A stretch of 43,653 bases of DNA from a virus: the IMG/VR virus record IMGVR_UViG_3300025000_000186, positions 1 to 43,653 of that record; one strand, given 5' to 3'. The notes under the pieces are model-generated. The model worked only from the letters and a program-made list of their open reading frames with translations. It did no database searches and had not been told where the DNA came from. This document shows, piece after piece, positions 1 through 43,653 of the stretch (positions within the stretch are counted from its first letter, which is position 1; every line of letters begins with the position of its first letter). The translations under genes were made by a program, and so were the position numbers.

Positions 1-1
1 C

Positions 2-17
2 TTTTCGCACGCGAAAA
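2..17. repeat. perfect inverted repeat at the left edge
   Basis: TTTTCGC (2-8) and GCGAAAA (11-17) form a perfect 7-bp inverted repeat around AC. It lies directly at the junction with the GC-rich right edge of the window. A terminase or HNH recognition site is plausible; no T-tract makes it a terminator. Confidence 0.6.
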
Positions 18-119
18 CTCCCTTTTTGAACTTTTCAAGGTAATACCACAGGGTGTACATAAAGAAAAACCGCAGTACGTAGCCTTTCTGAGTACATATT
101 ACTATTTAGTTTTAAAATT

Positions 120-178
120 GCATAAGACGGTTCGCAACCGACAGGGGCGGTTAACTCCTTTCCGCCCTTTTCTTATGC
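120..178. other. candidate three-way junction element before terS
   Basis: Three perfect stems nest exactly. An outer 8-bp stem pairs GCATAAGA (120-127) with TCTTATGC (171-178). Inside it are CGGTT/AACCG (128-132 with 136-140, loop CGC) and GGGCGG/CCGCCC (145-150 with 162-167). The second inner hairpin is followed by TTTT, so part could act as a terminator. As a whole it folds as a three-way junction in RNA or cruciform DNA. It may be a terminase-binding site, an mRNA leader structure or a small RNA; the sequence does not decide between them. Confidence 0.5.
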
Positions 179-215
179 TTCTATATTTTTTAAGGAGAGA
201 CGAAAGGAGAATGTT

Positions 216-806
216 ATGGGAGGAAGAAACGCTCAGCCAATTGATATATTAAAAGCCAATGGTAAAAAGCACTTGACGAAGGATGAAATTGAAAAAAGAA
301 AAAATTCTGAAGTCAAACTCGGAAAAACAGAACTCGAAAAAATAAAGCCACCGGCCTTTGTGAAAAATGATTTAATAGCTTACAAACATTGGAAGCAACA
401 TATCAAAGAATATAAAGAAGCATCGACAAAAGGTAGCGAACTACTTAGTAGTTCTGACGTAGGCATGTTGGCAATGTATTGTAAAACATATGCTGAATAT
501 GAAAGGCTCCAAAAGTCTTATCAGACGATAGACAAGATTGCATATGATGAGCATGAATTGGATGAATACATTGAAGAAAGCGAAGATTTTAATTGTAAGG
601 TCAAATTACAACTGAGAAGCATGATTGCTGTTGACGGTTTGCTTCGAATTGAAACAGCAATAAATAAAAAAATGGATATGCTTATGAAAATGCAGGACCG
701 GCTCTTTTTAAATCCTCTTGCAAAAATAAAGAATGTACCTCAACCAAAGGAGAAGGAAAAGACACCAAGTAAGTTTGGGCGATTTGGGGCTGGTGTAAGT
801 GGATAG
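216..806 (+). CDS. terS: terminase small subunit (P27/Terminase_4-like)
   Basis: This 196-aa protein probably recognises the packaging site and recruits the large terminase. It starts at an ATG behind GAAAGGAGA, overlaps the large subunit start, and resembles P27-type small subunits. Features are an N-terminal charged segment, a helical core around residues 45-150 with Lys/Glu-rich helices, and a basic, proline-containing tail. Length and position before a clear terL are typical. The DNA-binding helix is not identifiable with certainty by eye. It lies immediately downstream of the structured packaging region, fitting binding close to its own gene. Confidence 0.85.
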   Translation: MGGRNAQPIDILKANGKKHLTKDEIEKRKNSEVKLGKTELEKIKPPAFVKNDLIAYKHWKQHIKEYKEASTKGSELLSSSDVGMLAMYCKTYAEYERLQKSYQTIDKIAYDEHELDEYIEESEDFNCKVKLQLRSMIAVDGLLRIETAINKKMDMLMKMQDRLFLNPLAKIKNVPQPKEKEKTPSKFGRFGAGVSG

Positions 807-2544
807 AGCTACCCAGTATTGTGTTGAGGTAGGGCTCGGATTAATACCTGCAGGTAAGTCTATACAATTGTCATGCAAACGGCATTTAAGAGATTTAGAA
901 CGGCAGGGAACTGAGAAGTTTCCATATGTATGGGATGTTGAAAAAGCTAATGACATAATTGAGTTTGCCGAAACTCTTACCCTAGCTGAAGGTGAAGAAC
1001 CAATGCCTTTAAAATGCTGGCTTTTTCAGTGTTTTATTTTTGGTTCATGGAATGGTTGGGTACATAAAGATACCGGATACCGGAGGTTTAGAACTTCATA
1101 TGTCCAGGTGGCCAGGCAGAATGGTAAATCTCTTGGAAATGCTGTCCCAGCACTTTACTATGGTAATTTTGCCGGGTACCAATATCCGCAAATTTATTGT
1201 GTAGCCACAAAAGAACTGCAGGCCCGTATCGTTGTTAAAGAGTGCTACAAGTTTATTAATGCTGATACTGAACTTAGCGGGACAAAAACCAAAAAAGGTT
1301 TATTTACCATTAAGGATTACAAAAGCGAAATCGAATGTAATCTGACAAATGGAATGATTAAGGCTCTCGGAAGAGACACGGACAGCATAGATGGATTTCG
1401 GCCATTCTTTGGATCTGTAGATGAGTACCATAAGCACAAAACAAATCAATTATACAAGCTATTAGTCGGCGGTACCAAAAAGCTAAAACAATGTCTTATT
1501 TCTGTTATCACCACCGCAGGCTTTGATCTCAACTGCCCCTGTAAAGAGCTCCGGGATTACTGCATGAATGTTCTATTAGGTGTCATTGAGGATGAAACCC
1601 AGTTTATATTTATCGCAGAGCTTGATAAGGAAGATATAGACATTGAAAACATCGGTAAAGACACCTGGGCAGGATGGGATGAAAAAGTATGGCCGAAAGC
1701 AAGCCCGTTATGGACACCTGAAACACTGATCAGTTTAAGAGCCGATGCCATAAAAGCCAAAGAAATGCGAGGCGAAGAGCTTCGCGATTTCATGACAAAA
1801 GGTCTTAACATGTGGGTACAACTTACAGATGACCAGTATATGAACATGGAAAACTGGAAGAACTGTGAGAGCAATACAACATTGGAAGATATGCAAGGCA
1901 AAGAATGCTACCTTGGACTGGATCTTTCAAAAGGCGGTGACTTGACATCGGGAGCTTTAGAATTTCCGTTGGACATAGATGATGAAAGAAAGTATTTTGT
2001 TGACTCTCATAGTTTTATACCCAAAAAGAGAGTTGCTGAACATATAAAAATGGATAACGCTCCATATGACATGTGGATACACGAAGATTTGCTTACAGTA
2101 ACAGAAACACTCGGCGGGGTAAAGACAGATTACAAATATATTATTGCTTATTATAAGAAGATAATTGAAAAATATGATCTTAAGTTACTCGGCATTGCAT
2201 ATGACCCTCATAATGCAGATTCGTTTCTTTCTGATCTGGAAGAGTTCGGGGTTGACTGCGCGGAAGTAGTCCAGAGTTGTAAGAGCTTGAACAGCGCCAC
2301 TGATGATTTCAGACTTGAAGCTGCAGCGGGTAATATTATTTATGATAAGAAAAACAAGCTATTAACCTGGAGTATGGCAAATGCAAAAACGGTAAGTAAC
2401 AGCTTCGGAGAAATAAAAATTGACAAGGATCTTCAAAAGAAAAGAATTGACCCATGCGATGCAGTAATTGATGCACATAAACTGGCAATGGCAAATGAAG
2501 ATAATCGGTCAGTTTACGAAGAAAGGGGAGTGAGATCTGTATGA
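799..2544 (+). CDS. terL: terminase large subunit (TerL)
   Basis: This is the 581-aa packaging motor and headful/cos nuclease. The N-terminal ATPase has a deviant Walker A, VARQNGKS, near residues 104-111 and a Walker B, FGSVDEYH, near 204-211. The C-terminal RNase H-like nuclease shows acidic motifs at LGLDLSKGGD (around 371-380), AYDPHNAD (around 467-474) and DPCDAVIDAH (around 551-560). The GTG start overlaps terS by 8 nt, so the two are translationally coupled. Length matches the PF03354-type family. The nearby HNH nuclease at the other end of the genome is expected to assist cos cleavage. Confidence 0.95.
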   Translation: MDRATQYCVEVGLGLIPAGKSIQLSCKRHLRDLERQGTEKFPYVWDVEKANDIIEFAETLTLAEGEEPMPLKCWLFQCFIFGSWNGWVHKDTGYRRFRTSYVQVARQNGKSLGNAVPALYYGNFAGYQYPQIYCVATKELQARIVVKECYKFINADTELSGTKTKKGLFTIKDYKSEIECNLTNGMIKALGRDTDSIDGFRPFFGSVDEYHKHKTNQLYKLLVGGTKKLKQCLISVITTAGFDLNCPCKELRDYCMNVLLGVIEDETQFIFIAELDKEDIDIENIGKDTWAGWDEKVWPKASPLWTPETLISLRADAIKAKEMRGEELRDFMTKGLNMWVQLTDDQYMNMENWKNCESNTTLEDMQGKECYLGLDLSKGGDLTSGALEFPLDIDDERKYFVDSHSFIPKKRVAEHIKMDNAPYDMWIHEDLLTVTETLGGVKTDYKYIIAYYKKIIEKYDLKLLGIAYDPHNADSFLSDLEEFGVDCAEVVQSCKSLNSATDDFRLEAAAGNIIYDKKNKLLTWSMANAKTVSNSFGEIKIDKDLQKKRIDPCDAVIDAHKLAMANEDNRSVYEERGVRSV

Positions 2545-2723
2545 AATTTTTCAAATTGCAGTTACCCAAGCTTAACATAATAAATATATTTGATTTTACA
2601 GTTGTAATTCTCGGAATTGTAATGATTTCAATTGGCTTGTATAAAATATACCCTCCCGCAATGTGGATAGTGACAGGAATAATTCTGTCTTTTCCTAGAA
2701 TACCTAGGAAGGTGGTGAAGTAA
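2541..2723 (+). CDS. small membrane protein between terL and portal
   Basis: This 60-aa protein overlaps the terL stop (ATGA) and abuts the portal start, so it belongs to the packaging operon. It has two hydrophobic segments, roughly residues 18-36 and 40-52, and short basic ends, suggesting a two-span membrane hairpin. Small membrane proteins at this place occur in several clostridial phages, but I know no function. It could be a pinholin-like or accessory protein; nothing in the sequence shows that. Confidence 0.65.
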   Translation: MKFFKLQLPKLNIINIFDFTVVILGIVMISIGLYKIYPPAMWIVTGIILSFPRIPRKVVK

Positions 2724-3989
2724 TTGGGATTAATAAAGAATATAACTGAAGGTTTTGGTCTATCAAGCGCAGCACCGGATTGGTTTTATAATTGGTTGGG
2801 AGCAGGACCATCGAAAACAGGTATAAATGTAAATGAGCAAACAGCCATGAGATTTACGGCTGTTTTTGCTTGTATAAGGGTATTATCAGAAACACTTGCT
2901 AGTATGCCTATTATTTTGTACAAGGATCGAAAGATAGGTGATAAGTCGAGCGGCAAAGATAGAGCTGTTGATCATCCGCTATATGACATTTTAAAAACGG
3001 CTCCAAATAAAGAAATGCCCAGCATGATTTTAAAAGAGACTATGATGGGTCATGTTTGCAGTTCCGGAAACTGCTATTCTCAGGTTCAACGCAATAGACG
3101 TGGTGAAGTAGTAGGCTTAAATCTATTACCATGGACTGTAACCAATGTAATAAGAAACGCGATAACATACGAAATTGAGTACTGGACCAACGATAGAGGT
3201 AAGCAAATCATGCTTAACCCTGAAGAGGTATTTCATATACCTGGTCTTGGATTTGACGGAGTAAAAGGTTATTCTCCAATAAAAATGGCTATGGAAGCTA
3301 TTGGCCTTGGTATAGCCGCTGAAGCTTTTGGAGCGAGTTTCTTTGGTAATGGAGCTACAATGTCAGGAATAGCGGAATATGAAGGTAAATTGAGCGATAC
3401 TGGATTCAATAGGTTTAAAGATTCATTTAATGAAACCTATGCGGGGCTTGGTAATGTAAAAAAAGTTTTGTTTTTAGAAAGTGGTTCAAAATTCCACCAA
3501 CTTACCATACCGCCCAATGAGGCACAATTTCTTGAAACAAGACGGTTTCAGAAAGAAGAAGTTGCCAGTATATATCGAGTGCCTTTACATTTGATTCAAG
3601 ACCTTCAGAAGTCCTCGAACAACAACATCGAGCACCAAAGTCTTGAATTTGTCATGTACACAATGCTTCCGTGGTTCACTCGTTGGGAACAATTCATTAA
3701 TTTCAAACTTTTAACAAAGGGAGAAAGGAAACAAGGGTATTTTGCTGAGTTTCTTATAAATGCACTTATGCGAGGCGATGCAAAGAGTAGATCCTATATG
3801 TTACATCTTATGCGTCAAGATGGCGTAATAAATGCAGATCAGTGGCTCGAACTCGAAAACATGAACCCGCAAGAAGGGGAAGGTGGAAAAGCGTATCTGA
3901 TAAACGGAAACTTTATTTCGGTAGAAACAGCCGCGAAGCAACCGCCAAGGCAAGCACAGCAAACGCCAAAACCAGCGGAAGGGGGTTAG
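2724..3989 (+). CDS. HK97-family portal protein
   Basis: This 421-aa protein forms the dodecameric ring at the capsid vertex through which DNA passes. It has the characteristic early block VFACIRVLSETLASMP (around residues 49-64) and the central EVFHIPG...GYSPIKMA segment of HK97 portals. A Gln/Pro/Ala-rich disordered tail ends the protein. It starts with TTG directly at the previous stop, behind AAGGTGGTG. Position between terL and prohead protease is standard for this family. Confidence 0.95.
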   Translation: MGLIKNITEGFGLSSAAPDWFYNWLGAGPSKTGINVNEQTAMRFTAVFACIRVLSETLASMPIILYKDRKIGDKSSGKDRAVDHPLYDILKTAPNKEMPSMILKETMMGHVCSSGNCYSQVQRNRRGEVVGLNLLPWTVTNVIRNAITYEIEYWTNDRGKQIMLNPEEVFHIPGLGFDGVKGYSPIKMAMEAIGLGIAAEAFGASFFGNGATMSGIAEYEGKLSDTGFNRFKDSFNETYAGLGNVKKVLFLESGSKFHQLTIPPNEAQFLETRRFQKEEVASIYRVPLHLIQDLQKSSNNNIEHQSLEFVMYTMLPWFTRWEQFINFKLLTKGERKQGYFAEFLINALMRGDAKSRSYMLHLMRQDGVINADQWLELENMNPQEGEGGKAYLINGNFISVETAAKQPPRQAQQTPKPAEGG

Positions 3990-3994
3990 TAAAA

Positions 3995-4057
3995 ATGAAC
4001 CAGAAGCCTAAAATTACAAAACCAGCAAAACCGCTGGTAAAGAAGGGAGGTAATTGA
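3995..4057 (+). CDS. possible 20-aa basic micro-protein
   Basis: A 20-codon ORF lies exactly in the gap between portal and protease. It has a GGGGG-type Shine-Dalgarno upstream of ATG, and its stop overlaps the ribosome binding region of the protease. The peptide is Lys/Pro-rich, beginning MNQKPKITKPAKP. The upstream in-frame part of the longer open frame is only an alternative frame of the portal gene. It may exist simply for translational coupling. Real expression is uncertain. Confidence 0.3.
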   Translation: MNQKPKITKPAKPLVKKGGN

Positions 4058-4058
4058 A

Positions 4059-4793
4059 TTGCCTTATATTACCGTAGATGAGTACAAGCAAAAAGCTAAG
4101 AAAGGTGATGATTTAGCCGGGCTAACGCTTAAAAAGCAGTTTGTAGTTGAAACAAAAGGCATTGAAGACACAAAAGATGGTCTTAAAGTGCCTTTTATCA
4201 TTTCAACAGCCTCGGTTGACCGAGATAATGACACAATAAGCGTTGATGGTTGGAAAACGGACAATTATCGGAAGAATCCTGTTGTACTATGGGCTCATGA
4301 TGGAAGACAGCCTCCGGTTGCCAAATCCTTGGAAGAAAAAGTGGAAAATTTGGCTTTAAAGTCAACAGCTCTGTTCGCAACTAAAGATTTATACCCGTTT
4401 GGCTATATGATCGGTCAGATGTATGCTCAAAAATTTTTAAATGCCGTGAGCGTAGGTTTTGACCCAATAAAATATGCCTGGGTAGAGGATAAAGACAGGC
4501 CTTGGGGGATCGATTACATAGAACAGCATCTGCTTGAGTATTCCTGTTGTCCAGTTCCTGCAAATCCGGAAGCTTTAGTTGATGCAAAAGCAGCAGGAAT
4601 AGATATGGAGCCTATGGTCGATTGGGTTGTCCGGGTACTTGATGGGAGTCTGTTTATACCAAAGGAAAAAGCTGAACAGATATATAAAACTCTAAGTACA
4701 AAAAGCACGATAGTAATACCAAAAGAAGAGATTCCTTCTAGGTCGCTTTTTTTATATGAAAAACAAATTCAAATTAATAATAACGGGAGGTAA
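4059..4793 (+). CDS. prohead maturation protease (HK97 family, S78)
   Basis: This 244-aa serine protease cleaves scaffold or capsid delta domains during head assembly. The fold-defining blocks are present: STASVDRDNDTISVDGW (around residues 50-66), NPVVLWAHD with the probable catalytic His near residue 79, and AVSVGFDPI with the probable nucleophile Ser near 131. LLEYSCCPVPANPEA follows, the usual signature of this family. The start is TTG behind AAGGGAGG. It is encoded directly before the major capsid gene, its substrate. Confidence 0.92.
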   Translation: MPYITVDEYKQKAKKGDDLAGLTLKKQFVVETKGIEDTKDGLKVPFIISTASVDRDNDTISVDGWKTDNYRKNPVVLWAHDGRQPPVAKSLEEKVENLALKSTALFATKDLYPFGYMIGQMYAQKFLNAVSVGFDPIKYAWVEDKDRPWGIDYIEQHLLEYSCCPVPANPEALVDAKAAGIDMEPMVDWVVRVLDGSLFIPKEKAEQIYKTLSTKSTIVIPKEEIPSRSLFLYEKQIQINNNGR

Positions 4794-4798
4794 GAAAG

Positions 4799-6031
4799 AT
4801 GGATAAAAAGAAACTTTTAGAACTGCTTGCAGCTAAATCAAAGGCCCAGCAAGACATGGTAAACAAAGCCAAAGATGAAAAGCGTGATGCACTCAACGAT
4901 GATGAAGTAAAATTATTCAATGATCTGCAAAAAGAGATAGATAATCTCAAGAGTCAGATTGAAATTGCAGAAAAAATGGAAGAAAATGAAAAATTCATGG
5001 GAGAGCCGGCAACAAAAGCGATTATTCCTGTAGCTAACGATACCCAGGAAGAAAAGCTTGATGATGGTGGATTCAAAAACGTTGGTGAGTTTTTGAACTG
5101 TGTTAAAAATGGTGACAGTAAAGGCAGGCTCAAATCTCTTGCAACTTCTGATGTTGGTATTTTAATTCCTTCGCAGTTTGGTCAGAGTATTCTCAGACTC
5201 GATGGTGAGAGTGAGATTGTAATGCCAAGATCAAACAACATTCCAGCAGGCGATCCCCCGGATGCTCCTTTCACAGTGCCATACTTCCAACAGGGAGCAG
5301 ATGGAGCAAATGGCGGGATAGTGCTTACATGGACAGGCGAGGCAAAGACGGTTTCTGATGTAAAGGATCCGGTAATCAAAGACTTAACCCTGACCCCTCA
5401 GGAATGTAGCGGCATGGCTACCGTAAATAATAAGACACTTGCAAACTGGATGGCTTCAGGCACGTTTGTTCAGAATTTGCTCAGGCAGGCATGGGTTGAT
5501 GGCAGAGACTATAAGATGTTGCTCGGTTCTGGTGCTGGTTGCCCGCTCGGTGTTCTTAAAGCTCCAGGTGCAATCAAAATAGCCAGAGATACAGCAGCCA
5601 CAGTGAAGTATATTGACTTGCTTAATATGCTTTCGAGGATGTACGCAGGCGCAGGTGAGATGGTATGGACAATCAATCAGACATTGATGCCCACAATCAT
5701 GACTATGGTTGATCCCGCAAACCGTTATATCTATAACGGTGGCGATGCAACTAAGGGTGTTCCTCCAACATTGCTTGGTATCAAGGTAGAGTGGAATGGA
5801 AAGACTCCTCTCCTTGGATCCGAAGGAGACGTAATGCTCGCGAAATTCAGCTACTACCTTACAAAAGCTGGGTCCGGTCCTTACGTTGCAATATCCGAGC
5901 ATGTGAAGTTCACCACAAACCAGACTGTATTCAAGATCGTTGCTAATCTTGATGCTCAGCCCTGGGTGAAAGATCATCTCCTTTTGACTGATGGCAAAAC
6001 CAAAGTTTCCCCGTATGTCATCCTGAAATAA
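4799..6031 (+). CDS. HK97-fold major capsid protein
   Basis: This is the 410-aa capsid shell subunit. Residues about 1-95 form a highly charged coiled-coil delta/scaffold domain (KSKAQQDMVNKAKDEKRDAL...), probably removed by the protease. The folded capsid domain follows, with GRLKSLATSDVGILIPSQFG near the cleavage region and the typical LLGSGAGCPLGVL block of the A and P domains. The ribosome binding site is GGGAGG before ATG. Order protease then capsid protein, and the length, are typical of HK97-like phages. Confidence 0.95.
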   Translation: MDKKKLLELLAAKSKAQQDMVNKAKDEKRDALNDDEVKLFNDLQKEIDNLKSQIEIAEKMEENEKFMGEPATKAIIPVANDTQEEKLDDGGFKNVGEFLNCVKNGDSKGRLKSLATSDVGILIPSQFGQSILRLDGESEIVMPRSNNIPAGDPPDAPFTVPYFQQGADGANGGIVLTWTGEAKTVSDVKDPVIKDLTLTPQECSGMATVNNKTLANWMASGTFVQNLLRQAWVDGRDYKMLLGSGAGCPLGVLKAPGAIKIARDTAATVKYIDLLNMLSRMYAGAGEMVWTINQTLMPTIMTMVDPANRYIYNGGDATKGVPPTLLGIKVEWNGKTPLLGSEGDVMLAKFSYYLTKAGSGPYVAISEHVKFTTNQTVFKIVANLDAQPWVKDHLLLTDGKTKVSPYVILK

Positions 6032-6050
6032 TCAACATTAAATAATCTGT

Positions 6051-6070
6051 GCCGGGACACAAACCCCGGC
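6051..6070. terminator. hairpin after the capsid gene
   Basis: GCCGGG (6051-6056) pairs with CCCGGC (6065-6070). It lies 20 nt after the capsid stop and is followed by TTGAC rather than a T-run. It could be a partial terminator or a processing/stability hairpin that raises capsid mRNA levels relative to downstream genes. Confidence 0.4.
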
Positions 6071-6105
6071 TTGACTCAAAAATATGAATTGGAGGTAAGC
6101 AATAC

Positions 6106-6843
6106 ATGAAAAAACTTGCAAAAAGAGTGAAAATCGATATCGGACTGAAAGCGCAGGCTCTAAACAATACTAATGCAACTGGATCATACTACCATATGGA
6201 TATGGACCGCAAAGCTCTGTTTGTTCTGAATGGCGGGGCAATGGCTGATACAAAAACCACTGCGCTTGAAGTTCTTCAAGCAACGGATGCAGCTGGAACT
6301 GGTGCAAAAGGCGTACCGACAACTGCAGCACAGGCAGCTATAGCAACTATAGCCGCAAATGCTGGTGTTACCGAGGCGACTTTGACATTAGCAACGGTGC
6401 TTGCGGGCGAAGCGGTTACAATTAATGGCTTGACATTTACAGCACATGCCAATACAACTACAAAGGCAAGCAGGCAGTTTAAGATCGACGGCGACGACAC
6501 TGCCGATGCAGTGGCCTTGGTAGGTTGTATCAATGATGCGACTTATGGAGTTCCGGGAATAACCGCAACTAGCGCACTTGGCGTTGTTACTCTCAAGTCT
6601 ACAGTTCCGGGAGAAACGCTCATTACCATTACAGATCCAGCCGCAAACACCATTACAGCTGCAACACTTCAGGCGCAAGCCTATGTTGAAGTTGATGTTG
6701 GTAGTCTTGATCTTGCAAACGGCTTTGAATACATCGCCGCAAAAGTGACTACTACTGCAAATTCTGTTGTTGCAGTAGAGCTTATCCGCGGTGATTCAAG
6801 ATTTGAGCCTGTTCAGAAGATGGGTGCAAGTGCTTCAGTATAA
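6106..6843 (+). CDS. putative capsid decoration/Ig-like protein
   Basis: This 245-aa protein directly follows the capsid gene and is probably a virion component. The central part, about residues 85-200, is Ala/Thr/Val-rich with a beta-type pattern (GEAVTINGLTFTAHAN..., ITDPAANTITAATLQ). This resembles repeated Ig-like segments seen in phage head and tail decoration proteins. The N-terminus is basic. The abundance of Ala and Thr and the gene order suggest a decoration or vertex protein. I cannot assign a named family with confidence; a tail-associated role is the main alternative. Confidence 0.6.
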   Translation: MKKLAKRVKIDIGLKAQALNNTNATGSYYHMDMDRKALFVLNGGAMADTKTTALEVLQATDAAGTGAKGVPTTAAQAAIATIAANAGVTEATLTLATVLAGEAVTINGLTFTAHANTTTKASRQFKIDGDDTADAVALVGCINDATYGVPGITATSALGVVTLKSTVPGETLITITDPAANTITAATLQAQAYVEVDVGSLDLANGFEYIAAKVTTTANSVVAVELIRGDSRFEPVQKMGASASV

Positions 6844-6887
6844 AGCTAAGGAGGAAAGGGAGTCCACGGGCTCCCCCTATTCTATTT

Positions 6888-7172
6888 ATGAAAACAAAGA
6901 TATTGATTTTGACATCAGTGCGCCTTGATGGGCAGGACAAAGAGCCTGGCGAAAAAACTGAACTCGACGAAAGCCTTCTCAACAAATGGATTGAGTTGGG
7001 ATATTGTGAAGTCCTCAGAGAAGATGATAAAAAACTTTCTGATGATGAGAGCAAAAAAGATAATCCGCCAAAACTCAAACATCTTGGCGGTGGTTATTAT
7101 GATATGCCGGATGGTAGTAAGGTACATGGTAAAGAGGCAGCACTTGAAGCTTTAAAAACTTTTGATGCTTAG
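6888..7172 (+). CDS. small acidic head-region protein
   Basis: This 94-aa protein has a beta-rich N-terminal part resembling a short SH3-like fold (KILILTSVRLDGQDKEPGE) and a very acidic linker near residues 48-60. It ends with a Gly-rich GGGYYDMPDGSKVHGKEAA segment. Comparable small proteins follow capsid genes in many Firmicutes phages; the role is unknown. A strong terminator overlaps its stop codon, so it closes the first morphogenesis transcript. Confidence 0.6.
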   Translation: MKTKILILTSVRLDGQDKEPGEKTELDESLLNKWIELGYCEVLREDDKKLSDDESKKDNPPKLKHLGGGYYDMPDGSKVHGKEAALEALKTFDA

Positions 7173-7203
7173 AGTAGAGTTCTAAAACGGACTCTACTCT
7201 TTA
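7171..7203 (+). terminator. terminator after the capsid block
   Basis: AGAGTAGAGT (7171-7180) and ACTCTACTCT (7191-7200) form a perfect 10-bp stem overlapping the stop codon of the preceding gene. TTTATAA follows. The T-tract is short, so read-through may be substantial. Confidence 0.65.
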
Positions 7204-7278
7204 TAACGAAGCTAAAGGCGCATGAGCCGGAAGCTACGATTTAAAAACCCAAAAACAGTATAAGAAAGGGTGAAAAAT

Positions 7279-7452
7279 ATGGAATACAAAGAATATTTTC
7301 CTCGTGAAAATAGGCATTTTATCGGGACTGCGGCCGGATTAACTCAGCTTGGGACAACTGGCTTTTCAGCTGGTGATGATTATACAGTAGTCGATGGTGC
7401 TGGCAACATAACAGATTTTTATATGTACGGTGAAGGTGCTTGGAACCATTAA
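7279..7452 (+). CDS. 57-aa hypothetical virion-region protein
   Basis: I choose ATG 7279 over the in-frame GTG at 7270, because AAAGGG then lies 9 nt upstream. The protein is Gly- and aromatic-rich (NRHFIGTAAGLTQLGTTGFSAGDDY...) and lacks hydrophobic spans. It ends just before a strong AAGGAGG for the next gene, so the two are probably coupled. It could be a small structural or assembly protein; I do not recognise it. Confidence 0.5.
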   Translation: MEYKEYFPRENRHFIGTAAGLTQLGTTGFSAGDDYTVVDGAGNITDFYMYGEGAWNH

Positions 7453-7465
7453 GGAGGGTAAAAAC

Positions 7466-8152
7466 ATGGATCAAAATTTCATTAAAATAAAAAAAATCAA
7501 CGAACAATTGGCGGCTATTGCGCAACAGTATAAAAATGATTTTTTTATCACATCGACAATTGAACCTTGGGTAAATGCTGCAATTGCTTCTGGTACGTTT
7601 GCAGGAGCGGCTGGAACCGCAAAGCATCCTGGAGTAGTAACATTGCTTTCATCTACTTCTGCAAACTCTGGACATAGAGTTAATCTTTATGCAGAAGCCT
7701 TTTTGCTTGGTGGTGGAGAAAAAACAACAGGTATTTTTAAGGTTGTTACCTGCGCTGGTACGACCGTAAGATTTGGCTTTCATGATACCACTAGTGAAGC
7801 AGATGTTAATGATGGGGTATACATTGAAATTGCAGAAACTACACTTACAGGTAAAACGGCTAATGCTGGCACAAGGTCAACTACTGCTACAAACTACACG
7901 ATAACAGAAAATACATGGTATCGTTTTGTTATTGAAGTAAATTCAGATGCTACTCTAATAACTTACAGTATTTACGCAGATGATAGCGGCACCGCGTTGT
8001 GGATAGATACCTTAGCAACAAATATACCAACCGGAGCAAACAGGTATTGTGGTCAAGGCATTGTAGCAACAAACAGCGGGACAACGGCATTATCTTTAGT
8101 GTCACTTGATTATATGGATATTGCCTTGCAGAATGCAAGGAGGCTTTCTTAA
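7466..8152 (+). CDS. lectin-like (jelly-roll) putative virion fibre protein
   Basis: This 228-aa protein starts behind an excellent AAGGAGG. After a short helical N-terminus (QNFIKIKKINEQLAAIAQQY) it is all-beta in appearance. The alternating pattern (VNLYAEAFLLGG, TTVRFGFHDTT, TWYRFVIEVNSDATLITYSIYADDSG) resembles concanavalin A-like or laminin-G-like sandwich domains that bind glycans. It overlaps the downstream esterase start by one nucleotide. Together they may form a surface fibre or decoration on the head. Family assignment is by pattern only. Confidence 0.55.
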   Translation: MDQNFIKIKKINEQLAAIAQQYKNDFFITSTIEPWVNAAIASGTFAGAAGTAKHPGVVTLLSSTSANSGHRVNLYAEAFLLGGGEKTTGIFKVVTCAGTTVRFGFHDTTSEADVNDGVYIEIAETTLTGKTANAGTRSTTATNYTITENTWYRFVIEVNSDATLITYSIYADDSGTALWIDTLATNIPTGANRYCGQGIVATNSGTTALSLVSLDYMDIALQNARRLS

Positions 8153-9441
8153 TGCTTATATATTTTTATGATTCAACATATAGATACATAGGCAACAGAG
8201 AACTAAAAAACGGTGAACCAATACCTTTAAATGCCACAACTACGGCGGTAACTTTGAACGTAGGTGAAGAAGCATACTTTGTCAATGGTGAATGGGCGAT
8301 AAATAACATTGTTGTTGAAAGTGTATCATCACAAGCCGATTCAAGCACAATACCTTTAGCGTCTTTGTTGCAATTAGAATCAAGCAATAATCTATACAAT
8401 AAAGATGCTACTGATAATGTTTCGGGGTATTATATAAATTATTCTGGTGTTCCAGCAGCAGATGTCACATATTCATATTCACACCTTATTCCTGTAGAAA
8501 ATGGTCATACATATTCGTACCCAACCTATTCTACTTTTGGCGCCAATAGACATGTGCTACATATGTATGATGCAAACGGAAACTTTTTGGCGCGGGCATA
8601 TGGCGTACTTGATGCATATAGCATTTATAATCTTGTAACTATTAATAATGCATCCGCAGCATATGTAAGAGTAAATGTATCGTTAGTTGATATTGCGACC
8701 GGTATATTCCAGTTTGTAGAATCAGCGAGTTACCCCAAATCATTTACACAATATGTAAATAAAAGCACTGTAAAAAACTCACTTATAAGTACAGAAACAC
8801 TTCAATACGCAAACCCACTTTATGGGAAAATGGCAATATTTGACGGAAGCAGCATTACAAATGCTGCAAGTGATACTAAAAGCTTGGGTGGATGGGTTGG
8901 AAGAATTGCTTTAAAAAATAACATGCCTTATAAAAACTATGGCGTTGGTGGTGGCTCAATAGCGTACATATCTGCTGATAGACATTGTATTGCCCGATCT
9001 GTTGCTGGGTTTAGACCTGCTGCTGATTATATTATATTTGAAGGTGGTACAAACGATGCAGATTTGATTGGTTCCGGAAATGCTGGTGAATTGAGTTCTG
9101 GCTATGATGCTGTTTTAGATGATACAATTTTCGCACAAGCCATGGAAAGTATGTTAAAACAGGCAATATTGAAATACCCTGGTAAAAAAATTGGATATAT
9201 TGTTGCACATAAAATGGGTACAGGAGCAACTGCGGCAAACAGGAAGGCTTATTTTGATGTTGCTATATCAGCATGTGTTAAGTGGGGTGTTAAATATCTT
9301 AACTTATGGGACGAATGCCATATGAATCCTTCAATCTCTGCGATTGTAACAGAAATGTATGCAGATGCAGACCAACACCCTAATGGGGAAGGATACGATT
9401 ATCTAGCACCAATCGTAGAGGCTTGGATGAGAACTATTTAG
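8152..9441 (+). CDS. SGNH/GDSL-type esterase, virion-associated
   Basis: This 429-aa protein has a C-terminal SGNH hydrolase domain. Block I is IFDGSSIT near residue 230 (Ser nucleophile), block III is EGGTND near 297-302 (Gly and Asn of the oxyanion hole), and block V is DADQHPNG near 405-412 (Asp/His pair). The N-terminal 200 residues are beta-rich, probably an attachment or carbohydrate-binding module. Such enzymes deacetylate or de-esterify cell-surface polysaccharides. It lies among capsid genes rather than with the tail fibre, which is unusual and suggests a head-borne or early-assembled enzyme. Confidence 0.8.
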   Translation: MLIYFYDSTYRYIGNRELKNGEPIPLNATTTAVTLNVGEEAYFVNGEWAINNIVVESVSSQADSSTIPLASLLQLESSNNLYNKDATDNVSGYYINYSGVPAADVTYSYSHLIPVENGHTYSYPTYSTFGANRHVLHMYDANGNFLARAYGVLDAYSIYNLVTINNASAAYVRVNVSLVDIATGIFQFVESASYPKSFTQYVNKSTVKNSLISTETLQYANPLYGKMAIFDGSSITNAASDTKSLGGWVGRIALKNNMPYKNYGVGGGSIAYISADRHCIARSVAGFRPAADYIIFEGGTNDADLIGSGNAGELSSGYDAVLDDTIFAQAMESMLKQAILKYPGKKIGYIVAHKMGTGATAANRKAYFDVAISACVKWGVKYLNLWDECHMNPSISAIVTEMYADADQHPNGEGYDYLAPIVEAWMRTI

Positions 9442-9531
9442 TACAATCTACCGCACAATAGGGCGCATGTACGCATATAAACACGCATAAACAAATATAA
9501 AATAAAATAAGAAAAGGATAGGGTGATTTCA

Positions 9532-9762
9532 ATGGTAAGATGTAAATTTAGGTGTCATTATAAAGATGCTCAAAATGTCGGTACGGAGCATGAATATGCC
9601 TTGATAAAAATGAGTCCTGTTAGTTCGGGAAGCAAAGAAAATGAGGAATTTTTTAAGTACACTCCCGGAGGGGATCTTTGTTTCTATTCGGTTAATCTTG
9701 CAGCTGCCGCCCAGATTGAGCAGGGCAAAGAGTACTACATCGACATTTCTCCCGCTGAATAA
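9532..9762 (+). CDS. small conserved phage protein
   Basis: This 76-aa protein begins at ATG 9532, preceded by AGGGTG; GTG 9523 is the alternative. It has the pattern VRCKFRCHYKD...EFFKYTPGGDLCFYSVN...QIEQGKEYYIDISPAE. I recognise this as a widespread small protein near capsid genes of diverse phages. Function is unknown. Beta-rich composition and position favour a minor virion or assembly protein. The next promoter begins only a few bases after its stop. Confidence 0.65.
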   Translation: MVRCKFRCHYKDAQNVGTEHEYALIKMSPVSSGSKENEEFFKYTPGGDLCFYSVNLAAAAQIEQGKEYYIDISPAE

Positions 9763-9768
9763 CCAAAG

Positions 9769-9797
9769 TCGACAAATGTAAATTAATGTTATATAAT
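9769..9797 (+). promoter_or_regulatory. promoter for the first RHH gene
   Basis: TCGACA (9769-9774), a 17-nt spacer and TATAAT (9792-9797) form a near-consensus sigma-A promoter, 20 nt before the RHH start. Its presence inside the morphogenesis block suggests independent, possibly lysogenic, expression. Confidence 0.65.
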
Positions 9798-9816
9798 CAC
9801 CTGTGGAGGTGGTTGT

Positions 9817-9996
9817 ATGGCAAGGCAAAATGTTAACATCACCCTGGAGCCTGGCGTATACGAAGAATTTTGTCTATACTGTGGCCCCAAAGGAATAAGG
9901 GTATCTCCCTGGGTAAACGCCAAGATGAAGGAGTTTATCGCGGAAGAAAAGGCAAAGGAAGCCGACAAATTAACTACCAAAAAAGGACGTCCATAA
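9817..9996 (+). CDS. Arc-type ribbon-helix-helix protein A
   Basis: This 59-aa protein starts MARQNVNITLEPGVYEEF behind GGAGGTGG. The early beta strand (NVNITLEP) followed by two helices, with GIRVSPWVNAKMKEFIAEEK, fits an Arc/MetJ ribbon-helix-helix repressor. It is paralogous to the protein at 10201-10374: both have EEFCxYxGxKGIxxSxWVN and KMxEFIxEEK. It has its own promoter and a terminator overlapping its 3-prime end, so it is monocistronic. Likely an autoregulated DNA-binding protein; the target is unknown. Confidence 0.65.
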   Translation: MARQNVNITLEPGVYEEFCLYCGPKGIRVSPWVNAKMKEFIAEEKAKEADKLTTKKGRP

Positions 9997-10007
9997 GGAC
10001 GTCTTTT
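9981..10007 (+). terminator. terminator of RHH gene A
   Basis: GACGTCC (9986-9992) pairs with GGACGTC (9997-10003) around an ATAA loop that contains the stop codon. AAAA precedes and TTTT follows. Confidence 0.75.
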
Positions 10008-10131
10008 CCTTTGAAAAAGCGCATAGGTAAAAGCCCTCAAACGCACGTTTTAAAATGCGCTAAAAAGCCCGTAAACCCTTGATATAAGCGGATTACAGAT
10101 ATATAGCGCAATCGGTAAAAAGGTAGTGTAT

Positions 10132-10147
10132 ACTAATGTGTATTAGT
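10132..10147. promoter_or_regulatory. dyad operator upstream of RHH gene B
   Basis: ACTAAT (10132-10137) and ATTAGT (10142-10147) form a perfect inverted repeat separated by GTGT, within three loosely repeated GTGTAT units (10126-10155). RHH proteins commonly bind short tandem half-sites, so this is a plausible operator for one or both RHH paralogues. No convincing promoter hexamers could be assigned around it. Confidence 0.5.
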
Positions 10148-10200
10148 GTGTATTATCAAAAGTAAGTAAATATCCGAAATACTCCAGGGGGTGGTTGACC

Positions 10201-10374
10201 TTGGCAGCAGTACGGCAAAACATGTCCCTTGATCCGAAAGTGTTTGAGGAATTCTGTAAATACGCCGGAAAAAAGGGAATAAAAATTTCTACTTGGGTTA
10301 ATTTGAAGATGCAGGAGTTTATTGAGGAAGAAAAGCTCCTGGAACAACTTCGAGAAATGAGAAAGCACTCTTAA
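10201..10374 (+). CDS. Arc-type ribbon-helix-helix protein B
   Basis: This 57-aa paralogue of the upstream RHH protein starts at TTG behind AGGGGGTGG. It shows the same layout: a short strand (RQNMSLDPKV), EEFCKYAGKKGIKISTWVN, and a second helix KMQEFIEEEKLLEQ. The two proteins differ in their strand residues, which contact DNA in this fold, so they may recognise different operators. A dyad and repeats lie upstream, and a terminator overlaps the stop. It is too short to appear in a standard ORF scan. Confidence 0.65.
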   Translation: MAAVRQNMSLDPKVFEEFCKYAGKKGIKISTWVNLKMQEFIEEEKLLEQLREMRKHS

Positions 10375-10394
10375 TCGGGTGCTTTTCTCTATTA
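10359..10394 (+). terminator. terminator of RHH gene B
   Basis: GAGAAAGCAC (10359-10368) pairs with GTGCTTTTCTC (10379-10389) with one bulged T. The stop codon lies between the arms. A short AT-rich tract follows. Confidence 0.65.
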
Positions 10395-10413
10395 TAAAAA
10401 TGGAGGGGATATT

Positions 10414-10587
10414 ATGCAAAAGACTCTTGGACAATACCTGAAGGAGAACTTTGAAAAAGGAATCATTGACCACAAAATCAGATCCATGGATGGAGAATCA
10501 TTTTATATTCATCCAGACGGTCATGACGGTGATACATTGGATTTCTGTGTTGAGGATAATGATTTGAAGCCCCAGGATGAAACATAA
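10414..10587 (+). CDS. 57-aa acidic hypothetical protein
   Basis: The ORF starts at ATG behind TGGAGGGG. The product is acidic, beginning MQKTLGQYLKENFEKGIIDH, with a middle FYIHPDGHDGDTLDF and a polar acidic tail. No membrane span or known motif is visible. Its strong ribosome binding site and compact spacing after a terminator suggest it is real. It may serve the RHH/recombinase island, but no role can be named. Confidence 0.5.
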   Translation: MQKTLGQYLKENFEKGIIDHKIRSMDGESFYIHPDGHDGDTLDFCVEDNDLKPQDET

Positions 10588-10591
10588 CCAA

Positions 10592-10835
10592 TATTTTTGC
10601 ATATTGCGCAGTAGTTGATAAAAGTCTGCAAACGTAGTCATTAGTAGCGAAAGCGGACTTACGGTAAATATGATGCGGTAGTTAGTACTAAAGTCCCAGG
10701 CAATATAAATCCATAGCCCTATTAATAAAAAAGGCCTTGACTGATATAATAGGCATAAGGTCTTTGCTGTAAATATTTTCATATAGCAAAGGGAGCCTCC
10801 GGCCACTAACCGGAAAGCCCCCTCACACAGACCCC
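10592..10835. ncRNA. structured intergenic region, possible ncRNA
   Basis: No convincing gene is present here. The stretch contains several dyads. AAGTCTGC (about 10622) pairs with GCGGACTT (about 10650, one G-U). CTTTGCT (10762-10768) pairs with AGCAAAG (10785-10791). TCCGG pairs with CCGGA near 10800. Two imperfect direct repeats (GCGCAGTAGTTGATAAAAGTC and GCGGTAGTTAGTACTAAAGTC) also occur. This density of pairing next to a recombinase suggests a structured RNA or a recombination/regulatory DNA element. It cannot be assigned to a known family from sequence alone. Confidence 0.35.
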
Positions 10836-10905
10836 TACTCAGGAGGGATTATGTGTTTGCAAAATAATTATACCATTTCGCCTCCTGAGTATCAATAGGG
10901 AGGCG
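10836..10905 (+). promoter_or_regulatory. candidate RNA switch controlling the recombinase start
   Basis: Two mutually exclusive hairpins are possible. TACTCAGGAGG (10836-10846) pairs perfectly with CCTCCTGAGTA (10881-10891). Alternatively CGCCTCC (10879-10885) pairs with GGAGGCG (10899-10905), which is the ribosome binding site of the recombinase starting at 10912. In the first state the site is free; in the second it is hidden. This is the layout of a translational switch; no ligand or trigger is evident. Confidence 0.5.
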
Positions 10906-10911
10906 TTTTAA

Positions 10912-11901
10912 TTGCAAGAGGAAATCATTATCAGAGTATTGGACAGGGCATCGGAATCATTAACCAATGAGCAGATCAACGAGCTCCGGAATATTCTATG
11001 TGAAGTGCTGCAGGAGTATACTGTTTCGCATGCATGTACGGCACTGGCACTATCCAACAATTTATCAGGTATGATCAGGCTATACCTGGCATCTAAAAAG
11101 CTTGACGGATTGTCAAAAAAGACTATTAAAAATTATCTCCTGATTCTTGACAAATTTGCTGAAAACATTCACATCGATGCAGAGTCTATTAATGCTATGA
11201 CGATAAGAATGTTTTTAGCCCAGTATTCAAAAGCTGGTGTTAAAAACAGTACCATGGCAACCATTATTAGCGTTTTAAAATCCTTTTTTTCATGGTTGCA
11301 TACAGAGGAATACATACCTAAAAACCCAATGAAAAAGATTCAAACAACAAAGTTCGAGAAGAGAGTCCGTAAGGCACTATCACAGGAAGAATTGGAAATG
11401 CTGAGATTGGCCTGTAAATCTTTAAGAGAAAAGGCTTTGGTTGAATTTTTCTATTCTACCGGCTGTCGGCTCTCCGAAGTAATGGCACTGAACCGAGATG
11501 ATATTAACTGGGGCACAGATTCCTGTATGGTGATCGGCAAGGGAAATAAGGAACGGCAAGTTTTTATAAATGCAAAGGCCAGGGTACATCTATGGAGGTA
11601 TTTGGATAGTCGTAAAGATCAGACAGAAGCTTTGTTTGTGTCCGATAAGAAACCACATGCAAGATTGCAAAGCAGGTCAATAGAAGATGTTTTTAAATTT
11701 TTGGGGAAACGTGCCGGAATAACTCAACATGTTTTTCCTCATTTGGTTCGGCATACCACGGCTACGGCTCTTTTGAACAATGGAGCAAGCCTGGCTGCAG
11801 TACAAAGAATACTAGGGCACGAAGACCCTGCTACAACTCAAATTTATTGTGCCTTGGATATCGATGAGATCCAGATGACCCACAGAAAACATTTAGCATA
11901 A
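10912..11901 (+). CDS. XerC/D-type tyrosine recombinase
   Basis: This 329-aa recombinase has an N-terminal SAM-like core-binding domain (about residues 55-145; SKKTIKNYLLILDKFAENI) and a C-terminal catalytic domain. The catalytic set is visible: STGCRLSEV (Arg, near 186), HLVRHTTAT (His and Arg, near 276-279), LGHED (His, near 302) and QIYC (Tyr nucleophile, near 312). The start is TTG behind GGGAGG. It is inserted between capsid and connector genes, far from the lysogeny region. The serine integrase at 27316 is the probable phage integrase, so this enzyme may resolve dimers, invert DNA or mobilise this island. Confidence 0.9.
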   Translation: MQEEIIIRVLDRASESLTNEQINELRNILCEVLQEYTVSHACTALALSNNLSGMIRLYLASKKLDGLSKKTIKNYLLILDKFAENIHIDAESINAMTIRMFLAQYSKAGVKNSTMATIISVLKSFFSWLHTEEYIPKNPMKKIQTTKFEKRVRKALSQEELEMLRLACKSLREKALVEFFYSTGCRLSEVMALNRDDINWGTDSCMVIGKGNKERQVFINAKARVHLWRYLDSRKDQTEALFVSDKKPHARLQSRSIEDVFKFLGKRAGITQHVFPHLVRHTTATALLNNGASLAAVQRILGHEDPATTQIYCALDIDEIQMTHRKHLA

Positions 11902-11920
11902 AAATTTATTCATAAGTTTT

Positions 11921-11980
11921 AAAATCCCAAGCGCTTGGGATTTTATATGAGCTCGTATATTCGGGCTCTTTTATTTTACT
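11921..11980 (+). terminator. perfect 24-bp palindrome and following hairpin
   Basis: A perfect palindrome centred on AAGCGCTT (11921-11944) is flanked by A-tract and T-tract and ends the recombinase gene, acting like a bidirectional terminator. A second weaker hairpin, GAGC/GCTC around TATATTC (about 11949-11967), is followed by TTTTATTTT. The palindrome could also be a binding or resolution site for the adjacent recombinase. Confidence 0.65.
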
Positions 11981-11998
11981 ATAAAGGTAGGTGATAAA

Positions 11999-12556
11999 AT
12001 GTTAAAATTGATAACTCCTCCTTCAACGGAACCGATAACACTGGCTGAAGCTAAGACCGCCATTGATGAGTTGACAACCGATAGAGACTCAAAAATCACA
12101 CCAGCGATTAAAGCCGCCCGGGAAGAAGCTGAAAATTATCAAAATCGCAGATATGTTACCCAGACATGGGAACTGACTCTTGATTACCTGCCAGTATTAC
12201 CCCTGGAACTAGGTGATCCACCTTTGCAGTCAGTAGAATATATAAAATTATACGATGCTGACGGTAATGAAGTCACTGTTGACGTGGCTGATTTTATTGT
12301 TGATAAGGATTCTGAACCTGGGCGAATTTGTTTTAAAAAGGGTAAAGCATGGCCAGCAATAGAGCTTCGTGAAATAGCTTGCTTTAAAGTACAATTTAAG
12401 CTTGGCGTACTACCAAGTGAGTTATCTAAGATACCCGAGAGAGTTAAACAGGCCATAGCAGTTTTTGTAAAGTATAAGGTTGACGGGGTTGAGACTGACC
12501 AGATTCCAAGTGCTTTTTATAATCTTTTGGGAACTGACAGGAGGATACCGGTATGA
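11999..12556 (+). CDS. head-tail connector protein (gp6-like)
   Basis: This 185-aa protein is the first of the connector series that joins portal to tail. It starts MLKLITPPSTEPITLAEAKT and has the helical core with ITPAIKAAREEAENYQNRRY typical of gp6/Phage_connect-type DNA packaging adaptors. This is followed by a beta-rich insertion and a C-terminal helix, PERVKQAIAVFVKYK. The order of connector, closure protein, gp10, tail terminator and tail tube fits. Its stop overlaps the next start. Confidence 0.88.
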   Translation: MLKLITPPSTEPITLAEAKTAIDELTTDRDSKITPAIKAAREEAENYQNRRYVTQTWELTLDYLPVLPLELGDPPLQSVEYIKLYDADGNEVTVDVADFIVDKDSEPGRICFKKGKAWPAIELREIACFKVQFKLGVLPSELSKIPERVKQAIAVFVKYKVDGVETDQIPSAFYNLLGTDRRIPV

Positions 12557-12879
12557 AAGGCACGAATTATGATACAAAAATCACTTTTGAGTTTCCTTCC
12601 GGCTCGGTAATCGTTAATGGGGTTGAAAAGACAAATTATGTATCTGGGGCTTCTGTATTTGCGGCATTTGATGTAAGACCACCAAAGGGTAGACTAATAT
12701 TTGTTGCAGAAACGGATCAATCCGTAACATCCCGCTGGATAAAAGTCAGGTATATATCCAGCATAACCTCAAAATGGAGAGTAAAAAGGGGCAATGAGGT
12801 TTATTGCATTGTTTCATCTCCACTTGATGAAGGCCTCAGGCATAAGGAGCTATATATTGAGTTGGAGGTGGTTGAGTAA
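12553..12879 (+). CDS. head closure/head-tail adaptor (SPP1 gp16-like)
   Basis: This 108-aa protein is beta-rich, with FAAFDVRPPKGRLIFVAETDQ followed by KVRYISSITSKWRVKRGNEVY. It matches the head-tail joining protein group (PF05521) in size and position. It overlaps genes on both sides by 1-4 nt, indicating tight translational coupling. It is predicted to close the head after packaging and receive the tail. Confidence 0.82.
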   Translation: MKGTNYDTKITFEFPSGSVIVNGVEKTNYVSGASVFAAFDVRPPKGRLIFVAETDQSVTSRWIKVRYISSITSKWRVKRGNEVYCIVSSPLDEGLRHKELYIELEVVE

Positions 12880-13274
12880 TGCCTATAAGAACAAGCATCA
12901 CTCTTTCTGGTGATAAAACAGTCATGGAAAACCTTCGAAAGAATTCTGATAAAGTTATTATGGCAGGTTTTGATGCTGTAAATTTTGGACTTCAAGTATT
13001 GGCCAGAGGTGCAAAAAAGGATTGTCCGGTAAATACAGATCCTGATGATACAGATACTATCCACTTAAAAGAATCAATCTATATTGAACCTGCCAAAAAG
13101 ATTAAAAAGACCATTGTTGGGCGGGTGAGAGTCGGAAAAAAAACAGCAATGCATGTGGAATTCGGTACCACAAAAAGTGATATGCGGCCATTTATGCGAC
13201 AACAAATATTTCTTCATAAGGAAGAAGTTAGAACTGGAGCCAAAGACATAATCAAAGGCAGGGTGGGGCTATGA
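12879..13274 (+). CDS. HK97 gp10-like neck protein
   Basis: This 131-aa protein carries the gp10 family hallmarks: an N-terminal helix region with GLQVLARGAKKDCPVNTD, then KTAMHVEFGTTKSDMRPFMRQQI. The HVEFGT...RPF segment is the conserved signature of this minor head-tail joining family. It lies between the closure protein and tail terminator as usual. Its start overlaps the preceding stop. Confidence 0.88.
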   Translation: MPIRTSITLSGDKTVMENLRKNSDKVIMAGFDAVNFGLQVLARGAKKDCPVNTDPDDTDTIHLKESIYIEPAKKIKKTIVGRVRVGKKTAMHVEFGTTKSDMRPFMRQQIFLHKEEVRTGAKDIIKGRVGL

Positions 13275-13627
13275 TAAGTAAAATCGATACTGTAATGAAT
13301 ACACTTAAGAATGATCAGGTTCTCATAAATTTGCTTGGCGGTCAATATGTATACTGGCTAAAACCTTCATCCACACCTGACAGTTATATAACTATATCCG
13401 AGATATCAAACAGTGAATCCGATTCTGCAGACGATGAGGAATATTCCAATGATATTGAGATTCAACTTGATATCTGGACAAAAGGCACTACTATTCCCAT
13501 TGCAATTCAAGCCCAAAAAACGATGCGAGGTTTAGGGTTTACGCATCAGGCACTGCCGGATGATTATAATTCAACAACCGGCATAATTCACAAACCAATA
13601 AGATTTTTTATCAAAACTGAGGTGTAG
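13271..13627 (+). CDS. tail completion/terminator protein (gp17-like)
   Basis: This 118-aa protein has the pattern ITISEISNSESDSADDEEYSNDIEIQLDIWTK, seen in DUF3168/gp17-like tail terminators, which cap the tail tube and bind the neck. It overlaps gp10 by 4 nt and precedes the major tail protein. A weak terminator follows, separating connector genes from the highly expressed tail tube gene. Confidence 0.8.
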   Translation: MISKIDTVMNTLKNDQVLINLLGGQYVYWLKPSSTPDSYITISEISNSESDSADDEEYSNDIEIQLDIWTKGTTIPIAIQAQKTMRGLGFTHQALPDDYNSTTGIIHKPIRFFIKTEV

Positions 13628-13647
13628 CATCCGAAAGGGTGTTTTTT
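13628..13647 (+). terminator. weak terminator before the tail tube gene
   Basis: CATCC pairs with GGGTG (one U-G pair) around GAAA, followed by six T. It lies immediately after the tail completion stop. Confidence 0.5.
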
Positions 13648-13682
13648 ATTACCTAAAATTATTGAAAGGATGGTAAATAAAC

Positions 13683-14237
13683 ATGGCAAAAGCAGCAAAA
13701 GGTTTTAAAATCAGAGGCATTTTCCCAGTAACAAAAAATGACGCTACTGGATACACCGTTGGAACAAAAGTAGCCGTATCCGGCGCTCAGTCTTTCACAA
13801 AATCCCCCGATGTAACCGAGTGGAAAATAAATGCCGATGATGGCATATATGATTCTGGATCCGACTGGAATGGGGAAAAAGCGACACTGAATCTTGCAGA
13901 ATGTCCATTGACCCTAAAAGAGTATTTTGAGGGTGGAGAACTAGATGTGCCAACGGGCGTATACACTTACAAGTCAATTTCCCAAGCCCCCGAAATTGCA
14001 ATGACATTTCAGGTGCTGCAGTCTGATGGCACATGGCTGATGGTCCAGTTGTTCTCCATGAAAGCATCTTCCATGAAAGCAGACTACAAAACGAAAGGCG
14101 AAAGTTCAGACATTTCACCAGTTGTCATTGAATTCTTAATCCAGAATAGGGTTATCGACAATGATGTTAAAAAAGAAAAAGAAGCAGCTGTTGTTGGGGA
14201 TCTTACTTGGCTGGATACTGTTGTTCTTCCAGTATAA
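13683..14237 (+). CDS. major tail (tube) protein
   Basis: This 184-aa protein forms the tail tube. It starts MAKAAKGFKIRGIFPVTKND and is predominantly beta, with TEWKINADDGIYDSGSDWNGEKATLNLAECPLTLKEY typical of phi13-like Firmicutes tube proteins. It is flanked by terminators on both sides, consistent with high and separate expression. The family fit rests on pattern, length and position before the tail chaperones. Confidence 0.85.
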   Translation: MAKAAKGFKIRGIFPVTKNDATGYTVGTKVAVSGAQSFTKSPDVTEWKINADDGIYDSGSDWNGEKATLNLAECPLTLKEYFEGGELDVPTGVYTYKSISQAPEIAMTFQVLQSDGTWLMVQLFSMKASSMKADYKTKGESSDISPVVIEFLIQNRVIDNDVKKEKEAAVVGDLTWLDTVVLPV

Positions 14238-14243
14238 CAAACA

Positions 14244-14269
14244 GGGGGCTTAATGCCCCCTAGTATTTT
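14244..14269 (+). terminator. terminator after the tail tube gene
   Basis: GGGGGC (14244-14249) pairs with GCCCCC (14255-14260) around TTAAT, followed by TAGTATTTT. It probably reduces transcription into the chaperone and tape measure genes. Confidence 0.75.
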
Positions 14270-14296
14270 AAACAAAAAATGAAAGGAATGAGAATC

Positions 14297-14713
14297 ATGA
14301 AGATCGATTTTAATGAAAATGGCATGACGATCAACTTTGATAAAGCTCCGAAGTTTTTATATTTCAACGAGGAAAGCAAAGGCAGTGGAAAAGTATTTTT
14401 AGATGGAGTGCAAAGAAAAGGGCTGCAAGATATAAAAATACAGGCACATACTGCTGGAGATGGCTGGCCGCCGCTCAAATATAGAATTAAGTACCATGAA
14501 AAAGAAACTAATGAACCTCAATTCATTAGCAATATGAAAGAAGAATTATGTATAGGCATAAAAATACTTGACCTTGAGCAGTTCCAGGGCTTTATGGATT
14601 GCGTAAGAGAGTGCTTGAACGATAAGCGCATACCAGAAGCTATAAGACAAGAATACATCACTTCTATTATGAAGTTTATAAATAAGTTTGAGTTGGAGGA
14701 AACCCATGATTAA
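14297..14713 (+). CDS. tail-region protein upstream of the chaperone
   Basis: This 138-aa protein starts at ATG 14297, nine bases after GAAAGGA; the ATG at 14279 in the same frame lacks this spacing. The N-terminal half is beta-rich, and the C-terminal half is helical (LEQFQGFMDCVRECLNDKRIP...). It overlaps the chaperone gene by 8 nt. It may be a tail assembly or initiation factor that cooperates with the chaperones. I do not recognise a named family. Confidence 0.6.
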   Translation: MKIDFNENGMTINFDKAPKFLYFNEESKGSGKVFLDGVQRKGLQDIKIQAHTAGDGWPPLKYRIKYHEKETNEPQFISNMKEELCIGIKILDLEQFQGFMDCVRECLNDKRIPEAIRQEYITSIMKFINKFELEETHD

Positions 14714-15149
14714 AGATTTATTCAGGAAATCAATACCAAAATCAAAAATTATACATGGCATTGAAATTAAGAAATTGCCCTTAGGGGCTTATCTTGATGC
14801 AATAGATTCCATTAAAAACCTTCCGGAGATACTTCTCGAAAAATCATTTCCGGGGCTCACACCGGATCAGGTATTAAACAAATTTAAGTCCATGGATCAA
14901 GACATGTTGATCCAAGTAGCCAGTAATCTTCTTGTCACCATCCCAGAACAGGCACTGAGATTCATAGCAAAGCTTATCGGCACAGAATACGAAGTCCTTA
15001 GAAATGATTCTAAAATAGGCTTAAATGGTATCAAAGATATCATAAAAGAATTCTGGAAGATCAACGATATGCAAAGTTTTTTCAAAGACGTGTGGAAAGC
15101 TCTACAGGGGAGCTTGATGAAGCAGACGAACACTGGTTCCAAGAATTAA
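14706..15149 (+). CDS. tail assembly chaperone, short form (gpG-like)
   Basis: This 147-aa, mostly helical protein begins MIKDLFRKSIPKSKIIHGIE and lies just before the tape measure gene. This is the place of the lambda G/GT pair, which wraps the tape measure protein before tube assembly. A TTTTTTC slippery site occurs at codons 124-126, and the -1 frame continues open to 15295. The normal stop gives the short form, which should greatly exceed the fusion form. The function follows from position and the frameshift. Confidence 0.8.
   Translation: MIKDLFRKSIPKSKIIHGIEIKKLPLGAYLDAIDSIKNLPEILLEKSFPGLTPDQVLNKFKSMDQDMLIQVASNLLVTIPEQALRFIAKLIGTEYEVLRNDSKIGLNGIKDIIKEFWKINDMQSFFKDVWKALQGSLMKQTNTGSKN
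15077..15083 (+). promoter_or_regulatory. -1 ribosomal frameshift slippery site
   Basis: T TTT TTC lies in the correct register (AGT TTT TTC AAA). After a -1 slip the next codon begins at C15083 and the frame stays open to 15295. This fits the X XXY YYZ rule and the conserved position between the G-like and T-like parts of tail chaperones. Confidence 0.8.
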
Positions 15150-15295
15150 TAGTAGTTGCCGGCAAAATCGGTATATCTAAGAAGCAACTGCTTGAGGATT
15201 ACTATTATGATGAAATTCCGATAATTTTTGAGAAATACAGCCAGCTCGGAAAAGAAAAAGATGAAGTTGTCGGCTGGGATCAAATGGGTATATAG
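15083..15295 (+). CDS. tail chaperone frameshift extension (gpT-like)
   Basis: This reading frame is expressed as the C-terminal extension of the protein starting at 14706. The 126 residues read before the slip plus 70 residues here give a 196-aa fusion. It reads QRRVESSTGELDEADEHWF and continues with a helical part rich in acidic and aromatic residues. An independent start at GTG 15092 has no good ribosome binding site, so frameshifting is the likely route. In lambda the T part binds tube protein while G binds the tape measure. Confidence 0.78.
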   Translation, partial: QRRVESSTGELDEADEHWFQELIVVAGKIGISKKQLLEDYYYDEIPIIFEKYSQLGKEKDEVVGWDQMGI

Positions 15296-15308
15296 CGAGG
15301 TGAAATAA

Positions 15309-18300
15309 ATGGCAGCAGTTGGAAAAGCTATAAATTTGGGTGAACTTGCAATTGCAATTGCACTTAAAACCGGAGCTCTGGAGCAAGGATTAAATGAGGT
15401 AAAAAAGAAGCTTAATCAGCATGGTAAAGATGTGCAAAAGACTGGTGCTGACTATGACAAGCTTGCTATTGTTGCCGGTGTTGCATTTTACAAGATATCA
15501 TCTGCAATCAGCAGCGGGGTAAAGGCTTTTAATGACTTTAACAGTTCAATGACCGGTTTGAAATCTATTGTTCAAGGAACCGGTGGGAGTTTTCAGGAAG
15601 CACAGGGATTTATTGAAAGCTACATTCAAGATGGCTTAATTCCCGCCTCAAATGCAGCAACAGCCTTAAAAAATCTTCTAGCCCGTGGATTCGGTTTAGA
15701 CGAAGCCGCTACAATACTCACCAGGTTCAAAGATTCTGCAGCATTTGGCAGGCAGGCTTCTTTGACTCTCGGAGAAGCTGTAAGAAGCGCAACAGAAGGC
15801 TTAAAAAATGAAAATTCTATTCTGGTTGATAATGCAGGTGTGACCAAAAATGTATCTGTTATGTGGAAGGAATATGCCCAATCTATTGGGAAAGGTGTTG
15901 ATAGCCTAACGATTGCCGAAAAGCGGCAAGCTGAATTAACCGGTATCATGAAAGAAACACGGTTCCAGATAGGTGATGCAGCAAAGTATTCCGAACAGTT
16001 TGCAGGAACACAGGCCAAAGCTGCAGCTGAATCAGTAAAACTCAATCAGGCATTAGGCGCTTCATTGGTACCCACACTCAATGAACTGTTAAGCATAGGA
16101 ATTCCGGTTATATCAATGTTTACTCAATTTGTTAAAAATAATCCAGAGGTAGTTGCTGCAGTTGTTTTATCGGCTACGGCATTTTTGGGACTGCTAACTG
16201 CATTTACAGCAATATCAGCAGGAGCAAAAATATTAACTCCTGCTATAAAGGAACTGGGCGTTGCCTTAACATTCCTTGAAGCTCATCCTGTAATCCTTGC
16301 CTTATCAGCCATAGCAATAGCATTTGGAACTATCTATCTGCAGGTTAAGAAAAATCAAAAGGCGCAGGAAGATTATAATAAAGCCCTTGCTGAGCATAAC
16401 CGAATAGTAAAGGAAGGCATAACAAAATCAGAAATTCCTTCGCTTCAGGAAAAAGTTAAACAATTAAAAGACCTTTCGAAACAGTACGATGATGTAAACA
16501 AAAAATTGAAAGATGCCAGAGATTTTTCTAACTCTTTCGAAGGTTTTGTTAGGAATACCGCTTCACTCGGGATTCTTCCTACAACATTTGATGCTGAAAT
16601 TAAATATAAAGAACAATTGAAAGATGTTACAGATCAATTAAAAGCACTTGGGGCAACTCAGGAAACTGTTAATAAAGTAATAAGTGAATATGAAACTGCA
16701 ATTAAAGCAGCCAGCAGAGTGACAGCAACGGAATACAATGTAGAAGCAAAGTCTATTGCCCAAAAGCGCGTAGCAGTTGTGGAAACCCAGAATCTGATAA
16801 AAGCTTACAATTCTGCGGAAACCGGTTCTAAAGAATGGTATGATGCTCAACAGAAACTTGCAGAGCAATTTCCTCAGTTTTCTACTGCATCTGGTATTGA
16901 AATAAAAGCCATTGAAGCCGTAACCGCAGCCCAAGACGCAGCAGTCAAAGCCGAGTGGAACATGACAAAAGCCAAAATTGCCATGACCAAGATTGACTTG
17001 CAGAATATCATAACGAATAAACTTGCAACGCTGGAATCAATTGAGGAACAACAGCGGGCACATGAACTATTCAACGAGATAGTTACAGGCAAAAAGACTG
17101 AACGTCCTATGTTTGCAGAAACCCCGGTAACTAAAGCAAAAAAAGAGATTATAGATCTTAGGGAAGAAATGAGGACTCTTGATGCATTTGCGGATCTCGA
17201 TATTGATAAGATACTTGGTGTCAAGCCTTATTCCGGCAATCCATACGAGGCTTATTCAAACAAAGCCCTTGATTCAGCACTGAAAATCCATGACCATAAA
17301 GTCAGAATGTCCGAAATGTCCACAGAGGCTGAAATAAAAGATCTTGAGTCTATCCTCCGTAAATATGTAAAAACGTCTGATGAAAGAATGGATCTGGAGG
17401 AAAGAATATTTGATGCTAAACAAGCTCTCCTGAGCAAAAACCAAGCAGCAGTTGAGAAAAGCATCCAAGATGAAGAAGCCGCACTTGAGAGAAGGACTAA
17501 GTTTTCATTCAACTGGATTGATACTCAAAAGCAAACCGGTACATTTACCGGTGAAGATGAAATTGCAGCATATAAGCGTATGATAGCTTATCACAAGGAA
17601 TATCTTGCGAAAATTAACGTCGATACAAAAATCAGCCAGGAAGAAAGGACAAGGATACAAGATCAAGAAACTACTACCATAAGGGATCTGGAAAGTAGAA
17701 TATACGATATCCGGAAATCCTATGCCGAGCAAGCTGTTAATGAGTATATTGAAGCCCAGCGTAAAAAATATGATACAGAGGAAGCACTTGAAAATGAAAG
17801 GCTGAACAATAAGCTAAAATCTCTTGAAAAGGAATATTCTGACCGTGAGAGGGAAATGAAGGAAGAAGAACGGGAAACCGAGCTTAAGTCACTCTATGAA
17901 CAGGAACGTAGATTTGCGAATGCAGCTACTCAGGAAGGTAAAGACAAATTAAAAGATATCCGGGAGCAAATTGCCAGGTTGCAAAACGAAGGCGAACTAG
18001 ACAGGCTTGAGCAGGAGAAGGAATCCAGGCGCGAAGCCATTGAAGAAGATATTGAAGACAATCAGAAAAAATACAACCAGCTCAGGGAAGATCTTGAAGT
18101 ATCTCAACAAGAAATGCTGGCAGCTGCAATGTCATATGCGAATGAGGCTAATAAAGAACTGACCAAGGGTGCAAATGATATTTCCACATCTCTTCAGGGT
18201 GTAATGAAGCAATTTGATGATAATAGCACGAGTTTAATCCAAAGAGGGCTTGAGAAGCTCCGTACATTGGTAAATGAGTATAAAAAGCTTATGGATAGTC

Positions 18301-18497
18301 TTACTATGAATCCTATAAGCACACCTTCAACTGCTACTAGTGCCGGTAAAGCAGCATCAAGCCAAGCCTCTGTGACGGTAAATGTAAATGACTATGGGGA
18401 TAAAATAATCAACTCAAAAGATGAAACTATAGACTATACAAAAGAACTTTTTGCTACTGCTCAAAACGCAGCAAGGACAGTAGGAGGCACGATATGA
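15309..18497 (+). CDS. tail tape measure protein
   Basis: This 1062-aa protein is the longest of the tail core and sets tail length. It has an N-terminal TP901-like part (GLEAxxLNEVKKKLNQHGKD-type helix, then LKSIVQGTGGSFQEAQGF). A hydrophobic region at about residues 264-345 (AAVVLSATAFLGLLTAFTAI) may insert into the host membrane during DNA entry. Long Glu/Lys/Arg-rich coiled coils lie at about 690-950. No peptidase or lysozyme domain is apparent. Position directly after the frameshifting chaperones confirms the role. Confidence 0.93.
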   Translation: MAAVGKAINLGELAIAIALKTGALEQGLNEVKKKLNQHGKDVQKTGADYDKLAIVAGVAFYKISSAISSGVKAFNDFNSSMTGLKSIVQGTGGSFQEAQGFIESYIQDGLIPASNAATALKNLLARGFGLDEAATILTRFKDSAAFGRQASLTLGEAVRSATEGLKNENSILVDNAGVTKNVSVMWKEYAQSIGKGVDSLTIAEKRQAELTGIMKETRFQIGDAAKYSEQFAGTQAKAAAESVKLNQALGASLVPTLNELLSIGIPVISMFTQFVKNNPEVVAAVVLSATAFLGLLTAFTAISAGAKILTPAIKELGVALTFLEAHPVILALSAIAIAFGTIYLQVKKNQKAQEDYNKALAEHNRIVKEGITKSEIPSLQEKVKQLKDLSKQYDDVNKKLKDARDFSNSFEGFVRNTASLGILPTTFDAEIKYKEQLKDVTDQLKALGATQETVNKVISEYETAIKAASRVTATEYNVEAKSIAQKRVAVVETQNLIKAYNSAETGSKEWYDAQQKLAEQFPQFSTASGIEIKAIEAVTAAQDAAVKAEWNMTKAKIAMTKIDLQNIITNKLATLESIEEQQRAHELFNEIVTGKKTERPMFAETPVTKAKKEIIDLREEMRTLDAFADLDIDKILGVKPYSGNPYEAYSNKALDSALKIHDHKVRMSEMSTEAEIKDLESILRKYVKTSDERMDLEERIFDAKQALLSKNQAAVEKSIQDEEAALERRTKFSFNWIDTQKQTGTFTGEDEIAAYKRMIAYHKEYLAKINVDTKISQEERTRIQDQETTTIRDLESRIYDIRKSYAEQAVNEYIEAQRKKYDTEEALENERLNNKLKSLEKEYSDREREMKEEERETELKSLYEQERRFANAATQEGKDKLKDIREQIARLQNEGELDRLEQEKESRREAIEEDIEDNQKKYNQLREDLEVSQQEMLAAAMSYANEANKELTKGANDISTSLQGVMKQFDDNSTSLIQRGLEKLRTLVNEYKKLMDSLTMNPISTPSTATSAGKAASSQASVTVNVNDYGDKIINSKDETIDYTKELFATAQNAARTVGGTI

Positions 18498-19237
18498 GCG
18501 GATTAACTTTTAACGGAAAGCATTCCTTTACAGATATGGGGCTGATTATGTTTTCAAAAAATCGCCCTATTCGCCCTGAGCCTAAATCAATAATCGAAGA
18601 CATTCCCGGGATGGATGGAGAACTCGATTACAGCGCGGTCAATCCTGATAACAGGGTAAAGTATAAATCTGTCACGGATGAAATTGAGTTTCTATTTGCT
18701 GAAAAGAGTATGGCCAATGTCAGGACAAAAGCTCATTTAATTGCTGCATGGTTGGCCTGTGGGGAAGCGCAGTTGATCTATGACGATGATCCTAATGTTT
18801 ATTATTTGGCAATGGCTGCAAATAGGCTGGATTTGGAAAATCAAATTATAAAACTAAGAAGATTTACTATACAATTCAAGCGCCGTCCATTCGGATTTTC
18901 AACTACGCTGTTTAATCAGGCATATGTTGTGACGGAGCCAGCATCTAAGGTAATTGCAAACCCGGGATTGTTTGTCCGCCCCAAATTTACTCTGACAGGC
19001 GTATTTACCACACTGACGCTGACCTGCGGAAGTAAAACACTGACTTACAATGAAGCAAATGCCGGAGCATCTATAGTGATTGATAATATGCAGTGCATAA
19101 AAGACGGTAGTATTAATAAAAACAATATGCTTTCAGGGGAATTCTTTGAATTCGTAAATGGCAACAATACCCTTATAATCGGCGGCACCGGGTTAAATTG
19201 TACCGTAACAGTAACATTCCGACCACAATATCTCTAA
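18494..19237 (+). CDS. distal tail protein (Dit-like)
   Basis: This 247-aa protein overlaps the tape measure stop and precedes the tail tip protein, the usual Dit position. The N-terminal region MSGLTFNGKHSFTDMGLIM and IPGMDGELDYSAVN is characteristic of siphovirus family distal tail proteins (PF05709-like). The C-terminal half is a beta galectin-like module (VFTTLTLTCGSKTLTYN). It forms the hexameric hub linking tube to the tail tip. Confidence 0.88.
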   Translation: MSGLTFNGKHSFTDMGLIMFSKNRPIRPEPKSIIEDIPGMDGELDYSAVNPDNRVKYKSVTDEIEFLFAEKSMANVRTKAHLIAAWLACGEAQLIYDDDPNVYYLAMAANRLDLENQIIKLRRFTIQFKRRPFGFSTTLFNQAYVVTEPASKVIANPGLFVRPKFTLTGVFTTLTLTCGSKTLTYNEANAGASIVIDNMQCIKDGSINKNNMLSGEFFEFVNGNNTLIIGGTGLNCTVTVTFRPQYL

Positions 19238-19249
19238 GGCGGTGATACC

Positions 19250-22200
19250 TTGAACTATCCAATAGTTTTTGATAAGTTTGAAACAGATTTTACAAAACTG
19301 GGGCTTGCAGTCCTGGACAATGCCTATAACGTAAAAATACGAGAAGTGATCAATGGAGAGTTTATACTCTCCTTTATCTTACCTCCGACTGATCAGAAGT
19401 GGCAGTATCTCCATGAAGAATACTTTGTCCTGGTAGATGGCCAGCTTTTCAGGATGAGAACTTTTGAAGACAGTATGGATAGCTCCGGGAAACTTGCTTC
19501 AAATGTACAGTGTGAGCATGTATGGTATGATTCCAATGACTGCAAGCATATTCCATCCTTTGAAATGATAGGGGCCACTCCAAGACAGATTTTAGAGGCT
19601 GCATTCGTTGGTACAAGGTTCGTTTTGGGAACTGTTGATGAAGAGCTTGAAAATACTGACATTATGATGAGTAAGACCAATCCTGCAGCCATAGTAAACC
19701 AGCTTATAGAAAATGTTGGCGGAGAGGTTGAGAGGAATAATTGGACAATCGGGCTGAGGGTAAGACTTGGTAATAATAACGGTGTGCAATTCCGGATAGG
19801 GAAAAACCTTTCAGGTATAAAGAGAACTATTGACTCCAGGGGATTAACAACCAGACTTTACCCTTATGGAGTTGATGATCTTGACATAACTTCTGTAAAT
19901 GACAGTATTGCTTATCTTGACAGCCAGTACATCAATAATTATGACTATATCCATGTAAACAAAAAAGAGTACAGGGATATTGAAGATCCTGCAGAGTTAA
20001 AAGCAAAAGCACTGGAGGAGTTTTCTACAGCAGAATATGACGGGATAGACAAGCCGAAAGTTACTCTTCAAATTGACATTGTGGAACTTAATAAACTATC
20101 AGGCTATATTCTAGAATCTTTTGTAATTGGTGATACGGTCCGTACAATTATGGATGATCTCAGTATTGATATTTCAGCCAGAATAATGGAGTACGACAGA
20201 TATCCATATGAAGCCCAAAAGTCCAATGTCACACTGGCAAATTTCACTCAGAACGCAGGTAAGCTCCTTGTAAACCTTTCCGAAACCAGAAACAGGTTTT
20301 TGGATTTGACTACAATTGGTGGTAAAGTAAAGGTTGCATGGCTTGAAAATATTATCGCAAAGCTTCAGACGGAGATTGAAACAGGACTTTTGAAGAAGGT
20401 TGCCATGCATGACTATGGAGATGTGTGGGTCGATGATATTGAGAATCCCACTAAAGCCATGGCTATAGTTAATGGAATGTTTGCCATTTCAAATTCAAGA
20501 AAGGAAAATGGAGATTGGATCTGGAGAACCTTTGGAAATGGAGACGGATTCACTGCTGATCTAATTACAGCAGGAAAAATACTGGCTCAATTTATTGAGG
20601 TTCTTCCGGATGCAAACATTCAAAGCGCAGTACAGTGGAATGATGCCCTTGCTACTCTTAACGATTTCGTTAATGTAATATACCCTTCAGATGTTGACTA
20701 TCTGCAATCTCAGATAGATGGTAATATTACATCGTGGTTTTATGATGGAGTTCCTTCATTGGCAAACTTACCAGCAAGTAATTGGGTTACCGATGGCGAA
20801 AAGGATGTCCATTTGGGAGATCTGTATTACGATAATTTATCCGGTTATGTATATAGATTCAGACATACAACAGTTTATGAATGGTTCAGAATAACCGATA
20901 CAGACATTACAAAAGCCTTGTCTGATGCAGCAGCAGCACAGGATACTGCAGACAGTAAACGCAGGGCGTTTTCTCAAACTCCGGTTCCACCTTATGACAT
21001 TGGGGATCTATGGGCTGGAGGATCCGTTGCTGATTTAAAGAGATGCAAAACCGCCAAGGTATTAGGTCAGAGTTATTCTGCAGCAGATTGGGAATTGGCT
21101 ACAAAATATACCGATGACACCACAGTAAACAATCTACAGGTTGGCGGTAGAAATCTATTTCCGAGAAGTTTGTATAGTGCAACATATTTTTACGATGGGT
21201 TCACTACTGGTAAAAGCGGCTATGGGTTTCAGCTTGTAAATGTTTATTCACCTCCGACAAATGGATTGATGGCACTTAAACAAAATCAACAGTATACTGT
21301 AAGTTTTCTTGCCTGGTGTACCACTGGAACGACTTCGCTCATAGTTGATTTGTACCCCGATACATTGCCCGAAACCACATTCCCAATTACTACTACACCA
21401 ACAAAATTCACATGGACACTTAGTTCAGCACACGCCGATATGTTGTCATGCAGACTTAGAACATTTCATGACGGTTCGGTAATGGTTAATATTACCGATA
21501 TCAAGCTTGAAGAAGGCAACAAAGCTACAGACTGGACACCTGCACCAGAGGATGTACAGGCAGCAGCAGAAGCAGTGGCAGCAGCACAGTCGGCTCTCGC
21601 TCAAGCAAATGCAGAAGCCTATGCTGATGGTATTGTTACAGCAGAAGAACAGGCAAGAATTAATGAAGCAGCATCAATATTAGCCACAGCAAACTTAGCA
21701 TATACTCAAGCTACTACCAACAACATAAACCTTATCAAAAACGGTGGAGCAGAGATATATACAGGCAAGGCAGGGACTAATATACCTGATGGGTGGCTTA
21801 CTTGGGTTAGTGATGTGAATACCTTATGTACTAGACGTACTGGGGATGGATGGGTAATAAATGGTGGAGCAAGTCTTGAAATTAATAGTAATGCAAGCAC
21901 AACATCTTACGGAGGATACCATCAATATATTTACGGATTAAAGGTGGGTAGTCAATATACCGCATCTTGCAAAATTGGAACTCATAGATGTAGTGGGTAT
22001 CTTAGATTTGCTTGTCTTGATATTAATGATGTAACTTTGAATCTTATAGATTCAACTCAGGTTGTCGATAATCAAACTCCTCAGAACGTAAAAGTAACAG
22101 CCATTATACCCGCAAACACTTACAGAATATATATTCAAATAATTAAAACGTCAACTATTTCTGGTCAACCAAACAGTTACCTCTTTGTCGACAACATCAA

Positions 22201-23065
22201 ACTTGAAGAAGGCGCAGTCCAGACGGCTTATGTGGAAACTGAATTGGGTTCAAGTGATGTGCTGAATAATAGTGTTCAGCAAGACACTCTTTACAGTAAC
22301 GTAAAAGTATCACCAACGGTTGGGATTCAAGTACTTGATGCCTCAAGTAACGAGCGGATCCGGCTCGGTAATTATGCCGTTGGTAAATATGGACTCATGA
22401 TCAAAAATGCTGCAGGTAATGCTACCGTACTTGACCAAGATGGCCTCATCCAGTCCTGGGGTGATTCAATAGTTGATGATGTGGATGCCACTCACAAACT
22501 GAAACTTAAATTTTACATTCCGCCCGAAACTCTATCTATTAAAAAGTTCATACTAAATTTCTCAAGGGAAGCATACAGAGCAACTACTAAAGGCGGAACA
22601 GCAGGTGGCGATCATCGACACCAAATGATGACAACGTCAGGAACTCCGTTATCTAGCAATGCTGTTACGGCTATGTTAAGTCCAAGTGGAACGGCCTCTG
22701 TTTTGACGGCAAAAGCGAATAGATATCAGTTTGTTGCAGGTGATTCTTCCGGAGGCAGTGGCGTAACTTTGTATTGTGAATCTCCTGGTGGAAGTATGCA
22801 AGTGTATACAAAAGGAGCTTCTGGGGAACATACACATCCTGAAGATTACGGCATTTACGAAGGCACAACAGCTACTGGAGTAAAAGTTTATATCGACGGC
22901 GTTTTGCGGCTAGATAACGGTGGAGGTGGCTACACGACAGATCAAGCAAATCTTGATTTGTCAGCATGGATCACAACACCAGGGGCCCACACTCTTGAAC
23001 TATCCAGTTCACAACTCGGAAGGATCAATGCAGCCTACTTCATTCAGGTTTTCTTGGGTGTATAA
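19250..23065 (+). CDS. tail tip protein with fibre modules (Tal-like)
   Basis: This 1271-aa modular protein starts at TTG. Residues about 1-370 match prophage endopeptidase tail/Tal proteins, which form the tip below Dit. A middle region holds a collar and spacer segments. Two carbohydrate-binding-like modules follow, beginning VGGRNLFPRS (about 630) and NLIKNGGAEIYTG (about 826), separated by an Ala-rich helix (AAEAVAAAQSALAQANAEAY). The C-terminus has HxH-type motifs, GDHRHQ and GEHTHPE (about 1121 and 1194), like metal-stabilised trimeric fibres. It probably binds host surface glycans. Confidence 0.85.
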   Translation: MNYPIVFDKFETDFTKLGLAVLDNAYNVKIREVINGEFILSFILPPTDQKWQYLHEEYFVLVDGQLFRMRTFEDSMDSSGKLASNVQCEHVWYDSNDCKHIPSFEMIGATPRQILEAAFVGTRFVLGTVDEELENTDIMMSKTNPAAIVNQLIENVGGEVERNNWTIGLRVRLGNNNGVQFRIGKNLSGIKRTIDSRGLTTRLYPYGVDDLDITSVNDSIAYLDSQYINNYDYIHVNKKEYRDIEDPAELKAKALEEFSTAEYDGIDKPKVTLQIDIVELNKLSGYILESFVIGDTVRTIMDDLSIDISARIMEYDRYPYEAQKSNVTLANFTQNAGKLLVNLSETRNRFLDLTTIGGKVKVAWLENIIAKLQTEIETGLLKKVAMHDYGDVWVDDIENPTKAMAIVNGMFAISNSRKENGDWIWRTFGNGDGFTADLITAGKILAQFIEVLPDANIQSAVQWNDALATLNDFVNVIYPSDVDYLQSQIDGNITSWFYDGVPSLANLPASNWVTDGEKDVHLGDLYYDNLSGYVYRFRHTTVYEWFRITDTDITKALSDAAAAQDTADSKRRAFSQTPVPPYDIGDLWAGGSVADLKRCKTAKVLGQSYSAADWELATKYTDDTTVNNLQVGGRNLFPRSLYSATYFYDGFTTGKSGYGFQLVNVYSPPTNGLMALKQNQQYTVSFLAWCTTGTTSLIVDLYPDTLPETTFPITTTPTKFTWTLSSAHADMLSCRLRTFHDGSVMVNITDIKLEEGNKATDWTPAPEDVQAAAEAVAAAQSALAQANAEAYADGIVTAEEQARINEAASILATANLAYTQATTNNINLIKNGGAEIYTGKAGTNIPDGWLTWVSDVNTLCTRRTGDGWVINGGASLEINSNASTTSYGGYHQYIYGLKVGSQYTASCKIGTHRCSGYLRFACLDINDVTLNLIDSTQVVDNQTPQNVKVTAIIPANTYRIYIQIIKTSTISGQPNSYLFVDNIKLEEGAVQTAYVETELGSSDVLNNSVQQDTLYSNVKVSPTVGIQVLDASSNERIRLGNYAVGKYGLMIKNAAGNATVLDQDGLIQSWGDSIVDDVDATHKLKLKFYIPPETLSIKKFILNFSREAYRATTKGGTAGGDHRHQMMTTSGTPLSSNAVTAMLSPSGTASVLTAKANRYQFVAGDSSGGSGVTLYCESPGGSMQVYTKGASGEHTHPEDYGIYEGTTATGVKVYIDGVLRLDNGGGGYTTDQANLDLSAWITTPGAHTLELSSSQLGRINAAYFIQVFLGV

Positions 23066-23066
23066 G

Positions 23067-23252
23067 CTACTCCTCAAACTCAATGTTTTCAATGGCAAAC
23101 TGCAAGCAGGAGTTGATAAGCTCATTCCTGCTTCTGTTTGTTTTTTTCGATAATTCGTCTAGGTCTTTAACTGTTTCAATTTTAAGCCGAACCGAGAAAG
23201 TAATGTACTCTTCCTCTGGCTTTGCTGTAATTTTTAATTTTTTATCCGCCAT
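23067..23252 (-). CDS. leftward ribbon-helix-helix (CopG-like) protein
   Basis: This 61-aa protein lies antisense to the surrounding late genes. It has a strand EYITFSVRLKIETVKDLDEL followed by helix-turn-helix residues KTNRSRNELINSCLQFAIEN, typical of CopG/MetJ regulators. The ribosome binding site is weak (GGGTG). It diverges from the DUF5317-like gene across an operator-containing promoter, so it probably regulates that gene and itself. This looks like a small lysogenic-expression cassette placed between the tail and lysis genes. Confidence 0.7.
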   Translation of the reverse strand: MADKKLKITAKPEEEYITFSVRLKIETVKDLDELSKKTNRSRNELINSCLQFAIENIEFEE

Positions 23253-23279
23253 GTGTTTTCACCCAAAACCATTATATGA

Positions 23280-23328
23280 TTGTATCTTATGTATTCATAT
23301 GTTATAATATGTAACATAAATATGTTAC
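23280..23328 (+). promoter_or_regulatory. promoter and dyad operator of the RHH/membrane cassette
   Basis: TTGTAT (23280-23285), a 17-nt spacer and TATAAT (23303-23308) form a rightward promoter. GTAACAT (23311-23317) and ATGTTAC (23322-23328), separated by AAAT, form a perfect inverted repeat over the transcription start. This is a likely repressor site for the divergent RHH protein. Confidence 0.65.
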
Positions 23329-23342
23329 TAGATGGTGATTAA

Positions 23343-23699
23343 ATGGTTAACATTCCGGTTTTTTTAATAGTCATTATTGCAATAAACATTCTTGTATACT
23401 TGATATACAGGAATTATTACGGTTTGCTCTTTTGCGGGACAGGTATATTTCTGAATTTCTTGGTTATGAGTTTAAATGGATTTAAAATGCCCGTAAGAAC
23501 TAGCACCCTGATTCTTTCTGATAAATACTGCATGCTTACAGGTGAATCGAAATTATGGTTCCTGGCAGATATTATAAAAATCAGCAATATAATTTTGAGC
23601 ATTGGAGATATTGTAGTGATTATAGGAGTCTTGGTTTTGTTGCTTAATTTGACCATGGACATTAAGTTACATATAAAAGAGGTATCAAATGGAAGATAG
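23343..23699 (+). CDS. DUF5317-like membrane protein
   Basis: This 118-aa protein has three or four hydrophobic spans (about residues 5-20, 27-45, 70-90 and 92-106). The sequence NGFKMPVRTSTLILSDKYCMLTGESKLWFLADII...SIGDIVVIIGV matches what I recall of DUF5317 proteins. The function is unknown. Its own promoter with operator and the opposed RHH gene suggest it is expressed outside the late program, perhaps as a lysogenic conversion or exclusion gene. It overlaps the next small membrane ORF. Confidence 0.6.
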   Translation: MVNIPVFLIVIIAINILVYLIYRNYYGLLFCGTGIFLNFLVMSLNGFKMPVRTSTLILSDKYCMLTGESKLWFLADIIKISNIILSIGDIVVIIGVLVLLLNLTMDIKLHIKEVSNGR

Positions 23700-23793
23700 G
23701 TTTGGATTCTTAGAAAAGCTTTTAATATGCATCTTGGTGCTTTTCTTAATTACAATTCTTGGCATAGTTATAGACCCTATACAAACGGTATAG
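23689..23793 (+). CDS. 34-aa single-span membrane peptide
   Basis: The ATG lies 11 nt before the end of the preceding gene, with GAGG-type spacing (AAAGAGGTATCAAATG), so it is translationally coupled. The product MEDRFGFLEKLLICILVLFL continues with a hydrophobic helix and a short polar tail. It is too short for automated calling. It could be a partner of the DUF5317-like protein or a small holin-related peptide. Confidence 0.5.
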   Translation: MEDRFGFLEKLLICILVLFLITILGIVIDPIQTV

Positions 23794-23817
23794 TACATAT
23801 CAATCTAAATAGATGTA

Positions 23818-23855
23818 AGAGGGCGAAGGAGAGAACAACTCCAACGCCCTTTTTG
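23818..23855 (+). terminator. terminator after the membrane cassette
   Basis: GGGCG (23821-23825) pairs with CGCCC (23845-23849), with an inner GGAG/CTCC stem, followed by TTTTTG. Confidence 0.75.
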
Positions 23856-23858
23856 CTT

Positions 23859-23901
23859 ACCTTCCTTATCGCTACGGGAGCAGACAAAGGAAGGTTTTTT
23901 C
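23859..23901 (+). terminator. second terminator before the holin
   Basis: ACCTTCCTT (23859-23867) pairs perfectly with AAGGAAGGT (23887-23895), followed by TTTTTTC. Two consecutive terminators isolate the cassette from the lysis genes. The late transcript must read through or be antiterminated, or the lysis genes have another start. Confidence 0.78.
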
Positions 23902-23931
23902 ATTATATAACAAAATACGGGAGGGATGCAA

Positions 23932-24450
23932 GTGTATGAACTGTTTAACAAGGTTCTTGAAACCGTAAAGCCTGCCATAGCATTGCTAGGGGCATGCATT
24001 ACTTATCTTATTTTTCCGGAGGAATCATTTATTGGTTGGTGTATTGCTTTATGGGTGGCCGTGGTTTTGGATCTGCTTACCAGATGGTATGCGATATTCA
24101 AGAAGGCGGGAGGGGTAAAAAAAGCATTAAAAACTAAAGTATGGAGTTCACAGGCAATGTTTGAGAAGACCAGCATAAAAATCATATCCTATCTGGTGAT
24201 CCAGATCCTAGCCGGGCTGTCAATGAGACTTGTGGACATACCGTATATCAGCAACATTGTGGCTACAGTAGTTTATGCTTTTCTGTTCTTCCGGGAGTTT
24301 ACCAGTAACATTGAAAACCTTATTGATGCTGGAGCTGATTACTTGCAGCCGCTGTTGTTCTGGATGAAAAAAAAGGAAGGCAAAGTACTTGAAAATGAAC
24401 AATCAAGCACTGAGCTACCTAATATTGAATCAAAGGAGGAGGGAGAATGA
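23932..24450 (+). CDS. phage holin (toxin secretion/lysis family)
   Basis: This 172-aa membrane protein resembles Phage_holin_4 (Cph1/TcdE-type). Spans lie at about residues 10-27, 32-48, 80-98 and 104-120, with the recognisable DLLTRWYAIFKKAGGV and NIENLIDAG segments. GTG 23932 is preferred, because GGGAGGG lies 6 nt upstream; ATG 23926 would abut it. A charged C-terminal tail (ESKEEGE) ends the protein. It overlaps the amidase gene, forming the lysis cassette. It makes membrane holes that release the endolysin. Confidence 0.88.
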   Translation: MYELFNKVLETVKPAIALLGACITYLIFPEESFIGWCIALWVAVVLDLLTRWYAIFKKAGGVKKALKTKVWSSQAMFEKTSIKIISYLVIQILAGLSMRLVDIPYISNIVATVVYAFLFFREFTSNIENLIDAGADYLQPLLFWMKKKEGKVLENEQSSTELPNIESKEEGE

Positions 24451-25202
24451 TTAAAGTATTTTTAGATCCTGGACATGGTGGAGCAGATCGAGCCAACCGA
24501 GGGCCAACAGGATACATCGAAGCAGATGGAGTGTTGAAAATATCCCTTTTGTTGGAGAAGGAATTGCTGTCCACCGGTGCTTTTGAAGTCGGCTTATCCC
24601 GTCGCGTGGACACAACACTGGGACTCACTGAACGTGGACAGGCTGCTGCAAAGTTCGGGGCTCAACTGTTTATTAGTGAGCATACCAACGCCTCAGGAGC
24701 GTCACCGAATACCACGGCAAGGGGTTGTGATGTGTATGAGTCAGTAGACTTAAAGGACGAAATATTGGGCGCTAAAATGTCCAAGGCCATTGCAGCAGCT
24801 CTCGGCATCCCGGATAGGGGTGTGCATCATCGAGAGTCCGTAAAATACCCTGGCGAGGATTATTACACAGTCATTGATTCTGCCCAGGATGCAGGGATAC
24901 CGCATATTCTACTGATAGAATCGGCATTCCATGACCACAGAGCAGACGAAGCACTATTGAAGCAGGATGCTAATCTGCTGAAAATCGCACAGGCGCAGGC
25001 AAGTGTTATATGTGAATTCTTTGGGGTGAAATACCCGGTGAATAAGGAAATGACTGTAGATGAAGCTATTGACATATGGGTAGCAGCCGGGGTTATTGGT
25101 GATCCTGCAGGTATGAAAAATGACTTTGCTACAGGGCAGTTCAGGCCGGACCGATACAAGGCATTTTTGATAAAATCAGCAAAACATATTATGAAAGGAT
25201 AA
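24447..25202 (+). CDS. N-acetylmuramoyl-L-alanine amidase endolysin
   Basis: This 251-aa Amidase_3 enzyme cuts the bond between muramic acid and the peptide stem. Zinc and catalytic residues are visible: H10 in DPGHGG, E25 in YIEADG, a His near residue 79 in ISEHTNAS, and a Glu near 158 in LIESAFHD. The C-terminal 60 residues (VDEAIDIWVAAGVIGDP...RPDRYKAFLIKSAKHI) resemble a small cell-wall-associated helical module. No signal peptide is present, consistent with holin-dependent release. Confidence 0.93.
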   Translation: MIKVFLDPGHGGADRANRGPTGYIEADGVLKISLLLEKELLSTGAFEVGLSRRVDTTLGLTERGQAAAKFGAQLFISEHTNASGASPNTTARGCDVYESVDLKDEILGAKMSKAIAAALGIPDRGVHHRESVKYPGEDYYTVIDSAQDAGIPHILLIESAFHDHRADEALLKQDANLLKIAQAQASVICEFFGVKYPVNKEMTVDEAIDIWVAAGVIGDPAGMKNDFATGQFRPDRYKAFLIKSAKHIMKG

Positions 25203-25211
25203 GGTGAAAAT

Positions 25212-25538
25212 ATGAAGGAGTTTTTTACAGCAAACTGGTTTATCATTCTGTTAGCAGTGGTATTTGTGGGGTTTGAAATATACCTCATCTCCACTCGCCA
25301 ATGGACGAAACTCCGAATGCAGGCCTACGGTCTGATGCTTGCGGCAGAAAGGCTGTTTGGGAGCGGAGAAGGTAAGAAGAAATTTGATGCTGTATTTGAG
25401 AAACTATACCATAACTTAATCCCAGCATGGTTCCGGATGTTTGTCTCTCCGGAGAGTATTAGAGAGAAACTGCAGGAATGGTATGATCTTGCAAAGGATT
25501 ACCTGGATAATGGCAAAGTAGACAATTCGATAGAATAA
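25212..25538 (+). CDS. accessory lysis-region membrane protein
   Basis: This 108-aa protein follows the endolysin. It has one N-terminal span (about residues 8-26, FIILLAVVFVGFEIYLIST) and a helical cytoplasmic part with LAAERLFGSGEGKKKFDAVFEKLY. The last motif resembles the LLH-type phage holin group, so it may be a second holin or antiholin. A strong terminator follows and ends the late region. Confidence 0.65.
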   Translation: MKEFFTANWFIILLAVVFVGFEIYLISTRQWTKLRMQAYGLMLAAERLFGSGEGKKKFDAVFEKLYHNLIPAWFRMFVSPESIREKLQEWYDLAKDYLDNGKVDNSIE

Positions 25539-25572
25539 AACGATACGCCGACCTGATCGGCATTCCTCCTTA

Positions 25573-25600
25573 CCCCGATTAACCACCGGGGTTCTTTTTT
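25573..25600 (+). terminator. terminator at the end of the late genes
   Basis: CCCCG (25573-25577) pairs with CGGGG (25587-25591), followed by TTCTTTTTT. A smaller GCCGA/TCGGC hairpin lies just upstream. Confidence 0.8.
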
Positions 25601-25604
25601 ATGC

Positions 25605-25638
25605 GCAAAAATAGAAGCCCGGTTTATTTACTGGGCTT
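25605..25638 (-). terminator. terminator for the leftward lysogeny-edge genes
   Basis: On the minus strand AAGCCC and GGGCTT (25638-25633 with 25620-25615) form a hairpin overlapping the stop of the leftward gene, followed by a T-rich tract. It faces the late terminator, so both transcripts converge and stop here. Confidence 0.7.
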
Positions 25639-25842
25639 ACTAACTTTATATATAGCCTTGTGAACTTCCTCTGAATTGGTTATGATCTCAACATCATCTT
25701 TCCCTGGCTTACCGAACCACACATGCAGGCCTTCCGGGCTCCAATGGCCGAACTGGTAAGACCAGGGCGAGTAACCTCTCTCTCGGAGCCTTGCGGCAAG
25801 TTTATTCCATTCTTCTAGGGTTTCTATGGCGTATTTTCTCAT
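25624..25842 (-). CDS. 72-aa hypothetical protein (leftward)
   Basis: The product begins MRKYAIETLEEWNKLAARLR and contains GYSPWSYQFGHWSPEGLHVWFGKPG, an aromatic-rich beta-like segment. There is no membrane span. Similar short proteins occur in clostridial phages, but I know no function. It is the last gene of the leftward group before the convergent terminators and probably is expressed in lysogens. Confidence 0.5.
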   Translation of the reverse strand: MRKYAIETLEEWNKLAARLRERGYSPWSYQFGHWSPEGLHVWFGKPGKDDVEIITNSEEVHKAIYKVSKPSK

Positions 25843-25853
25843 ATGCTTTATGA

Positions 25854-26171
25854 TTAGTATAATTTACTGAACATATTCATAAATTCAGTGATTTTAACTA
25901 CTCCGTATATCATAAAACCTAAGCCTATTAAAGTTAATATAAACCAAAAAACAACTATATCTTCTATGCCCTTAACAGATTTTTGGATCAAGTTAATCCG
26001 TTCGGGAATCTTATTTCTTAAGTATTCTAAATCACTTGCAATACTAATATTTGTATATAGTAGGATATCCTCGTTTGGTATATCTTTCGTATCGTAGTTA
26101 GGCATTCTTCCGTAATAAATCTCATTCTCCAATAGATAATCTTCTCTGACCTTTTCAATTTGAGGATGCAT
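25854..26171 (-). CDS. tail-anchored membrane protein in the lysogeny region
   Basis: This 105-aa protein is chosen from ATG 26171, with AAAGGAAG nine bases upstream; GTG 26180 is too close. Residues 1-70 are charged and probably helical (MHPQIEKVREDYLLENEIYY), and one strong span lies at about 74-95 (VVFWFILTLIGLGFMIYGVV). A C-terminally anchored cytoplasmic protein in this location resembles superinfection-exclusion proteins in layout. No family is recognised. Confidence 0.55.
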   Translation of the reverse strand: MHPQIEKVREDYLLENEIYYGRMPNYDTKDIPNEDILLYTNISIASDLEYLRNKIPERINLIQKSVKGIEDIVVFWFILTLIGLGFMIYGVVKITEFMNMFSKLY

Positions 26172-26180
26172 TATATACAC

Positions 26181-26457
26181 TTCCTTTCATTTTCTTAACA
26201 TAATATAACATAATTTTACTTTTGGCAATACAAACTACCGCGCAATTGTCGGTAATAATTTTAAAATATTGAGCATTACTGAGACAATTAGAGCTCCGTG
26301 TATAATAATACGCTGTTATACATAAATTGGGCAGCTTATTTGTATATTTATAAGCAGTTATCGCGCAATAGTCAGGCCATTTTTTAAAAAATAGTCTAAA
26401 ATCGAATTTTATTTTTTGATAAATACATAATATAATTTATGCGGAAGGGAGATGATT
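26181..26457. other. AT-rich intergenic stretch with direct repeats
   Basis: No gene with a ribosome binding site is seen here. Two near-identical repeats occur: CGCGCAATTGTC (about 26241) and CGCGCAATAGTC (about 26359). The first lies inside a TACCG/CGGTA inverted repeat. The motif ACCGCRCAAT recurs in other intergenic regions near 9452 and 35667. It might be a regulator site or a remnant; function unknown. Confidence 0.35.
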
Positions 26458-26673
26458 TCAAGATTTCTTGTTCGGCACATATTCAAGAATATCACTTATA
26501 GGTCTATTAAGCGCTTCGCATATTTTATCTAAATGGTCAAGACTTACCCTTTCAAGCATTTCGTTGTACAATGCTCCTATGGATTTATGATTTAATCCTG
26601 TGAGTTCAGATAGGTCTTTTTGACTAAGTCTTTCCTCCCCTAGTACTCTTGATAGTCGTATTCTTATAGGCAT
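26458..26673 (-). CDS. XRE-family small repressor
   Basis: This 71-aa protein is a single helix-turn-helix domain of the YozG/Cro type: VLGEERLSQKDLSELTGLNH, then IGALYN, then LDKICEALNRPISDILEY. It has GGAGGTGG before ATG. It diverges from the 26966 gene across a region holding a 12-bp palindrome and two rightward promoters, so it probably represses that gene and itself. This gives the phage a second switch beside the main repressor pair. Confidence 0.8.
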   Translation of the reverse strand: MPIRIRLSRVLGEERLSQKDLSELTGLNHKSIGALYNEMLERVSLDHLDKICEALNRPISDILEYVPNKKS

Positions 26674-26745
26674 ATTATCCCACCTCCATTAGCAGGATAA
26701 TTGTACCATGCAGTTTTAAAAATGTGTCATATGGTGTAAATAATA

Positions 26746-26757
26746 CACTACGTAGTG
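26746..26757. promoter_or_regulatory. 12-bp palindrome, candidate operator
   Basis: CACTACGTAGTG is a perfect palindrome between the leftward XRE gene and the rightward promoters. The symmetry extends imperfectly outward (ATA and CAT). It is a plausible binding site for the XRE dimer. Confidence 0.55.
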
Positions 26758-26789
26758 CATAGTAATTTACAAATAATGCTTTATACCCA

Positions 26790-26818
26790 TTGAATTATTA
26801 AAACGTAAACCATATAAT
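26790..26818 (+). promoter_or_regulatory. rightward promoter 1 upstream of the 79-aa gene
   Basis: TTGAAT (26790-26795), 17 nt, TATAAT (26813-26818). The hexamers and spacing are identical to promoter 2 at 26898 and to the early rightward promoter at 30403. The transcript would carry an AAGGAG near 26837 followed only by very short ORFs, then enter the 26966 gene. Confidence 0.6.
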
Positions 26819-26897
26819 GTTATTATGTAAATATGGAAGGAGATGCCGAAAATGGGAATGTAGTCGAATTATGTCGAACTAAAGAGGAATGTTTTTA

Positions 26898-26947
26898 TTG
26901 AATTGTAACTGGACACGCAGTATAATAGATAAACAAACGCATGTTCG
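26898..26947 (+). promoter_or_regulatory. promoter 2 with LexA-like (SOS) box
   Basis: TTGAAT (26898-26903), 17 nt and TATAAT (26921-26926) are followed at 26934-26947 by CAAACGCATGTTCG. This matches the Gram-positive LexA consensus CGAACRNRYGTTYG at 13 of 14 positions (A instead of G at position 2). The box overlaps the expected transcription start, a typical repression position. The downstream gene is therefore a candidate DNA-damage-inducible gene. Confidence 0.6.
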
Positions 26948-26965
26948 TTTGGAGGGAGGTAAACT

Positions 26966-27205
26966 ATGGACGATTCTAATGAATTCATCAGGGAAATATC
27001 GGATTCAGAAGCATACAAATCACTTACGTCACTTTACAACCAATCATTAAACAACATGGAATCTATAATGAACGAAGAACAATTCCGCTTGGTTCTGGAA
27101 CACGAAAAGATTACCAGTGACGTTCTATTATTTGTTAAAGAGCAAACTGCAAAAAAAATCAAGGAAGATATAAACAAAACACTAAAGTTGATAACAGCAT
27201 TTTAA
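26966..27205 (+). CDS. 79-aa protein of a possibly SOS-controlled transcription unit
   Basis: This protein has GGAGGGAGG before ATG. It is acidic and helical, beginning MDDSNEFIREISDSEAYKSL, with a C-terminal charged helix KEQTAKKIKEDINKTLKL. No DNA-binding motif or membrane span is visible. It is monocistronic, between a promoter with a LexA-like box and a good terminator, and opposes the lysogeny operon. By context it could be an antirepressor or inducer that disables the XRE repressor after DNA damage. That role is inferred from regulation and location only. Confidence 0.65.
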   Translation: MDDSNEFIREISDSEAYKSLTSLYNQSLNNMESIMNEEQFRLVLEHEKITSDVLLFVKEQTAKKIKEDINKTLKLITAF

Positions 27206-27219
27206 GATATACAACATAA

Positions 27220-27256
27220 AAACCCGGTAGACTTAATGCCTAGCGGGTTTGTGTTT
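27220..27256 (+). terminator. terminator after the 79-aa gene
   Basis: AAACCCG (27220-27226) pairs with CGGGTTT (27244-27250), followed by GTGTTTTG. A partly symmetric TAG/CTA pair extends it inward. Confidence 0.7.
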
Positions 27257-27315
27257 TGCTCGAAAATGTTTTGTTTATACGGATAATGGGTGAAGCTGTC
27301 ATGCTTAAAAACAAA

Positions 27316-28689
27316 CTAAAAATGTATGCTCACTCTATCATCTGGATAAATTCGTACAGCTTTAACATATTTGCTTAATAACAATCTTTTTTTGGCAGGG
27401 GAAGTCTCAGCTCTGACTTCTTCCATTACATTTTTTAATTCTCTTTTTATAGTCTCTTGAGAGTTCTTTTTTATTTCACTATTGATAGCTTTAAGTTTTG
27501 CCTCACACTCATCTTTTACTTTCCTATATTCCTCAATGGTAAAATCCTCACTCAAATATGCAGCTTTTGCTCTGGCTTTTTCCTTCTCAATTCTATCGAC
27601 TTGGTTTTTAGCTATATAATCTATAGATCTATCACTTTGCACGATGGCCTCCTGTCCTTCAATTATGTATTCTATTCCTTTCAATACTTGATTTTCTAAT
27701 TGATCAGCAGGATGATATTTACTATTGCTGCATCTTAATGTATTTTCATGCATCTTGTGACCACTGCAGACATAATAATAATAAGATTCTCCGTTCCTTT
27801 GTTTCCTAACATTTTTCCAAGATGCGTGAATGCCCATTTTTTTACCGCACACACCACACCGGGCTAATCCCAATAACATAAACTTTAATTCGTTCTTGCC
27901 TTTTGGTTCTCTTTTACACATTCTATCCACCAAATATTTTTGCGCCAATTCAAAGGTGCTGTTTTCTATTATTGGCTCATGCAAACCTTTGTAGATCTCT
28001 CCTGCATGTTTAATGTAACCAATATACTTAATATTTTTTAAAATATATAGTATGGTGTAATGATTCCATACGCACCCAGGCACAGGAGAAGATATGCCGT
28101 TTTCAGCAAGCCAATTTGATATTCTGGGAGTGCCATAGCCTTCATTGTACATGTTGAATATTTTTTTAACAACAGCCGCTTGTTCCTGATTTATACACAT
28201 GTGTCCCTTTTCTGTTGTGTACCCATAAGGAACCGACCCATTACTTAGTCCTTGTTTCACCCTTTCTCGCATACCTTTTTTGACTTCCTGGGCCAAATTC
28301 TTGATATAATACTCTGCCATTAGCTCGTGTAGTCCTGATACAAAGAATCCCATAGGATTATCTTCTATAGGTTCCGTGATCGATACTACGTTTATATTGC
28401 ACTTACTCAATTGCCCCTTTATTCTTTGTGATAGTTCGACTTTTCGGGCAAATCTATCGTATTTGTGAACTAAAATAATATGGAATTGCTTGCTTTCTGC
28501 ATCAGTTATCATTTGTTGGAATTGTGGCCTGTTTTCCTTTTGCCCGGAAATACCTTCATCTGCATATATTTTGTATACTTCAATATTTTCTTTTTTGCAG
28601 TATGCAGTTAATAAGTTTGTTTGTGCTGTCAAAGAATAACCCTCTACTTGCTCATCGGTTGACACTCTGACATATAGAGCTGCTTTCAC
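27316..28689 (-). CDS. int: large serine recombinase (phage integrase)
   Basis: This 457-aa enzyme catalyses attP x attB integration. The resolvase domain begins MKAALYVRVSTDEQVEGYS, with the nucleophile Ser10 and the HKYDRFAR block. The recombinase domain (about residues 150-260) contains PYGYTTEKG and the zinc ribbon CGVCGKKM (about 281-288) paired with CSGH and further Cys. A coiled coil at about 365-430 regulates directionality. The start is GTG behind AAGAAGG. It is the last gene of the leftward lysogeny operon, following the pheromone gene. No recombination directionality factor is identified. Confidence 0.95.
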   Translation of the reverse strand: MKAALYVRVSTDEQVEGYSLTAQTNLLTAYCKKENIEVYKIYADEGISGQKENRPQFQQMITDAESKQFHIILVHKYDRFARKVELSQRIKGQLSKCNINVVSITEPIEDNPMGFFVSGLHELMAEYYIKNLAQEVKKGMRERVKQGLSNGSVPYGYTTEKGHMCINQEQAAVVKKIFNMYNEGYGTPRISNWLAENGISSPVPGCVWNHYTILYILKNIKYIGYIKHAGEIYKGLHEPIIENSTFELAQKYLVDRMCKREPKGKNELKFMLLGLARCGVCGKKMGIHASWKNVRKQRNGESYYYYVCSGHKMHENTLRCSNSKYHPADQLENQVLKGIEYIIEGQEAIVQSDRSIDYIAKNQVDRIEKEKARAKAAYLSEDFTIEEYRKVKDECEAKLKAINSEIKKNSQETIKRELKNVMEEVRAETSPAKKRLLLSKYVKAVRIYPDDRVSIHF

Positions 28690-28812
28690 AGAAACACCTT
28701 CTTTGCAAAATATTACGCGCTCTGCGTATTGACCAAATATAATTTATAAGATAGAATAAGACTGTCTATAGTTTGTTTTTGAAGGAGCTTACTCCAGTGG
28801 GCTTCTTTCTTT
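28690..28812. other. gap between pheromone and integrase, candidate attP
   Basis: This 123-nt gap carries TACGC/GCGTA (28714-28728) and a longer imperfect dyad, ATAGA...TCTAT, around 28757-28776. Serine integrase attP sites are about 50 bp, imperfectly symmetric and usually beside the integrase gene. This gap and 27257-27315 are the two natural places. No strong promoter for the integrase is visible, so it may depend on upstream transcription. Confidence 0.3.
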
Positions 28813-28944
28813 TTATTTAAGCAGGTGCTTTGGCGTTTTAGGTTGGTTTATTAAAAACCATGATGCGGGCAATGCTGCGAGAGATCCAATTGCAAGCATT
28901 AATGATGCCACAACCGCCAACACTTTAGATGATACTTTTGCCAT
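28813..28944 (-). CDS. agrD-like: AgrD-like cyclic-lactone pheromone precursor
   Basis: This is a 43-aa precursor from ATG 28944, eight bases after AAGGAG; ATG 28950 is too close. An amphipathic basic N-terminus and hydrophobic leader (MAKVSSKVLAVVASLMLAIG) leads to PASWFLI, then NQPKTPKHLLK. The tail matches the AgrD C-terminal pattern xQPKxPxxL. The ring position, usually Cys, is Ser28, so the predicted signal is a Ser-Trp-Phe-Leu-Ile lactone, spaced like clostridial AgrD (ring of five, then H/N-Q-P). AgrB would be needed for processing and none is in the window. It lies between the receptor-like gene and the integrase on the same strand. Confidence 0.88.
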   Translation of the reverse strand: MAKVSSKVLAVVASLMLAIGSLAALPASWFLINQPKTPKHLLK

Positions 28945-28960
28945 ATCCATTACTCCTTTC

Positions 28961-28983
28961 GAATATTCAATATTCTAATTATA
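28961..28983 (-). promoter_or_regulatory. dyad and possible -10 upstream of the pheromone gene
   Basis: A perfect inverted repeat, GAATAT-TCA-ATATTC (28961-28975), lies just before the ribosome binding site of the AgrD-like gene. On the minus strand TATAAT (28983-28978) directly precedes it, but no good -35 is found. The pheromone may thus have a weak, regulated promoter within the operon. Confidence 0.4.
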
Positions 28984-29010
28984 TAATAAGATACAGCAAA
29001 AGTATATCGG

Positions 29011-29886
29011 TCAATTATTTACTGCGTGTAATAGCTCCGTCACCATCTTCATAGTTTTTTCATCCTTGCCCTTATCAGCTTCATCATAGATATCGACTAG
29101 TTTGCTTGTTATTTTGTCTCTCTGGCTTTCCTTATATTCTTTTTCGTACATATCCACTGCGATTCTGTTTATATAGTTCCTTACTATTACCTCCGAAAAA
29201 GCCATCAAAACGACAAATGGTATTATAAACAGCATCGAACATGCAAACAGGGCGTACATTGGACTAAATGATAAGAATGCGCCGTCAATTGCTACCAGTT
29301 TTGCCAAGAATAAAATATAGATAAATATTACAACTAATACTATCGTGGAGTTTTTTGTCAGGTCCTTATCTACTTTTACAATAGAAATTAAACTGACATC
29401 AACAGGCCTATTCTTAAATAAGAATTTTAATTTCTTAAATGCTGCCAAGTATAAAATTGAATACTGTATCATTCTTTCTGGTGTAGAAACCAAAAATCCT
29501 ACCAAAGGGTTGTTCTGTATTTCCGACAGCGATATGTGGGTAGCACTCATTATCATACTTACACACATTAAATCAGTACCGCCATAGATAACCATAGATA
29601 CAAAAACTGTAAGAAAAACTTTAAACACATTCTTTCTTGAAAGCACGGTAAACATGATGGTATTTACTATCAAGCCCATAACTATGCTTAAATTTTCATC
29701 AAGCCCGAACATCTTAGGCATATTTGCCAGTAAAGCTGGTAAGATGATTAGTAATAATTTTTTATTCCTATTTGCCTGGAATATAGATAATCCTTTTAAT
29801 ACAACAATTGCCATCATTGATATAAAAAATTGTTCAGGCAATGCTATTAAAATGGTGTACATTAAATAATGCAAAATGCTATTCAT
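29011..29886 (-). CDS. AgrC-like membrane receptor lacking a kinase domain
   Basis: This is a 291-aa protein from ATG 29886 behind GGGGGAGG; ATG 29892 is the alternative. It shows six or seven spans (about residues 5-30, 42-60, 66-84, 90-118, 138-160, 175-197 and 208-235), then a charged cytoplasmic helix ending LVDIYDEADKGKDEKTMKMV. This layout matches the sensor half of AgrC/FsrC receptors, but the His-kinase dimerisation and ATPase domains are absent. It lacks the AgrB GGxHA...C catalytic motif. It overlaps the repressor gene and precedes the pheromone gene, so a role as the pheromone receptor acting on the repressor is inferred. Confidence 0.72.
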   Translation of the reverse strand: MNSILHYLMYTILIALPEQFFISMMAIVVLKGLSIFQANRNKKLLLIILPALLANMPKMFGLDENLSIVMGLIVNTIMFTVLSRKNVFKVFLTVFVSMVIYGGTDLMCVSMIMSATHISLSEIQNNPLVGFLVSTPERMIQYSILYLAAFKKLKFLFKNRPVDVSLISIVKVDKDLTKNSTIVLVVIFIYILFLAKLVAIDGAFLSFSPMYALFACSMLFIIPFVVLMAFSEVIVRNYINRIAVDMYEKEYKESQRDKITSKLVDIYDEADKGKDEKTMKMVTELLHAVNN

Positions 29887-30265
29887 TCGCATTCCCTCCC
29901 CCAGTGTTGATTCTAAAAGTGAATTCCAATTTGTTCAGCATGTTTGCGGGTATATCTTTTGATATATTATACGCAAACTCCAAATAGGCTTGATTTTCTG
30001 CTTTTAAAGCCCATTCAATAAGTTGTTTTCTCTGTTCGTTGTTGCTGTCTATAGTTTCCATTCCTATTTTATAGCCATATAATTCCTTTAGGCTCATTCC
30101 AAACGCTGTTGCGAACTTTTGTATTGTAATAGAATCCGGATTGGTTTTTAAGTTCGCAATATCTGACATTGTTGCCTCGGAAACCCTGGCTTTCTTTGCC
30201 GTTTCCTTTTGTGTCCATCCTTTTTTATTAACTATGTGCATTATTACCTGCCTAATGTCTTCCAT
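29879..30265 (-). CDS. XRE-family lysogeny repressor (CI-like)
   Basis: This is a 128-aa regulator. Residues 1-65 are a helix-turn-helix domain (IVNKKGWTQKETAKKARVSE, then ATMSDIANLKTNPDSITIQKF). Residues 70-128 form a helical domain (EQRKQLIEWALKAENQAYLEF) that could mediate dimerisation or bind a partner. There is no LexA/CI-type autocleavage domain (no Ala-Gly and Ser-Lys dyad), so classical RecA-induced self-cleavage is unlikely. It is transcribed leftward from a consensus promoter and overlaps the receptor-like gene. The divergent gene is a Cro-like protein, a standard lysis/lysogeny pair. Confidence 0.88.
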   Translation of the reverse strand: MEDIRQVIMHIVNKKGWTQKETAKKARVSEATMSDIANLKTNPDSITIQKFATAFGMSLKELYGYKIGMETIDSNNEQRKQLIEWALKAENQAYLEFAYNISKDIPANMLNKLEFTFRINTGGGNANE

Positions 30266-30312
30266 TTAATGCCATTCACCTCCCTTTGTTAAATTCGCTG
30301 TAGTAAATACCA

Positions 30313-30351
30313 GCTAATGAGAATTATATTAGCATTTTCGCGAAATGTCAA
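30313..30351 (-). promoter_or_regulatory. leftward lysogeny promoter with embedded operators
   Basis: On the minus strand, TTGACA (30351-30346), 17 nt and TATAAT (30328-30323) form a perfect consensus promoter for the repressor operon. The palindrome TTTCGCGAAA (30336-30345) fills the spacer, and GCTAAT/ATTAGC (30313-30318 with 30328-30333) flanks the -10. These are probable operators for the repressor or the Cro-like protein. Confidence 0.75.
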
Positions 30352-30402
30352 GAAAATAGATTGAATATAGTACATATTTCAATAAATTGGTATTCGGCAC
30401 AG

Positions 30403-30431
30403 TTGAATAATTCGCTAGAATGAATTATAAT
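30403..30431 (+). promoter_or_regulatory. early rightward promoter
   Basis: TTGAAT (30403-30408), 17 nt and TATAAT (30426-30431) drive the Cro-like gene and the early operon. AATTCGCT (30409-30416) lies in the spacer and recurs near 30293 on the other side of the control region, a likely operator half-site pair. Confidence 0.75.
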
Positions 30432-30462
30432 GAATTGAGATAAAAGGGAATGGGGTGATAAA

Positions 30463-30765
30463 ATGAGAGGTACAAGAATAACTGAGAAGTTTATAAAATA
30501 CATCGGCAAAAGCCCATCTGATTTTGCGGAATTCACTGACAAAATAACTTGTGCGAGGGTAAATTTTCAAAGCGGCAAAAAAAGGGGTCGCGGGTTAAAG
30601 CTTGAAGAGGCTGCAAAAAAACTTGATATATCAGCAGGGTATCTTTGCGAGCTAGAAACAGGTAAAAGAAATGTACCAAGTTATATTATAGTTAACAAAC
30701 TAGAGGACGTATACAATTTTAATCCTGGAGAATTAGCCAATTCTTTAAAGGTGGCGATAAGATGA
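30463..30765 (+). CDS. XRE-family Cro-like regulator
   Basis: This 100-aa protein is the first gene of the early rightward operon. It has a helix-turn-helix (GLKLEEAAKKLDISAGYLCE, then LETGKRNVPSYIIVNKLEDV) in the C-terminal two thirds. It has an unusual 45-residue N-terminal extension, MRGTRITEKFIKYIGKSPSD. It is preceded by AATGGGGTG and a consensus promoter, and diverges from the lysogeny repressor. By position it should antagonise the repressor operon. Confidence 0.82.
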   Translation: MRGTRITEKFIKYIGKSPSDFAEFTDKITCARVNFQSGKKRGRGLKLEEAAKKLDISAGYLCELETGKRNVPSYIIVNKLEDVYNFNPGELANSLKVAIR

Positions 30766-30884
30766 AGCGTGTCTACAAAATCGAACTATATATCGGCGAA
30801 ACTCCTGCAACGAAGGAAGAAATAAGAAAGTACCTGCAGGATAAGGCTAAAAAAGAAAAGGAATCTCTTAAAAAATTTTCTTAA
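30762..30884 (+). CDS. 40-aa lysine-rich early protein
   Basis: The start overlaps the stop of the Cro-like gene (ATGA), so it is translationally coupled. It reads MKRVYKIELYIGETPATKEE, followed by a Lys/Glu-rich helix to its end. It is too short for usual gene callers. It may modulate the Cro-like protein or host functions; unknown. Confidence 0.55.
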   Translation: MKRVYKIELYIGETPATKEEIRKYLQDKAKKEKESLKKFS

Positions 30885-31003
30885 TAATCAATCATATATC
30901 AACCCTCTCTGTAGGGCTTTAAATTCTTCAAAATGAGGACGAGTCCAGGTACTACCTTTATATACGGCTTAGCCTCTTTGAGAGGCATGAAGGAGATTTT
31001 AAT

Positions 31004-31432
31004 ATGGATGAAAGATATCTACGGTTTAAAAATAAACTATCTGCAATTGTTTCTGAGGCTAAAGACATTGTCGACAAGGAGTCACCCAAGGACTATGAAA
31101 ACAAGCAGGCCTATCGGATAGCCAATCAAATTTATGATGAGGTGGATGTTCTCTTGGATAAACTTGAATATCTATCCAAACCCGCCATTGAAGGCAAGCT
31201 TCGTGAAATGGACAATGAAAAATTCGAGCTTGTTTCTGCAGGAAAATATATTTCATATTTTTCATGCGGCAGCCGGATAGAGGTTTATGATCCAGAGGAG
31301 AAGGAATGGCACCTTGGCCGTGTAGAGCACAGAAGCGGTCAAGACGGCAGCGGTTATTATTTCTTTTGCAGATCTATGGGGAACCCATTTCTTTTCACAG
31401 GTATGCAGGCTAGAATCAGGCGGGATTACTAA
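31004..31432 (+). CDS. DUF5348-like early phage protein
   Basis: This 142-aa protein has GAAGGAG eight bases before ATG. The N-terminal 70 residues are helical (LRFKNKLSAIVSEAKDIVDK). The C-terminal part is beta-rich with FELVSAGKYISYFSCGSRIEV and GRVEHRSGQDGSGYYFF, a pattern I associate with DUF5348 phage proteins. Function unknown. A GCCTC/GAGGC hairpin (30972-30986) lies just upstream of its ribosome binding site and may affect translation. Confidence 0.6.
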   Translation: MDERYLRFKNKLSAIVSEAKDIVDKESPKDYENKQAYRIANQIYDEVDVLLDKLEYLSKPAIEGKLREMDNEKFELVSAGKYISYFSCGSRIEVYDPEEKEWHLGRVEHRSGQDGSGYYFFCRSMGNPFLFTGMQARIRRDY

Positions 31433-31434
31433 TT

Positions 31435-31785
31435 ATGGTCTACTTAATACATTTTGACAAGCCGTTTGGACATGCACAGCATTACATAGGATATACGGAC
31501 AACCTTAAGCGTAGAATGCATGATCATGAACTTGGTACCAGAGGAGCAAAGCTACTTAAGGCAGTCCGAGAGGCAGGTATAAATTTTAGAGTAGTAAGAA
31601 CCTGGCCGGATGGTGATAGAACATTTGAGCGTAAACTACATAATTGGAAGAAAAGCAGTTGTCTATGCCCGGTATGCAGGGCGGAAAAGTTGAGGGTCAA
31701 AAATGAATTGTCCGTACTATATAAACAAAGAAAAGAGGCGAATACATTGCAGGAGAGGGTTTGTAACCCGTGTAATGCATCATAA
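31435..31785 (+). CDS. GIY-YIG domain protein
   Basis: This 116-aa protein begins MVYLIHFDKPFGHAQHYIGY, giving the V/GIY and YIG elements, followed by TDNLKRRMHDH with the conserved Arg. A Cys-rich LCPVCRAEKLR segment (about residues 78-88) may bind zinc. Length and lack of a DNA-binding module make it a small stand-alone nuclease-like protein, as in many clostridial phages. It lies 2 nt after the preceding stop. Confidence 0.75.
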   Translation: MVYLIHFDKPFGHAQHYIGYTDNLKRRMHDHELGTRGAKLLKAVREAGINFRVVRTWPDGDRTFERKLHNWKKSSCLCPVCRAEKLRVKNELSVLYKQRKEANTLQERVCNPCNAS

Positions 31786-31897
31786 GTCTGGCAAAAGGAT
31801 GGACAAGCATATCTGGTGTTATTGCATGGACAAGTATACCCACTGCAGTAAGTATTTTGAATTAGAAAAGGATTGGGGGAAGGCCAATGGCAAGTAA
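31703..31897 (+). CDS. Cys-rich small protein overlapping the GIY-YIG gene
   Basis: This 64-aa protein overlaps the GIY-YIG gene by 83 nt in another frame. It begins MNCPYYINKEKRRIHCRRGF and later has WCYCMDKYTHCSKYFELEKDW. This NCPYY...C...YxxC arrangement matches a common small zinc-binding early phage protein. GAGGG lies upstream of the ATG. The long overlap is unusual but the motif makes it likely real. Confidence 0.6.
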   Translation: MNCPYYINKEKRRIHCRRGFVTRVMHHKSGKRMDKHIWCYCMDKYTHCSKYFELEKDWGKANGK

Positions 31898-32054
31898 TTT
31901 TCAGATCATTATCGTAATCCTGCTTTTATGCTTAGTAAGTTTTAGTTTTGGATGGGTAGTTCGGGATTCAAAGCCTCTAAAAATAAAGATATACAAAATC
32001 AAACGCCGCAAGCACTATAGAGTTGTACCGTATGAGTTTAATGTGAGGGTTTAA
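31887..32054 (+). CDS. 55-aa single-span membrane protein
   Basis: It starts inside the end of the preceding gene behind GGGGGAAGG. It reads MASNFQIIIVILLLCLVSFS with one N-terminal span, then a strongly basic cytoplasmic tail (IKIYKIKRRKHYR). It could anchor a complex or act as an exclusion factor. No family is recognised. Confidence 0.55.
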   Translation: MASNFQIIIVILLLCLVSFSFGWVVRDSKPLKIKIYKIKRRKHYRVVPYEFNVRV

Positions 32055-32056
32055 AT

Positions 32057-33100
32057 ATGGATGTATTCAGCTGCTGCTCCAGGTATGCGGAATGTTCCGA
32101 GAAAAGAATATGTTTATATGCTGCCGATCCGGATTATGCTGGGTGTGGTTATCGTAAGAATCTTGAGGCTGGAAGGATTTTTTATGGAATCAATGCTGGT
32201 AAGGCGGTTGCGGATGAATTTCCAAAGGTATTGGATAAGCTTCCAGGATCAAAAGAGATCCAGAAGGACACAAGTATATTTTTGCATTGCTTTAATCGGC
32301 TGTTTGCAGTCAGATCAATAGATAAGGATCTTAGTAGAAATCTGAGCTGTGAGCAGGCCGATAAAATTGAGACTGCCTTTGCAGAATCGAACATACCGTA
32401 TAAACTGCAGATTGATTCTTTGGCTAACTGTGTTATTGATTATCCTACAGAAGAAGATCCTGCTCCTGCGAATTCCAAGGTAGTTTTCGAAGTTGATAAT
32501 GAGGAGTTCCACTTGTTAAATTATAATACCTGGCTTATTAAAAAGCGAATAGCAGAGGCTATTGTTAAAGCCTTTGATAATCACTTTATAAAGGCAAGGG
32601 TCGAACTTCGCGGGCAGTATGCAAATATTGATAGGGCTGCAGTTTACAATGCGAAAAGGGTTTTCAAAGTTGAGGTAATTGACAAAAGGCAGACTCCAAA
32701 TAAAGACGGAAAGCCCAATGTTCAGGCTTCAATGTTTGATTCACCTCAGGTAATTCCGGAATCTACTCCAAATATAATCCTTAAACTACCGGTTAAGACT
32801 AAAGAAATTGAACCTGTACCGGTGCTTATATCGACAGAGGCTATAGTTATCGCCAAGGACATGTATTGGGGTACCTATCGAGGGCAGTTGGTTGGTGCAT
32901 ACAATAGAGTTTTGACGGATATCAAAATGGCTCAAGTAAGGATTATAGAAATGTTGGAGCCTCCCAAGCAGCATGCAATTCTGGAGAAGAGGGCTAAGTT
33001 CCCGAGGGATCCTTATCCGGCTAACTCTGTTCAGGTGTTTTACATGGACAACTGCGAGGAGGAGGCAGGAGCTCATGAAAGCTTATGTGCCACCGGATGA
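32057..33100 (+). CDS. Cys-cluster protein of unknown function
   Basis: This 347-aa protein begins MDVFSCCSRYAECSEKRICL and continues with CGYRKNLEAGRIFYG. Six Cys within about 30 residues form a probable zinc or iron-sulfur site that recurs in clostridial phage and host proteins. The middle region (about residues 65-190) is mixed alpha/beta, and the C-terminal region includes VLISTEAIVIAKDMYWGTYR. The cluster sits between small early genes and a two-HTH protein. I do not recognise an enzymatic motif. A nucleic-acid-binding or host-takeover role is possible. Confidence 0.6.
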   Translation: MDVFSCCSRYAECSEKRICLYAADPDYAGCGYRKNLEAGRIFYGINAGKAVADEFPKVLDKLPGSKEIQKDTSIFLHCFNRLFAVRSIDKDLSRNLSCEQADKIETAFAESNIPYKLQIDSLANCVIDYPTEEDPAPANSKVVFEVDNEEFHLLNYNTWLIKKRIAEAIVKAFDNHFIKARVELRGQYANIDRAAVYNAKRVFKVEVIDKRQTPNKDGKPNVQASMFDSPQVIPESTPNIILKLPVKTKEIEPVPVLISTEAIVIAKDMYWGTYRGQLVGAYNRVLTDIKMAQVRIIEMLEPPKQHAILEKRAKFPRDPYPANSVQVFYMDNCEEEAGAHESLCATG

Positions 33101-33251
33101 TAATCCGCACAAAATTAGTCAAAGATGCTTCACTGAGGATCAGATAAAGGATATCCGGGAACTAAGGGAAACCGGATGGACTTATAAGCAAATAGGAGAT
33201 AAGTACTTTTGTTCAAGGGAAACGGTTAGGCGGTACTGTGTAAAGTATTGA
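33075..33251 (+). CDS. small helix-turn-helix protein
   Basis: This 58-aa protein overlaps the previous gene by 26 nt and starts behind GAGGAGGCAGGAG. It has FTEDQIKDIRELRETGWTYK followed by QIGDKYFCSRETVRRYC, a clear resolvase/Psq-like helix-turn-helix. It is too short for most gene callers. Probably an early transcription regulator. Confidence 0.7.
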   Translation: MKAYVPPDDNPHKISQRCFTEDQIKDIRELRETGWTYKQIGDKYFCSRETVRRYCVKY

Positions 33252-33268
33252 TGCTGGAGGTAAAAGCA

Positions 33269-33421
33269 ATGAAACATTTAGTTGGTAGTATTCTTATATT
33301 TGTGTTTTTGGATATAGCTCTTGCACTGATCTGGATCAAGGAGTCAGGTAAATATGTTAGCTCTGAATTTATCAAGTGGCTCTTGGCTGCAGCAATTATT
33401 CTAGCATTTATATTCTTTTAA
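33269..33421 (+). CDS. 50-aa two-span membrane protein
   Basis: ATG lies behind TGGAGG. The sequence begins MKHLVGSILIFVFLDIALAL and has a second hydrophobic stretch, LLAAAIILAFIFF, at the end. It is probably a membrane hairpin. Function unknown; early expression suggests host modification or exclusion. Confidence 0.5.
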   Translation: MKHLVGSILIFVFLDIALALIWIKESGKYVSSEFIKWLLAAAIILAFIFF

Positions 33422-33467
33422 GGAATATGAAGCTTGCATAATAATCTTGATACAGGAGTTGATCAGA

Positions 33468-34697
33468 ATGTCATTGGAAGAGTTGAAAATTGGTGATGAA
33501 GTAAATGTATATGATAAGTATAAACGAGATTACAGGGGCTTTGGGAATCCCCAGCCAGGATACCATTTAAAGTGTAAAGGAACTATAGCGGAATTGAAGT
33601 CGGAATATATTCTTGTTGATCGAGGATATAAAGAGAGATTTGATATTTTAGATTTTCGTGTCAGACGGTACCGTATATTTAAAGCCTGTGGATCCGAAGT
33701 TAAGTTTACTCCTCTTCCAGATAAGGTGGCAATAGATGAGGCCCAGAAACGGAAAGCTCATGAGGAATATATGAATTCACCTGCAGGTAAAGGTGAAAAG
33801 GCAAGTGAAGAGAGACGTAAGGCTGGACTAACAATAAAATGGGAAAAAGTAAAGCAACTCCTGGATGCTGGTAAAACTCCGGAAGAAGCTGCAGCAAAAT
33901 TGAATTCAACTATATGGATAGTAAAAGGACTGATGACCAGGTACAAATATAAAATAAGAGAGGATGATAATGAAATGGCAATGATGACCAAGGATGTAGT
34001 GAAAAAAATGGCAGCAGACGGTATGGACACAGAAAGTATAGCGAAACATTTTGAAGCATCGTATCCCAATGCTAAAGCGAGTGTAATTAAAGCGAAGGTA
34101 ACAATGCTCCTGAGCGGGAAAAGCACTCGCCCGAAAGAGCCTAAAGAGCCTAAAAAGGCAAAAACATCTGAACCCGATACCAAAGAATACATTATAAAGC
34201 ATGATGAGGCCGTGGAAAATATTTCTGTACCACTGCCTATTCCTGAAGATAAAGCGGAACAAGTGGAAAAAATGTTTGAAAAAATGGATAAAACCAAGGA
34301 GAAACAAAGAACAGGTATCGGTATTAATCCAGAATTTGAAAAGGCGTTCGAAAGGGTTTTGAGTAATACTGAAGAAAAACACACCAAAACTATATTCGTG
34401 GAAACTGATGAAAAATTCATTGCAACCATTGAGGAAGAGGAACAGTTGAAGCTCGAAAGAGATAATCTTCAATTTCAAAATAAGCTTCTTGGAATGAGAG
34501 AAAAAGATATGGAAGCTTGCCGGATTAAGCATAAGCCTCTATTGAAACCAAAGTGCCTGGTGGGTGAAGCATCTGGAAGAGAATATTCATTCTTGGATAG
34601 TGGAATAGGTATATCTGAAGGATCTTTTATTGTATGGGAAGAGCTTGAGTTTGTTATTGCGGAGCTGCAGGCCGTCAGGGATATGAAAAGCGCATAA
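33468..34697 (+). CDS. large early protein with two HTH-like segments
   Basis: This is a 409-aa protein from ATG 33468, nine bases after AGGAG; TTG 33447 is unlikely. An SH3-like or beta N-terminus (EELKIGDEVNVYDKYK) precedes two helix-turn-helix-like stretches: VKQLLDAGKTPEEAAAKLNS (about 130-150) and MAADGMDTESIAKHFEASYP (about 185-205). A Lys/Pro-rich linker and a coiled coil (KLERDNLQFQNKLLG) follow. It ends with a small compact domain. I do not recognise the family; a DNA-binding regulator or recombination mediator fits the layout. Confidence 0.55.
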   Translation: MSLEELKIGDEVNVYDKYKRDYRGFGNPQPGYHLKCKGTIAELKSEYILVDRGYKERFDILDFRVRRYRIFKACGSEVKFTPLPDKVAIDEAQKRKAHEEYMNSPAGKGEKASEERRKAGLTIKWEKVKQLLDAGKTPEEAAAKLNSTIWIVKGLMTRYKYKIREDDNEMAMMTKDVVKKMAADGMDTESIAKHFEASYPNAKASVIKAKVTMLLSGKSTRPKEPKEPKKAKTSEPDTKEYIIKHDEAVENISVPLPIPEDKAEQVEKMFEKMDKTKEKQRTGIGINPEFEKAFERVLSNTEEKHTKTIFVETDEKFIATIEEEEQLKLERDNLQFQNKLLGMREKDMEACRIKHKPLLKPKCLVGEASGREYSFLDSGIGISEGSFIVWEELEFVIAELQAVRDMKSA

Positions 34698-34716
34698 TCA
34701 GAAGGAGTGAGAGTCT

Positions 34717-35037
34717 TTGAATCCTAAGAGCTTAATAAAAGCACTACGAGAAACTGATGATTATATAGAAAAAATCTATCTCAACGGTGGATGTTATCAG
34801 TTTTATAAATTCCTCAAAGCCGTATATCCCAAAGCAGTACCCTATTTATCACAAGATAAACAGCACGTTGTTACAAAGATATGTTCCTGCTTTTATGATA
34901 TCACAGGGCGGGTAAGCGGAAGATTTCATATCCTTATGGAAATGTCGGATATTAAAATGTGCGAAAAATGGAGCTTTTGTAAGAATAACTGGCTATTTAG
35001 AGACTGCCCAAACTGTGGAGAGTATGTTAGTGCATAA
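34717..35037 (+). CDS. conserved early phage protein with CxxC
   Basis: This 106-aa protein starts at TTG behind GAAGGAG. It contains LNGGCYQFYKFLKAVYPKAV and ends with CPNCGEY. I recognise the GGCYQFY...P pattern from other clostridial phages, without a known function. The C-terminal CxxC suggests a metal site. It lies in a run of tightly packed small early genes. Confidence 0.6.
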   Translation: MNPKSLIKALRETDDYIEKIYLNGGCYQFYKFLKAVYPKAVPYLSQDKQHVVTKICSCFYDITGRVSGRFHILMEMSDIKMCEKWSFCKNNWLFRDCPNCGEYVSA

Positions 35038-35070
35038 AAATAAAAATAATGCGCGGAAGGAGTTGGATGT

Positions 35071-35220
35071 ATGCAAGACAAAACTAAATGCCCTATATGT
35101 GGCAAAACGATGTTTTTAACCATGGAAGTTAGTCCACCAAAGACATATCTGCAATGCAGAAATGCTGAATGCATTAATTATAAAGAATATCCTGTAAGGA
35201 ATGCGAAGGAGGGCTTATGA
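35071..35220 (+). CDS. 49-aa zinc-ribbon protein
   Basis: ATG follows AAGGAGT. The protein begins MQDKTKCPICGKTMFLTMEV and has a second pair, CRNAEC, giving a four-cysteine zinc ribbon. Its stop overlaps the next start (ATGA). It could bind nucleic acid or host RNA polymerase; unknown. Confidence 0.6.
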   Translation: MQDKTKCPICGKTMFLTMEVSPPKTYLQCRNAECINYKEYPVRNAKEGL

Positions 35221-35384
35221 ATTTTGAACAAGAAATTGCCAAAATTAAGGCTGTCATAGAAGAACAATCCAAAAAGAAAACTAATGATGATAAGGGAAAT
35301 ATAGGTACTCCCCGAACTTATCGCTATGGAATTATTACCGGGCTGCACATGGCAATAGAAATTCTTGAAAAGGAAGGATGTTGA
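35217..35384 (+). CDS. 55-aa helical early protein
   Basis: The start overlaps the preceding stop and is coupled to it through GAAGGAGGG. It begins MNFEQEIAKIKAVIEEQSKK, has a polar middle, and closes with YRYGIITGLHMAIEILEKEG. Helical and soluble in appearance. Function unknown. Confidence 0.5.
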   Translation: MNFEQEIAKIKAVIEEQSKKKTNDDKGNIGTPRTYRYGIITGLHMAIEILEKEGC

Positions 35385-35386
35385 CA

Positions 35387-35665
35387 ATGTTTCTTATGGT
35401 TACAAAAACAGATAATATAGATGAATTTATGGAGTCTGAAACCTTTAAATCCTTTGATAAAGAGGTTAGAGAATACAAGGACAGAGTTGAAAAAGAACAT
35501 CTGGACTCCTTAAAAAATAATGTTCAGAAGAAAATATTTACTGATTGGTGCAATGGAATTTGTGTATCTTCTGAGGAATATATCAAGGCAAATAACATTT
35601 CCAAAGAGGATGATTATGAAGCGCATTCTGCCATTTTATCGGTAGTATCATTGGGATTAGGTTAA
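35387..35665 (+). CDS. 92-aa hypothetical early protein
   Basis: ATG 35387 is preferred because GGAAGGA lies at normal distance; ATG 35378 is inside that site. It starts MFLMVTKTDNIDEFMESETF and is acidic and helical, with KKIFTDWCNGICVSSEEYIK in the centre. No motif is recognised. The following gap holds an ACCGC/GCGGT hairpin. Confidence 0.5.
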   Translation: MFLMVTKTDNIDEFMESETFKSFDKEVREYKDRVEKEHLDSLKNNVQKKIFTDWCNGICVSSEEYIKANNISKEDDYEAHSAILSVVSLGLG

Positions 35666-35713
35666 CCGCACAATATTGGGAAAATGCGCGGTAAGAAAGG
35701 GGGTAAGAGACTT

Positions 35714-35947
35714 ATGAAAAATACACTTGGCGATTTGAATAACCATTTATTTGCTCAACTTGAAAGGTTGAATGATGAGGATTTGAAAGGCGAGGAGCTT
35801 CAGGAAGAAATTCATCGTGCGAAGGCGGTTACTTCGGTTGCGGCCCAAATAATAGCAAACGGCTCATTGCTGGTTGAAGCTAAAAAGCTGGTGAAGGAAA
35901 CATCGGATCCGGATATCAAGAAATTGCCGCCAATGTTGGAGGGATAA
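35714..35947 (+). CDS. conserved small phage protein before the HNH gene
   Basis: This is a 77-aa protein from ATG 35714 behind AAAGGGGG; ATG 35684 has no good site. It reads MKNTLGDLNNHLFAQLERLN, with ELQEEIHRAKAVTSVAAQII in the second half. I recognise this helical protein as very common in Firmicutes phages, often followed by an HNH endonuclease gene as here. Its function is unknown. Confidence 0.7.
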   Translation: MKNTLGDLNNHLFAQLERLNDEDLKGEELQEEIHRAKAVTSVAAQIIANGSLLVEAKKLVKETSDPDIKKLPPMLEG

Positions 35948-35950
35948 TTT

Positions 35951-36565
35951 GTGAATCGTAAATACAATAACGAACATATTGAATGGCTAAAGAAAAATAT
36001 CAACGGGTGCCATTTCGAGGAATTGACGGACTTGTTTAATGAGCGATTTGGAATGGGTTTGAGGGTTTGTGCAATGGTTTCAATGGCTGCTCGATATGGG
36101 CTGCACAATGGTCTAAATACACGGATCACGGAAAGCAATGTGAGCACTCAGTTCAAGAAAGGCTTTATTCCATGGAACAAAGGTAAGATGGGATCCGGAG
36201 GTTGGGAGCCTACACAATTTAAAAAAGGACAGATGCCTGTCAACTATAGACCTGTAGGCAGTGAGAGGGTTAATACAGAAGACTATGTGGAAATAAAGGT
36301 TGCGGATCCCAGAACGTGGACATACAAGCATGTTTTTATTTGGGAGGAACACAACGGACTTGTACCTAAGGGGCATGTAGTTATATTCGGGGATGGCAAC
36401 CGGCGAAATTTTGATTCCGGAAACCTGATCTTGGTATCTAAGAAACAGCTGGTAAGGCTGAACCAAAGCCACTTGATACAAAATGATGCTGATTTGACCA
36501 GGACGGCTATTATTATGACAGATATACATCAGAAGATCAGCGAAAGGAGAAAGGCGACACGATGA
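35951..36565 (+). CDS. HNH endonuclease (homing-type)
   Basis: This is a 204-aa protein from GTG 35951. N-terminal residues (YNNEHIEWLKKNINGCHFEE) form an HTH-like segment. FKKGFIPWNKGK and FKKGQMPVNYRPVGSER repeats follow, typical DNA-binding modules in this group. The HNH core lies at about residues 125-165: YKHVFIWEEHNGLVPKGHVV, then FGDGNRRNFDSGNL. One of the usual His positions is Phe (VVIFGDGN), a known variation. It overlaps the radical SAM gene. It may nick DNA for replication or recombination. Confidence 0.82.
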   Translation: MNRKYNNEHIEWLKKNINGCHFEELTDLFNERFGMGLRVCAMVSMAARYGLHNGLNTRITESNVSTQFKKGFIPWNKGKMGSGGWEPTQFKKGQMPVNYRPVGSERVNTEDYVEIKVADPRTWTYKHVFIWEEHNGLVPKGHVVIFGDGNRRNFDSGNLILVSKKQLVRLNQSHLIQNDADLTRTAIIMTDIHQKISERRKATR

Positions 36566-37554
36566 AAGTATTACTAATTGATCATGATGGCAAGTTGCCT
36601 AATCTGGCATTGATGAAGATCTCCACATGGTATAAGTCCAAAGACCATGATGTATATCTTAATAATTGTATTGGTAAACCTGACAAGGTTTATATATCAA
36701 CACTATTTACCTGGAACCGGGAGAAAGTTGAAAAGCTTATGCAGGATTATCCGGGCGTTGATGTCGGTGGTACCGGTTGGGACTTAAATAAAGATCTTTC
36801 ACCAGAAATTGAAGTCTGTAAACCAGATTATAATCTGTATAAGGTTGATCATATCCTGCCGAGGATCCAGGGAGGTATAGCGACAAAGGAAAGCAAGCAA
36901 AAGAAGGCTGAAACTATAGTGAATGCGGGGATAGGGTTTACAAGCAGGGGTTGCGTCCGGAATTGCGGATTCTGTTTTGTGCCTCCTAAAGAAGGCAAAT
37001 TTCATCAGGTATCTGAGATAAAGGATTTATTGAATTCTCGGAGCAATGTGCTTATACTACTGGACAATAATTTGACTGCGGATCCTGATGTGGTTGAGAA
37101 ACTTCATGAAATAAGGGATAGAGGATTGACTGTGGACATAAGTCAAGGTATTGATATTAGGCTTATTACACCTGAGATAGCTCATGCTTTGTCAGAAGTT
37201 AAGCACTTGCGAAGCATTCATTACGCATGGGATTTAATGTGTTTTGAAAGAAATATTATTGAGGGAATAAAGTTATTCAAGGGTTTTATTAAGGAATGGC
37301 GGCATATGTGCTTTATGTTGACTGGTTACAATACAAGTTTTGAAGAGGATATGTACCGATTTCGAAGGCTCACAGAACTAAAAGTAAAACCTTATGTTAT
37401 GCCGTATAACAAACAATTCCGAGATGAAAAACATTTTCATTTTACTGGATGGGTTAATAGTCGGAAACATACTGTATGTAGTTTCGAAGAGTATTTGCCT
37501 TGGGTTAAGGCTCAGATTAATAAAAAACATATCTTGAAAGGGGTAAAATTATGA
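36562..37554 (+). CDS. radical SAM enzyme
   Basis: This 330-aa enzyme contains CVRNCGFC with C131, C135 and C138, the CxxxCxxC site for the [4Fe-4S]-SAM cluster. The N-terminal 100 residues (KVLLIDHDGKLPNLALMKIS, then PDKVYISTLFTWNR and VGGTGW) resemble a B12-binding-like Rossmann domain. The core then continues as a TIM-barrel type with LLDNNLTADPDVVEKL. The substrate is unknown. Its genes overlap HNH and ParB, tying it to DNA metabolism. Nucleic-acid modification is one idea; no thymidylate hydroxymethylase or similar partner is present. Confidence 0.85.
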   Translation: MKVLLIDHDGKLPNLALMKISTWYKSKDHDVYLNNCIGKPDKVYISTLFTWNREKVEKLMQDYPGVDVGGTGWDLNKDLSPEIEVCKPDYNLYKVDHILPRIQGGIATKESKQKKAETIVNAGIGFTSRGCVRNCGFCFVPPKEGKFHQVSEIKDLLNSRSNVLILLDNNLTADPDVVEKLHEIRDRGLTVDISQGIDIRLITPEIAHALSEVKHLRSIHYAWDLMCFERNIIEGIKLFKGFIKEWRHMCFMLTGYNTSFEEDMYRFRRLTELKVKPYVMPYNKQFRDEKHFHFTGWVNSRKHTVCSFEEYLPWVKAQINKKHILKGVKL

Positions 37555-38870
37555 TTCAGAACATCGCAATATCAAAGCTTCATCCTCACTATGATAATCC
37601 AAGAAAGGACCTTGGGGATCTGACAGAGCTTGCTGAAAGCATCAAAGCAAACGGTATATTTCAAAATCTCACAGTTGTACCATGGTTTTCTAAAATAACC
37701 GGCGTTGGATGTGATGATCCCAAACAGCAGGAGGAAATGGGATACACAGTCGTTATTGGGCACCGCCGTCTTGCAGCTGCAAAGCTGGCCGGATTGACGG
37801 AAGTTCCATGTGCAATATCAAACATGAACATGCATGATCAAATTTCAACAATGTTGCTTGAGAATATGCAGCGGAGCGATTTAACAGTTTATGAGCAGGC
37901 TCAAGGCTTCCAGATGATGCTTGACCTTGGAGATTCAGTTGATGAAATATCTAAGAGAACTGGATTTTCTGAAACTACTGTACGTCGAAGAGTGAAGCTT
38001 CTAGAACTGGACAATGACAAATTTAGAGAATCGGTAGGGCGTGGAGCTACGTTAATGGATTACCTGGAACTTGATAAAATTCAGAATAATGAACTGAAAA
38101 ATAGCGTTCTTGACAAAATCGGGACATCAAATTTTAAGTTTGAATTACAACGTGCTATTGACAAGGAGAAAAATGAACATGAAATGTCACTTCTCATTGA
38201 TCAAGTAAAAGCATTTGCTTCCCAGATAGATAACAGCACTGGACTGCGCTGGATTGGATCCTATTATGGACGTGACCATAAAAATTTCAAGAAGCCTGAT
38301 GGTGCTGGATCTGTAAAGTATTACTTTGTCGTGTCAAATTACGGATACATTACTCTTTATACTGAATCTGAAGAGAAAAAGGATGATGCTGCTAATGAAC
38401 AGAGAGAAATGCAGGAAAAAAAGAAAGAGGTTCATGCTGCTTTAGAAGAAATAACAAAACGGGCTTATAAGCTTAGGCACGATTTTATTTTTGGAATTTC
38501 TAGTACAAGTGCAAAGAGAAAGATAAGCGTTATTATGGAATACTCGCTACGCGCAATGTTAAATGATTGCTATAGCTTAGATTATGAACAACTTGCTGAA
38601 GCTTTGGATATTGAAATCAGCGAAGATGACGATGAATGGACTTATGAAAAAATTTCAAATCAACTCAACTCTCAGTTGGAACGTAGCACTCTTATAGCAA
38701 TATATATGCTTTTGGACTCACCGAGTGAGCATTATTATAACTGGAATAATCAACACACTGACAATGAGTCTTTAAATACGGTATATGATTTTCTTGAAAA
38801 ATTCGGTTATGAAATGTCAGACGAGGAACGTATGTTACGTGACGGTACCCATGATTTGTTTGCGTCATAG
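37551..38870 (+). CDS. ParB/Spo0J-family protein
   Basis: This 439-aa protein has the ParB N-terminal CTPase-like domain with GHRR at residues 70-73 and ENMQRSDLTVYEQAQGF at 104-120. A helix-turn-helix at about 128-150 (DEISKRTGFSETTVRRRVKL) follows. The long C-terminal region (about 190-439) is charged and not recognised. No ParA partner is encoded. It may act in replication or transcription control rather than partition. It precedes the replication initiator and overlaps the radical SAM stop. Confidence 0.85.
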   Translation: MIQNIAISKLHPHYDNPRKDLGDLTELAESIKANGIFQNLTVVPWFSKITGVGCDDPKQQEEMGYTVVIGHRRLAAAKLAGLTEVPCAISNMNMHDQISTMLLENMQRSDLTVYEQAQGFQMMLDLGDSVDEISKRTGFSETTVRRRVKLLELDNDKFRESVGRGATLMDYLELDKIQNNELKNSVLDKIGTSNFKFELQRAIDKEKNEHEMSLLIDQVKAFASQIDNSTGLRWIGSYYGRDHKNFKKPDGAGSVKYYFVVSNYGYITLYTESEEKKDDAANEQREMQEKKKEVHAALEEITKRAYKLRHDFIFGISSTSAKRKISVIMEYSLRAMLNDCYSLDYEQLAEALDIEISEDDDEWTYEKISNQLNSQLERSTLIAIYMLLDSPSEHYYNWNNQHTDNESLNTVYDFLEKFGYEMSDEERMLRDGTHDLFAS

Positions 38871-38942
38871 ACATTATGAAACTGCACAAAAGCGTTCATA
38901 TGTGAAGTAAGTCCATTACAATGTAAAGGGGTTATACATAAG

Positions 38943-39863
38943 ATGGCAAGTCCACAACCAACCGATTCTCATTTGAGGATCGCTCACAGCATAGAGGAAG
39001 AATTGATGATGCGGGACTTCAGTAAACGTCAGCGGTCAATTATTGACTTCATATTGAGGTTATCCTGGGGCTGCGGAAAAAAGACTGCAATTATACCTCA
39101 TCAAAAAGATTTTGAACTTGCAGGGATTGACAAAACCAAAATAAAGGCTGAGCTGGACTGGCTTATTAAAGCAAAGGTAATTATGCGGGATGTTACAGGC
39201 CGAGAATATGCCTTTAATAAAAATTATGATGAGTGGAAAGTATCCATTGTCCCCCTTTACAACAAAGATCGTTTGTATGACCTTGTTGCCTTAAATTTAA
39301 ATAGTTGCCAAAAAAGCAACATAGTTGCTGAAAAAGCAACCGAAAAAGAAATAATAGTTGACGAAAAAGCAACCGGTGAGTTGACGAAAAAGCAACTTTT
39401 AAATGAGCCAAATCCTACAGACAGTAGCGTGGAAAGTGCGTCTATAGAAAACTTAGTTATAGAAAATAAAGAAATAGAAGTAGTAGTAGACGTGCGCGCG
39501 AAGGAAAGTGAAATATTTAAGTTTTACGAACAAAATATTGGATTGATCACAAGATTTCATACGGAGCTTATAGGCCAGTACTTGGATGAGGGTATGGAAC
39601 CAGATGCAATATTAGCTATACTGCAGGACAGCATAGGCAAAGGCAATAGTTGGGATTGGATTAAAAAAGTCCTGGATAGTTCTGCTAAATGTAATATTAA
39701 AACTAAAGACCAGTACGAAGCTAAGAAATTAGATCGTGCCAATGCAAAAAGCCGGGACAAGCCGCCAAATAAAATAGGCGGCAATAAGCCTCCTCAGACA
39801 GGGAATTTTGAGCAGCGCAAGCATTCGGATGATTATTTTGAAAATGTTTACAAAGAAGTTTGA
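38943..39863 (+). CDS. replication initiator (phage O/DnaD-like)
   Basis: This 306-aa protein has an N-terminal winged-helix domain of the Phage_rep_O type (MMRDFSKRQRSIIDFILRLS, then KDFELAGIDKTKIKAELDWL). An iteron-encoding linker lies at about residues 118-155. The C-terminal part at about 190-275 (EIFKFYEQNIGLITRFHTEL) is DnaB_2/DnaD-like. A basic tail follows. It is expected to bind the iterons within its own gene and recruit host helicase. No helicase or loader gene is visible, so host proteins are probably used. Confidence 0.85.
   Translation: MASPQPTDSHLRIAHSIEEELMMRDFSKRQRSIIDFILRLSWGCGKKTAIIPHQKDFELAGIDKTKIKAELDWLIKAKVIMRDVTGREYAFNKNYDEWKVSIVPLYNKDRLYDLVALNLNSCQKSNIVAEKATEKEIIVDEKATGELTKKQLLNEPNPTDSSVESASIENLVIENKEIEVVVDVRAKESEIFKFYEQNIGLITRFHTELIGQYLDEGMEPDAILAILQDSIGKGNSWDWIKKVLDSSAKCNIKTKDQYEAKKLDRANAKSRDKPPNKIGGNKPPQTGNFEQRKHSDDYFENVYKEV
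39304..39396. repeat. four 17-bp iterons: candidate replication origin
   Basis: Copies with the pattern GTTGNNNAAAAAGCAAC lie at 39304-39320, 39324-39340, 39357-39373 and 39380-39396, the last two identical. Each is bounded by GTTG and CAAC. Spacing (20, 33 and 23 bp) puts them in different reading frames of the initiator gene, so conservation is at DNA level. Iterons within the initiator gene are typical of lambda-like origins. AT-rich sequence follows at 39430-39490. Confidence 0.85.
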
Positions 39864-39877
39864 AAGGAGTGGTTGAA

Positions 39878-40345
39878 GTGAAAATAAAAGCCATTACACT
39901 TATTCAGCCTTGGGCTTCACTCATAGCCTGGGGAGAGAAGGGAATTGAAACTAGGAGTTGGAGCGCCAAGTACAAAGGCCAGTTGGCAATACATGCCGGT
40001 GCCAAGATTGATTACGAGGCATGTGAATATCCAGCAATCAGAGCTGCATTACGCCGGCATGGAATAAATAAGCCTTCGGAGCTACCTACTAGTTGTATAC
40101 TGTCAGTTTGTCAGATATTTGATTGTGTTCGTATGGTAGAGAGCGCAGGCCCTTTTGGTGTAAAGGTTCCCGGATATAAACTTTCCGAAAAAGAGCATGC
40201 CTTTGGTGATTACCAACCTGGCAGGTATGCATGGATCCTGGCCAATGTTAAGCGCCCGGCTACACCAATACCAGCAAAAGGTAAAATGATGCTATGGGAC
40301 TTTGATATGACTACTGCAAAATTTGCTGGTCAGGAGTGGGATTGA
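39878..40345 (+). CDS. ASCH-domain protein
   Basis: This is a 155-aa protein from GTG 39878, about eight bases after AAAGGAG. The ASCH fold is evident: IKAITLIQPWASLIAWGEKG, IETRSWS, and YKGQLAIHAGAK, with a C-terminal GRYAWILANVKRP block. ASCH domains bind RNA or modified nucleotides, and some act as amidohydrolases on modified cytidine. In phages the role is unknown. It overlaps a zinc-ribbon gene. Confidence 0.85.
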   Translation: MKIKAITLIQPWASLIAWGEKGIETRSWSAKYKGQLAIHAGAKIDYEACEYPAIRAALRRHGINKPSELPTSCILSVCQIFDCVRMVESAGPFGVKVPGYKLSEKEHAFGDYQPGRYAWILANVKRPATPIPAKGKMMLWDFDMTTAKFAGQEWD

Positions 40346-40578
40346 TGCAGTGTGGAGCATGTAAGCATGAGGGTAATGATTTTATAAATATCCGCCAAGT
40401 AGGAGTAAACAATTATCTTGTTACCGGAGAAATAAAGGAGCCTGAAATTTATTTTAAAATTTATATTTGTCCGGCATGTGGTAATTTGCAGGTAGATTTA
40501 CGCACAATATTAACAAAGGTTGTGAAAGGACTATGGGATAAGGAGGATGAGAAAATCAATGATGATACGCACCTATGA
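40345..40578 (+). CDS. zinc-ribbon protein
   Basis: This 77-aa protein begins MQCGACKHEGNDFINIRQVG and has CPACGNLQ in its second half, giving two CxxC pairs that should bind zinc. The start overlaps the ASCH stop. The C-terminus overlaps the following gene. Possibly a nucleic-acid-binding accessory protein. Confidence 0.65.
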   Translation: MQCGACKHEGNDFINIRQVGVNNYLVTGEIKEPEIYFKIYICPACGNLQVDLRTILTKVVKGLWDKEDEKINDDTHL

Positions 40579-40780
40579 TGATAAAAAAGAGGCTAAATTT
40601 GACCTCGAAGGGCTTGAAGAATATTTCAGGAGCATGATAGATCACAAAGAGAATGAAAAGCGGGTAACTGTTGCAAAAGAAGAGGCGTATTTAGAAGGGT
40701 ACAGAGATGCTCTAAACTCAGTAGCAAGTATAATGGGGGCATCGAATTATCGAGTGGTGGAGGAAGAAAAGAATGAATAG
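40559..40780 (+). CDS. 73-aa hypothetical protein
   Basis: ATG 40559 lies 12 bases after AAGGAGG, and ATG 40562 is equally possible. It starts MMIRTYDDKKEAKFDLEGLE and has an amphipathic C-terminal part (AKEEAYLEGYRDALNSVASI). It overlaps genes on both sides. No family recognised. Confidence 0.55.
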   Translation: MMIRTYDDKKEAKFDLEGLEEYFRSMIDHKENEKRVTVAKEEAYLEGYRDALNSVASIMGASNYRVVEEEKNE

Positions 40781-41585
40781 GCAAGGCAAAGACAAGATAG
40801 AGTATTTGAACTATACTTTTAACCCGGTAACAGGGTGCTTGCATCCATGTAAAGACCAGTATTGTTACGCCAAGAAGATAGCAAACAGATTTGGTCACAA
40901 CAGCATTATCGAAGCCTGCATGTTTAAGGATAAACCAAAGATTTACGATTTGCATTACCCAGTTACATACAGTAGAGATTATGGACATGACCTTATGGGG
41001 AATCCGGTTGTAAAGGATTATATCGACCCGTATCCAGCAGGATTCGCACCAACATTTCACAGATACCGGCTGGACGAACCCACGAAAAAGAAACAACCAT
41101 CAATAATCGGCGTGGTGTATATGGGAGATCTGTTCGGGGAATGGGTTCCGGATGAATGGATAGAGGAAGTATTTAAGGCTTGTGAAGAAGCTCCGCAGCA
41201 TACGTATATGTACTTGACAAAAAATCCTGAAAGATATGCAAAATTTGCTCCTCTTATCCGCAAAAATTACTGGATCGGCTTTACAAATACTTATGCAGAC
41301 AACGATAGAATGAAATATTTTGGGTATGCGCACTGGCTTGATAATTGTAAAAAGTTTGTATCTATCGAACCACTGCTTGGAGAACCGACAACATTTAATC
41401 ATCAGGTTGATTGGGTAATCATCGGACAGCAAACCGGGACCGGAGCAGTACCACCAAAATCAGAGTGGGTGCAAAGCATAATAGAGCAATGCAGGGCAGC
41501 AGCTATACCGGTATTTGTGAAAAACCCGTTATATGAGCAGTTTCCAATTCAGGAGTGGCCGGATGGGTTAGATGGGAAATCTTGA
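40773..41585 (+). CDS. DUF5131 (phage Gp37/Gp68-like) protein
   Basis: This 270-aa protein matches the Gp37/Gp68 group. It has NPVTGCLHPCKDQYCYAKKI with C22, C26 and C31, then VVYMGDLFGEWVPDEWIEEV, a TYMYLTKNPERY strand-helix and VDWVIIGQQTGTGA near the end. The family is distantly related to radical SAM barrels and carries a Cys triad, so a metal- or cluster-dependent reaction is possible. The substrate is unknown. This is the last gene of the early block before the late activator. Confidence 0.85.
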   Translation: MNRQGKDKIEYLNYTFNPVTGCLHPCKDQYCYAKKIANRFGHNSIIEACMFKDKPKIYDLHYPVTYSRDYGHDLMGNPVVKDYIDPYPAGFAPTFHRYRLDEPTKKKQPSIIGVVYMGDLFGEWVPDEWIEEVFKACEEAPQHTYMYLTKNPERYAKFAPLIRKNYWIGFTNTYADNDRMKYFGYAHWLDNCKKFVSIEPLLGEPTTFNHQVDWVIIGQQTGTGAVPPKSEWVQSIIEQCRAAAIPVFVKNPLYEQFPIQEWPDGLDGKS

Positions 41586-41626
41586 AATATCGGATGCAGG
41601 ATAAAAGGCAAAAGGAGCGTGAGGTT

Positions 41627-42052
41627 ATGAATTACATAAGAGAAGAGGAAGAATTAGCAAGAGATACTATTGAATTGGTGGAGAAAGATCTCAAATGCTA
41701 TCCTGATTGGATAATCAGAATTGAAGTTCCAAATCTAGGGATACCTCAACGTGGATCAGTTATAGGCGGTATACCACCTTCTCCAGATAGAGGCAGTTAT
41801 ATTGAAGATGCGTTAGAAGTGTCAGAAGAAATTCAGAGAAAAGTAGAAATTATAGAAAGAGTTTATCTAAGGCTCCATGGAAAAACGAAAGATATTATAG
41901 AAATGAGATATTTTTTAAATTATCCAAGAGAGGAAATATTGAATTACCTGGCAGATAAAGAAACAAAAAAACCAATTAGTAAAAGGACTTACTACAGACT
42001 CAGAGATAAGGCTTTAGAGAGTTTTGCAAGAGCATTGGGATATATAGATTAA
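41627..42052 (+). CDS. late transcription activator (ArpU/sigma-like)
   Basis: This is a 141-aa protein from ATG 41627, nine bases after AAAGGAG. The C-terminal half is a sigma-70 region 4-like HTH: KTKDIIEMRYFLNYPREEIL, then SKRTYYRLRDKALESFARAL. The N-terminal half is acidic. Size and position, last before the recombinase/HNH/terminase block, match late gene activators of Firmicutes phages. The promoter at 42084 with repeats next to its -35 lies directly downstream and is the likely target. Confidence 0.82.
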   Translation: MNYIREEEELARDTIELVEKDLKCYPDWIIRIEVPNLGIPQRGSVIGGIPPSPDRGSYIEDALEVSEEIQRKVEIIERVYLRLHGKTKDIIEMRYFLNYPREEILNYLADKETKKPISKRTYYRLRDKALESFARALGYID

Positions 42053-42060
42053 AAAATAGT

Positions 42061-42112
42061 GGGACAAAAGCGGGACATTATGTTTGACATATTAAAATAC
42101 TCATGATATTTT
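42061..42112 (+). promoter_or_regulatory. candidate late promoter with activator repeats
   Basis: TTGACA (42084-42089), 17 nt and TATTTT (42107-42112) form the promoter. Direct repeats GGGACA at 42061-42066 and 42072-42077 lie 11 bp apart and directly upstream of the -35, in phase with the helix. This fits contact by the activator encoded just before it. Confidence 0.65.
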
Positions 42113-42169
42113 GTGATAAGAGGTGAAAGTTGCCTCGAGGAAAAATTAAATAAAGAACACTATGATGAA

Positions 42170-42214
42170 GGCGGGAGTTGCAACTTATAAATGCACTCCC
42201 GCCATTGATTTTTA
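42170..42214 (+). terminator. strong hairpin terminator or attenuator
   Basis: GGCGGGAGT (42170-42178) pairs perfectly with ACTCCCGCC (42195-42203), with an inner GCA/TGC pair, followed by ATTGATTTTTAT. It lies downstream of the late promoter, so it may attenuate late transcription. Confidence 0.7.
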
Positions 42215-42217
42215 TAT

Positions 42218-42249
42218 AAGAACTTCTAAATGGTAGTTCTTTTTATTTT
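42218..42249 (+). terminator. second terminator hairpin
   Basis: AAGAACT (42218-42224) pairs with AGTTCTT (42235-42241), followed by TTTATTTTA. It precedes the ribosome binding site of the small Cys-rich ORF. Confidence 0.65.
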
Positions 42250-42266
42250 AACGGGAGGTGATCTCC

Positions 42267-42380
42267 TTGAACATAATTATATGGATATCAACCCCAAAGA
42301 AGTGTACGCAATGTCATTGGTGGAATAAAAGAAAGTATTGCTGTAGGCTGTTAAGATGCAGATATCCTTCAAAAAGATAA
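42267..42380 (+). CDS. 37-aa Cys-rich basic protein
   Basis: It starts at TTG behind GGGAGGTGATCTCC, an almost perfect anti-16S match. The product reads MNIIIWISTPKKCTQCHWWN, followed by YCCRLLRCRYP. Five Cys with many basic residues suggest a zinc-binding nucleic-acid protein. It sits between two terminators, so it has its own transcription control. Too short for routine calling. Confidence 0.5.
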   Translation: MNIIIWISTPKKCTQCHWWNKRKYCCRLLRCRYPSKR

Positions 42381-42388
42381 AAAATTAT

Positions 42389-42416
42389 AAGGCAAAAAGC
42401 CTTTTTATTTTTTTTA
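42389..42416 (+). terminator. terminator after the Cys-rich ORF
   Basis: AAGGC (42389-42393) pairs with GCCTT (42399-42403) around AAAAA, followed by a long T-rich run. Confidence 0.7.
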
Positions 42417-42426
42417 TTTTATAATA

Positions 42427-42456
42427 AATAATACATAATTTTTGATATGTATTATT
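42427..42456. repeat. perfect 10-bp dyad near the packaging genes
   Basis: AATAATACAT (42427-42436) and ATGTATTATT (42447-42456) are perfect inverted repeats with a 10-bp spacer. AATAATAC recurs near 42515. This AT-rich dyad lies before the small recombinase and could be its binding site or an operator. Confidence 0.5.
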
Positions 42457-42562
42457 CGCAAAACAAAGAGATTCAAAATTAGTAAAATCCAGTATTTGAG
42501 ATTTAGCTCGAATAATACAGAATGTGTTTTAAGTATTATTGAAAATGCAAGAAGGTGGAAAA

Positions 42563-43108
42563 ATGAAGGTCGTACAACCTATACGTGAAAAAACTAAAAT
42601 TGATGAGATAAAAAAGATATTAAAAGAAAAAAATGAGCGAAATTATATCATGTTTGTTATTGGTATTTATACAGGACTCAGAATTAGTGATATTTTACAG
42701 TTAAAGGTAAAAGATTTAAAAAACCAAGATTATATTATCCTGAAAGAGAAAAAGACCAAAAAGAGCAGCCGCATATTCATTAATCCGATATTGAAGCGTG
42801 ATTTAAAGAAATATCTTGAAAACCGGATTGAGGATGAATATATTATTAAATCTCGGAAGGGAATTAATAAACCACTGCAACGAGATATGGCATATAAACT
42901 TTTAGCCAAAGCCGCAGAAGAACTTGGCATGGATGAGATAGGTTGTCATACAATGCGCAAGACATTCGGATATCACTATTACTCCAAGAAAAAGGATATT
43001 GGCTTTCTAATGCAACTCTTTAATCATTCTAAGGAGAGCATTACATTGAGATACATTGGGGTTAACCAGGACATGAGAGACAAAGCTATGAAAGATTTCA
43101 GGTATTAA
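42563..43108 (+). CDS. minimal tyrosine recombinase
   Basis: This is a 181-aa protein from ATG 42563 behind AGAAGGTGG. It is essentially only the catalytic domain, with no full N-terminal SAM-like domain. The set is TGLRISDILQL (Arg, near 39), CHTMRKTFGYHYY (His and Arg, near 128-131), LFNHSKES (His, near 154) and LRYIG (Tyr, near 163). Proteins of this kind lie just before HNH/terS in many Firmicutes phages. The role is unknown; a function at cos or in genome circularisation is possible. Confidence 0.85.
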   Translation: MKVVQPIREKTKIDEIKKILKEKNERNYIMFVIGIYTGLRISDILQLKVKDLKNQDYIILKEKKTKKSSRIFINPILKRDLKKYLENRIEDEYIIKSRKGINKPLQRDMAYKLLAKAAEELGMDEIGCHTMRKTFGYHYYSKKKDIGFLMQLFNHSKESITLRYIGVNQDMRDKAMKDFRY

Positions 43109-43110
43109 GT

Positions 43111-43476
43111 ATGGCACTAAAGAAGTTCTGCAGGCATTCAGGATGTAAGGCGTTGGTTGAAACCGGATACTGTGAGAAGCATACAAAGGATAAGCAGTCA
43201 TATGATCGATACAGAGGATCAGCAGCCGAACGTGGATATGATGCAAGGTGGAGAAGATACAGGACAGTATTTCTAAAAGGCCATCCGTTGTGTGAGTGCG
43301 AAGACTGTAAGAAGAATGGATGGATTATACCTGCTACTGTAGTTGATCATATCATACCTCATAAAGGCAATTATGATTTGTTTTGGGATCCAAAGAATCA
43401 CCAGGCAATGAGCAAACAACATCATGATATAAAAACGGCAAGTGAAGATGGAGGGTTTGGCAATGGAAGGAATTGA
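43111..43476 (+). CDS. HNH endonuclease beside the packaging site
   Basis: This 121-aa protein starts 3 nt after the recombinase stop. It has an N-terminal Cys-rich part (FCRHSGCKALVETGYCEKHT) and CECEDCKK. The HNH core is VVDHIIPHKGNYDLFWDPKN, then HQAMSKQHHDIKTA. In HK97-like phages this protein acts with the terminase to cut cos. It is encoded at the end of the genome next to the packaging region, as expected. Confidence 0.92.
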   Translation: MALKKFCRHSGCKALVETGYCEKHTKDKQSYDRYRGSAAERGYDARWRRYRTVFLKGHPLCECEDCKKNGWIIPATVVDHIIPHKGNYDLFWDPKNHQAMSKQHHDIKTASEDGGFGNGRN

Positions 43477-43606
43477 TTTCTTTATAAAGCTTAGAGATGT
43501 AAGCGATGAAGTCATAAAGGCGTTTGAAAGCAAGGATGAATCAGCTATTGAAAATGCATTGGGCAAGTTTGCACTGCTGATGATCCAAATGGACTGCATG
43601 AAGTGA
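43463..43606 (+). CDS. 47-aa small protein between HNH and cos
   Basis: It overlaps the HNH gene by 14 nt and starts behind GGAGGG. It reads MEGIDFFIKLRDVSDEVIKA, followed by an amphipathic helix ending MDCMK. Small proteins at this exact place occur in related phages and may help packaging. No family is recognised. Confidence 0.6.
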   Translation: MEGIDFFIKLRDVSDEVIKAFESKDESAIENALGKFALLMIQMDCMK

Positions 43607-43653
43607 CAGGGGGTAGGGGGGGTATAAATCTCTACGGTTATGCGGACGGAGAC
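43607..43653. other. right end of the packaging site
   Basis: This is GC-rich sequence with a long G-run (GGGGGTAGGGGGGGTATAAA) followed by TCTCTACGG and GCGGACGGAGAC. Sequences of this kind, G-run then TCTCTACGG, commonly occur at cos of HNH-type phages. Together with positions 1-17 it forms the probable cos. The exact staggered cut is not determinable here. Confidence 0.6.

Follow-up and report, generated by a model that had tools for sequence, protein, structure and literature searches.

The locus described here raises the question of whether a phage can regulate its own lysogeny with an Agr-type peptide sensed by a receptor that has no kinase. The window, i.e., the whole analyzed stretch of 43,653 nucleotides, is a 43.7-kb virus record with a tailed-phage layout comprising a terminase, a major capsid protein, tail genes, a lysis amidase, an integrase and control region, and replication genes. 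Since the integrase gene and the repressor operon are continuous, the record is probably a free or circular form rather than an integrated copy.

Gene order and control region of the operon

On the minus strand, genes for an XRE repressor, a membrane protein with seven transmembrane (TM) helices, an AgrD precursor, and a serine integrase follow one another (Table 1), and all four genes of the initial annotation were recovered in place on that strand. The XRE and membrane-protein open reading frames (ORFs) share a 14-nt overlap, and gaps of 66 and 123 nt separate the membrane-protein gene from agrD and agrD from the integrase gene, respectively. The overlap, together with one consensus promoter, fits a single operon; the proposed placement of AgrD and the receptor in a repressor operon is thus supported by gene order and overlap. 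The four-gene arrangement, taken with the AgrC family link described below, is well beyond chance. We expect attP within the agrD-integrase gap, its predicted site. An Rfam search of the window revealed no known RNAs.

The control region has the layout of CI-type lysogeny control: the XRE gene and an early HTH gene point away from each other across promoters and repeats, and an integrase gene is nearby. Two AATTCGCT-type repeats were present, one downstream of the operon promoter and the other in the spacer of the second promoter; they are positioned as operators would be and are candidate operators. The repressor has an N-terminal HTH followed by a three-helix C-terminal part (AlphaFold pLDDT of ~90 across the HTH).

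Table 1. Features of the repressor operon, its control region, and the adjacent integrase gene in the window
Feature	Position	Strand	Basis
Serine integrase (large serine recombinase), GTG start	27316-28689	-	Resolvase, Recombinase, and zinc ribbon domains; PHROG 95, E 2e-115
agrD-integrase gap; hairpin with T-run on plus strand	28690-28812		Expected place of attP
AgrD-type pheromone precursor, 43 aa	28813-28944	-	TIGR04223, 34.3 bits; alignments
Hairpin enclosing agrD start codon in operon transcript	28932-29005	-	16-nt inverted repeat; RNA fold z-score -3.6
Kinase-less AgrC-type receptor, 293 aa, 7 TM, N-out/C-in	29011-29892	-	Profile scores, topology, clade
XRE (Cro/CI-type) repressor, 128 aa	29879-30265	-	HTH_3, E 4.5e-9
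Operator-like repeat copy 1 (AATTCGCTGTAGTAAAT), 76% identical to copy 2	30292-30308		Predicted from repeat
Promoter-like site TTGACA-17-TATAAT, 12/12 consensus, into XRE-receptor-AgrD operon	30323-30351	-	Consensus match only
Divergent promoter-like site TTGAAT-17-TATAAT, toward early region	30403-30431	+	Consensus match only
Operator-like repeat copy 2 (AATTCGCTAGAATGAAT), within divergent promoter spacer	30409-30425		Predicted from repeat
Divergent small HTH protein, Cro-like position	30463-30765	+	HTH_31, E 1.9e-7

The recombinases of this phage total three. Positions 9442-11998 hold a tyrosine recombinase gene (10912-11901), an odd site amid structural genes, as well as a stretch of ~1.1 kb in which no ORF is convincing; on either side lie the gene for a GDSL-type hydrolase and one resembling a head-tail connector gene. 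Homologues of this recombinase occur in G014 and G007. A small tyrosine recombinase of 181 aa (PF00589) is encoded near the right end (42563-43108, plus strand).

Identity of the membrane receptor and the pheromone precursor

The membrane protein showed no significant match in Pfam, NCBIfam, or PHROGs. Its AlphaFold model (pLDDT 67) contains seven TM helices, and the distribution of Lys plus Arg residues per loop (1/4/0/3/1/5/0/11) indicates an N-out, C-in orientation. When the protein was used as the sole tblastn query against 398 genomes of one phylum, nine weak matches were obtained, seven of which directly adjoin Pfam-called AgrB genes (E values of 1e-30 to 1e-38); of the other two, one lies by a GHKL-like kinase gene and the second (L022/L029) is a kinase-less receptor pair. 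A profile of AgrB-linked chromosomal sensors gave the window protein 45 bits (best of 1000 shuffles, 4), and its profile scores of 45 and 69 bits compare with at most ~4 across 1000 shuffles. In the reverse test, a sensor of the same family was present in 71 of the 110 loci gathered by AgrD alone, and the sensor profile found none in 198 kb of control loci. Because of these two independent tests (profile versus shuffles, and AgrD-only loci versus control loci), the membrane protein is, by sequence, an AgrC-type sensor. The label "AgrC-like" in the initial annotation was thus borne out by both tests, as well as by the tblastn neighbors.

Direct relatives of the receptor were found neither among viral contigs and genome contigs nor among phage or plasmid records; relatives were reached only via whole-genome tblastn, profiles, and AgrD DNA patterns. 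A structure search with the receptor model, whose pLDDT is only 67, against the PDB and viral models returned nothing below an E value of 0.9. The receptor tail as a decayed kinase dimerization domain was rejected: it scored no better than shuffles, and a DHp remnant was absent.

The AgrD precursor proposed from the letters alone was confirmed by the NCBIfam model quorum_AgrD (TIGR04223), with 34.3 bits against a curated cutoff of 19 and an E value of 1.8e-8. A Shine-Dalgarno sequence (AAAGGAG) lies ahead of agrD, and the product aligns end to end with AgrDs adjoining AgrB. It has the conserved PxxP tail of AgrD (QPKTPK), and its AgrB-recognition tail reads NQPKTPKHLLK. AgrD rings end before the residue preceding the QP/EP tail, as in the Staphylococcus aureus model CDFIM-DEP, and the ring of the window AgrD is therefore predicted to be SWFLI. 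Ser is found in 10 of the 11 AgrDs of the compared set where most AgrDs have Cys, so that a lactone, not a thiolactone, is expected. Among the compared AgrDs, the predicted ring residues are diverse (23% identity), whereas the AgrB-recognition tail is conserved (72%); such a variable ring with a kept processing tail would be as expected for pheromone types. The hairpin around the agrD start codon may tie agrD translation to that of the receptor, as a lock that ribosomes would open on reaching the end of the receptor gene.

The other Agr components were sought by profile. AgrB (PF04647) was absent from the window, and the same profile was positive in five control viral records; likewise, neither an AgrC-type kinase nor an AgrA-type (LytTR) response regulator was found in the window, with controls positive. 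Since the phage is without AgrB, an absence that the initial annotation did not remark on, the pheromone would need host AgrB for processing. The description of the receptor as kinase-less held insofar as the window has no kinase, but this property is not special alone. Among 110 chromosomal AgrD loci (L093 to L202) from the 398 genomes, 68 of the 71 with an AgrC-type sensor have it as an ORF of its own, ~160 aa long; a separate kinase ORF was nearby in 30 of these 68 and absent from the fetched stretch in 38. Judging from these loci, AgrC sensors that are split or have no kinase seem widespread among Bacillota, and we know of no description of this. Chromosomes frequently carry AgrC-type sensors on their own, so the novelty lies in coupling one to a phage repressor; the phage type differs in receptor length (about 245 to 340 aa), in having AgrD as a direct partner, and in its XRE neighbor.

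The split sensors bring up a relay via the host, in which the phage senses its own peptide for lysogeny and the receptor, complexed with a GHKL kinase or response regulator of the host, works through that host protein on phage promoters. The receptor could pair with a host kinase in this way, given that a split sensor is accompanied by a separate kinase ORF in 30 of the 71 chromosomal loci. We nevertheless regard such a relay as quite improbable, since it needs compatible host kinases and leaves the constant XRE neighbor described below unexplained.

As a separate observation, up to five paralogous short AgrC-type sensors are arranged in tandem in L064 (6757-9339, minus strand) and also in L063 (7192-8986), between a response regulator on one side and a kinase-like gene plus AgrB on the other. 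These arrays are possibly a bank of pheromone receptors.

The trio and long receptors in other loci

The initial annotation had predicted that the trio of XRE, receptor, and AgrD would co-occur elsewhere, and we found it in the same order and on the same strand in two further phages, L089 and L213. The former, a 34-kb phage contig found by an AgrD DNA pattern in viral contigs, encodes an XRE protein of 191 aa, a receptor of 246 aa, and an AgrD of 41 aa, spaced by 18 and 4 nt, with a second XRE gene and then a tyrosine integrase gene downstream of AgrD. The latter, a 70.9-kb phage record found by a second pattern, carries the genes for XRE (210 aa), receptor (244 aa), and AgrD (47 aa) at its extreme end. 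AgrB, an AgrC-type kinase, and a LytTR-type regulator were not found by profile in these two records, either of which may be incomplete, and that of L089 probably is. The predicted rings differ among the window, L089, and L213 (SWFLI, STFWF, and SFLWG, respectively). The L089 and L213 receptors are only 18 to 23% identical to that of the window, and neither shares its long cytoplasmic tail, theirs being short. Early genes are partly common to the three phages (e.g., a radical-SAM-like gene at 36562; seen by eye), and therefore the trio may have one origin, although the low receptor identity and the differing rings weigh on the other side.

In viral contigs, an AgrD pattern with QPE for QPK gave zero matches. 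The remaining AgrD-pattern matches were set aside because they lay inside long ORFs or in other frames. Among 15 records related to the window by terminase, none had an AgrD or receptor match. A literature search, whose coverage of subscription journals was thin, yielded no description of the trio.

Long receptors also occur in two chromosomal loci (L029 and L061), which have one or more receptors and AgrD with a convergent XRE gene, and in six large viral contigs (L072 to L076 and L083) with the order PemK, receptor, AgrD, PemK with an N-terminal extension, and AgrB; in most of the six, a DUF5317 gene lies ahead of the receptor. All 14 long receptors, that of the window included, fall into a single clade (support, 0.994) that excludes the 57 chromosomal sensors compared. 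Chromosomes seldom match the long-receptor profile: 1 of 398 genomes did so in the phylum, and 59 genomes of another class gave a single match, to a short sensor. XRE adjoins the long receptor in all five non-PemK-type loci versus 1 of 110 chromosomal AgrD loci within ~2 kb (Fisher P = 7e-7, computed on 4/4 versus 1/110 with L213 left out). Since the loci were found by AgrD or receptor, the XRE neighbor was not built into the search. Besides, a C-terminal motif, N..Y[LI]..A..I, is present in 5 of 5 trio XREs versus 0 of 18 other XREs compared, a small sample, and L079 has a looser version of it; as a sign of a link to the receptor, the motif is suggestive only.

The PemK-type cassettes lie near DndB-like and tyrosine-recombinase genes, and a second receptor copy follows AgrB in two contigs. 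An XRE domain in the PemK fusions of the six contigs is not claimed, as the scores were at most 9 bits and a Pfam HTH match was absent. The position of receptor and AgrD between two PemK/MazF-type genes in these contigs would suit a toxin- or bacteriocin-like cassette, with a membrane-active AgrD, the 7-TM protein as immunity, and XRE as regulator. We find this very improbable indeed, because the AgrB-recognition tail is strictly kept while the ring varies, the same six contigs carry AgrB, and the membrane protein belongs to the agr sensor family.

The slot beside the integrase bears on the role of the operon. Phage G014, whose terminase is 73% identical to that of the window, carries a run of XRE, an ImmA/IrrE-type peptidase (PF06114; E = 1.7e-10), and serine integrase (L203, 1537-4609) in the slot of the window's XRE-receptor-AgrD-integrase run. 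In ICEBs1 and similar elements, ImmA acts as the antirepressor. The presence of receptor and AgrD in the ImmA slot fits a role in repressor control, but lysogenic cargo also tends to gather near attP. Genes beside attP being often cargo, the operon might instead serve interference with host quorum sensing, i.e., lysogenic conversion: the AgrD peptide would activate or block host agr, the receptor would be a decoy or the partner of a host kinase, and XRE would take no signal. A recognizable output component is absent from the phage, and chromosomal sensors are often split from their kinase, so that the phage sensor could join a host kinase. The Clostridium difficile phage phiCDHM1 has been read likewise: its agr3 locus, with agrB, agrD, and an agrC carrying a HATPase domain but no agrA, lies close to the endolysin gene, and its agr genes were interpreted as interference with host quorum sensing (PMC3901668). 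The HATPase domain also means that the initial annotation was right to contrast this phage with the window. Interference with the host appears rather unlikely to us, however. The receptor, besides AgrD, stays with XRE in five loci; the long receptors are a clade of their own apart from host sensors, with diverse rings; and cargo would hardly be expected to hold its order with the repressor where receptors are only ~20% identical.

Proposed mechanism and relation to known systems

In our judgment, the odds are slightly in favor of the operon being an Agr-type peptide-signaling module within a phage lysogeny operon, acting on lysogeny and relying on host AgrB for processing. A lysogen would transcribe the XRE-receptor-AgrD operon from the promoter at 30351, and host AgrB would help to trim, cyclize, and export the AgrD peptide, giving a Ser-Trp-Phe-Leu-Ile lactone. 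The receptor would bind this peptide outside and alter the activity or availability of the XRE repressor inside, the signal passing from receptor to XRE with no two-component relay encoded by the phage. If the ImmA slot and arbitrium are a guide, the unliganded receptor would antagonize the repressor and the peptide, reporting many lysogens, would favor lysogeny, although this sign is a guess. It is reasonable to suppose that a cyclic peptide is made via host AgrB and sensed by the receptor; more tentatively, the receptor may change XRE directly. Points in favor of this direct step are the gene overlap, the constant pairing, the absence of phage relay genes, the ImmA slot, and the shared XRE motif. 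On the other side, as the receptors of L089 and L213 have only a short cytoplasmic tail, a conserved output domain is not visible, and since there is also no dimerization-helix remnant, contact between receptor and XRE would have to use the cytoplasmic loops.

We are more doubtful, at somewhat less than an even chance, of the general form of this proposal, namely, that kinase-free Agr receptors on phages and mobile elements pass an extracellular cyclic peptide signal directly to XRE with no phosphorelay, the pheromone being finished only in AgrB hosts. The trio points to a means, so far undescribed, by which viruses would gauge their own abundance. To our knowledge, detailed accounts of peptide communication in phages mostly concern cytoplasmic RRNPP-type receptors, and the agr genes of phiCDHM1, which come with a kinase, have no evident link to a lysogeny switch. 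What is new is that at least three phages have an agr pheromone gene and receptor inside the operon of their repressor. If our reading is true, there would be a membrane-based route for virus-to-virus signaling, AgrC-type receptors would signal kinase-free, and a virus would depend on a host enzyme to complete its signal. Because the operon and the peptide are short, the system is testable in a single reporter strain.

Compared with known systems, the operon resembles the ImmR-ImmA pair of ICEBs1 in being a two-gene control unit between the early region and the integrase, but the peptidase is replaced in the window by receptor and AgrD: an XRE gene is present, the next gene is the receptor, and no M78 match was found. 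It shares the AgrD precursor and an AgrC-type transmembrane sensor with the agr system (AgrB-AgrD-AgrC-AgrA), whereas the window phage is without AgrB, a kinase domain, and AgrA and has an XRE repressor in the operon instead. Like phiCDHM1, it has phage-borne agr genes including AgrD; AgrB and a kinase are present there, and the window has neither, its genes lying in a repressor operon. Stand-alone AgrC-type sensors by AgrB-AgrD on Bacillota chromosomes belong to the same sensor family and often have no kinase ORF close, but they are short (~160 aa), accompanied by AgrB and often by a separate kinase, and almost never by XRE. Finally, arbitrium (AimR-AimP-AimX) and phage RRNPP systems are alike in placing a phage peptide beside its receptor in a proposed lysis/lysogeny setting. 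Those systems use linear peptides imported to cytoplasmic receptors, whereas the precursor in the window is an AgrD, of the cyclic peptide type, and its neighbor is a 7-TM receptor rather than a cytoplasmic TPR receptor.

Follow-up and report, generated by a model that had tools for sequence, protein, structure and literature searches.

Organization of the locus

The window, a viral sequence of 43,653 nucleotides (IMG/VR record IMGVR_UViG_3300025000_000186), carries a gene for an AgrD-family signal precursor as the last member of an HTH-PEQ-AgrD operon. Leftward from position 30265, the order is HTH, PEQ, AgrD and a large serine recombinase; another HTH gene, starting at 30463, is read in the opposite direction. 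The features are as follows, from left to right.

27316 to 28689, minus strand: large serine recombinase (integrase), 457 aa; Resolvase (E 1.4e-31), Recombinase and Zn_ribbon_recom domains; PHROG 95 integrase
28813 to 28944, minus strand: AgrD-family signal precursor, 43 aa; TIGR04223 match; ORF with Shine-Dalgarno; amphipathic leader, ring and QPKTPKHLLK tail
28849 to 28863, minus strand: predicted ring codons Ser-Trp-Phe-Leu-Ile, from the sequence, the alignment with PEQ-linked AgrDs and a Ser lactone precedent (PMC5322536)
29011 to 29892, minus strand: putative PEQ receptor, 293 aa; several predicted TM segments and a C-terminal helical tail; kinase-less, AgrC-like; match to a 44-member profile
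29879 to 30265, minus strand: Cro/CI-type HTH protein, 128 aa, likely phage repressor; HTH_3, E 4.5e-9
30323 to 30351, minus strand: sigma-A type promoter TTGACA-17-TATAAT of the HTH-PEQ-AgrD operon; perfect, 12/12 matches
30403 to 30431, plus strand: divergent promoter TTGAAT-17-TATAAT; 10/12 matches
30407 to 30428, no strand assigned: operator-like dyad ATAATTCGCTAGAATGAATTAT, between the -35 and -10 elements of the divergent promoter
30463 to 30765, plus strand: divergent Cro-like HTH protein, 100 aa; HTH_31, E 1.9e-7; first gene of the rightward (lytic/early) side

The start of the PEQ gene overlaps the end of the HTH gene by 14 nt, agrD lies 66 nt downstream of PEQ, and the serine recombinase gene is found directly downstream of agrD. 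Elsewhere in the window, two ORFs (10912-11901 and 42539-43108) are tyrosine-recombinase-like by appearance, one of them inside the late-gene region. The terminase is nearest to those of a Desulfosporosinus MAG and of Paenibacillus prophages.

The signal precursor and its predicted ring

The agrD reading frame spans 28950-28813 on the minus strand. Initiation at the upstream in-frame ATG (28950) gives 45 aa; the second ATG (28944) has a better-spaced Shine-Dalgarno, AAAGGAG, 8 nt away, and yields a 43-aa peptide, MAKVSSKVLAVVASLMLAIGSLAALPASWFLINQPKTPKHLLK. This peptide scores 34.2 bits (E 2e-8) against the NCBIfam family TIGR04223 (quorum_AgrD), above the curated cut-off of 19 bits, which rules out a chance ORF and bears out the AgrD-like peptide with Ser28 numbering that an earlier note had placed at 28813-28944.

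The codons TCA TGG TTT TTA ATA (28863-28849) specify S-W-F-L-I, followed by Asn and QPKTPKHLLK; the QPKxPxxL tail is intact. Ser28 occupies the position of the ring-closing Cys in most AgrDs, so that homology upholds the note's claim of a Ser at the nucleophile site. It also favors the five-residue ring that the note had predicted: all AgrDs linked to PEQ genes in our alignment keep the spacing [C/S]xxxx-[Y/H]QP, and the window peptide (SWFLI-NQPK) likewise has a five-residue ring opened by Cys or Ser before the residue preceding QP[K/E]. The residue after the ring is atypical, as it is Asn here and Tyr or His in every PEQ-linked AgrD, and this could affect cleavage by AgrB. As the signal, we predict the five-residue lactone SWFLI, closed by Ser28.

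We collected AgrDs from 391 genomes of class Clostridia and from 82 genomes of the class to which the best terminase match, the Desulfosporosinus MAG, belongs, and read their neighbors. Among AgrDs with only an AgrB nearby, 46 have Cys and 5 have Ser (5/51 Ser), while those directly downstream of PEQ with no AgrB nearby comprise 29 Cys and 23 Ser (23/52), the AgrDs of two prophages described below being counted among the Ser cases. This excess of Ser corresponds to a Fisher p of 1.2e-4, which is descriptive only as the sequences are related. We therefore rejected the idea of Ser as a rare oddity. The statement in the earlier note that such a signal would be distinct from most host signals fails on the same counts, as Ser is about as common as Cys in this AgrD class.

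A nearer precedent for a Ser lactone than those cited in the note is the C. thermocellum AgrD Clo1313_2818, from which a five-residue lactone (Ser25-Phe29) was identified by LC-MS/MS against a synthetic standard (PMC5322536, Verbeke 2017). The authors found no agr operon, AgrB or receptor for this AgrD (PMC5322536). In our set, one peptide (L116) fits the Clo1313_2818 numbering (A24, S25, F29, Y30, P35, counted from the second Met) and has a PEQ gene directly upstream; a further peptide (L188) also fits it. The ring predicted for the window AgrD resembles that of Clo1313_2818, a five-residue Ser lactone with the motif [S]xxxx-YQP, and neither AgrD lies in an agr operon. Clo1313_2818 differs in being chromosomal, downstream of a C26-PEQ pair, whereas the window AgrD is in an operon with a likely phage repressor. 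Taken with the Ser/Cys counts, this precedent argues that a Ser ring is a normal variant in the PEQ-linked AgrD class. Both ring types can occur in a single genome: in L310 (6578-8974), PEQ-AgrD pairs stand side by side in tandem, the ring being of the Cys type in one pair and of the Ser type in the other.

A family of putative kinase-less receptors

No significant Pfam, NCBIfam, PHROG or PDB match was obtained for the 293-aa membrane protein encoded upstream of agrD. Single-protein searches returned nothing in phages, plasmids, viral and genome contigs, or the 82 genomes of the Desulfosporosinus MAG class, because the receptor is too divergent; its relatives were reached only via AgrD neighbors. 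From the neighbors of chromosomal AgrDs, we built profiles of a family defined here and named PEQ after its N-terminal [S]xPE[Q] motif. AgrD is directly downstream of 43 of the 44 chromosomal PEQ genes. The window protein belongs to this family both by its AgrD, located directly downstream, and by its match to the profile of the 44 chromosomal PEQs, from which it had been left out. The match scores 46.7 bits, with an E-value of 1.4e-12 for 10,000 sequences, against a maximum of 7.9 bits in 500 block-wise shuffles. It is 25% identical to the receptor of one Clostridia prophage, L199 (E 1e-19). In the order of Paenibacillus campinasensis, a phage-type PEQ was found in 0 of 392 genomes, no more than 6 candidates being scored in each. 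The PEQ motif was also observed in a 150-aa protein whose gene immediately precedes that of AgrB in ordinary agr loci of the Desulfosporosinus MAG class (L055, L062, L072 and similar loci).

The PEQ profile matches the sensor half of 452-474-aa proteins with SPOB_a and HATPase domains (GHKL kinases), three of which (L108, L123, L125) had been fetched as AgrD loci. Furthermore, the profile tail NNEIIQNIEYISSLIEEKNYDEAKKALESL aligns with the kinase hairpin HDFYNHLTAIYGYIKACHYDQAETYIENL (HDFYNHL), with Asn at the phospho-His. Based on these sensor-half matches and on the tail alignment, PEQ looks like an AgrC receptor reduced to a sensor and a His-less, DHp-like hairpin, with no ATPase. In the window protein, the domain scan gave no HATPase match and the family alignment has Asn at the His position; the DHp-like character of the tail is less clear there and in a second prophage, L252, than in chromosomal PEQs. 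The tail of the window protein was modeled as a helical hairpin with local pLDDT of 65-86, in a whole-receptor model (from two sequences) that is otherwise poor (mean pLDDT 47.9) and unusable outside the C-terminal tail. That the 293-aa protein might itself be an AgrB was rejected, as it has no PF04647 match and AgrB-PEQ-AgrD operons exist.

A module shared by prophages

The five genes of the module (divergent HTH, HTH, PEQ, AgrD-Ser and serine recombinase) are collinear in the Clostridia prophages L199 and L252. The window HTH protein is 39% identical to that of L199 and retrieves L252/L259 by tblastn (E 1.3e-20), and its C-terminal part (YxxFAYN..IP) is conserved across the three phage modules. 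The divergent HTH protein is 49% identical to its L199 counterpart and is also conserved in L252; the recombinase is 31% identical to that of L199. Both prophage AgrDs have a Ser ring (ASFWVF-YQP in L199, ASWWAF-YQP in L252). The virion genes of L252 are unrelated to those of the window, but the two phages share the module and a ParB-like early gene (55% identical), which indicates that the module moves between phages. In L252, the HTH frame (7400-7880) has no ATG, GTG or TTG near GGAGGTG, and its start may be ATT or CTG.

The best intergenic dyad lies 35-58 bp before the divergent start codon in the window, L199 and L252. An equally good dyad at that distance was seen in 12/300, 3/300 and 0/300 shuffles, respectively, while taken alone the window dyad is no better than shuffles (199/300). 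A second operator copy was considered and is significant in L199 only, not in the window or L252. The placement of the dyad in three modules is what a repressor operator would look like, and we regard it as a candidate operator.

Outside phages, HTH-PEQ-AgrD, C26-PEQ-AgrD and AgrB-PEQ-AgrD cassettes are common on chromosomes of the same bacterial order. In the chromosomal loci L119, L116, L127, L154 and L188, a C26 glutamine-amidotransferase-like gene lies directly upstream of PEQ-AgrD, often with Ser rings. A fuller set with its own AgrB occurs in prophages L191/L192, L195/L196 (also in the IMG/VR contig L206) and L201. AgrB and HTH-PEQ-AgrD are convergent in prophages L191-L194 (G503), L195/L196/L206 (G397) and L201 (G469); the two copies of the set in G503 are about 63 kb from each other, and in L201 an insertion sequence lies between HTH and PEQ. 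One AgrB-bearing prophage type has a Cys ring, hence Ser is not essential to the idea of a phage signal.

Maturation of the signal

No match to AgrB (PF04647) was found anywhere in the window record. In the genomes of both collinear prophages, G507 (L199) and G506 (L252), AgrB is encoded outside the module: in G507 it adjoins a nadA-like gene and has no AgrD (L264), and in G506 it has its own AgrD (L271). More generally, most genomes with chromosomal PEQ-AgrD cassettes have an AgrB, often an orphan with no AgrD and usually beside nadA. Orphan AgrBs of this kind, usually next to nadA (quinolinate synthase), were noted at L129-L136 and L264, in genomes with scattered PEQ-AgrD cassettes. In G190, a genome whose completeness is not reported, PEQ-AgrD is present and the AgrB search gave no match. 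Considering the AgrBs outside the module in the prophage genomes, the orphan AgrBs and the prophages with an AgrB of their own, an AgrB of the host or of a phage is the likely maturation enzyme.

A proposed communication module in the lysogeny switch

We propose that the lysogeny switch incorporates a phage communication module whose signal is this peptide, with a kinase-less receptor and maturation by host AgrB, a reading to which we assign a probability of about 0.6. The earlier note overlooked three elements of it: the record without AgrB, the kinase-less AgrC-like receptor, and the lysogeny-switch operon common to other prophages. One strong promoter would drive the genes for the CI-like HTH repressor, for PEQ as the AgrC-type receptor and for the AgrD precursor. 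By binding the dyad in the divergent promoter, the repressor would hold down the Cro-like gene and the early genes. Host AgrB would cut and cyclize AgrD into a Ser-Trp-Phe-Leu-Ile lactone, which would build up outside the cell as lysogens or infected cells become more numerous, and would bind PEQ. The cytoplasmic helical hairpin of PEQ, a kinase DHp minus its histidine, may then alter the activity or location of the HTH repressor; a high signal would most likely favor lysogeny. The link between receptor and repressor is suggested by operon structure and conservation. The weakest points of the model are the atypical Asn after the ring and the identity of the window's host, hence the AgrB that would accept this peptide.

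A bacterial PEQ-AgrD unit could instead have been picked up as a moron, with which the phage sends or senses a host-directed signal to alter host behavior, the HTH gene being adjacent by chance. The abundance of the three kinds of chromosomal cassette in the same bacterial order speaks for such an origin. However, three phages share homologous HTH, receptor, AgrD, recombinase and divergent HTH genes in one common order, the window's HTH gene overlaps that of the receptor, and the C-terminal part of the HTH protein is conserved with the module; we hold this explanation to be unlikely. We give still less weight to the view that Ser28 marks a degenerate, unprocessed AgrD in a decaying cassette that makes no cyclic peptide. 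The record without AgrB and the Asn after the ring would fit decay, but Ser is kept in L199, in L252 and in 23 of 52 PEQ-linked AgrDs, the QPKxPxxL tail and the receptor and HTH frames are intact, and C. thermocellum does produce its Ser peptide, in cyclic form (PMC5322536).

The least probable alternative, in our estimation, takes PEQ as a partner in AgrD maturation or export that replaces AgrB, rather than as a receptor, so that the phage unit would make its own signal. PEQ-AgrD pairs are indeed located apart from AgrB, and G190, of unreported completeness, has such a pair with no AgrB match; yet AgrB-PEQ-AgrD operons exist, PEQ aligns with kinase sensor domains, and an AgrB, often orphan, is present in most PEQ-AgrD genomes.

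Going beyond the window, the proposed module may represent a separate class of phage communication, in which a lactone matured by host AgrB acts on a kinase-less surface receptor of AgrC type, which in turn controls a CI-like repressor with no phosphorylation step; many chromosomal HTH-PEQ-AgrD cassettes would be wired in this way too. We see the chances of this wider proposal as evenly balanced. If it is true, phages depend on their host to finish the signal, and host AgrB content would shape phage behavior. For the C. thermocellum-type Ser-lactone AgrD, PEQ and the orphan AgrB next to nadA then become candidates for the receptor and the processing enzyme, respectively, and a non-phosphorylating form of Agr signaling becomes directly testable.

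Comparison with known systems

Neither a lysogeny operon that includes a kinase-less receptor of AgrC type nor the PEQ family was found described in the open-access papers covered. The agr system (AgrBDCA) of S. aureus and Clostridia shares with the window an AgrD precursor, and the membrane half of the window receptor is homologous to AgrC-like sensor domains. In contrast to agr, the window record has no AgrB, its receptor lacks HATPase and phospho-His, and the partner is a Cro/CI-type HTH protein; a scan of nine window proteins around the module revealed no AgrA LytTR response regulator.

Phage-encoded Agr elements have been described in phiCDHM1, which carries AgrB, AgrD and a HATPase-bearing AgrC (agr3 genes; Hargreaves 2014, PMC3901668). 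This temperate clostridial phage encodes an AgrD as the window does, but with its own AgrB and with an AgrC that has a HATPase. Furthermore, the flank next to its agrD overlaps an endolysin gene, and it is therefore not the lysogeny operon found here. Phages Davies, Emery and Abouo carry AgrB, a putative AgrD and kinase-less membrane proteins (Hargreaves et al., PMC3901668). The Brevibacillus phages Abouo and Davies thus resemble the window in combining a phage AgrD with kinase-less membrane proteins, and the Abouo AgrD also has Ser, but they have their own AgrB and a different arrangement. Their membrane proteins were rejected as PEQ homologs, scoring at noise level (at most 9.4 bits) against the PEQ profile. 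A Ser stands at the expected ring start of the AgrD candidates of both Abouo (L279, 27422-27550) and Davies (L278, 28164-28283).

The proposed module would resemble arbitrium (AimR-AimP-AimX) in linking the choice between lysis and lysogeny to a peptide that the phage encodes and the cell secretes. The 128-aa window HTH protein has HTH matches and no TPR match, and so lacks the RRNPPA/TPR character of AimR. Arbitrium relies on a linear peptide that is taken up and on a cytoplasmic RRNPPA receptor, whereas a cyclic lactone and a membrane receptor are predicted for the window. If our reading is true, the lysogeny decision of temperate Clostridia phages is governed by a cyclic peptide of Agr type, and not by a linear one as in arbitrium.
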